DNA of 33,870 nt, from contig JAACJQ010000347.1 of the NCBI GenBank assembly GCA_016879935.1, forward strand, positions 1 through 33,870. The letters run 5' to 3'. The translations under genes were made by a program, and so were the position numbers. The notes under the pieces were generated by a model. That model searched no databases. It saw only the letters and a list, made by a program, of their open reading frames with translations, and was not told the origin of the DNA. How positions within the stretch are numbered: position 1 is the first letter of the stretch; each line of letters begins with the position of its first letter. The DNA is from Archangiaceae bacterium. GTDB taxonomy: Bacteria; Myxococcota; Myxococcia; Myxococcales; Myxococcaceae. Positions 1-33,870 of this stretch are shown here, one piece after another.

Positions 1-2
1 AT

Positions 3-1287
3 CCCCTCCTGGTTCGCACGGCGCTGGAGTGGCTGTCGACGCACAAGGTGACCGTCTTCACGACCGAGCTGGCCGCGATGATGCAGCAGGTGGAGGACCC
101 GGCGCTCTCGGCCCGGCTCGCCGAGATGGGCCCGAACCTGACGACGGCGATGCGCTTCGTCGGGCGCCGGCAGGCGAAGGTCATCGTCGCGCTCGCCGAG
201 ACTGCGGCCTCGTGGCACGAGCCTCCCCTGTCGACCGCCGAAGCCGCCGCGCTCGACGCGTTCGAGGGGTCCGCGAAGCCGGCGCCGGCAGGAGACACCG
301 CTTCACTCTTCGCGAAGGTCTACGCCGCGCCCGGAGACGACTCATTGCGCGCGCTGCTCGCCGATGCCCTCGTGGCCACCGGTGACCCGCGCGGGGAGTT
401 CATCTCGATGCAGTTGCTGCGGGGCGACGCCGCTCCGTCGAAGGCCGAGAAGAAGCTCGAGGCCGAGTGGAGAGACGCCTGGCTCGGCCGCCTCGCGCCG
501 TGTTTCCGCAAAGGCGTCGTGTTTCGTCGCGGCTTCCCCGCCGAGGGCGCGTACGAGAAGAGCGGCGACCCAACGTGGCCCGAATGGGCGACCTTCGAAG
601 CGCTCGACCTCATGCCGGCGAGCGGCTTCGTCACGGGCGGTACAGGCATTCTCGTGAAGGCGCCGCTGAAGGCGCTGCGCAAGGTGACGCGCATCGGCCG
701 GCCAGTGCTCGACGAGGAGGAGGGCGAGCCATCGTTCTTCGAGCTCGATGACCTGCCCTGGCACACCGTGGGCTTCCAGTGCGTGGAGGCCTTCGTCGAC
801 GCGCTGCCGAAGCTGCTCACCGCGCGCCGCTTTCCAAAGGTGCACACGTTTCATCTCGACACGCCGCCGGGCTGGTACCCGCCCAGTGACGCCCTGCTGG
901 CGCCGCTGCTGAAGCTGCGGTGGTTCACCCAGGTGAAGCACCTCGAAGTGGCGCTCGGCCCCGGCGCGCTGGCGACCGCGCTGACGGCGAAGGTGGAGTC
1001 GCTCGTGCTGAAAGACCACGCCGGCCTCTCTCGCCGAGTACCGCGCGTCGGAGGGGAGGCTCGCGCTCGTCGTCGAAGCCATCGCACCACGCTCGCTCGA
1101 CCTGCTCGTCGCGTTGGTGCAGGCGCTGCGCGACACGAAGCTCGCCCACGTCTCCCTCGAGCTGCCCCGCTGCAAGCGCGAGGGCTCGGTGGTGATTGCC
1201 AGTGCGTACAAGAAGGTCGACCTCGCGCCGCTGCTCACGCTGCTCGAGCGCCTCGCCCCCGCGCGCCTCGACTTGCCGGAGCAATGA
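3..1287 (+). CDS. TIGR02996-domain protein, 5'-partial, apparent frameshift
   Basis: The reading frame is open from the first bases, so the true start lies upstream; the GTG at 48 is internal. Near 330-430 the protein has a segment (SLFAKVYAAP, DDSLRALLADALVATGDPRG, EFISMQL) that fits the TIGR02996 repeat-companion domain common in Myxococcota, followed by a Leu-rich region. Around 1015-1035 the sense stops in this frame (it becomes Arg/Ala-rich) and continues in the +1 frame as a normal protein (SLAEYRASEGRLALVVEAIA...) down to a TGA at 1285-1287. I therefore draw one gene with a one-base gain or two-base loss near a CTCTCTC run at 1026-1032. It could be a sequencing error or a real mutation. 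A second protein with the same domain lies at 13992-15686. The molecular function is unknown. Confidence 0.72.
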
Positions 1288-1356
1288 CGCGCGTCACGAA
1301 TGGAGGCGACGCAGTGGCCCCCATCACCACACTCGTGGGATACGTGCGGCCTCTTC

Positions 1357-1362
1357 AAGGAG
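1357..1362 (+). promoter_or_regulatory. Shine-Dalgarno AAGGAG fixing the start at 1370
   Basis: AAGGAG ends 7 bases before the ATG at 1370. It decides the start of the Cys-rich lipoprotein, whose frame is open much further upstream but only begins with a signal peptide here. Confidence 0.7.
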
Positions 1363-1369
1363 TTGCTGC

Positions 1370-2539
1370 ATGCGTCATCTGCTCTTCGTCGTGTCCATCG
1401 CGGTCGTCAGCGCCGCGGCCTGCCAGTGCGGAGGCTCGGGCAACCTCTGTGAAGCCACGAACTGCGGCCCCGGCCTCAAGTGCGACCCGAAGACGGGCGG
1501 CTGCGTGCTCGACTCCGCCGGCACGGGCGGCGGGCTGAGCGGCACCGGCGGCGGCTCCACGACGACGATGGGTGGTGGTGACGCGGGCCAGGCGGTCGAC
1601 GCTGGTGGCCTCGACTGCCCCGCGACCTGCGCCGGCAACGCGCCCATCTGTGACCGCGCGCTGGGCCGCTGCGTGGCCTGCACCGCGACGCAGGGCTGCT
1701 CCGGCTCGACGCCCGTCTGCAACCGGCTCTGGCAGGGAGGCCTCGGCCGCTGCCAGGTGTGCACCGACGACAACCAGGGCTGCGCGTCACCGACGCCGTG
1801 GTGCGACGTCACCATCACGCCGGCCGCGGGCTGCATCGGCTGCCGCTCCACCGACGACTGCCCCGTGCCCGGCACCGTCTGCGACACGTTCGGCTCGCGC
1901 ACCTGCGTGGTGAACGACGGCGGCTTTGGCGGCGGTGGCGGCGGCAACAACGGTGTCATCTGGGGCGACGGTGGCGTGACGAACCGCTGCCTGCCCGGCG
2001 CGACGCCCACGCCCACCCAGTGCACTTCGGAGTGCGCGAAGGGCTACGTCTGCCAGGGCGGGCGGTGCGTGCTGCGCGGCTCGAGCGGCCCGGTGCAGGT
2101 GACGCTCCGCTTCCCCGTCGCCGAAGACCTCGACCTCTACGTGGTGGAGCCGCTGCCCGACGCCGGCACCTGCGAAATCTACTACCAGCAGCCCGGCATC
2201 AACCCGACGCCGCCGCCCATTCCGATTCCCTTCCCGATTCCGATGCCGAACTGCGGCGCCAAGGGCTGGCTCGACCTCGACGCCAACCGCGCGTGCAACA
2301 TCGACAACGTGAACGTCGAGAACATCATCTACTCGCCGGGCATCATCCCCACGAGCGGCCGCTACGTGGTGCGCGTGAACTACTGGCAGAACTGCTCGGC
2401 GAGCATGCCCGTGCCCTACGAGGTCGAGGTGCGCGCGAACGGGCAGACGCGGTACTTCTGCGGCACGTTCCAGCCGAACCAGGCCAGCGGAGGCAGCGCT
2501 GGGGCCGGGCGCTTCGTGGCAGACTTCGTCATTCCGTGA
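1370..2539 (+). CDS. Cys-rich lipoprotein with C-terminal YfaP/DUF2135-like domain
   Basis: The product is 389 aa. It opens with a short hydrophobic signal (MRHLLFVVSIAVVSAAAC) whose Ala-Ala-Cys end suits lipoprotein signal peptidase, so an outer-membrane or surface lipoprotein is likely. Residues about 20-240 hold many Cys pairs in short modules (CxxCxxxxPxC type) with Gly/Thr-rich linkers, the style of myxobacterial disulfide-repeat proteins. The last ~150 residues look like a beta-sandwich related to YfaP/DUF2135: a VTLRFP..EDLDLYVVEP strand, a LDLDANRACNIDNVNVENI segment, then GRYVVRVNYW. That domain usually occurs in secreted proteins of unknown role. The next gene starts inside this stop codon. 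I infer a surface lipoprotein; ligand and function are unknown. Confidence 0.85.
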   Translation: MRHLLFVVSIAVVSAAACQCGGSGNLCEATNCGPGLKCDPKTGGCVLDSAGTGGGLSGTGGGSTTTMGGGDAGQAVDAGGLDCPATCAGNAPICDRALGRCVACTATQGCSGSTPVCNRLWQGGLGRCQVCTDDNQGCASPTPWCDVTITPAAGCIGCRSTDDCPVPGTVCDTFGSRTCVVNDGGFGGGGGGNNGVIWGDGGVTNRCLPGATPTPTQCTSECAKGYVCQGGRCVLRGSSGPVQVTLRFPVAEDLDLYVVEPLPDAGTCEIYYQQPGINPTPPPIPIPFPIPMPNCGAKGWLDLDANRACNIDNVNVENIIYSPGIIPTSGRYVVRVNYWQNCSASMPVPYEVEVRANGQTRYFCGTFQPNQASGGSAGAGRFVADFVIP

Positions 2540-2967
2540 CGCCGCTCTTCGCCACGCCGCCCACGCTCGAGCACGCCAGGGGGCTGGTGAAGGTCTGGCT
2601 CTTCGACGAGCGGGCGACGATGGTCGACCAGGTGCTCTCGCCGTCGTTGAGCGACGAGGTCGCCTCGTTTCTCACCACCGAGGTCGAAGCGCAGCTGCAG
2701 ACTCGCTACGTGTCGAAGGGCCGCAAGGTGACGTACGTGCACGATTGGAGCGCGTGCACCGGCTACGAGTCGAAGGCCCGTGACCGATTGATCGAGTGGG
2801 GCCGTGCCTCGCTCGCCCATTCCGCGCACGTCACCGTCTGCATCTCGGACCAGGCGTCACCCTTTGTGCGCATCGCGGCAGTGACCGGCGTCGGCGTGCT
2901 GCGCATGCTGAAGATGCCCATCGAGCTGGTGTCAGACCTCGCGCCCGCCCTCGCTCCGTTGCGCTGA
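2536..2967 (+). CDS. Unknown 143-aa protein, coupled to the lipoprotein gene
   Basis: The GTG start at 2536 overlaps the TGA stop of the upstream lipoprotein gene (GTGA), suggesting translational coupling. The product has no signal peptide or membrane segment and reads as a small soluble alpha/beta protein: VKVWLFDERATMVDQVL, a helical stretch, VTYVHDWSACTGYE, then AHVTVCISD and a hydrophobic end. The alternating strand/helix pattern and overall size resemble STAS/SpoIIAA-like proteins, but no conserved phosphorylatable Ser motif is clear, so this is only a guess. Codon use matches the neighbours and the gene looks real. Confidence 0.7.
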   Translation: MTPLFATPPTLEHARGLVKVWLFDERATMVDQVLSPSLSDEVASFLTTEVEAQLQTRYVSKGRKVTYVHDWSACTGYESKARDRLIEWGRASLAHSAHVTVCISDQASPFVRIAAVTGVGVLRMLKMPIELVSDLAPALAPLR

Positions 2968-3086
2968 CGCGGGGTCTCGTCGCACCCACCGCACCCGTCC
3001 GACCCGACACCGCGTGATGGGTGGTCGCGAAGATCAACCACCTCTGTCGCGGCGCGGAGGGTCGGGCCTTTGCAACTCGGCTGAGC

Positions 3087-6074
3087 ATGTCGGGTCAGCA
3101 CCACGACGACCGCCGCATGACGAGGGTGCTCGGGCTCGGGTCCGTCCTTGGCGTGCTGGTGTTGGGGCTGACGCTCACGTCGGTGTTCGCGGGAGCATCT
3201 CGTGAGGCGACACTCGCCTCGGGCCGGGAGCGGTTTCTGCGCGCCAACGACCGGCTCATCGCCGAGGCGCGGCGCCGGTTGCTGCAACCCGAGTACGGGC
3301 TGCGCGGCATGCGGAGCGCTGTCCTGAGCAACCCCTCGCTGCGCCGCGCCGACTTCATCCGGTCGGCCGAGTCGCGCGAGCTTCAGCGCGAGTTTCCCGG
3401 CATGCGTGGCCTTGGAATCATCGAGTGCACCGCGCGTGAAGGGCTGCCTGCTTTTCTCGAGCGCCAGCGCGACGACGGCGAGCCTCAGTTCGAGGTGCGC
3501 ACCTCGGGAGACGCCGCGCAGCTCTGCATCATCACCTCCGTGGTGCCGCGCGTCGGCAACGAGGCGGCCTGGGGCTTCGACGTCTTCTCGGAGCCGCGGC
3601 GAAGGGCCGCGCTCGAGCGGGCCGTGGCGACGGGCGAAGCGACGCTCACGGCGCCGATTCAGCTCGTGCAGCTCGCGGAGCAGCGACCCGGCATGTTGTT
3701 CATGCTGCCCGTGTACGCGCCCGACGCGCACCCCACGACGGCGGCCGAGCGGCAGGCCTCGCTGCGGGCCATCGTCTACGCACCCATCGTGGCGCACGAC
3801 CTCTTCGAAGGCATGCTCGCGGCCGCCGATGGGCAGGTCGACGTCGACGTCTATGACGGCAGCGAGCCGCTCGCGGCCTCGAGCCTCTACGACCCGGGTG
3901 GCCACCTGCGGGGCCTGGTCGAGCTGGGCGGGCTGTTCCGCGAGAAGGTCGTCATCGAGGCAGGCGGTCGCTCCTTCCTCCTCACCACCCGCTCCACGCC
4001 CAGCTTCGAGCAGAGCGTCGACCTCACCCAGGTCTGGGCGCTCTGGCTGCTCGGAGCGGGCCTGTCGGTCGTCAGCGCGCTGGTCGTCTGGCTCCTGGTG
4101 CGCAGCCGACTGCGGCTGGCCATGGCCAGGGCGATGACGCGCGACCTCCGCGAGGCCAAGGCCCACGCCGACCAGATGCTGCGGGAGCGAGAGGCCCTCT
4201 TCGGCACCATCGACCACCAGTTCATCGTCAGCGTGGCTGGCTCCGACGGCCGCATCGTCGAGGTGAACGAGAAGATGGTGGCCCTCACCGGCTACACGCG
4301 CGACGAGCTCGTCGGCCAGAACCACCGCATGCTGAACTCGGGGCTCCACCCGAAGTCGTACTGGGTCGCGATGTGGAAGACGGTGGCGCGGGGTGAAACC
4401 TGGCGCGGGGAGATCTGCAACCGCCGCCGCGACGGCTCCCTCTACTGGGTCGACGCGTTGATCGCCCCCATCATCGGAGCCGACGGCCGCATCACGCGAT
4501 ACCTGTCGATTCGCGCCGACATCACGCCACGCAAGCAGGCCGAAGCCGCGCTCGCCGAACAGACCGAGCTCGCGCGTGAGCTGGCCACCCGCGCCGACGC
4601 CGCCAACCGCGCCAAGAGCAGCTTCCTGGCCAACATGAGCCACGAGATTCGAACGCCGATGAACGGCGTGCTCGGCATGACCGAGCTGCTGCTCTCGATG
4701 AACCTCAACCCCGAGCAGCAGGACGCGGCCCGCACCATCTACCGCTCGGCCGAAGCGCTGCTCGTCATTCTCAACGACATTCTCGACTTCTCGAAGATCG
4801 AAGCCGGCAAGCTCGAGTTCGAGCGGCTGCCCTTCGACGCCGAGGAGCTGCTCTACGACGTGGTCGAGCTCTTCCGCGGCCGGGTGCAGGGTACGCCGCT
4901 CGAGCTGCTGGTGCGCGTCGACGCGAACGCGCCGCACTTCGTCTGGGGCGACCCCTCGCGCCTGCGTCAGATCGTCACCAACCTCGTCGGCAACGCGGTG
5001 AAGTTCACGCGCGCCGGCCACGTGCTGCTCGAGCTCGAGCGGCGCGACGAGAAGCTGGTGGTGCGGGTGAGCGACACGGGGCCGGGCATTGCGCTCGACC
5101 GGCAGCGGGTGTTGTTCGAGCCCTTCACCCAGGCCGACGCCTCGACGTCACGGCGGTTCGGCGGCACGGGGCTGGGCCTCGCCATCTCGCGGCGGCTCGC
5201 GCACGGCCTCGGTGGAAGCCTCGAGCTGCGCAGTGCGCCAGGTGAAGGCGCGTCGTTCGAGGTGGTGCTGCCGCTCGAAGAGGCGCCGGCGCCCGAGTCT
5301 TCCGTCGTCTCGCTCGCAGGCAAGCGGGTGCTGGTGGTCGAGCGCGTGCCGCTGCAGCGCCGCATCGTCAAGGAGCAGCTGGTGCGCCTCGGTGCGACCG
5401 TCGAGGCCTTCGCCGAGGTCGAAGACATTCCCTTCGCAGGCCGCAGCGGGTTCGACCTCGTGCTCACCGGAGACGCAGGGCTCGACGCGCTCGAGGCGGC
5501 GAAGGTCGGGCCGCTCGCGCTGCTCACCACCCACGCCGCGCGCAGCGAGCGGCGCGAGCTCGTCGGCCTCATCACCAAGCCGTGCTCGGCGCGGGCGCTG
5601 GGGCAGGGCGTCGACGCCGCCATCGCCACCGCGCAGGGCGTGCGGCGGGCGCCGCTCAAGGTGGTGACGGCGGTGGCTCCGTCGCGCCCTCGTCGCCGGG
5701 TGCTCCTCGCCGAAGACAACGCCGTCAACCAGCGCATCGCGCGCGTCATGCTCGAGAAGCTCAACTGCGAGGTGACGGCGGTGGAGGACGGGCGCGCCGC
5801 CGTCGAGGCCAGCGAGCGCACCGCCTACGACGTCGTCTTCATGGACTGTCAGATGCCCGAGCTCGACGGCTTCGAGGCCACGCGCGCGATTCGGGCACGG
5901 GAGTCGCTGCGCGGGCTGCCCCGCCTGGCCATCATCGCCATGACGGCCAACGTGACGGCCGAAGACCGTGCGCGCTGCGTGGCGGCAGGCATGGACGATC
6001 ACGTCGCCAAGCCGACCCGGAGCATCGATCTCGAGCGAGCGCTCGACCACGCGCAGGCTCGGCGTGCCGCCTGA
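3087..6074 (+). CDS. CHASE-PAS hybrid sensor histidine kinase with two receiver domains
   Basis: The frame is open from 3021, but the first convincing start before the N-terminal membrane helix is ATG 3087 (995 aa); ATG 3117 is an alternative, and neither has a clear ribosome site. Order: membrane helix ~15-37; a periplasmic CHASE domain ~60-270 ([17 protein letters not shown] is typical); second helix ~318-340; PAS ~367-485; HisKA with MSHEIRTP (phospho-acceptor His519); HATPase with an N box near 622, DTGPGIA near 663 and [10 protein letters not shown] near 692; then two receivers. The first (~745-845) is degenerate: VLVVER replaces the acidic pocket and Gly795 sits where the phospho-Asp should be. 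The second (~869-990) is canonical, with Asp920 in [11 protein letters not shown]. It should sense a small ligand outside the inner membrane and signal by phosphorelay. No separate partner regulator is adjacent. Confidence 0.93.
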
Positions 6075-6131
6075 GCGGGTGATGCAGCTCACATGACAAA
6101 CGACGCCTCGTCGTGAAGAGTCGCGCGCAGC

Positions 6132-6563
6132 ATGAGCGATCGACACGACGACGAGACCCGGGAGTACTCGAACGGCGACATCACCGTCGTCTGGCAGGCG
6201 AAGAAGTGCATGCACTCGGGCATCTGCTTCGCGGGCCTGAGGCAGGTCTTCAACCCGAAGCGGCGGCCGTGGGTCGACCTCTCGCAGGCCTCGACGGAGC
6301 AGATCGTCGCGCAGGTGAACGAGTGCCCCTCGGGCGCGCTGAGCCTCAAGGGTGGCACGGCGAAGTCGACCACCGTCGAAGCCGAGCGAATCGTCGAGGT
6401 GACGCCGAACGGGCCGCTGCTCGTCTTCGGCAACGTGACGGTGAAGCGGCCCGACGGCACCTGCACCGAGCACCACAAGGTGACGGCGTTCTGCCGCTGC
6501 GGCGCGTCGGGCAACAAGCCCTTCTGTGACGGCTCGCACCAGCGGGTCGGGTTCAAGGGATGA
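6132..6563 (+). CDS. Two-cluster Fe-S protein: Fer4_19 (YjdI-like) plus CDGSH domain
   Basis: The product is 143 aa. Residues ~13-70 match the YjdI/Fer4_19 single-cluster ferredoxin family, with C26xxxxxC32 and C65-P and the usual spacing. Residues ~105-140 carry a complete CDGSH motif: C121-x-C123, C132, and H136 within FCDGSH, the three-Cys/one-His ligand set of a [2Fe-2S] cluster. YjdI-like and CDGSH domains are known together in bacteria, so the fusion is not unique. A cytoplasmic electron-transfer or redox-sensing role is inferred; no dedicated redox partner lies next to it. Its stop overlaps the start of the hydrolase gene (ATGA at 6560-6563). Confidence 0.9.
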   Translation: MSDRHDDETREYSNGDITVVWQAKKCMHSGICFAGLRQVFNPKRRPWVDLSQASTEQIVAQVNECPSGALSLKGGTAKSTTVEAERIVEVTPNGPLLVFGNVTVKRPDGTCTEHHKVTAFCRCGASGNKPFCDGSHQRVGFKG

Positions 6564-7294
6564 AGTGGGCGCTGCCGGTGCTTGTCGGGTTCGGCGCGGC
6601 CTGCCAACCGCCGCCGACCGCCGAAGCCCAGCTGCCCGACTCGTCGAAGGACGTCTGGGTGTTGGTGGTGCACGGCTCGGGAGATGGGCCCGAGCGCTGG
6701 GCGCAGCCGCTCATCGACACGCTCTCGCCGCGGGTGAAGACGCCCGCGCGCGTGCAATGGGTGGCCTATGACTGGCGCGACGCCGCGAAGGACAAGCTGA
6801 GCGCGGCGGAGCGGGGGCAGGCCGAAGGCGCCGCCATCGCCGAGGTGCTCGTGCCGAAGCAGCTGTCACACGTTCACGTCATCGCGCACTCGGCGGGGGC
6901 GCACGTGGCCTTCGGGCTCGAGCAGGCGCTCTCGAAGGCGCACCCGCGGCCGACGCTGCACCTCACGCTCCTCGACCCGTTCCTGGGCAAGGGCCTCGAC
7001 TTCGAGTGGGGCAAGGCGCGGTTCGGCACCGGCGCCGACTTCGTGGAGCAGTGGCTCAACCTGGGTGATGGCGTGCCGGGCACCGAGACGGCCATCGCCG
7101 CAGCGCACGTGGTCGACGTGTCGAAGTCGGCGGGCAAGCCCGAGGTCACCGGCAGTCAGGGGCACTGGTGGCCGACGCAGGCGTACGGCGTGCTCGAGCC
7201 CGGGTTCTCCAACACACTCGAAGCGACCAACACGTTCGACGCCGCCGAGCTGCGCGAGCGGTTTCCGCCCGGAACGTCGGCCGCGGTGCCCTGA
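6560..7294 (+). CDS. Lipoprotein alpha/beta hydrolase
   Basis: The product is 244 aa. The N-terminus MKWALPVLVGFGAAC is a short lipoprotein signal, so the enzyme is probably anchored in the envelope. The body reads as an alpha/beta hydrolase: an early strand plus oxyanion turn (VWVLVVHGSGDGPERW), the nucleophile elbow AHSAG (a G-x-S-x-G variant with Ala first), an acid candidate in LLDPF, and a late His in GHWWPT. Lipase, esterase or acyl-transfer activity is possible; the substrate cannot be read from sequence. It starts inside the stop of the Fe-S gene and ends back to back with the PilZ gene, the two stops sharing TGATCA. Confidence 0.82.
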   Translation: MKWALPVLVGFGAACQPPPTAEAQLPDSSKDVWVLVVHGSGDGPERWAQPLIDTLSPRVKTPARVQWVAYDWRDAAKDKLSAAERGQAEGAAIAEVLVPKQLSHVHVIAHSAGAHVAFGLEQALSKAHPRPTLHLTLLDPFLGKGLDFEWGKARFGTGADFVEQWLNLGDGVPGTETAIAAAHVVDVSKSAGKPEVTGSQGHWWPTQAYGVLEPGFSNTLEATNTFDAAELRERFPPGTSAAVP

Positions 7295-7897
7295 TCAGCT
7301 CTGGCTCGTGAACGCGTCGAGCGCGGCGCGGGCTTTGGCGGGGTCGTTCAGCACCATCACCGCGTGACAGACGCCGGCGAGGTCGCGCGCGAGCACCGTG
7401 CGGCCACGAAGGTTCAGCACGCCCTGCCGCCACGCGCAGGCGATGACGACCTCGACCTCGTCGTTGATGGCGACGGCTTTCGGCGAGGTGAACGAGAGGC
7501 AGCCCTTCGACAGCTCTTCGCTCTTCACGCGCTGGTACTCCATTGGCGTGGTGAAGGTGACGGAGGGGCCGGTCGGCGCGGGCTTCTCGGCCTCGAGCAG
7601 GGAGCGCACCAGCGCGCGGTCGCCGATCAACCTCACGCCGAAGCCGTGGCGCATCACCGAGCGAAGCTCTGGTGGAACGACGACGTGTCGAACGACCTCT
7701 CCGGTCACGATGGAGCTCTTCTTCGTCGGCGACTCGAGCTGCACCATCAGCCGCGTGCCCACCTTCGGGAGCAGGGTGGTGGTGATGAAGAGGCCGGTCT
7801 CGCTGATGTCCTGCGTGAAGCCCTGCTGCGTGGGCGTGACCGGGCCGAACATGGCTTTCAGTCGGCGCGGAACTCGTCTGGCGGTGCGGTGCTCCAT
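7295..7897 (-). CDS. PilZ-domain protein (probable c-di-GMP binder)
   Basis: ATG 7897 was chosen over longer frames because it follows a purine-rich GGGGGA site and puts the PilZ signature at the N-terminus (200 aa). Both halves of the c-di-GMP signature are present: R7-R8-x-x-R11 and D30-x-S32-x-x-G35. The first ~100 residues are a canonical PilZ barrel. The second half, from about residue 110, has another set of beta strands (a CLSFTSPKAVAINDEVEVVI-type stretch) that may be a second, degenerate PilZ-like barrel without the signature. It is the last gene of a minus-strand group with the ExbD-like, FGE-like and Cys-motif genes. A role in motility or envelope control is inference. Confidence 0.87.
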   Translation of the reverse strand: MEHRTARRVPRRLKAMFGPVTPTQQGFTQDISETGLFITTTLLPKVGTRLMVQLESPTKKSSIVTGEVVRHVVVPPELRSVMRHGFGVRLIGDRALVRSLLEAEKPAPTGPSVTFTTPMEYQRVKSEELSKGCLSFTSPKAVAINDEVEVVIACAWRQGVLNLRGRTVLARDLAGVCHAVMVLNDPAKARAALDAFTSQS

Positions 7898-8032
7898 GAT
7901 TCCCCCGGGGGTCAGTACCAGTGATTCCAAGCCCCGTGCCGTTTCACGCGTCAGCAGATGCGGCCGGTTGGCGAATCGTGCAGGACGATGGGCGTTGAGC
8001 CGCGACCCCACTGATGGAGCAGCGTCGCTCCA

Positions 8033-8431
8033 TCAGCTGTCGACCAACAGCCACACTGAAGTCGATGTCAGCTCGCATTGCTTCAGGGTCTCGTGCAGCA
8101 CCCAGGCGGGCATGCGCAACGACCCGTCGATGATCAGCGGCGCGTCGAATTCACCAAGTGCTTCCAGTCGGTTGCGCACATTCTGAACTTCGTCAGCGCA
8201 GCGGCGGTCGAGGGTGTCGAGCTCGAAGAAGGCGGCCCCGACCCTCACCCCCGCCGAATCGACCTGAACCGGAACGCCGAGCCGGTCGAGTGGCTGCGCG
8301 TGGCGCACCTCGAGGCGAGTCGGAGTCGGAGCCAGCACCAGCACCTCACCCGTTCCATGAGTCAACGGCGCGGCGAGCAGGAAGCAGGCGACGATGGCGA
8401 AGACCTGCGTGTACGCGAAGGCAGTGGGCAC
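8033..8431 (-). CDS. ExbD/TolR-like single-pass membrane protein
   Basis: The start is GTG 8431; it is the only usable start, as a TAA in frame lies just upstream (near 8467-8469). The product is 132 aa, with one hydrophobic helix (~residues 7-24) and a periplasmic part. That part follows the ExbD/TolR pattern: VPVQVDSAGVRVG, a helix rich in Leu, then APLIIDGSLRMPAWVLHETL and a terminal strand VWLLVD. The membrane helix lacks the Asp that ExbD and TolR use for proton coupling, and no ExbB/TolQ homolog is nearby. It may therefore be a non-energised relative or a look-alike. The family call is tentative; the gene itself is likely real. Confidence 0.55.
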   Translation of the reverse strand: MPTAFAYTQVFAIVACFLLAAPLTHGTGEVLVLAPTPTRLEVRHAQPLDRLGVPVQVDSAGVRVGAAFFELDTLDRRCADEVQNVRNRLEALGEFDAPLIIDGSLRMPAWVLHETLKQCELTSTSVWLLVDS

Positions 8432-8467
8432 GAGGGCCCAGACAGCACCGGAGCCGCGACGTTCCCT

Positions 8468-9649
8468 TTAGCGCGGAAGTGAAAACGCGAAGCGCAGCGG
8501 GTTCTGGGTGTTCGAGTTCTGCGAGTCACGCAAGCCGGCGAAGCACTCGATGAGTTCGTCGCCCTGCCAAGGCCACAGCATCGCCGCGCCACCACAGGCT
8601 CCCGTGAGCGCGCCGCTCTTCTTCGACGACACCCATTCGCCGAGTGGCAGGCCCCAGACGCCAAACGAGGTGGCGTCCTTCTGCTTCGGGTCGAACGCCG
8701 CGCGGAACAGCTTCGCGCACCGGGCCTCGGCCTCGTCGGGCGTGCGGGCGTTGACGAAGGGTGAGTCGCCTCCATCGCGCGCGACGTATTCCCACTCGAG
8801 CGGGGTCATGACGCGAAAGGGCGTTCGCCGCAGCGCCTGCTCGGCCTGCTTCTTCGTCATCGGCTCGGTGGAGACGGGCGCGCGGGCACACAGAAACGGT
8901 GCGACGCCTGCGGGCGCCGTCTTCGCGGGTCCGAACAGCTCGAGCGTCGACGGCTCCTGCCAACGCAGCGATTGAGCGAGCTCCACCTCGTCGGCACGAA
9001 GCCCCGAGAGGAACGAGCCCGCCGGAATCGCCACGAAGCGGACACCGGTCGGGCGATGCAGCACCTCGGCGAGCTGCGCCTTCCCGTGGAGCGAGCCAGT
9101 CGGCGTCCAGTCGTCTCCGAGCACGTCGGCGACCTTCTCCGCCAGGCTCCTTCGTTGCGCGGGCGTCGCGGCGCGCCAGGTGTCGAGACTCGACAACACG
9201 GTGAACGCGGTTGGAGGCGGCTTTGGCAGACGAACGGTCGTGGTCTTCTGCTTCACCACGGGAGCGGCGGCACGTTCAGGTGCGAGCACGGCGATGACGC
9301 GCGCGTATTTCCGCTCCGTGGCGACGTCGAGCGCGGTCTGTCCGAACGAGTCCTTCAGCGAAGGCTTCGCGCCCGCCTGGAGCAGCACCTTCACGACCTC
9401 GGGAGCGTTGGCCTCTGCGGCGAGGTGCAACGCGCTCGACTTCCACTTCCTGCTCACGTGCTTCGCGTTGGCGCCGGCCGCGAGCAGGAACTTCACGAGC
9501 GCGACGTTGCCCGCGAGCGCCGCGTTGCCGAGCGCCGTCTGGCCCGATTCGTCGACCGACTCGAGGTGCACCCCGCGCTTCACGAGCCGCTTCACCGTCG
9601 CGACGTCGTCATCGAACGCTGCTTCGGGAAGAGCCGGGTCCTTGCGCAT
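8468..9649 (-). CDS. Ankyrin-repeat protein with C-terminal FGE/SUMF1-like domain
   Basis: The product is 393 aa from ATG 9649; sequence upstream of it in frame is not protein-like. Residues ~1-130 form three to four ankyrin repeats (GQTALGNAALAGNVALVKFLLAAGANAKH; SALHLAAEANAPEVVKVLLQAGAKPSL). After a Pro/Lys linker, residues ~200-393 resemble a formylglycine-generating enzyme (SUMF1) fold: VRFVAIPAGSFLSG, MTPLEWEYVARDGG, GVWGLPLGEWV, ending PLRFAFSLPR. The Cys-x-Gly-Gly region is reduced to ACGGAAMLW with no obvious second catalytic Cys, so enzyme activity is doubtful; many bacterial members are non-enzymatic. There is no signal peptide. It lies 14 bases after the Cys-motif membrane protein gene, probably in the same transcript. 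Confidence 0.83.
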   Translation of the reverse strand: MRKDPALPEAAFDDDVATVKRLVKRGVHLESVDESGQTALGNAALAGNVALVKFLLAAGANAKHVSRKWKSSALHLAAEANAPEVVKVLLQAGAKPSLKDSFGQTALDVATERKYARVIAVLAPERAAAPVVKQKTTTVRLPKPPPTAFTVLSSLDTWRAATPAQRRSLAEKVADVLGDDWTPTGSLHGKAQLAEVLHRPTGVRFVAIPAGSFLSGLRADEVELAQSLRWQEPSTLELFGPAKTAPAGVAPFLCARAPVSTEPMTKKQAEQALRRTPFRVMTPLEWEYVARDGGDSPFVNARTPDEAEARCAKLFRAAFDPKQKDATSFGVWGLPLGEWVSSKKSGALTGACGGAAMLWPWQGDELIECFAGLRDSQNSNTQNPLRFAFSLPR

Positions 9650-9663
9650 GCGCGCGAGGATAG

Positions 9664-10164
9664 TCAGCGCCTCGCGGCCTTGAAGGTTCGTGTCGCGGGC
9701 GTGACGGTCGTCGAGGCGGCGAGCCCACCCGCGCTCATGCCGAACAGCGCTTTGAGGTTGTCTCCGAAGAAGGTGACGAAGGAGAGGAAGACGGCGAGCA
9801 CGAAGACGAGCGCTCCCGCGACGATGCCGGTGGGTTTGCCGACCCGTCGCACCGCCTCGCTCAGGCCCACGGCCCACGCCGACGGGCAGTCCTTCGTCAT
9901 CACCGTGCCGTCGAGGCGATGGAACAGCTGCGCGCACACACGCTCGGTGCGCACCTGCTGAAAGAGCGCCACCGCCTCGGCCGTCGTCATCGCCGAGACC
10001 TTGTAGACGTGCAGGTTGCACTGGCTGCAGTGGCGCTTCTTGTCGTCGCCCTGCAGGTCGCTCCAGCGCATCGGGCACGGCGCGGCGACCTTCACGCTTC
10101 CCAGCAGCTCGAGCTCTTCGCGGGTCATGGAGGCAGTATCGAGCGGTGCCAGTGGCGCGTTCAT
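9664..10164 (-). CDS. Cys-motif (zinc-ribbon-like) membrane protein
   Basis: ATG 10164 gives 166 aa. Near residues 25-55 a signature CPMRWSDLQGDDKKRHCSQC then NLHVYKVSAMT is seen: a lone Cys-Pro and, about 18 residues on, a CxxC pair, a layout suggesting a metal site. Proteins with this C-P-x-x-W ... R-x-C-x-x-C ... V-x-x-x-S-A-M-T pattern recur in Myxococcota and other phyla without known function. A strong membrane helix (~GIVAGALVFVLAVFLSFVTFF) follows near residue 115, then a short tail. I infer a membrane-tethered protein with a cytoplasmic metal-binding head. It appears to lead the minus-strand group that continues with the ankyrin/FGE-like gene. Confidence 0.75.
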   Translation of the reverse strand: MNAPLAPLDTASMTREELELLGSVKVAAPCPMRWSDLQGDDKKRHCSQCNLHVYKVSAMTTAEAVALFQQVRTERVCAQLFHRLDGTVMTKDCPSAWAVGLSEAVRRVGKPTGIVAGALVFVLAVFLSFVTFFGDNLKALFGMSAGGLAASTTVTPATRTFKAARR

Positions 10165-10224
10165 CGACCACTCGTCCGTCGGGCGAACGACCGATGCCCG
10201 GCGCGTGTCAGCCCGCTGTGGCAG

Positions 10225-10230
10225 AAGGAG
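10225..10230 (+). promoter_or_regulatory. Shine-Dalgarno AAGGAG for recX
   Basis: AAGGAG ends four bases before ATG 10235. It supports this start over the longer open frame, whose upstream part is shadow sequence opposite the divergent gene. Confidence 0.6.
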
Positions 10231-10234
10231 CGTC

Positions 10235-10753
10235 ATGGCGCGCAAGGTGACGGAACAGCGACTGATGAACGTGGCGCTGTTTCACCTGCGCCGGTACTCC
10301 GCGTCGGTGGCTGGCATGCGGCGCGTGCTGTCACGGCGCATCTTCCGCTGGGTGAAAGACGGCGCCGAGGTGGTGGGCGAGACCGACGCGCTGCTCACGA
10401 AGGTCATCGACCGCCTGGTGAGCGCGGGCTACCTCGACGACGAGCGGCTGGCGGCGGGCAAGGTGGCGAGCCTGCGCCGCAGCGGCAACAGCGCGCGCGT
10501 CATCTCGATGAAGCTGCGGCGCGCCGGCGTGAAGCAGGAACTCGCGAAGCAGGCCACCACGAACGAAGGCACGAAAGACGCCGACGCAGTGTGGACGTGG
10601 GCGAAGCGCAAGAAGCTCGGCGTCTTCCGCACGAAGCAGCGCGAGGAGCGGCGCCAGAAAGACCTCGCCGCCCTCGTGCGCGCCGGGTTCTCGTTTCGTG
10701 ACGCGAAGGCCGTCGTCGACGCGAAAGAACCGCCCGACCTGTTCAGCCTCTGA
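10235..10753 (+). CDS. recX: RecX-family regulatory protein
   Basis: The product is 172 aa, the usual RecX size. It has the all-helical three-tandem-bundle pattern of the family: AL(F)HLRRYSASVAGMRRVL near the start, then VIDRLVSAGYLDDERLAAG, the family's most recognisable stretch, then RVISMKLRRAGV and, near the end, a basic LAALVRAGFSFRDAKAVV helix. RecX binds RecA filaments and restrains recombinase activity. recA is not in the window, so the usual recA-recX pairing is absent here. The 3' end overlaps the convergent acetyltransferase gene by 11 bases. Confidence 0.88.
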   Translation: MARKVTEQRLMNVALFHLRRYSASVAGMRRVLSRRIFRWVKDGAEVVGETDALLTKVIDRLVSAGYLDDERLAAGKVASLRRSGNSARVISMKLRRAGVKQELAKQATTNEGTKDADAVWTWAKRKKLGVFRTKQREERRQKDLAALVRAGFSFRDAKAVVDAKEPPDLFSL

Positions 10754-11264
10754 GCTTCGCGTAGAGGAACGAGTCGATGAGCTGGCCGTCTTTGAAGACG
10801 CTCTTCTTCAGCACCGCCTCGCGCTGAAAGCCGTTCTTCTCGAGCACGCGGGCCGAGGCCAGGTTCCACTCGAAGACGCCCGCCTGCAGCCGCTCGAGCT
10901 TCATCACCTCGAACGCGAACTTCGTCAGCCCGCCGACGGCCTTCGTCGCGATGCCGCGGCCGTGAAAGGGGGCGCCCAGCCAGTAGCCAATCTCGGCGCC
11001 GCGCGAATAGACGTCGGTGAGCGGGTGCGCACCGGTGGCGCCGACGAACTGCCCGTCGAGCTCGATGGCGAAGACGCGCTCGGTGCGCTCGGGGGCGGTG
11101 TAGTGGGCGACGAAGCCTCGAGCGTTCTCGACGGAGTACGGGTGGGGGAACGCATCGCGCAGGTTGCGCCAGACGTTGCGGTCGTTCGCGAGCGCAGCCA
11201 TTCGCTCGACGTCGGTGAGCTGGAGCGGTCTGAGGAGGAGCGCGTCGTCGAGTCGCAGGTGCAT
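10743..11264 (-). CDS. GNAT acetyltransferase, RimJ/RimL-like
   Basis: The product is 173 aa. The order of elements is that of RimJ/RimL-type GNAT enzymes: LRPLQLTDVERMAALAND at the N-terminus, FAIELDGQFVGATGAHPL, the strand AEIGYWLGAPFHGRGIATKAV holding the acetyl-CoA pyrophosphate loop, then LERLQAGVFEWNLASARVLEKNGFQREAVLKKSV. Such enzymes acetylate protein N-termini, small amines or drugs; the acceptor here is unknown. It is the last of four minus-strand genes with 39-50 base gaps and overlaps the end of recX. Confidence 0.9.
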   Translation of the reverse strand: MHLRLDDALLLRPLQLTDVERMAALANDRNVWRNLRDAFPHPYSVENARGFVAHYTAPERTERVFAIELDGQFVGATGAHPLTDVYSRGAEIGYWLGAPFHGRGIATKAVGGLTKFAFEVMKLERLQAGVFEWNLASARVLEKNGFQREAVLKKSVFKDGQLIDSFLYAKLRG

Positions 11265-11305
11265 GGCTGTCGCCGACGATGCCACAGCCCCACGGCTGAC
11301 CGGCT

Positions 11306-11695
11306 TCAGTGTTTGAGCATCGCGTGCTGACCGCCGGCCGCGCCCTCCATGCTGTGGCTCAGCACGAAGTGGTACAGCGGGTAGCTGTCGTCTCGGGGCC
11401 CGCCGATGCAGTCGAAGATGAAGTAGCCGCGGCCCGGGTCTTCCACGTCGGGCTGTACCTGCACGAAGAGCACGTCGCTGCGCTCGATGACGAGCTCGCC
11501 CATCAGCGCCTTGCCGACGATGAGCTGCACCACGGCGCGGTTGTCCGGCTCTTCGAAGAACTCCCAGTGCGCCAGCTCGTGGTCGAACAGCACGGTGTCG
11601 CCCGCGCCCACCCGCACCACGCAGTTGCGGTGGTCGGCGAGCCAGCGCCAGAAGGTGTCGAAGGTCAGCGGAGCCGTCTGCGTCGTCGAAGACAT
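11306..11695 (-). CDS. Unknown 129-aa soluble protein
   Basis: ATG 11695 gives 129 aa with no signal or membrane segment. It is rich in aromatic and acidic residues: FWRWLADHRNCVVRVGAG, VLFDHELAHWEFFEEPD, then strands VQLIVGKALMGELVIE and VLFVQVQPDV, and a DPGRGYFIFDCIGG segment. The strand-rich middle could be a small barrel, but I do not recognise the family. The gene sits between a Maf-type gene and an acetyltransferase gene in a tight minus-strand run, and its codon use matches theirs. Confidence 0.7.
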   Translation of the reverse strand: MSSTTQTAPLTFDTFWRWLADHRNCVVRVGAGDTVLFDHELAHWEFFEEPDNRAVVQLIVGKALMGELVIERSDVLFVQVQPDVEDPGRGYFIFDCIGGPRDDSYPLYHFVLSHSMEGAAGGQHAMLKH

Positions 11696-11745
11696 GCCCG
11701 CCGCAATACCGCGACGACTCGGCGAGTGGATCGTTTTTCGAACCG

Positions 11746-12333
11746 TCAGAAGAAGCGCACGCCGGCTTCTCGAAGCAAGCGCACCACCCGCTGCATGGGC
11801 AGGCCCTGAATCGACGTGCGGTCGCCTTCGATGCGCGCGAACAGGGCCTGGCCACGGCCTTCGACGCGATAGGCGCCCGCGCAGCCCTGCCACTCGCCGG
11901 TCGCCACGTAGCCGTGCAGCTCGTCGTCAGACAGCGGGCGCACGTGCAGCCGCGCCACGTCGACCTCGGTGACGAGGTAGCCCGGCCCGACGACGCACAC
12001 GCCGGTGACGATTTCGTGCGAACGGCCGGCGAGCGACTTCAGCTGCGCGAAGGCGGTCTCGGCGTCGGGTGGTTTGCCCAGCGCCTTTCCATCGAGCGAG
12101 ACGAGCTGGTCGGCGCCCACGACGAGGCAGCGCGCGTAGCGGTTGGCGACGGCGCGGGCCTTTCGTTCGGCGAGCTGCGCGACGGCTTGCACGACGGGCG
12201 TGCCCTCGGGAACGACCTCGTCGACCTCGGGCGCGACGGCCAGGTACGGCAGCCCCAGCCCGGTCATCAGCGCGCGGCGCGCCGACGACGTCGAGGCGAG
12301 AATGAGCTCCGAGTACAGGCCGCCGAGGAACAC
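11746..12333 (-). CDS. Maf/YceF-type nucleoside triphosphate pyrophosphatase
   Basis: The start is GTG 12333 (195 aa, normal for the family). Hallmarks are in order: LILASTSSARRALM near the N-terminus, VDEVVPEGTP, the acidic VVGADQLVSLDGKALGKP motif, and the late GDRTSIQGLPMQRVVRLL. Maf proteins hydrolyse non-canonical or modified NTPs to NMP and pyrophosphate. The SIQGLPM ending and EWQGCAGAYRVEG stretch look more like the YceF branch (7-methyl-GTP) than the YhdE branch (dTTP/UTP), but I would not assign substrate from this alone. It lies inside a four-gene minus-strand run. Confidence 0.9.
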   Translation of the reverse strand: MFLGGLYSELILASTSSARRALMTGLGLPYLAVAPEVDEVVPEGTPVVQAVAQLAERKARAVANRYARCLVVGADQLVSLDGKALGKPPDAETAFAQLKSLAGRSHEIVTGVCVVGPGYLVTEVDVARLHVRPLSDDELHGYVATGEWQGCAGAYRVEGRGQALFARIEGDRTSIQGLPMQRVVRLLREAGVRFF

Positions 12334-12372
12334 GCGGGCTCTCTGTCACAGCGACCGGTGCGGCGAAAGCCC

Positions 12373-12900
12373 TCAGCGGAGCTCGACGCTGCGCACGAAG
12401 GCATCGAGCGAGGTGCGCAGGGGAACGCGCGGCTCCGACGGGTCCCTGGCGGTGATGAAGCGCACGGCGTTGAACTCGTAGACGACGGCCCCGCCGTCAC
12501 CCACGAAGACGGCGACGCGTCGCACGTAGACGTCGCCACCTTCGCAGCTGCCTGCGTGCGCGAACTGGAGCGTCGCTCCAGGGATGGTTACGCCACCATC
12601 GAGGATGGTCGACACGCAGCCGTGACTGCTGCGCCAACGCCGCAGCACCTCCTTCGCGGTCAGGCCCTTCGCCACCCTGGGCACCGACCAGCGCGTGAGC
12701 TGCCAGAGCGACTCGTCGCGCCCCTTCGCGGTCCAGCTCCGGCCCGCCGCGCCACGGCCCCAGTCTCCATTCTCAACGCCCGCGTCGAACGAGCCCTCGA
12801 AGCCGACGTCGTCGGGGAGCCGCCAGCTGAAGCCCTCGTCCTGCACCGTCACGCCACCGTCGGCCGAGCAGGTGATGAGGGTGACGAGCGCAGTGAGCAT
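12373..12900 (-). CDS. Exported unknown protein, possible lipoprotein
   Basis: The product is 175 aa. The N-terminus [11 protein letters not shown] is a very short hydrophobic signal ending in Cys; Thr before the Cys is not a good lipobox residue, so lipidation is uncertain. The mature part has paired Cys ([13 protein letters not shown]... AGSCEGG) that could form a disulfide, and alternating strands such as [23 protein letters not shown]. No family recognised. It starts only 23 bases from the divergent PLP-enzyme gene and would lead the minus-strand group with the Maf gene. Confidence 0.7.
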
Positions 12901-12923
12901 CGAGACGAGGCTATATCGCGCTC

Positions 12924-13982
12924 ATGTCTGCATCGACGTCATGGGTGAGTCAGGCCATCGCGCGCATCGAGGCCGACTTTCATCGCAGCGCTGACACCCA
13001 CCTCATCGCGGTGCCCGTGCCGTCGCTCTCGATGCGCGGCATCGACCTGTACCTGAAAGACGAGTCGACCCACCCGACCGGCAGCCTCAAGCACCGGCTC
13101 GGGCGCTCGCTCTTTCTCTACGCGCTCTGCAACGGCTGGCTCCGTGAGGGCGCGACGGTGGTCGAAGCGTCGAGCGGCTCCACGGCGGTGAGCGAGGCGT
13201 ACTTCGCGCGGCTGCTCGGTTTGCCGTTCATCGCGGTGATGCCGAAGGGCACCTCGCCCGAGAAGGTGGCGCAGATCGAATTTCATGGTGGCCGCTGCCA
13301 CTTCGTCGAGTCGGCCACCGAGGTGAGCGCCGAGGCGCGTCGGCTGGCAGTCGAGACGCGCGGCCACTTCATGGACCAGTTCACCTACGCCGAGCGCGCG
13401 ACCGACTGGCGCGGCAACAACAACATCGCCGAGTCGATGTTCACGCAGATGGCGAAGGAGCGGCACCACGTGCCCCGCTTCATCGTCGTCGGCGCCGGCA
13501 CTGGCGGCACGAGCGCCACCATCGGCCGGTACACGCGCTATCGGCAGTTCGACACGACGTTGTGCGTGGCCGACCCCGAAGGCTCGGTGTTCGGTGCGTA
13601 CTGGCGAACGGGAGACGTGACGCTGAAAGGAGCCGGCTCGCGCATCGAAGGCATCGGTCGCCCGCAGGTCGAGCCGAGCTTCATTCGTACGCTGGTCGAC
13701 CGCCTGCTCGAGGTGAAGGACGTGGAGTCGGTGGCGGGCATGCGGTCGTTGTCGGCGCTCCTCGGTCGGCGGGTCGGGCCCTCGAGCGGCACGAACTTCG
13801 TGGCGATGTTGACGCTGGCCGACGAGCTGAAGCGGGCGGGCGAGACGGGCTCGGTCCTCTCGTTGCTCTGCGACGCGGGCGAGCGGTACCTGCCGACGTT
13901 TCACGACGCGGCCTGGGTGAAGGCGAACATCGGTGACTGCTCGGCGGCCGAAGCGACGTTGCAGCGGCTGCTCTCGCCGTGA
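12924..13982 (+). CDS. PLP-dependent cysteine synthase/desulfhydrase-family enzyme
   Basis: The product is 352 aa, a fold-type II PLP enzyme. The cofactor Lys is K56 in [11 protein letters not shown], a substrate loop reads [12 protein letters not shown], and the glycine-rich phosphate loop is [14 protein letters not shown]. The overall order and the insertion around [16 protein letters not shown] resemble Cds1-like L-cysteine desulfhydrases (as in mycobacteria) more than the housekeeping CysK/CysM branch. The likely reaction is breakdown of cysteine to pyruvate, ammonia and sulfide, or a beta-replacement on Ser/Cys derivatives; sequence alone cannot decide. It is followed after 9 bases by the KOW/TIGR02996 fusion gene, so the two are probably cotranscribed. 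Confidence 0.87.
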
Positions 13983-13987
13983 GGAGG
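13981..13987 (+). promoter_or_regulatory. Shine-Dalgarno GAGGAGG fixing the GTG start at 13992
   Basis: GAGGAGG overlaps the stop of the PLP-enzyme gene and ends four bases before GTG 13992. It supports GTG as the start of the KOW/TIGR02996 gene and a coupled transcript. Confidence 0.65.
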
Positions 13988-13991
13988 CCTC

Positions 13992-15686
13992 GTGCGTGAG
14001 ACGACCTTGAAGCCGGGCAGCCCGGTCACCATCGTCGAGGGGCCGTTCTCGGGGCTCCCCGCGGTGCTGGTGCGCGAGACGGGCACGAAGGTGGTGCTCG
14101 AGGTGACCGTCTTCGGGCGCAACACCGAGGTGACGCTGGAGCGACGCGAGGTGCTCATGGGCGCGCCCTTGCTCGACGAGCTCGAGGCCGAGGTCGTGAG
14201 CGCGGTACGTCAACGCGAGTACCCCCAACGGTCGTTCTCGTTCTGGCGTCGCGAGCTGCGGGGCCGCGCGGAGGACCCGACGGAGGAGGAGCTGCCCGCC
14301 ATCGTGCGCCGCGCCGACGCGTTCGAGGCCGAGCTGCTGCGTGCGCTCGAACTCGAGACGGCGGCCGAGGTGGCGCGGTTTCGGGAGGCGTTCGCGGGGC
14401 TCGATGAGACCGCCCGCACTACGAAGTGGATGAAGGAGCGCGCGAGTTGGGTCGAGTGGCGCGAACAGGCGCGGGCGGTGCGCGCGGCCCTCGACGCCGA
14501 GCTTCCAGAGCCCGAGTTCGGCACGCCGGAGTTCGAGGTGTTGCACGAGCGGCAGGTGGAGCTTCGGGCGCGGGTCGAGGCGTTTCGCAGACGTGAAGTG
14601 TTCGAACGCCCGCTCGTCGACGAGCCCCGCAGTGAAGCGCTCGAGGCCGCCATCGACGCCGAGGTCGACCGCGACGACGCGTTCCTCGTCTATGGCGACT
14701 GGCTCTCGAGTCGTGGCAGCGCGCGCGGTGAGCTGATCAGTCTTCACGCCGCAGGCAGACGGGCGCCGCAGCTCGAGACGTCGCTGCTCGGTCCGCTCGC
14801 GGCGTTCGTCGAGCGGCTCGATGCCCAGTGGCGGCTCGGCTTTCTCACGCAGGTGCGGCTCGAGGCCACGCGCGATGACGAACGTGACGGGCTCGACCTC
14901 TCGCAGTTCGTCGCGAAGCTCTGGGCGTTGCCGTCGGCGAGATTTCTCCGCGAGCTGAGAGTCGCGTGCGCGTCGGCCCACGAAGACGGCGTGATGGAGA
15001 AGGTGCTCGCGACGCTCACCAGCAGCGGGCCGCGCCCCTCGATGCGCGCGCTCACGTTCGAGACGAACACCGAAGAGGAGATGCTCTCGTGGACTTCGAC
15101 GGGTGACCTCTCTGCGCTCGGTGCGGCCTTCCCGAAGCTGGAGCGTCTGTTCGTTCACGTCGGCCAGGCGCTGCTGACGGCGCCGTCGTTTCCGAACCTG
15201 CGCTCGCTCGACCTGCGCACCACGTCGCTGAGCAGTGAGCTCGTCTCGGCGCTCGCGCGCGCGTCGTGGCCCCAGCTTCGACACCTGGGGCTGTGGTTCG
15301 GCTCACGTTCGTACGGCGTGCAGGTCTCGGTGGACGACGTGCGGCCGCTGCTCGATGCGCCCCTGCCTGCGCTCACGTCGCTCGGGCTCGCCAACTCGGA
15401 GCTCAGCGACGAGCTGTGCACTGGGCTCTGTGCGCACCCACTGCTGGCGCGGCTCGAGGTGCTCGACCTGTCGATGGGCACCATGACGGATGCTGGCGCG
15501 CAGACGCTGCTGGTTCACCGCGAGCGGCTGGAACACCTGAAGAGGCTCGACGTCGACGACAACTACCTGTCCGCTGAAGCGGTCGCGTCGTTGCGGAGCG
15601 CGTTTCCCCAGCTCGTCAGCAAGGAGCAGCGAGTCGCGGAGGAATACGAAGGCGCACTGCATCGGTACGCGTCGGTCGGTGAGTAG
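13992..15686 (+). CDS. Fusion: NusG-like KOW domain, TIGR02996 domain and leucine-rich repeats
   Basis: The product is 564 aa from GTG 13992. Residues ~5-55 read like the C-terminal KOW domain of NusG: GSPVTIVEGPFSGL, then a strand/turn and VTVFGRNTEVTLERREV, the same spacing as VRV.DGPFADF...SIFGRATPVEL in NusG. Residues ~60-200 are acidic/basic amphipathic helices, probably coiled-coil. Residues ~215-255 match the TIGR02996 domain (DAFLVYGDWLSSRGSARGELISLHA). The C-terminal ~270 residues are Leu-rich repeats of the LxxLxLxxxxL type (LRSLDLRTTSLSSELVSALA; LTSLGLANSELSDELC; LEVLDLSMGTMTDAG). KOW domains bind ribosomal protein S10/Rho or nucleic acid; LRRs bind protein. No NGN domain is present, so this is not NusG. 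Function unknown. Confidence 0.85.
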   Translation: MRETTLKPGSPVTIVEGPFSGLPAVLVRETGTKVVLEVTVFGRNTEVTLERREVLMGAPLLDELEAEVVSAVRQREYPQRSFSFWRRELRGRAEDPTEEELPAIVRRADAFEAELLRALELETAAEVARFREAFAGLDETARTTKWMKERASWVEWREQARAVRAALDAELPEPEFGTPEFEVLHERQVELRARVEAFRRREVFERPLVDEPRSEALEAAIDAEVDRDDAFLVYGDWLSSRGSARGELISLHAAGRRAPQLETSLLGPLAAFVERLDAQWRLGFLTQVRLEATRDDERDGLDLSQFVAKLWALPSARFLRELRVACASAHEDGVMEKVLATLTSSGPRPSMRALTFETNTEEEMLSWTSTGDLSALGAAFPKLERLFVHVGQALLTAPSFPNLRSLDLRTTSLSSELVSALARASWPQLRHLGLWFGSRSYGVQVSVDDVRPLLDAPLPALTSLGLANSELSDELCTGLCAHPLLARLEVLDLSMGTMTDAGAQTLLVHRERLEHLKRLDVDDNYLSAEAVASLRSAFPQLVSKEQRVAEEYEGALHRYASVGE

Positions 15687-16013
15687 CCACGCCTTGCTGA
15701 GCCTGGAAGGCGCGGCCGCCCGCAACGAGATCAGCGTCGTCGCCGACTCATCAAGCACAACCCGTCCACGACCTTGCGAACGTCACCAGTCAGAACGGGA
15801 CGGTTCAGTCTCGCGGACTCAGAAGGCAGCGATGCATCAGCGCAGCCGGCACGATGACGCCATCACCCTCTGACCGAGCGCTACAGCAGGCCTTCGCTGA
15901 ACGAGAAGCCCGTCACCTGAGCTCGTTCGCAAGACCCAGATGTACCTGCGCGAGGCGCTCGTCGAGCTCGTGCTCAGAGGTGAGGCGCAGCGTCAGCGGA
16001 CGGTGACGGTGCC
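15687..16013. other. 327-base gap between convergent genes, possible degraded small gene
   Basis: No clear gene. A short frame from ATG 15854 (MTPSPSDRALQQAFAEREARHL) ends in nonsense, but one base-phase shift near 15915 opens another frame reading ELVRKTQMYLREALVELVLR and then GEAQRQRTVTV, which looks protein-like. Together they could be a broken ~55-60-residue helical protein on the + strand, running into the 3' end of the beta-propeller gene. I see no strong hairpin, promoter or repeat here. Confidence 0.3.
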
Positions 16014-17150
16014 TCAGCCCAGCCGGCTCGTGAGCACCACGCCACGGCCCGGCTCGATGACGCCCACCACGCGCTGACCGAGCGCCACCACCCGCCCTTC
16101 GCTGGGCCAGATGACCGTGTCGGCGCCTTCGACGACGCCGAGGCGGCTTTGCTTTCCTGCCGTGACTTCGACGACCTCTCCTGCCGGGCTGACGGTGGCC
16201 ACGCGAGCGCCGTCGGGCGACACCGCCACGGCGCGCCCGTCGTTGAACGCCAACCAGTCTCGCCGCGCGAGCGGGCCTGGCACCGGCTCGAGCCGCCCCT
16301 CGCGCACGAGGACCGCCTCGGTGCCGTTCGGAAGAATCACCACCACCACGTCACCTCGTCGGCTCACCGAGAGCGCTCCACACGCCACCGCGACCCGATG
16401 ACGCACCGAGAAGGAGCGACGGTCGATGACGAGCAGCTCTCCGGGCTCGGTGCCCACGACGAGGGCGGTGCTCGAGACTGCGACCGAGACGACGCGGGCG
16501 CCGTTCTTCGTGGCGAGCGGGTGGGTGGTCGCTCCGCGCGAGAGCGCGTCACGGGCGACGACTGCGAGGCCCGAGGCGTCGAGGGCGATGGGCCGCCCCA
16601 CGGGCGCCTCGAGCGGCTGTGTGCGCCCCTTCGCCGGCGCGAGGTGGTGTCGCCCCTCGGCCAGCACCACGACGGAGTCGCGTCGCGCCGGGTCGGCAGA
16701 CCAGCACCACGGCGGCGGGCCGTCGGCGCTCGAGAGGTTCAGCTCGGTCAACACGCTCCCCGTCGCGGCGTCGAGGAGCGCGACGGCGTTGGTGTGGAAG
16801 TTCGCACCCACCAGCCGCCCGTCGGGAGAGAACGCGACCCCGCGCGCGAGCTGGTCGTTGAGCCCCACGCCACCGTCGAGGCGGGTCGCCCATTTCACGG
16901 TGAGCGTCTGCAGGTCCCAACAGGCCACGCCTTCGAGCGGGTCGTCAGCGTGCGCAGGCGTGCACTCGGCGCCCGTGGCGAGCAGCCGGCCATCGGGGCT
17001 CGTGTCGAACGCCACGAGCGGTTGGCCATGGGGGAAGGGGAGCGCCTTCGTTGGAGGCGTGCCGGCATCGGGTGCGCTCGACGTTCGCGCGCCAGCGAGC
17101 GCCTGACTCGCGAGCAGAGACCACGAGACCAGGAAGTCACGACGCTTCAT
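16014..17150 (-). CDS. Tat-exported WD40-like beta-propeller protein
   Basis: ATG 17150 was chosen because it begins a twin-arginine signal: MKRRDFLVSWSLLASQALAGA. The product is 378 aa. After the signal the protein is a run of beta-propeller blades with repeated SPDGR phrases (VAFDTSPDGRLLATGAE; VAFSPDGRLVGANFH; VAVSPDGARVATVS) and short strands typical of WD40/YVTN-type propellers. The Tat signal means it folds in the cytoplasm before export, so it may carry a cofactor or be difficult to fold outside. Partner unknown. It ends the four-gene minus-strand run that includes the SET and Cys-rich genes, 40 bases after the SET gene. Confidence 0.83.
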   Translation of the reverse strand: MKRRDFLVSWSLLASQALAGARTSSAPDAGTPPTKALPFPHGQPLVAFDTSPDGRLLATGAECTPAHADDPLEGVACWDLQTLTVKWATRLDGGVGLNDQLARGVAFSPDGRLVGANFHTNAVALLDAATGSVLTELNLSSADGPPPWCWSADPARRDSVVVLAEGRHHLAPAKGRTQPLEAPVGRPIALDASGLAVVARDALSRGATTHPLATKNGARVVSVAVSSTALVVGTEPGELLVIDRRSFSVRHRVAVACGALSVSRRGDVVVVILPNGTEAVLVREGRLEPVPGPLARRDWLAFNDGRAVAVSPDGARVATVSPAGEVVEVTAGKQSRLGVVEGADTVIWPSEGRVVALGQRVVGVIEPGRGVVLTSRLG

Positions 17151-17190
17151 CGAGGCATGACCCCAGGGCGGCAAGAGATGCGCAAGCTGT

Positions 17191-17589
17191 TCAGGGCTCG
17201 ACGATCCACCCGCGGCAGGTCTTCGCGCCGCAGTGGCAACGCTCCTTGAGCTCGGGCGGCAAGGCGTAGTCGTAGAACAGCTCTTCACCCGGCTCGAGGT
17301 CGCGCAGGGCCTGGAGCTGCGCCCAGCCGTTGCCCGCCTTCGTCACGCCGGCCTCGACTACCACGTTCGGCTCGCACGAGTGGTTCACCCACCGCGTCTG
17401 GTCGACCATGTCGAAGAACACGCCCGGCTCGAGAATGAGCGAGTAGGTGTCGTCGCGCCGCTCCTTCGCGCGCCACAACACGCCCTCGACGTTGGTGATG
17501 ACCGAGCCCTTCTTGCGCCGCCGCGTGGTGACGAGGCCGTAGCCCTGCACCGTCGAGCGCACCACCTTGAGCCCCGGGAGCCTCGCCAT
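17191..17589 (-). CDS. Small SET-domain protein (protein methyltransferase family)
   Basis: The product is 132 aa, essentially one SET domain plus a post-SET zinc site. GLKVVRSTVQGYGLVTTRR is the start of SET (the G-x-G turn that binds S-adenosylmethionine); VNHSCEPN (N69-H70-S-C72) and GEELFYDYA (101-109, Tyr in the active site) are the conserved core; and C118-x-C120-x4-C125 with a following GW is the post-SET Cys cluster. The family methylates Lys in proteins. Bacterial SET proteins are patchy and may have been acquired from eukaryotes. It starts three bases after the Cys-rich lipoprotein gene ends, so the two are likely coupled. The substrate is unknown. Confidence 0.88.
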   Translation of the reverse strand: MARLPGLKVVRSTVQGYGLVTTRRRKKGSVITNVEGVLWRAKERRDDTYSLILEPGVFFDMVDQTRWVNHSCEPNVVVEAGVTKAGNGWAQLQALRDLEPGEELFYDYALPPELKERCHCGAKTCRGWIVEP

Positions 17590-17592
17590 CGG

Positions 17593-19464
17593 TCAGTTGC
17601 AGGCCGCGACGCAGGTCGAGTTGCCCACGCGGTCGCAGTGGCCCGACTGGCAGCCGACGTCGCTCTCGCAGCGGGTGCCGTTCGGCTGAGGGCCCACGCA
17701 GCGCCCGCCGGTCACCACCGTGCCGATGCCGCCATCAGGCCCCTGGCATGCGCCGTTGATGCAGCCCGTGCCCGTGTTCGGAGAGCAGATTTCTCCCACA
17801 TGCCCGGCCATCACGCAGACGCCGTTCGAGCAGGCATTCGGGAACGCGCAGGCAGAGGTGCAGGGCTGGCCCAGCGTGGGAGTGGGGCCGCAGCGCCCCA
17901 CGCCGCCATCGGCGCCCAGCTGGCACCGGTCGCCCTGCGCAGCGCACGAGCTCGACTCGGTGCACGGCTGGCCGGTCGCGATCTTCGGCGCGCACGTGCG
18001 GGTGTTGCCAGCGTACGAGCAGAAATCGGTCGAGCGGCAGTTGTTGTCCGACGAGCACGGCGTCGACGGGCCCGCCGCCTGACAGGTCTTCGCCACGCTC
18101 TCGCAGTACTGCGCCGTCGCGCACTCGTAGCCGAACGGGCACGGGTCGCCGACCACCGGAGTGCCGCAGGTGCCACGCGTGCCTACTCCGCCGTCGGCGT
18201 TCACCACGACGTTGCGGCACTGCTCCGAAGACGACTGGCACCGCTGCGTGCTGTTGGTGCAGGGCTGGCCGGTCGTCACGTTCGACACGTACGACTGGCA
18301 GGTGCGCAGCACCTCGTCACAGCTGAGCGTCGACGTGCAGTCCTGCGAACGAATGCAGCGGGCGCCCATCGCGCCGCGGGTGCGGCAGCTGCCTTCGAAG
18401 CACGAGGTGCCATCGGCGCACTCGCTGTCCATGCGGCACGAGGCTCCGGGCGTGCCTCTCGCGGTGCAGACCGACGAGCGGCAGAAGGCGTCGCTCGTGC
18501 AGTCCGAGCTGAGCGCGCACGTCTGGCCAATGGGCTTCTTGTCGCGGCACACGCGCTGGGCGTCGCAGTAGGCCGACGCGACGCAGACGAAGTTGGGGCA
18601 GGGCTGGCCCACCGTGGGCAGCCGCTCACAGACGCCGTTGCGGCACTGACCGTTGGGCCCGCAGCTGCTCGAGAACGAACTGCACGGCGTGCCGGGTGCG
18701 GGCTCGGCGGCGCAGCGGCCGTTGATGCACACGTTGGGCGCGTCGCACGCCATGCCCGCGCGGCACGCCTCACCCAGGCCCCCGCCCGTGGTGCAGCGAC
18801 GCATGCAGGGCTGGCCGTTGCACGACGTCGTCGGGTCGGAACAGTCGGCGTTGGAGTCGCACGCCGCGTTGAGCCCAGCTGCCGGCCGCGTCACCTCGCT
18901 GCAGGCGCTGGTGTTGCCCTGAGGGCTCGAGCCGCTGCAGGTCGTGCTCGCGAGCTGGGCGAGACAGGTCTGCGCCTTCGCGGCGTCGAAGGTCGAGGCG
19001 CCGATTCGAACGCCGCGCTCGGTGGCGAGGCCGCCAAAGCTGCCGGCGCTGCGGGCGACGTACGGTCGAAACACGGCAAAGCACTCCGAGGCGGAGCCGT
19101 TGGGCAGCTGGCCGCACTCGATGACCTTGGCGCAGTAGCCGTTGGAGAAGCCGTCGAGGAACGCAGCGTACGTGCCGGTGCCCGAGGTGCCACCGCCCGT
19201 GCCCGAGGTGCCACCACCCGCCGGGCCCGCGCCCGAGCTCGACGACATGCAGCTGCCCGAGACGCAGCTCTCGTCGATGCGGCACGTCGAGCAGATGGAG
19301 CCCTTCGGTCCACAGGTGCTCGACGACGAGGTCTGACAACGGCCCGAGGCATCGCAGCAGCCGAGCGCACAGTTCGCTGGCGAGCACGTCGAGGTCGGAC
19401 AACCCGTGAAGGCCGCCGCAGCGAGACCGAGCAGAAAACCGAGAACGAGAGGCATCGAGCGCAT
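17593..19464 (-). CDS. Large Cys-rich lipoprotein
   Basis: ATG 19464 follows GAGGAG at 19468-19473; a second ATG at 19455 would give a more normal spacing and cannot be excluded. The product is 623 aa. The signal ends with the good lipobox AAAAFTGC. A Ser/Gly/Thr linker with two GTGGGTSGT copies follows, then a Cys-poor block (~95-180: AAFLDGFSNGYCAKVIECGQ, FRPYVARSAGSFGGLATERG), and then about 440 residues of EB/Dickkopf-like disulfide modules (repeating G.PC....C....YC....C) with paired Cys throughout. Such proteins are common on Myxococcota surfaces and are probably cross-linked outer-membrane structures or binding proteins. It lies directly upstream of the SET gene. Confidence 0.86.
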   Translation of the reverse strand: MRSMPLVLGFLLGLAAAAFTGCPTSTCSPANCALGCCDASGRCQTSSSSTCGPKGSICSTCRIDESCVSGSCMSSSSGAGPAGGGTSGTGGGTSGTGTYAAFLDGFSNGYCAKVIECGQLPNGSASECFAVFRPYVARSAGSFGGLATERGVRIGASTFDAAKAQTCLAQLASTTCSGSSPQGNTSACSEVTRPAAGLNAACDSNADCSDPTTSCNGQPCMRRCTTGGGLGEACRAGMACDAPNVCINGRCAAEPAPGTPCSSFSSSCGPNGQCRNGVCERLPTVGQPCPNFVCVASAYCDAQRVCRDKKPIGQTCALSSDCTSDAFCRSSVCTARGTPGASCRMDSECADGTSCFEGSCRTRGAMGARCIRSQDCTSTLSCDEVLRTCQSYVSNVTTGQPCTNSTQRCQSSSEQCRNVVVNADGGVGTRGTCGTPVVGDPCPFGYECATAQYCESVAKTCQAAGPSTPCSSDNNCRSTDFCSYAGNTRTCAPKIATGQPCTESSSCAAQGDRCQLGADGGVGRCGPTPTLGQPCTSACAFPNACSNGVCVMAGHVGEICSPNTGTGCINGACQGPDGGIGTVVTGGRCVGPQPNGTRCESDVGCQSGHCDRVGNSTCVAACN

Positions 19465-19506
19465 GGGCTCCTCAAGACCACTTTCGGGTGGGGGCTTCAA
19501 CTGCGG

Positions 19507-20361
19507 TCACAGCATGGGCTTCTGGTTCACTGGCTCGGGAGGTGTGCTTAGCGGTGGAGCCTGCCGCGCCTCGGGTTCGATGAAGGCCCAGTGCAGGCCC
19601 ATCGAGAGCATCGGCCCGAAGTTCAGCCGCGCTCCGAGTGGAAACACCGCCTGCACCGACAGGCCCAGGCCGAAGGGGAACGTCTTGGCGTAGCCGATGC
19701 CCACGTGCGCGAGGAAGGTGCTGGCACCTCCGGTTCCGATGGGGTCGACGCTGGGGCCCGTGTACTCCCACTCGCCCGCGCCGATGTCGGCGTTGCTGTG
19801 GAGGGTCGCGCTCACGAAGGCCGAGCCCCACCAGCCTGTGAGGCGTGGAACCAACGAGACCATCACCCCTGGAATGAGCAGAAGGTCTCGCGTCGGCACC
19901 GAGGCGATGGAGCCGGCGGTGACCCGCGGCATGCCGTCGAGCGAGAGCTGCAGCGCGCCGTCGAGCGCCGCCGGGCCCTTCTCGAAGATGGTGACGTGGG
20001 CCGCCGCCGTGACGCCGGCGGTTGGTCGCGGGTCTGCGAAGAGCGACGAGTTCTTCTCGCTGTGGGTCGTCGCCCCCGTGGCGCTCGCGCCGTGAATCGA
20101 GCCGCCGACCGCCACGCGGTGATGCACCCGCACCATCGGCGTGATGCCGTACTGGTCGAGGGGCGCTCGCACGCCAGAGCCCGAGTCGGTGGTGTTCACA
20201 GGCGTCAAGCGCGCCAGCCGCGAGACCCCGACCTGCACGGCGCGGCTGTCCTCGAGGTGGAGCAGCGGGGTCGGTGGGAGCGGTGCCAGCATCGATCGGC
20301 GCTCCGGGTACAGCACGCAGCCGCTGAGCATCAGAAGGAACAGGAGCAGCGCGCGAAGCAT
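19507..20361 (-). CDS. Lipoprotein with beta-barrel-like strands
   Basis: The product is 284 aa. The signal MLRALLLFLLMLSGC has a good lipobox (LSGC). The mature protein alternates polar and hydrophobic residues in short strands and ends with a set of strands rich in Gly and aromatics (AHVGIGYAKTFPFGLGLSVQAVFPLGARLNFGPMLSMGLHWAFIEP). Such a pattern suits an outer-membrane beta-barrel or porin-like fold, although a lipid anchor on a barrel is unusual. Family unknown. It is divergent from the gene at 20502 and is the first of the run 20361-16014. Confidence 0.72.
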   Translation of the reverse strand: MLRALLLFLLMLSGCVLYPERRSMLAPLPPTPLLHLEDSRAVQVGVSRLARLTPVNTTDSGSGVRAPLDQYGITPMVRVHHRVAVGGSIHGASATGATTHSEKNSSLFADPRPTAGVTAAAHVTIFEKGPAALDGALQLSLDGMPRVTAGSIASVPTRDLLLIPGVMVSLVPRLTGWWGSAFVSATLHSNADIGAGEWEYTGPSVDPIGTGGASTFLAHVGIGYAKTFPFGLGLSVQAVFPLGARLNFGPMLSMGLHWAFIEPEARQAPPLSTPPEPVNQKPML

Positions 20362-20430
20362 GGGCGGTGCGCGCTGTGCAAACGCGGCGCCGTCCTATTG
20401 CGCTCCAGATTCCAGCACTTGCACGCGACG

Positions 20431-20446
20431 CTGACATGCCTGTCAG
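20431..20446. promoter_or_regulatory. Inverted repeat CTGACA-TGCC-TGTCAG in a divergent intergenic region
   Basis: In the 140-base gap between the divergent genes starting at 20361 and 20502, a six-base arm pair CTGACA/TGTCAG surrounds a four-base spacer. A third TGTCAG follows at 20455-20460. This is a possible operator; the length is short for GC-rich DNA, so chance is possible. Confidence 0.3.
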
Positions 20447-20501
20447 GCCGCCAATGTCAGACTCTCGTGAAGGCGAAGAGCGCTGGTACGGTCGGCGTCC
20501 G

Positions 20502-21854
20502 ATGCTCTCCTTCGCGCTCGCGCTGTTGCTCACGCAGAGCCCCGACGCGGGCGTGGCCGAGGTCGAACCGGAGCCCTTCGTTCATCTCTCGGCTGGCGCT
20601 GAAGGCGAGCTCGGCGTGTTGCCGTCGGGCTGGGCCGAGAACGGCGCCGACGTGATGTTCGGGTTTCGCCCGATGGTGGGCATGCGCGTCTCAGACGTGT
20701 TCGCGCTTCAGGTCGGCCCGTTGATTCGGTTGCGCGTCATCGACACGCCTCCGCTCGACCGGATGAACGACCTCGGCGGCGTGGTGCGCGGGCAGGACTG
20801 GGACAGGCCGGGCGACTTCGGAGAGCTGCTCCAGTCGCTTCGCATCGGCAGCGACACGAGCGTGTTCCAGCTGCGCGCGGGGCCGATGCAGAAGAAGACG
20901 ATGGGTCTGGGGCATCTGCTGTTCCGGTACTCGAACCGGCTCAATGCCGACGCGCGCCCAGCAGCAGCGACGGCAACGCTCGCGGTGGAGTTCCTGCGCT
21001 TCGAGCTCTTCGCCTCGGACATCTTCTCGGGGCGGCTCTTCGCCGGTGAAGTCTCGTGGGACATCGCCCGCTCGTTCTCGTCGAACGCCGCGACGCATGG
21101 GCGGTATCTGCTCTCATTGTCGCTCGGCCACGACTTCGCGCAGGGAACGCCCGCTGCCGTCCGCGAGCCCGACCCCTGCGCAGGCGCCGACTGCCGCTTC
21201 ATCGTCCCACCTCCCGCTCCACCAGCGCCCGCGACGCTCGTGCACCTCGACGCCTCAGCCGTGCTCGTGCGCAGCCAGTCGTTGTCGTTGATGGTGCTGG
21301 CGGGCATGGGCGCGCGCGCGAACCAGGCGCGTGACCTCGGCTTCCTCGCTGGCCTCGCGATGGACGTGCGCGTGCCCGACGTCGAGCTCTCGCTGCGCGC
21401 GGAAGGTCGCAAACAGGCCGGTGGATTCCGCCACGGCTACTTCGGGCCGCAGTACGAGCTCGCGCGCTTCTCGGGCATCGGTCTCGGCTTCCCCGCGCTC
21501 GCCGACGAGCAGCTGCCCGACGCGTTCTCGGTCTTCGGAGAGCTGCGCTTCCGCCTGCTGCAGTCCATCACGCTCGATGGCGCGGTCGAGGCCTTCACCT
21601 TCGGGCGCACCGACTTCGACGCGACGCTGACCGTGGAGCTGCTCCAGAAGTGGCTCATCGCGGAAGCGCGGGTCGGCGCCGTGGGCCTCGGGCAACAACC
21701 ACGCTGGCTCGTCACCGGCGGCCTGCGCTGGAGGCTCTTCAAGTCCTTCTATGTGCTGGGCAATGCCGGCACCGTCTTCTTCCCGCAGGTCGACGGCCGC
21801 CTGGTGCGTGGCGTCACCATCACGGGAGGGGTGGGCGTCGACATCGAGCGGTAG
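20502..21854 (+). CDS. Exported unknown protein, beta-strand rich
   Basis: ATG 20502 was chosen because it begins a short hydrophobic segment (MLSFALALLLTQS); the upstream open frame is not protein-like. The product is 450 aa. Much of it is alternating strands (FVHLSAGAEGELGV; VFALQVGPLIRLRVID; FRLLQSITLDGAVEAFTFGR; LVTGGLRWRLFKSFYVLGNAG) with aromatics at strand ends, and the last residues GVTITGGVGVDIER resemble a barrel closing strand. A Pro-rich loop with two Cys lies near residue 225. An outer-membrane barrel or strand-rich surface protein is inferred; no family assigned. It is 32 bases from the next gene. Confidence 0.7.
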   Translation: MLSFALALLLTQSPDAGVAEVEPEPFVHLSAGAEGELGVLPSGWAENGADVMFGFRPMVGMRVSDVFALQVGPLIRLRVIDTPPLDRMNDLGGVVRGQDWDRPGDFGELLQSLRIGSDTSVFQLRAGPMQKKTMGLGHLLFRYSNRLNADARPAAATATLAVEFLRFELFASDIFSGRLFAGEVSWDIARSFSSNAATHGRYLLSLSLGHDFAQGTPAAVREPDPCAGADCRFIVPPPAPPAPATLVHLDASAVLVRSQSLSLMVLAGMGARANQARDLGFLAGLAMDVRVPDVELSLRAEGRKQAGGFRHGYFGPQYELARFSGIGLGFPALADEQLPDAFSVFGELRFRLLQSITLDGAVEAFTFGRTDFDATLTVELLQKWLIAEARVGAVGLGQQPRWLVTGGLRWRLFKSFYVLGNAGTVFFPQVDGRLVRGVTITGGVGVDIER

Positions 21855-21886
21855 ATCGTTTCCCCGGGTGGCTCGTTGAGAGGGGC

Positions 21887-23149
21887 ATGAAACTCTCCCG
21901 CCGCCTGCTCCTCGCCTCGACTGCTGCCACCTTCGCGACGCGCGCCTTCGCCGAGACCTGGGGCGTGGCTCCGAAACAGTCGTTCCGCGACGTCATCGAG
22001 AAGGTCATCGCCATGCCCGGCGATTCGGACCTGCAGCAGCGCTGCGCCCGGCTCGGCCTCGAGGTGATGAACGTGATGTGGGAGGACACCGGCCGGTACG
22101 AAGGCTCCTCCGTCGGCCCCAACATCAGCGACCTCACGTTGCAGGTGCGCGAGCGTGTCGGCGAGAACGTGCGCACGTCGTTGCTGCCCGTCATTCGTCA
22201 CCCGAACTTCAGCGACAAGACGGCCGACGTGAAGGCCGAGCAGCTGTGGGTTCGCATCGGCAACGAGCGCGCAGGAGCGACCCGCCGCGCCGTTCGCCTC
22301 ACCGAGGTGCTCGAGCATCTGGGCGAGTACCTCTCGGCATCGTCGACGCTGAAGGGCTCGGGCAACCTGCTCGCGAAGCGTGACACGCACTTCCTCGTGA
22401 GCGCGCAGCACGTCTTCGTGCCGCTGCCGCGTGAAGGCAAAGCCGAGTTCAACCCGGTGCTGTTCAACTACCAGTCGTACCCCGGCAACCCGGCGGTGCT
22501 GACGCTGTTGGTGACGCGCGAGGGGCTGTCGGTGCGGGTCATCGAGAACAAGCCCGGCGACCAGACGTTCCAGGGCTGGGGCCAGCAGCTGTTCTTCAAC
22601 GACAAGGGCCAGAAGACGACATTCACCGCCGAGCGGAAGAGCGCGGTGGCCAACCGCATCGCGTCGGGGCAGGGCACGAAGGCCGACGAAGGCGCGCTCG
22701 ACGAAGGCGCCGACATGATGATGCTGGTGCAGGTGCCGCTGAAGCAGGTCGTGTCGCACCGCGGGTTCTTCGGAGCCGATGATTCGCTGGCTCAGGCAGC
22801 GCCCCCGATGGAGGCAGGTGGCGCGGCCGAGCGACAGAGCACTCGCCGCGAGCGCTCCGACGTCGAGCAGGCGGTGCTGGGCCACGGCGACGCGATGGGC
22901 CCGCATGAAGAGTGTGGAGGCCTCGCGCTCGAGCGTGACGACCGCTTCCCCGTGCGTGTCACGGTGCAGTTCTACAAGGCGACGAGCAACGGCGTGGTGT
23001 CGGACTCCGACCTCGCCGACGTGAAGCGCGCCATCGACCGCACCTACGAGAGCGGTGACTACGTCGGGTCGCTCGTGGTGCCGCAGAGCGAGCGAGACCG
23101 TCAGCGCCCGACGAGCTGGTACGAGCGCAAGTTCGGCTTCCGGTTCTAA
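21887..23149 (+). CDS. Exported unknown protein, possible Tat substrate
   Basis: The product is 420 aa. The start at ATG 21887 follows GAGAGGGG. The signal MKLSRRLLLASTAATFATRAFA has a twin-Arg and a Leu-rich core, so Tat export is possible though the motif is not textbook; cleavage after AFA is likely. The mature part has helical segments early (EVMNVMWEDTGRYE), a beta region in the middle (HFLVSAQHVFVPL; FNPVLFNYQSYPGNPAVLTLLVTREGLSVRVIENKPG), and a Gln/Glu-rich tail. The LFNYQSYPGNPAVLT stretch looks conserved in type but I cannot name the family. It lies between the strand-rich protein at 20502 and the protease at 23206. Confidence 0.75.
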   Translation: MKLSRRLLLASTAATFATRAFAETWGVAPKQSFRDVIEKVIAMPGDSDLQQRCARLGLEVMNVMWEDTGRYEGSSVGPNISDLTLQVRERVGENVRTSLLPVIRHPNFSDKTADVKAEQLWVRIGNERAGATRRAVRLTEVLEHLGEYLSASSTLKGSGNLLAKRDTHFLVSAQHVFVPLPREGKAEFNPVLFNYQSYPGNPAVLTLLVTREGLSVRVIENKPGDQTFQGWGQQLFFNDKGQKTTFTAERKSAVANRIASGQGTKADEGALDEGADMMMLVQVPLKQVVSHRGFFGADDSLAQAAPPMEAGGAAERQSTRRERSDVEQAVLGHGDAMGPHEECGGLALERDDRFPVRVTVQFYKATSNGVVSDSDLADVKRAIDRTYESGDYVGSLVVPQSERDRQRPTSWYERKFGFRF

Positions 23150-23205
23150 GCGTCCTGGAATCCGAGTCGAAGCGAGGTCGCGGAGCAGCTAGCCTTTCGT
23201 TCCCG

Positions 23206-24345
23206 ATGCCCCGACTTCCTGATCGTGTCGTCTCCCGGCTTCAACCCGCCTCGACGCAGTCGTCGCGCCTGGCCACCTCGGAGGTGACAGCCTTGTCGAC
23301 CACCGAGGCCCGTTCGGTCGCGCGTCAGGCCGTCGACGCCATCGAGAGCCGTGAAGGGCTGGCCGCGCTCGCGACCAAGCTCCAGGGAGAGTCGATCTCG
23401 GCGCCGCTCTCGTCGCTCGACGACCTGCCCGCTGGCCGGGCTTGGCTCGCGGGGACGAAGCGCATCGGGCCTTCGTCGCCGTCGGAGGAGATCAAGGTCG
23501 TGCAGCGCGCGCTGATGAAGATTGGCGCGCACCACCCGCAGGGCCGCACCAGACCCGAGCTCATGCTGCTGCCGTGGGGCGCTGACGGGAGCCTTGGTGC
23601 GACCTCGACGAAGGCGCTCGAGTCGGCGCTGCGCCTCGCGGGCCGGCCCGAGCTGGTGCCGCTGACGATGCCGCTGAATCGGGAAGTGGCGCGGGCGCTC
23701 GAGGGGCTCCTGCGCGCGACGCCGCAGGTCCAGCTTCCGCCGCAGAACGACGTGTACCCCTCGGTGAACGTGCCGCAGCGGCTCAACGTGTTCGGTGGTG
23801 CGGCGCTCCCGCTCGCGACGACGCCCTACGACTCGAAGTGGAAGAGCGTGCTCTCGCGCATGGACGCCGAGCTGCCGCGACTGACGCCTGGCGCGCCGGG
23901 CAACTCCGCTGCGGCGAACACCTGGCTGCGAGGGCTCGACGGGCTGCGCGGCAAGCCTGCGATGGAGCAGCTCGTCGGCGTGAACCGGCTCGTCAACGAG
24001 AACGCGTACCAGGCTGATGCCGCCGACGTCTGGCGCTCACCGCTCGAGTTCTTCGCGCAGCGAGGCGACTGTGAGGACTACGCCATCGCGAAGTACGCGA
24101 GCCTCAAGAAGCTGGGCTTCGACGAGTCGCGCATGCGGCTGTTGATCGTGACCGACACGGCGACGCGGCAGGCGCACGCGGTGCTCGCCGTCGACATGCC
24201 CGACGCCACGTACATTCTCGACAACCAGAACCGCGACGTGAAACCGCACGAGGCGTTGAAGTACCCGCACAGCGGCGAGTGGCACTACCAACCCATCTTC
24301 GCGCTCTCGCGAACGAAGCAGTGGCTCTACGGCCGTCCGGCCTGA
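23206..24345 (+). CDS. BTLCP/LapG-like cysteine protease with N-terminal PG-binding-like region
   Basis: The product is 379 aa. The C-terminal half matches bacterial transglutaminase-like cysteine proteinases (BTLCP, PF06035; LapG relatives): GDCEDYAIAKYASLKKLG holds the catalytic Cys289, RQAHAVLAVDMPD the His324, and YILDNQNRDV the Asp339. LapG-type enzymes cleave surface adhesins in response to c-di-GMP through LapD; no LapA/LapD pair is visible here. Residues ~90-150 resemble a peptidoglycan-binding helical domain (EIKVVQRALMKIG, DGSLGATSTKALESALRLAG). The N-terminus is Ser/Thr/Arg-rich and lacks a signal peptide, unlike typical periplasmic members. A PilZ gene 15 kb away is not evidence of a link. 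Confidence 0.82.
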   Translation: MPRLPDRVVSRLQPASTQSSRLATSEVTALSTTEARSVARQAVDAIESREGLAALATKLQGESISAPLSSLDDLPAGRAWLAGTKRIGPSSPSEEIKVVQRALMKIGAHHPQGRTRPELMLLPWGADGSLGATSTKALESALRLAGRPELVPLTMPLNREVARALEGLLRATPQVQLPPQNDVYPSVNVPQRLNVFGGAALPLATTPYDSKWKSVLSRMDAELPRLTPGAPGNSAAANTWLRGLDGLRGKPAMEQLVGVNRLVNENAYQADAADVWRSPLEFFAQRGDCEDYAIAKYASLKKLGFDESRMRLLIVTDTATRQAHAVLAVDMPDATYILDNQNRDVKPHEALKYPHSGEWHYQPIFALSRTKQWLYGRPA

Positions 24346-24358
24346 GCCCACCGGAGCG

Positions 24359-24727
24359 ATGTCGAGGGACGTCACCAACGAGCTGAAGGCGCTGATGGCA
24401 CGCAATCGCGGGCCAGACCCTGCAGGCTCCGATGCGCGAGTGCAGCCGGACTACGGCATCGAAGCGACGCTCGTCGACGAGTGCGTCATTCGTATGCGGC
24501 TGACCTTCAAGGCTGGTCGGCACTATTGCTGCCCCGAGGTGGGCGACCACCTGCCCCGCTTTGCCGTCATTCGCGAGGCGCTGCAGCTCTCGGAGTACGT
24601 GAAGATCGTGTTCTCACTCGACGTGGTCGTCGAGCCGGGCGCTCGGTTCTTGAACTTCGGCGGCGGCCCCAATCGTTTCGAGGCCTATCGCGGCTCGCGC
24701 ATCGCATTCGACTACCCCGAGTGGTGA
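24359..24727 (+). CDS. Unknown 122-aa soluble protein
   Basis: The product starts at ATG 24359, 13 bases after the protease gene, with GGAG just upstream. It has no signal or membrane segment. A CVIRMRLTFKAGRHYCCPEVGDHLP stretch and a FNFGGGPNRFEAYRG stretch are the only notable features; the adjacent Cys pair might bind metal or be reactive. I do not recognise the family. It is likely cotranscribed with the protease, and its 3' end runs into a strong hairpin. Confidence 0.68.
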   Translation: MSRDVTNELKALMARNRGPDPAGSDARVQPDYGIEATLVDECVIRMRLTFKAGRHYCCPEVGDHLPRFAVIREALQLSEYVKIVFSLDVVVEPGARFLNFGGGPNRFEAYRGSRIAFDYPEW

Positions 24728-24732
24728 CCTCG

Positions 24733-24769
24733 CCCCGGGACCACCCTGTCGACGAGGGCAGTCCCGGGG
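24733..24769. terminator. Long hairpin between convergent genes, bidirectional terminator
   Basis: CCCCGGGAC (24733-24741) pairs perfectly with GTCCCGGGG (24761-24769). Inside, CCCT pairs with AGGG around GTCGACG. The gap between the convergent stops is 50 bases and this fills most of it. It lacks a T-run on either side, as is common in GC-rich bacteria, so termination efficiency is inferred. The structure serves both directions. Confidence 0.65.
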
Positions 24770-24777
24770 CACGCGCT

Positions 24778-25566
24778 TCACCAGAGCTTCCTGCGCAGCT
24801 CGAGCAGCCAGGCGTCGAGGGCCTGCACGGCCTTCGGCGGCGCGTCGAGCGGCAGCACGCTCTGGTCCTTCGCTTCGTCGAGCTTCGTGAAGAGGGCCTT
24901 CGTGCGCTCCCGCCAGAGCGTCGACAGCTCGGAAGGCAGCGGCGCCTTCTCACCCTTCGTCTTGGCCTCGACGAGCGCCATCACGTCGGCCACGCCATAC
25001 GGCTCGACGAGCTTCGTCACGTCGGTCTCGAGCTCACCCGTGAGCAGCAGGTGCGTGCCCGTGAGCGTGGTGCGCACGACGTAGAGCAGCCGCTTGGCCG
25101 ACGAGAACTGCGTGGCCTCCCACTCGCGGTGCTGCTGTCGCGCGAACCCCTGGTAGTGGCGGTACAGGCGACGTGAGAGCAGCGGGCGCACGAGCGGCCG
25201 AAGCGACTCGAGCTCCTTCGAGCCGATGGGCTGCAGGTGGCCGAGCAGGCGCTCCACGAAGTTGCCGTTGCCCGTCACCAGGCCTCGCAGCACGAACTGC
25301 AGCTCGTTCGACGAGTAGTCCACCTCCACGCCTTCGATGACGGTGATGAGCTCCTTGTGCCGGGAGCGCGGCTCGAGCGCGAGCAGCTCGCTCGTCGGCT
25401 CGATGTGCACGGCCTTCAGGTCGAGGTCGCTGTCGGGAGAAGGAAAGCCGTACGCGTGCGCGCCCGAGAGTGACACCACCAGGTGCCGGCGCTCGTCGGA
25501 CTGCGCGCGCAGGAACTCGGCGGCGACGCGAGACTGGAGCGGCGTGAGCATCGTCATCGGCGTCAT
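24778..25566 (-). CDS. Pol-beta superfamily nucleotidyltransferase, RlaP-like (PF10127)
   Basis: ATG 25566 was chosen over longer frames because GAGGAGG at 25574-25580 sits seven bases upstream; the product is 262 aa. The nucleotidyltransferase signature is SGAHAYGFPSPDSDLDLK, with Asp47 and Asp49 as metal ligands and Asp83 (VEVDYSS) as a probable third. The following ELQFVLRGLVTGNGNFVERLL matches the family phrase with Asn before a Glu and Leu pair. PF10127 members (including RlaP, named for RNA-ligase-associated polymerase-beta proteins) are thought to transfer nucleotides to RNA or other acceptors; no RNA ligase is seen here. A second member lies at 26954-28222. Confidence 0.85.
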   Translation of the reverse strand: MTPMTMLTPLQSRVAAEFLRAQSDERRHLVVSLSGAHAYGFPSPDSDLDLKAVHIEPTSELLALEPRSRHKELITVIEGVEVDYSSNELQFVLRGLVTGNGNFVERLLGHLQPIGSKELESLRPLVRPLLSRRLYRHYQGFARQQHREWEATQFSSAKRLLYVVRTTLTGTHLLLTGELETDVTKLVEPYGVADVMALVEAKTKGEKAPLPSELSTLWRERTKALFTKLDEAKDQSVLPLDAPPKAVQALDAWLLELRRKLW

Positions 25567-25573
25567 GGGGAAA

Positions 25574-25580
25574 CCTCCTC
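25574..25580 (-). promoter_or_regulatory. Shine-Dalgarno GAGGAGG for the nucleotidyltransferase gene
   Basis: On the minus strand GAGGAGG lies seven bases before ATG 25566 and decides that start over an open frame running upstream to 25755. Confidence 0.7.
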
Positions 25581-25654
25581 GAGCAGCGTGCACCGAAGAC
25601 GGAGCGTCACCCTGAAGCTGACGCCGTGCGCGCAACCGTGGCAACGTCGGCGAG

Positions 25655-26950
25655 ATGCAGCAGTTCCCATTCTTCGGACACGGCAGGGGCTCCGAGACCA
25701 CGTACGACGTGATGGCGGTGGCCCGTGAGCCCACCTCGTTCCTGCACGTGCGCACCGCCGTCGCCGCGTGGGGCTCGACGTTCGGGTTGAAGGTTCAGGT
25801 TCGAGCCGACGTGCCCGGCCTCTTCGCGTTCACCACGAGCGCTCAGCCCGGGCGGAAGGGCGCCGGGAGTCTCGATGGCCTCGAGCAGCTGCTCGCCGCA
25901 GCGCACCTTCGGGTTCCGCTGAGCTTCGTCGTGCGGACCAACCGGGTGACGCCGAGCGCGCGGCATCACGAGAGCGTGTCGGGCGTGGCGGCGCTGCTGA
26001 CCGACGTGAAGCCGTTTCTCGTCGGCCCCTATGACGAGCCACGGCTGATCGCGAGCGGTGGGCAGGAGCGGGAGGCGCACCTCGCGCTGCTCGCAAGCCT
26101 CTCGCAAGACCCGCCCGCGCAGGCGTTTCATCGGGCGTTCAGCCAGGCGACGCGCACCATGAACGAACCGCAGCGCGCGGTCTGGCGAGATGTCGTGCAG
26201 GAGCAGGTGCCCGGGCTGCTGGGCCGCAGGTTCTCGTTCGACGTGATCTTCCTGGCCATGCTCGCCGACGCGCGCGGCGTTGGGTTCGCGACGCTCCAGG
26301 TGCCGGCGTCGTTCGGCGTGGCTCAGTCTCGCGTGTTCGCAACACACAACCGGCCTACGGCGACGACTTTCGACTGGGCGAACACCGCCGCCGTCGCTGC
26401 GTTGCTCGAGGGCGCACCGACCGCCCGGCAGTGGCGTGACCTCGAGCAGTCGCTCGATGAGGTGAGCGTCGCGCACCAGCAGACGGTGCTCGCGCTGAGC
26501 CACGACGCCCGCCTGAAGCTGCTGCCGCATGGAGAGTTCACGACCCGTCTCGCGAACGTCGCCAACCACTTCGCCATGCGCGGTGAGCTCGAGAGCGCGC
26601 GCGTCATCTACGACTCCGTCGTCGAGGCGAAGCAACTTCACCCCGCGTCGTGCACCACGCTGCTGCACGTCGCCATCGAAGAGAACACCGCCGCTGGCGT
26701 GAACGAGCCCCGAACGCGCCGGTATCTGCAGGCATCGCTCCTCCATCGAGCGCAGAACCCGCTCATCTGCCTGAACGCGGCTGAGCTCTTCTGTCAGCTC
26801 GGTGATGTGGACGAAGGCCTGACCCTGCTCGAGGAGGGCCGCGCTGCTGGAGTCGCGGTGTGGGACTTTCGCAACGACGCCGCGTTCGAGGGCGTGCGCG
26901 AACTCCCCCGCTTCGTGGCGGTGATGAAGTCGGGCAAGCGGAAGCGGTGA
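25655..26950 (+). CDS. Unknown 431-aa protein with TPR-like C-terminal helices
   Basis: The product starts at ATG 25655, 88 bases from the divergent nucleotidyltransferase gene, and has no signal peptide. The N-terminal half is mixed alpha/beta (GSTFGLKVQVRADVPGLFAFTT; LRVPLSFVVRTN). The C-terminal ~150 residues look like TPR-type helix pairs (LANVANHFAMRGELESARVIYDSVV; LICLNAAELFCQLGDVDEGLTLLEEGRAAG). I do not recognise the N-terminal family. It is flanked by two RlaP-like nucleotidyltransferase genes: one divergent, one convergent with a three-base gap at 26951-26953. Confidence 0.7.
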   Translation: MQQFPFFGHGRGSETTYDVMAVAREPTSFLHVRTAVAAWGSTFGLKVQVRADVPGLFAFTTSAQPGRKGAGSLDGLEQLLAAAHLRVPLSFVVRTNRVTPSARHHESVSGVAALLTDVKPFLVGPYDEPRLIASGGQEREAHLALLASLSQDPPAQAFHRAFSQATRTMNEPQRAVWRDVVQEQVPGLLGRRFSFDVIFLAMLADARGVGFATLQVPASFGVAQSRVFATHNRPTATTFDWANTAAVAALLEGAPTARQWRDLEQSLDEVSVAHQQTVLALSHDARLKLLPHGEFTTRLANVANHFAMRGELESARVIYDSVVEAKQLHPASCTTLLHVAIEENTAAGVNEPRTRRYLQASLLHRAQNPLICLNAAELFCQLGDVDEGLTLLEEGRAAGVAVWDFRNDAAFEGVRELPRFVAVMKSGKRKR

Positions 26951-26953
26951 GGG

Positions 26954-28222
26954 TCAGCGCTCGGGGGACGGAGCCGCTGGTGCGGTCGTTCCCCACGGGC
27001 CTTCGGCGCGAGACAGCCATCGTGACGCGCGCGCTTCACTGATTCTCACGAGCAGTCGATGCGCCACGAGTCGGTCGGGCGCTTCGGGCAGCTTCGACGC
27101 ATCACGCGCCGCCTCGAGCTCGGGCGCGAGCGACTCGGCTTCACGCAGCACCTCGTCGAGCGGAACGCGGCCGGCCTTGATGTCGAGGAGCCGGGTCTTG
27201 AGCGCTCCCGTCGCCGCGAACTCGGGCACACCGGTGCGTAGCCAGCCGGTCGCCAGATGAATGAGCCGCAGCAGGTTGTACGCGTTCTTTGGAGACAACC
27301 GCCGCGCCTGGCTCTCGCCGTCTTCGTCACCGCGATGCACGGCGCCACCCGCGAGCGCGAACGCCTTCAGCGCCGCGAAGTCGTTGGCCGCGATGAGGCC
27401 CTGGTCGCTGAGCGAGCGGTAGAGCTGCTTCAGGTACGTCTTCGTCGCGAGCAGCGCCTCGGCGTCGGTCGCGTGGGTGCGGGGAGAGATTCTCGCGAGC
27501 CGCGTGGCGACCTCGTCGAGCGAGAGCGTCGGTTTGGCCCGCAACCAATCGAGCACCGTGTCGCGATGCTCCGCGAGCCGCGCCGACTTCGTGAGCGAGT
27601 CGAGCTGGCGAAGTGCGTACTTGCCGAAGCTGCCGAAGAGCTGCGTCGAGACGAACGACTCGCGCGCGGCGAGGAGCCACTCACCCACCTCGTCGGTCGC
27701 GCGTACCGTCGGCACGAACAGCAGCTCGAAGGTGTTCGGGTCGGCGCGCAGCGCTTGAGCGATGGTCTTCTCGACCTCCCAGAACGTCTGACTGCCATCG
27801 GCGCTCACGAGGTCGCGCGGTGGCTCCACCAGACCGGCGGTCCACGAGAAGGGGAGCAGGAAGGCGCCACGCACGTCGGTGTCGGACTGGTCGTTGGCGA
27901 GGCCCCACGCGCGCGAGCCCACCGTCGCTTCGAGCACTGCGCACTGACGGAGCGCATTCCACGCGGCATCGCGACGCACGGCGAACGCGAGCTGGCCTTC
28001 TCGGCGCGGGAGAAGTTCTTCACGGCGAAACCACACGTCGCCGACGCCGACGACGTGCACGTCGAAGCCACCATCACGTTCGCGCGCGATTCGGCCGACG
28101 AGGCCCTGTGGAAGGCGACGCTCGCCATGCAGCCGCTCCACGCGCGTCGTCACCTCGGTGCCGTGCGGGAGCGAGCTGGGCGCACCATCGAGCGCGTCGA
28201 GGGCTGAAGGTCGGGAAACCAT
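26954..28222 (-). CDS. Second RlaP-like nucleotidyltransferase (PF10127), with extra N-terminal region
   Basis: ATG 28222 gives 422 aa; the frame is open to 28297, but that stretch is not protein-like. An N-terminal region (~20-75; PHGTEVTTRVERLHGERRL, VGRIARERDGGFDVHVVGVG) precedes the nucleotidyltransferase core: TVGSRAWGLANDQSDTDVRG with Ser103 and Asp114/Asp116. The next block (SQTFWEVEKTIAQALRADPN, then TFELLFVP) fits the family's Asn-x-x-E pattern. The rest is helical and Arg-rich (~200-410). It is longer than the protein at 24778 and only distantly similar. The target is unknown. It converges on the TPR-like gene with a three-base gap and faces the GNAT-like gene on its other side. Confidence 0.83.
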   Translation of the reverse strand: MVSRPSALDALDGAPSSLPHGTEVTTRVERLHGERRLPQGLVGRIARERDGGFDVHVVGVGDVWFRREELLPRREGQLAFAVRRDAAWNALRQCAVLEATVGSRAWGLANDQSDTDVRGAFLLPFSWTAGLVEPPRDLVSADGSQTFWEVEKTIAQALRADPNTFELLFVPTVRATDEVGEWLLAARESFVSTQLFGSFGKYALRQLDSLTKSARLAEHRDTVLDWLRAKPTLSLDEVATRLARISPRTHATDAEALLATKTYLKQLYRSLSDQGLIAANDFAALKAFALAGGAVHRGDEDGESQARRLSPKNAYNLLRLIHLATGWLRTGVPEFAATGALKTRLLDIKAGRVPLDEVLREAESLAPELEAARDASKLPEAPDRLVAHRLLVRISEARASRWLSRAEGPWGTTAPAAPSPER

Positions 28223-28295
28223 GCGGTGCCGACGATGCCACGGGCCGGTGCTGACGCGCTGGCATGTCGGTTCAGAAGGTGATTCCTCCCGCGAC

Positions 28296-28937
28296 ATGAA
28301 CGCGTGGCCTTCGCCCGAGTCGTTGACGCTGACGTTGCCGCCGGGCGTCGGCTTGCGGTGGTTTCGCGATGACGAACTCGAGGCGCTGCCGGCGTTGCTC
28401 GAGCGCTGGTACCCCGCGGTGCGCGTCGGCGCAGAGTCGGTCTTTCTCGATGCTGCGTTTCTTCGCCGTCACCTCGCGTCTCCCGGTCGCGAGACGAGTG
28501 ACCTCTGGGTCTGCGCCATCGTGCTCGACGGTGCCGTGGTCGGCTTTCAGGCGTTCGAGCGCAACGTCGCCTCACGCACGCTGCATGGCCGGCTCGGCGT
28601 GCTCGCTCCCGAAGCGCGCGCGGGCATGCTGGGCGCGCTCGGTTTTCCACTCTTCGAGGCGCTCGGAGCCGTCATCGGCGCGGAGTCGTTGCAGGTGTTC
28701 GTCACGCTCGCGACGAAGGGCCAACAGCTGTTCGCCGAACGGCGCGGGTTTCGGCTCGCGGGCCTGGTGCCGGGCTTCGACCGCGACGCGCAGGCCGATG
28801 GCACGGTGAAGCGCGTGATGGAGGCGCTCTACGTGAAGTCGCTCGTCGAGGTGTCGTGGCCCGAGGCGGGCGCACTCACGGCGAAGACGAGGGCAGCGTT
28901 CGCGGTCTTGTTCCCCGAGCAGGTCAGCGGCGCGTGA
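28296..28937 (+). CDS. GNAT-fold acetyltransferase-like protein
   Basis: ATG 28296 was chosen; the frame is open further upstream but only starts to read as protein here, and the ribosome site is weak. The product is 213 aa. DDELEALPALLERWYPA, LWVCAIVLDGAVVGFQAFERN, then LGVLAPEARAGMLGALGFPLFEALGAVIGAE and a late LFAERRGFRLAGLVPGFD segment are laid out like GNAT strands and helices, including the terminal GF block. The pyrophosphate-binding loop is weaker than in the RimJ-like enzyme at 10743, so this may be an atypical member. Its 3' end overlaps the convergent MYXO-CTERM-like gene by 14 bases. Confidence 0.7.
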   Translation: MNAWPSPESLTLTLPPGVGLRWFRDDELEALPALLERWYPAVRVGAESVFLDAAFLRRHLASPGRETSDLWVCAIVLDGAVVGFQAFERNVASRTLHGRLGVLAPEARAGMLGALGFPLFEALGAVIGAESLQVFVTLATKGQQLFAERRGFRLAGLVPGFDRDAQADGTVKRVMEALYVKSLVEVSWPEAGALTAKTRAAFAVLFPEQVSGA

Positions 28938-29445
28938 GCAGCCGTCGCACGGCGAGCACCGCAGCGGCCGCCAACGCGAAGCCGCCCGTCGTCGAGCACC
29001 CACGAGGTGGGCCATTGCCGCAGGGCGACTGTGGAGCGAGCGCTGCACACGTGCCTTGCACGAGCGCGGCTCTCCACGTGTCCGTCGGTGCGACGTTCAC
29101 GCCGCAGGTCGCGATGCTGCCTCCATCGCCCAGCAAGTAGGCGTTCATCTCGATGCTCGCTCGAGCGCCGGCGTCTTCGAAGGTCGCCCGCCCGCCAACC
29201 AGGAACCGCTGGCCCGGCGGTACGAGCTGGGTGGCTCGCGGCTCCTGCTCGAACACCTCGGTCGGGTCGATGACCGCCGTGCCGCCGTCGCTCCACCGCA
29301 GGTCCGAGAAGGTGTAGCGGCCGTTCGACTCGAGCACCACGAAGCCCGTGAACTCCGACGGAAGGCAGGAGCAGGCGGGGACTCTGCAGGTCAGCGCGAC
29401 CGCGTTGGACGAGACGGCGAGGGCACAGAGCAGAACGAGGCGCAT
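28924..29445 (-). CDS. Exported protein with MYXO-CTERM-like C-terminal sorting tail
   Basis: The product is 173 aa. N-terminus: signal MRLVLLCALAVSSNAVA; ribosome site GGGAG seven bases upstream. C-terminus: C150-S-T-T-G-G, a hydrophobic helix (FALAAAAVLAV) and Arg-rich end (RRLLTRR), the layout of MYXO-CTERM tails, in which the Cys is thought to be retained on the surface after processing by a myxosortase. The middle has CRVPACSC near the start and EFTGFVVLESNGRYTFSDLRW, strands that match its neighbour at 29485. The two are tandem paralogs (shared C..CxC, EFT...S.GR.T..D.RW.DGG and GTCA.LAPQ), probably cotranscribed. Function unknown. Confidence 0.8.
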   Translation of the reverse strand: MRLVLLCALAVSSNAVALTCRVPACSCLPSEFTGFVVLESNGRYTFSDLRWSDGGTAVIDPTEVFEQEPRATQLVPPGQRFLVGGRATFEDAGARASIEMNAYLLGDGGSIATCGVNVAPTDTWRAALVQGTCAALAPQSPCGNGPPRGCSTTGGFALAAAAVLAVRRLLTRR

Positions 29446-29484
29446 GGAGAACTCCCAATCGCCGGCCGCGATGACGCAGCTCTA

Positions 29485-29982
29485 TCAGCGGCGAGAGCGT
29501 CGCGTCGAGCGCAGGGCCAGGAGCGCGACGGTGGCGAGCAGTGAGAGCCCGGCGGTCGTCGAGCAGGGCCGCGTGTCGTTGCAGGGCCCACGAGGCTGAG
29601 GCGCCAGGTCTGCACACGTGCCCCTGCTGAGCGCGTCCCGCCACTCTGCGAGAGAGGCGGTGCCACCCTGGCACATTACCAGTCCTGCGTCGGTCAGCTT
29701 CCACGCCTCGAGGGGAAGGACGGTCGCTGAGCGCTCGCCTCCGACGACGACGGGCACGTCGGCGACGACATCGAGGTCGACGTTCGTCGTGAAGAACCGA
29801 CCCGCGTCGACTGCTCCGACACCACCATCGGCCCAGCGCACATCTTCGAGCGTCAGCCGGCCATCGCTGTGGAGCACGCCGACGGCGGTGAATTCGGCGG
29901 GCCGACACCGACAGAGATTCGGTGTGCAGACCGCGCCAGCTTCAGCGGCGAGCAGCACGGTCATCAGCATCAGTGAACGCAT
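29485..29982 (-). CDS. Exported MYXO-CTERM-like paralog
   Basis: ATG 29982 gives 165 aa; the frame is open further upstream but this start begins a signal peptide (MRSLMLMTVLLAAEAGA). The C-terminus has C140-S-T-T-A-G, a hydrophobic helix (LSLLATVALLAL) and RSTRRSRR, the MYXO-CTERM-like layout. It aligns with the next gene: CTPNLCRCRPAEFTAVGVLH, GRLTLEDVRWADGG and the late GTCADLAPQP. The pair looks like an old tandem duplication, with the central part most changed. It lies 142 bases from the divergent aldehyde dehydrogenase gene and probably leads the pair. Confidence 0.8.
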   Translation of the reverse strand: MRSLMLMTVLLAAEAGAVCTPNLCRCRPAEFTAVGVLHSDGRLTLEDVRWADGGVGAVDAGRFFTTNVDLDVVADVPVVVGGERSATVLPLEAWKLTDAGLVMCQGGTASLAEWRDALSRGTCADLAPQPRGPCNDTRPCSTTAGLSLLATVALLALRSTRRSRR

Positions 29983-30124
29983 GGGCACGAGTGTATCGGT
30001 CGTCACTCTGCTCGTGCGCTTCGGTCGCTGACAGTCCATCTGCACGCGTCGGTTCATGAGCCCGGCCTTCCGAGCGCGTGAACGACTCGCTACACCGCAC
30101 GCGTCTTTCACCCTGGAGCGCTCC

Positions 30125-31843
30125 ATGACCGCCGCCGTCGCCATTCCTCCGCCGATGCCGCAGTCGCAGCTCGACGCCGCCGTTCTTCGCGTGAAGGAGA
30201 ACGCCGCCGCCTTCGCGCGCACCAGCATCGACGAGCGCATCGCCTTCCTCCGCCAGATGCGTGACGGCTACATGAGCATCGCCGAGGAGTCGGTGCGGCT
30301 GGCCTGTGCGTACAAGGGCGTGCCGTTCGAGAGCCCGTCGTCGGGTGAAGAGTGGCTCGCCGGCCCGATGGTGACGATTCGGGTGCTGCGGCTGACCGAG
30401 CACGCGCTGCGAGAGGTGAAGCAGTACGGCGCGCCGCGCGTGACGGACAAGATGATGCGCGAGCTGCCCGACGGCCGGCTCGCGGTGCGCGTGTTCCCGT
30501 CAGACTCCTTCGACTCGGTGCTGCTCGCGAAGCACGTGGGCGAGGCGTACATGCAGAAGGGCGTCACCCGCGCGAACCTCGCCGAGCACCAGGCAGTGCA
30601 CTACCGCAAGCCGCACCAGGGCCGCGTCTGCCTCGTGCTCGGCGCCGGCAACGTGAACGCGATTCCTCCGACCGACGTCGTCTACAAGATGTTCGCCGAG
30701 GGCACCGTCTGCGTGCTCAAGATGAACCCCGTCAACGCGTACCTCGGGCCGCTCATCGAGAAGGCGTTCGCGCCGCTCATCGCGCGTGGCTTCTTCGCGG
30801 TCGTCTACGGCGGCGGTGAAGAGGGCGCGTACCTCGTCAATCACCCGGCCATCGACGAGATTCACATCACCGGCTCGGACAAGACGCACGACCTGATGGT
30901 GTGGGGCCCCGAAGGCGCCGATCGTGAGGCGCGCAAGGCCCGCAACGAGCCGCTGCTCAAGAAGGACATCACCTCGGAGCTCGGCAACGTCTCGCCCGTC
31001 ATCGTCGTGCCCGGCCCGTGGGACCAGGCGAGCCTCGAGTTCCAGGCGCGCAACATCGGCGGCATGGTCTGCAACAACGCCAGCTTCAACTGCAACTCGG
31101 CCAAGCTGCTCGTCACCACGAAGGGCTGGAGCCAGCGGCAGACCCTGCTCGACCTCGTCTCTGCGTCCATGGCGACGGGCGGCGTGCGCAAGGGCTGGTA
31201 CCCGGGGGCCGAGACGCGGTGGAAGCAGTTCGTCGAGGGCCGCAAGAACGTGAAGATCATCGGCGACGCGAAGCAGGGCGAGCTCGCGTACGCCTTCATC
31301 ACCGACGTCGACCGCAGCGACGAGAAAGACCGCGTCTTCACGCAGGAGCCGTGGTGCACGGTGCTGTCCGAGACGGCGTTCGAGTCGAGCGACGTGACGA
31401 CGTTCTGCGACGAAGTGACGAAGTTCGTGAACGAGAAGGTGTGGGGCACGCTCGCGGCGATGGTGCTCGTGCACCCGAAGACGATGGAGAACCCCGCGCA
31501 GGCCGAGGCGGTCGAGAAGATGATTCGCGACCTGCGCTACGGCGCGGTGGTGGTGAACACGTGGGCCGGCGCCGTGTTCGGCCTCGGGAGCGCTCCGTGG
31601 GGCGGGCACCCGTCGTCGTCGCTTGCGAACATTCAGTCGGGCCGCGGGTGGGTGCACAACACGTTCCTGCTCGAAGACCTCGAGAAGTTCGTGCTGCGTG
31701 CGCCTGCGAAGAACTTCCCCATCTCGCCGTGGTTCCCCGGTCACGCGACGCAGCACCTGCTCGGCAGAAGGTTGACCGAGTTCGAGTACGAGCCCGGCTG
31801 GCTCAAGGTGCCCGGTGTCGCGACCGCCGGCATGCGCGGGTGA
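30125..31843 (+). CDS. Aldehyde dehydrogenase superfamily protein, long form
   Basis: ATG 30125 was chosen (GGAG upstream); an open frame runs back to 30056 without protein-like sequence. The product is 572 aa, longer than the ~480-500 aa usual for the family. Core: the nucleotide-binding phrase LVLGAGNVNAIPPTDVVYKM, Glu285 in DITSELGNVSPVIV, and the catalytic Cys316 in GGMVCNNASFNCNSAKLLV. Then a C-terminal block with VVVNTWAGAVFGLGSAPWGG. The extra length lies at the N-terminus (~100 residues) and in a loop around 370-400. It should oxidise an aldehyde with NAD(P)+; substrate unknown. It converges on the repeat-protein gene, with the decayed tail between them. Confidence 0.88.
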   Translation: MTAAVAIPPPMPQSQLDAAVLRVKENAAAFARTSIDERIAFLRQMRDGYMSIAEESVRLACAYKGVPFESPSSGEEWLAGPMVTIRVLRLTEHALREVKQYGAPRVTDKMMRELPDGRLAVRVFPSDSFDSVLLAKHVGEAYMQKGVTRANLAEHQAVHYRKPHQGRVCLVLGAGNVNAIPPTDVVYKMFAEGTVCVLKMNPVNAYLGPLIEKAFAPLIARGFFAVVYGGGEEGAYLVNHPAIDEIHITGSDKTHDLMVWGPEGADREARKARNEPLLKKDITSELGNVSPVIVVPGPWDQASLEFQARNIGGMVCNNASFNCNSAKLLVTTKGWSQRQTLLDLVSASMATGGVRKGWYPGAETRWKQFVEGRKNVKIIGDAKQGELAYAFITDVDRSDEKDRVFTQEPWCTVLSETAFESSDVTTFCDEVTKFVNEKVWGTLAAMVLVHPKTMENPAQAEAVEKMIRDLRYGAVVVNTWAGAVFGLGSAPWGGHPSSSLANIQSGRGWVHNTFLLEDLEKFVLRAPAKNFPISPWFPGHATQHLLGRRLTEFEYEPGWLKVPGVATAGMRG

Positions 31844-31903
31844 TCAGGGGAGGACGAGCGGTGCATTGTCGAACCCGCGGGGGAAGATGCAGCGCGCTCC
31901 CGT

Positions 31904-32063
31904 TCAGGCGACCACGTGTGTTGCGATGTCCTGCTGCGTGGGCGGGTTGCTGAGTCCGCAACAGTGCCGGGGCACGACGAGCGTCGTGATGGCGACGTCG
32001 TGATGGCGACGTCCCACGGGCAGGAGCGCCCGCTGAAGTCGCAGTGCGCTCCCCGCCGCCAGT
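31904..32063 (-). pseudogene. Decayed repeat and old 3' end of the adjacent repeat gene
   Basis: Behind the stop of the repeat gene (at 32064) the minus strand still encodes pieces of its last unit in shifted frames. CDFSGRSCPWDVAIT matches PFTFSGLLFPGRYLVTV. VAITTLVVP matches the present C-terminus VAVTTLVVP. GLSNPPTQQDIATHVVA plus stop (31904) matches GLSNLPTQQYVAVTTLVVP plus stop. A 14-base tandem duplication (31983-31996 and 31997-32010) lies inside it. It reads as an older gene end that was duplicated and then decayed. Confidence 0.7.
31983..32010. repeat. Tandem duplication of GTCGTGATGGCGAC
   Basis: The 14-base unit is present twice in a row (31983-31996, 31997-32010), followed by GTC. 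It lies within the decayed repeat tail and contributes to its frame changes (14 is not a multiple of three). Confidence 0.9.
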
Positions 32064-33870
32064 TCAGGGCACCACGAGCGTCGTGACGGCCACGTACTGC
32101 TGCGTCGGCAGGTTGCTGAGCCCACCGGCGACGGTGACGAGGTAGCGCCCGGGGAACAGCAGCCCGCTGAAGGTGAACGGCGCTCCGCTCGCGCCGCCGC
32201 CGACGGGGCAGGGCACGTCGAACGAGAACGCGTAGCCCTTCACCGAATCGGTGAAGCGCACCGTCGCGCGCGAGGCCGACGTGCACGACGAGGTCGGGGT
32301 CGCGCCGTTCAGCAGCACCGTGCCCGCCGCCTGGAAGGTGATGACGTTGAGCGATTGGTTCAGCACGTCGCTCGTGACGGCGAACGACTCCGAGATGACG
32401 TACTGCACGGTGGGCAGGTTGCTGAGGCCGCCCGCGACGGTGATTCGGTACGTGCCAGGGAAGATGGCGCCGCTGAAGTTGAAGGGAGCGCCCGACGCTC
32501 CGCCGCCGACTGGACACGGCACGTCGTACGAGAATGCGTAGCCCTTCGTGGAGTCGGTGAACCGCACCGTCGCGCGCGAGGCCGAGGTGCACGACGACGT
32601 GGGGTTGATGCCGTTGAGCAATACGGTGCCGCTCGCCTGATGCGTGACGACGTTGAGCGACTGGTTGAGCACGTCGCCCGCGACGGGGAACGCCTCGGAG
32701 ATGACGTACTGCTGCGTGGGAAGATTGCTGAGCCCACCCGCGACGGTGACGCGGTACGTGCCGGGGAAGATGGCGCCGCTGAAGGTGAACGGCGCTCCGC
32801 TCGCGCCACCGCCGACGGGGCACGCGACGTCGTACGAGAACGCATAGCCCTTCGTGGAGTCGGTGAAGCGCACCGTCGCGCGCGAGGCTGACGTGCACGA
32901 AGACGTCGGGTTGATGCCGTTGAGCAACACCGTACCGCTCGCCTGATGCGTGACGACGTTGAGGCTCTGGCTGAGCACGTTGCCCGTGACGGGGAACGCT
33001 TCGGAGATGACGTACTGCACGGTGGGCAGGTTGCTGAGGCCGCCCGCGACGGTGACGCGGTAGGTGCCAGGGAAGATGGCGCCGCTGAAGTTGAACGGAG
33101 CGCCCGACGCTCCGCCACCGACGGGACACGGCACGTCGTACGCGAAGGCGTAGCCCTTCGTGGAGTCGGTGAAGCGCACGGTCGCGCGCGACGCCGAGGT
33201 GCACGACGAGGTCGGGTTGATGCCGTTGAGCAGCACGGTGCCGCCAGCCTGGAAGGTGGTGACGTTGAGCGTCTGATTCAGCACGTCACTCGCGACGGGG
33301 AACGCCTCCGAGATGACGTATTGCTCCGTGGGCAGGTTGCTGAGCCCGCCCGCGACGGTGACGCGGTACGTGCCGGGGAAGATGGCTCCGCTGAAATTGA
33401 AGGGAGCGCCCGACGCTCCGCCGCCGACTGGGCACGGCACGTCGTACGAGAACGCGTAGCCCTTCGCGGAGTCGGTGAAGCGCACGGTCGCGCGTGACGC
33501 CGAGGTGCACGACGAGGTCGGGTTGATGCCGTTGAGCAGCACCGTGCCGCTCGCCTGGAACGTGCTGACGTTGAGCGACTGGTTGAGCACGTTGCCCGTG
33601 ACGGGGAACGACTCCGAGATGACGTACTGCTGCGTCGGCAGGTTGCTGAGCCCGCCGGCGACGGTGACGCGGTAGGTGCCGGGGAAGATGGCGCCGCTGA
33701 ACGCGAAGGGCGCTCCACTTGCGCCGCCGCCGACGGGGCAGGGCACGTCGTACGAGAAGGCATAGCCCTGCGCGGAGTCGGTGAAGCGCACCGTCGCCCG
33801 TGAGGCCGAGGTGCACGACGAGGTCGGGTTGATGCCGTTGAGCAGCACCGTGCCGCTGAGCTGATACGTG
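32064..33870 (-). CDS. Secreted-type protein of tandem 102-aa repeats, 5'-partial
   Basis: The gene runs off the right edge; the frame continues to 33870 as ...TYQLSGTV. Within the window are five complete 102-aa units (306 bp each: 33845-33540, 33539-33234, 33233-32928, 32927-32622, 32621-32316) and a last 83-aa unit (32315-32064) with a changed end (YVAVTTLVVP). Each unit reads LLNGINPTSSC, FTDSxKGYAFSYDVPC, GGGASGAPFxFSGAIFPGTYRVTVAGGLSNLP, then QQYVISExFPV and a linker. Two Cys per unit could make one disulfide. The FPGTYRVTV and SGTVLLNG phrases resemble carboxypeptidase-regulatory-like beta-sandwich domains of secreted proteins. The N-terminus, and so any signal or anchor, is outside the window. 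Units differ by few residues but by many synonymous bases. Confidence 0.85.
   Translation of the reverse strand, partial: TYQLSGTVLLNGINPTSSCTSASRATVRFTDSAQGYAFSYDVPCPVGGGASGAPFAFSGAIFPGTYRVTVAGGLSNLPTQQYVISESFPVTGNVLNQSLNVSTFQASGTVLLNGINPTSSCTSASRATVRFTDSAKGYAFSYDVPCPVGGGASGAPFNFSGAIFPGTYRVTVAGGLSNLPTEQYVISEAFPVASDVLNQTLNVTTFQAGGTVLLNGINPTSSCTSASRATVRFTDSTKGYAFAYDVPCPVGGGASGAPFNFSGAIFPGTYRVTVAGGLSNLPTVQYVISEAFPVTGNVLSQSLNVVTHQASGTVLLNGINPTSSCTSASRATVRFTDSTKGYAFSYDVACPVGGGASGAPFTFSGAIFPGTYRVTVAGGLSNLPTQQYVISEAFPVAGDVLNQSLNVVTHQASGTVLLNGINPTSSCTSASRATVRFTDSTKGYAFSYDVPCPVGGGASGAPFNFSGAIFPGTYRITVAGGLSNLPTVQYVISESFAVTSDVLNQSLNVITFQAAGTVLLNGATPTSSCTSASRATVRFTDSVKGYAFSFDVPCPVGGGASGAPFTFSGLLFPGRYLVTVAGGLSNLPTQQYVAVTTLVVP
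32064..33870. repeat. Direct repeat array, 306-bp unit, five full copies plus a shortened end
   Basis: The phrase GGGTTGATGCCGTTGAG recurs at 32602, 32908, 33214, 33520 and 33826, exactly 306 bases apart; a sixth, changed version lies near 32296. The period is a multiple of three, so length change by recombination would keep the frame. The array continues beyond the window. Confidence 0.93.

Follow-up and report, generated by a model that had tools for sequence, protein, structure and literature searches.

What does a barrel of the NusG C-terminal (KOW) type do at the N-terminus of a leucine-rich repeat (LRR) protein? The question is raised by a gene of an Archangiaceae bacterium (assembly GCA_016879935.1, contig JAACJQ010000347.1, positions 1 to 33,870, forward strand); this whole stretch of 33,870 nucleotides is referred to here as the window. 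The features that bear on the question are as follows.

12924–13982, + strand: PLP enzyme, Cds1 (L-cysteine desulfhydrase)-like (533.9 bits; cut-off 600)
13982–13987, + strand: AGGAGG, seen in the sequence, which we take to be a ribosome-binding site; overlaps the stop codon of the PLP gene
13992–15686, + strand: KOW–helical–TIGR02996–LRR protein; GTG start, 564 aa
14001–14153, + strand: NusG C-terminal (KOW) type barrel, residues 4–54 (profile, PDB sequence and structure-model matches)
14109–14120, + strand: VFGR loop, residues 40–43, equivalent by alignment to I164-F165-G166-R167 of E. coli NusG
14157–14627, + strand: helical linker, residues 56–212 (structure prediction, pLDDT mostly under 50; no family match)
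14634–14747, + strand: TIGR02996 domain, residues 215–252 (29.8 bits, above the cut-off of 29.05)
14853–15683, + strand: STM4015-like LRR region, residues 288–564 (NF038076 STM4015, E 4.3e-55)
15660–15683, + strand: extreme C-terminus, HRYASVGE (pattern common to 25 of 28 relatives; 25 of the 33 printed)

Domain architecture of the KOW–LRR protein

The order KOW, helical region, TIGR02996, LRR is as good as certain. The initial annotation had read the first 50 or so residues as the KOW domain of NusG, and the profiles bear it out. Residues 4–54 align with positions 117–169 of the 172 in NCBIfam TIGR00922 (nusG), at E 1.2e-5 when residues 1–69 are submitted and at 5.2e-4 with the whole protein. 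A phmmer search of the PDB with the KOW region returned 23 matches, of which the 18 best are NusG, the top one being the M. tuberculosis NusG CTD 2mi6 (E 1.2e-4). Against a NusG-CTD profile built with the query excluded, the protein scores 39.3 bits, whereas none of 20,000 shuffles exceeds 12.8; the window's other open frames do not match this profile. The UpxY family is matched as well (E 4.7e-5). On the other hand, Pfam KOW (PF00467) does not match residues 1–58 up to E 10 and its curated cut-off is not reached. The second half of the same reading, a KOW without an NGN domain, holds equally: the nusG profile is matched at positions 117–169 only, and Pfam detects no NGN. Among the features of the NusG family, the protein thus has the C-terminal barrel and lacks the N-terminal NGN.

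Does the fold agree? The initial annotation had proposed a structural comparison with the NusG and RfaH CTDs and the Spt5 KOWs. AlphaFold, given an alignment that contains NusG rows, predicts a barrel for the 60-residue domain at pLDDT 85, and the best solved match of this model is T. maritima NusG (Z 10.6, 1.2 Å over 54 residues). Other NusGs and the RfaH CTDs follow, and Spt5 KOWs, NdhS-type barrels of cyanobacteria and ribosomal proteins come not far below; the KOW barrel of Kin17 is also similar. Since NusG rows guided the model, the NusG fold match is partly circular and is not independent evidence. A full-length model made without these rows has the same KOW strands, at a low-confidence pLDDT of about 45–67. 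In a tree the domain groups with specialised NusG paralogs rather than with NusG, a placement without support (55/26). It shares at most 37% identity with the KOWs compared, lies on an end branch of 1.85, and is two residues shorter between strands two and three than the NusG of the same genome.

The stretch that follows had been called coiled-coil-like and placed ahead of TIGR02996 and LRRs. The two latter domains stand; the middle is predicted to be helical, at low confidence. Residues 56–212 match no family, gave weak partial matches alone among 96 genomes of the family, and gave none among 195 of the phylum. The LRR region scores 186.8 bits with NF038076 (STM4015), whose cut-off is 275, and is therefore related but outside the curated family. 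Even so, the last 277 residues match the profile nearly end to end, including its last residue. The nearest solved structure is B. fragilis 2ra8 (sequence E 3.4e-21, fold E 7.9e-13), followed among the fold matches by LRRs of the NLR and ribonuclease-inhibitor types. PADLOC returned no match for the protein.

The extreme C-terminus lies beyond the confidently modelled repeats. Its pattern, RY-x-x-[VIL]-[GAS]-E, recurs in the STM4015-like relatives counted above, which suggests a conserved free tail serving as a binding or processing signal. In Salmonella, STM4015 is neighboured by genes of the radical SAM and ATP-grasp families; a scan of 11 genes of the window gave no match to either. In two plasmid records an STM4014 gene adjoins an STM4015-like match.

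The N-terminal head and its possible partner

What stands in the place of the KOW in related proteins? We compared 29 STM4015-like proteins, namely that of the window and 28 with long matches, from other genomes or from this one; short or weak matches (L007–L012, L028–L035) and matches without a locus were left out. All 29 match STM4015 and 28 match TIGR02996. WGR is found in 19 and a nusG-type KOW in one, the window protein, which has no WGR. As the N-terminal sequences of the relatives place WGR ahead of TIGR02996, the KOW occupies the position usual for WGR. We conclude that it replaces the WGR module usual in close relatives, a point that the initial annotation missed. A further STM4015-like protein (L002:697–2544) seems, on visual inspection, to carry a barrel of the OB or S1 type in its N-terminal part.

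TIGR02996 itself has undergone a strong lineage expansion in this genome, with 63 matches as against 15–37 in six congeners and none in 14 control genomes. A census of 46 of the 63, two of them in the window and one of these the KOW–LRR protein, found WGR, FHA, WD40 and kinase domains in two proteins each and KOW in one. On inspection by eye, FHA lies N-terminal to TIGR02996 in both proteins that have it. Examples that carry FHA, WD40 or protein kinase domains beside TIGR02996 in this genome are L153, L144 and L143, among others. The second TIGR02996 protein of the window (48–1538, + strand; domain at 294–416) seems by eye to have lost the frame of its LRR near residue 335. The window also encodes an ankyrin-repeat protein (8468–10171, − strand) and a small SET-domain protein (17191–17589, − strand).

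That TIGR02996–LRR proteins carry an exchangeable docking head is somewhat favoured, mainly because the KOW sits in the WGR position and because sister proteins with FHA, WD40 or kinase domains exist. We infer that such heads dock on machines of the cell. The window protein would then be a product of domain shuffling within a large bacterial TIGR02996–LRR group that has expanded in this lineage, and would be laid out as an adaptor: an N-terminal head would sit on a cellular machine, TIGR02996 would serve as the joint and the LRR would bind a client. If this is true, it gives TIGR02996–LRR proteins, which are abundant in the genus, a first functional handle: they would form a set of adaptors, each using an interchangeable head (WGR, FHA, WD40, kinase, KOW) to deliver client proteins to a given machine of the cell. 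The KOW is a head of known binding habit and so allows a testable guess at the role of such heads, one that rests on a single sequence.

On which machine might the KOW dock? According to PMC7593976, the loop with which E. coli NusG contacts Rho contains I164, F165 and G166, and the numbering used there places IFGR at residues 164–167. PMC11711091 presents NusG(F165A) as a variant that can interact with RNAP only. The F165 of PMC6624301 is a residue of NusA, and that paper was set aside. Where housekeeping NusG has IFGR, the window protein has V40-F41-G42-R43. Of 17 NusG-like KOWs in viral contigs, 15 have the phenylalanine of this column; it is absent from all five NusG paralogs of the phylum that were fetched, whose loops read LLCR, LLGR, ILGR, LLQR and LLGR. 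Because the fusion is known from one sequence, no residue is backed by conservation.

Retention of VFGR favours, but does not show, S10 or Rho as the partner. The initial annotation had suggested docking on either, and judged from sequence the idea seems reasonable, because the barrel belongs to the NusG C-terminal type and keeps the loop with which E. coli NusG touches Rho. The likeliest mode would be docking on ribosomal protein S10 (NusE) or Rho through V40-F41-G42-R43, and we name this pair of partners tentatively. As NGN is absent, the head would not be expected to bind RNA polymerase. Translating ribosomes or Rho might thereby receive the client of the LRR, or the head might compete with NusG for its site. 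The best explanation overall, namely that domain shuffling has produced an adaptor with a KOW for docking on S10 or Rho, stands in our judgement at an even balance. Its most specific form, an LRR adaptor that a borrowed NusG tail tethers to the ribosome (S10) or to Rho and that acts without RNA polymerase, is speculative and in itself improbable.

Might the barrel bind something else? The KOW could be an adaptor of a general kind, or a barrel for binding nucleic acids, that has assumed the nucleic-acid role of WGR, its partner being neither S10 nor Rho. WGR is the usual module of the closest relatives, as counted above, and for bacterial PARPs a DNA binding site in WGR is described in PMC5966428; moreover, similarity to the model extends to the KOW barrels of Spt5, Kin17 and ribosomal proteins. 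However, NusG CTDs rank first by sequence, and what has been retained is the loop that NusG uses for protein contacts. We consider this alternative rather unlikely.

Distribution of the fusion and its genomic setting

How widespread is the KOW–TIGR02996 order? The initial annotation took the fusion as a clue to the TIGR02996 family and proposed to look for the same order in Myxococcota; neither expectation was borne out. In 96 genomes of the family the N-terminal 212 residues found no second fusion: besides the protein itself there were three weak matches, one a NusG by sequence (L044) and two that cover part of the helical region, in proteins that look unrelated. Nor was a second fusion found in 195 genomes of the phylum at E 5e-4. 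The other phyla were covered only by the genome_contigs, viral contig and plasmid sets. None of these three holds the fusion; the first yielded three Corallococcus WGR relatives, and 14 plasmid records match the LRR part only.

The converse search, with the barrel, agrees. Among 71 distinct TIGR02996 or STM4015-like proteins (75 rows, the window's two included), the NusG-CTD profile matched only the KOW–LRR protein. With the query included, a KOW profile was searched against 193 genomes of the phylum, and 34 of the 47 genomes with at least two matches were searched again. The other matches listed are NusG, NusG paralogs (five checked) and short frames that are possibly ribosomal L24; two large proteins that look by eye like AsmA/TamB are chance matches. 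A few of the NusG-scoring matches among those listed sit in long open frames (at most 478 aa). In the literature searched, no paper names TIGR02996, and nothing on this architecture was found under STM4015, WGR with LRR or MoxR, or KOW with LRR. As far as searched, the fusion is private to this genome.

Is it then simply young? A recent private gene fusion, intact for want of time to decay, would leave the KOW with little or no function. The single occurrence in the family and phylum genomes agrees with this, as do the expansion of TIGR02996 here and a sister genome that has no KOW–LRR gene beside the same PLP enzyme. Yet the barrel has diverged strongly while its frame, fold pattern and loop are retained, as would hardly be expected had NusG been copied very recently. 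We judge such a fusion unlikely.

What role might be played by the PLP enzyme? As first reported, its gene lies nine bases ahead of the start of the KOW–LRR gene, and the two are probably co-transcribed. A link between them had been suggested as well, with a search for a conserved upstream PLP gene. The enzyme occurs in two of the 96 family genomes (seven genomes of the genus were also searched). The second of these keeps the Maf and PLP genes with no KOW–LRR gene after them, and among the matches listed for the KOW–LRR protein in that genome none lies on the PLP contig. There, the gene that follows the enzyme looks by eye like a LuxR-type regulator. No conserved partner gene was found beside the KOW–LRR gene. 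A working partnership, for example in regulating cysteine breakdown, has on its side the short gap and a ribosome-binding site that overlaps the stop codon; the enzyme's rarity, and a KOW–LRR neighbour confined to the window, make it very improbable, and we have rejected it.

Finally, the fusion might be an artefact of start site, frame or assembly, as its single occurrence in a 445-contig draft could suggest, but the gene lies well inside its contig, an in-frame stop stands three codons upstream of the GTG with no alternative start in between, AGGAGG lies four bases ahead of the GTG, and codon composition is even across the joins, so that this explanation is the least credible of all. GC at codon position 3 is 0.80–0.98 in 11 of 12 segments (at most 150 bases each) and 0.64 in the last, short one; no frame break was found from 13992 to 15686 by this measure, and because it is even along the gene, the domains of the 564-residue protein lie in one frame. 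The open reading frame is thus present as first described. The initial annotation had feared a fusion unique to this assembly through a start-site or frame error: the uniqueness holds as far as searched, whereas the error is rejected as very unlikely.

Comparison with known systems

The NusG CTD (for example PDB 2mi6, 1nz9, 2xhc) shares with the window KOW the barrel fold, the GPF turn and the FGR loop. The window domain differs in its N-terminal position, in having no NGN, in being two residues shorter and in its fusion to TIGR02996 and LRRs. The NusG paralogs (UpxY and RfaH type) retain the NGN that the window protein lacks; conversely, the five fetched from the same phylum have lost the phenylalanine of the FGR loop, which the window KOW keeps as F41.

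With the STM4015 family (NF038076) and B. fragilis 2ra8 the common ground is the LRR region, the window protein falling below the cut-off of that family. The WGR–TIGR02996–LRR proteins of Myxococcaceae (for example Corallococcus loci L045–L047) have the same TIGR02996 joint, LRR and C-terminal RY-x-x-V-G-E, at 38–40% identity over the TIGR02996–LRR part. Their head, however, is WGR and they have no helical arm, whereas the window protein carries a KOW head on an arm of 150 residues.
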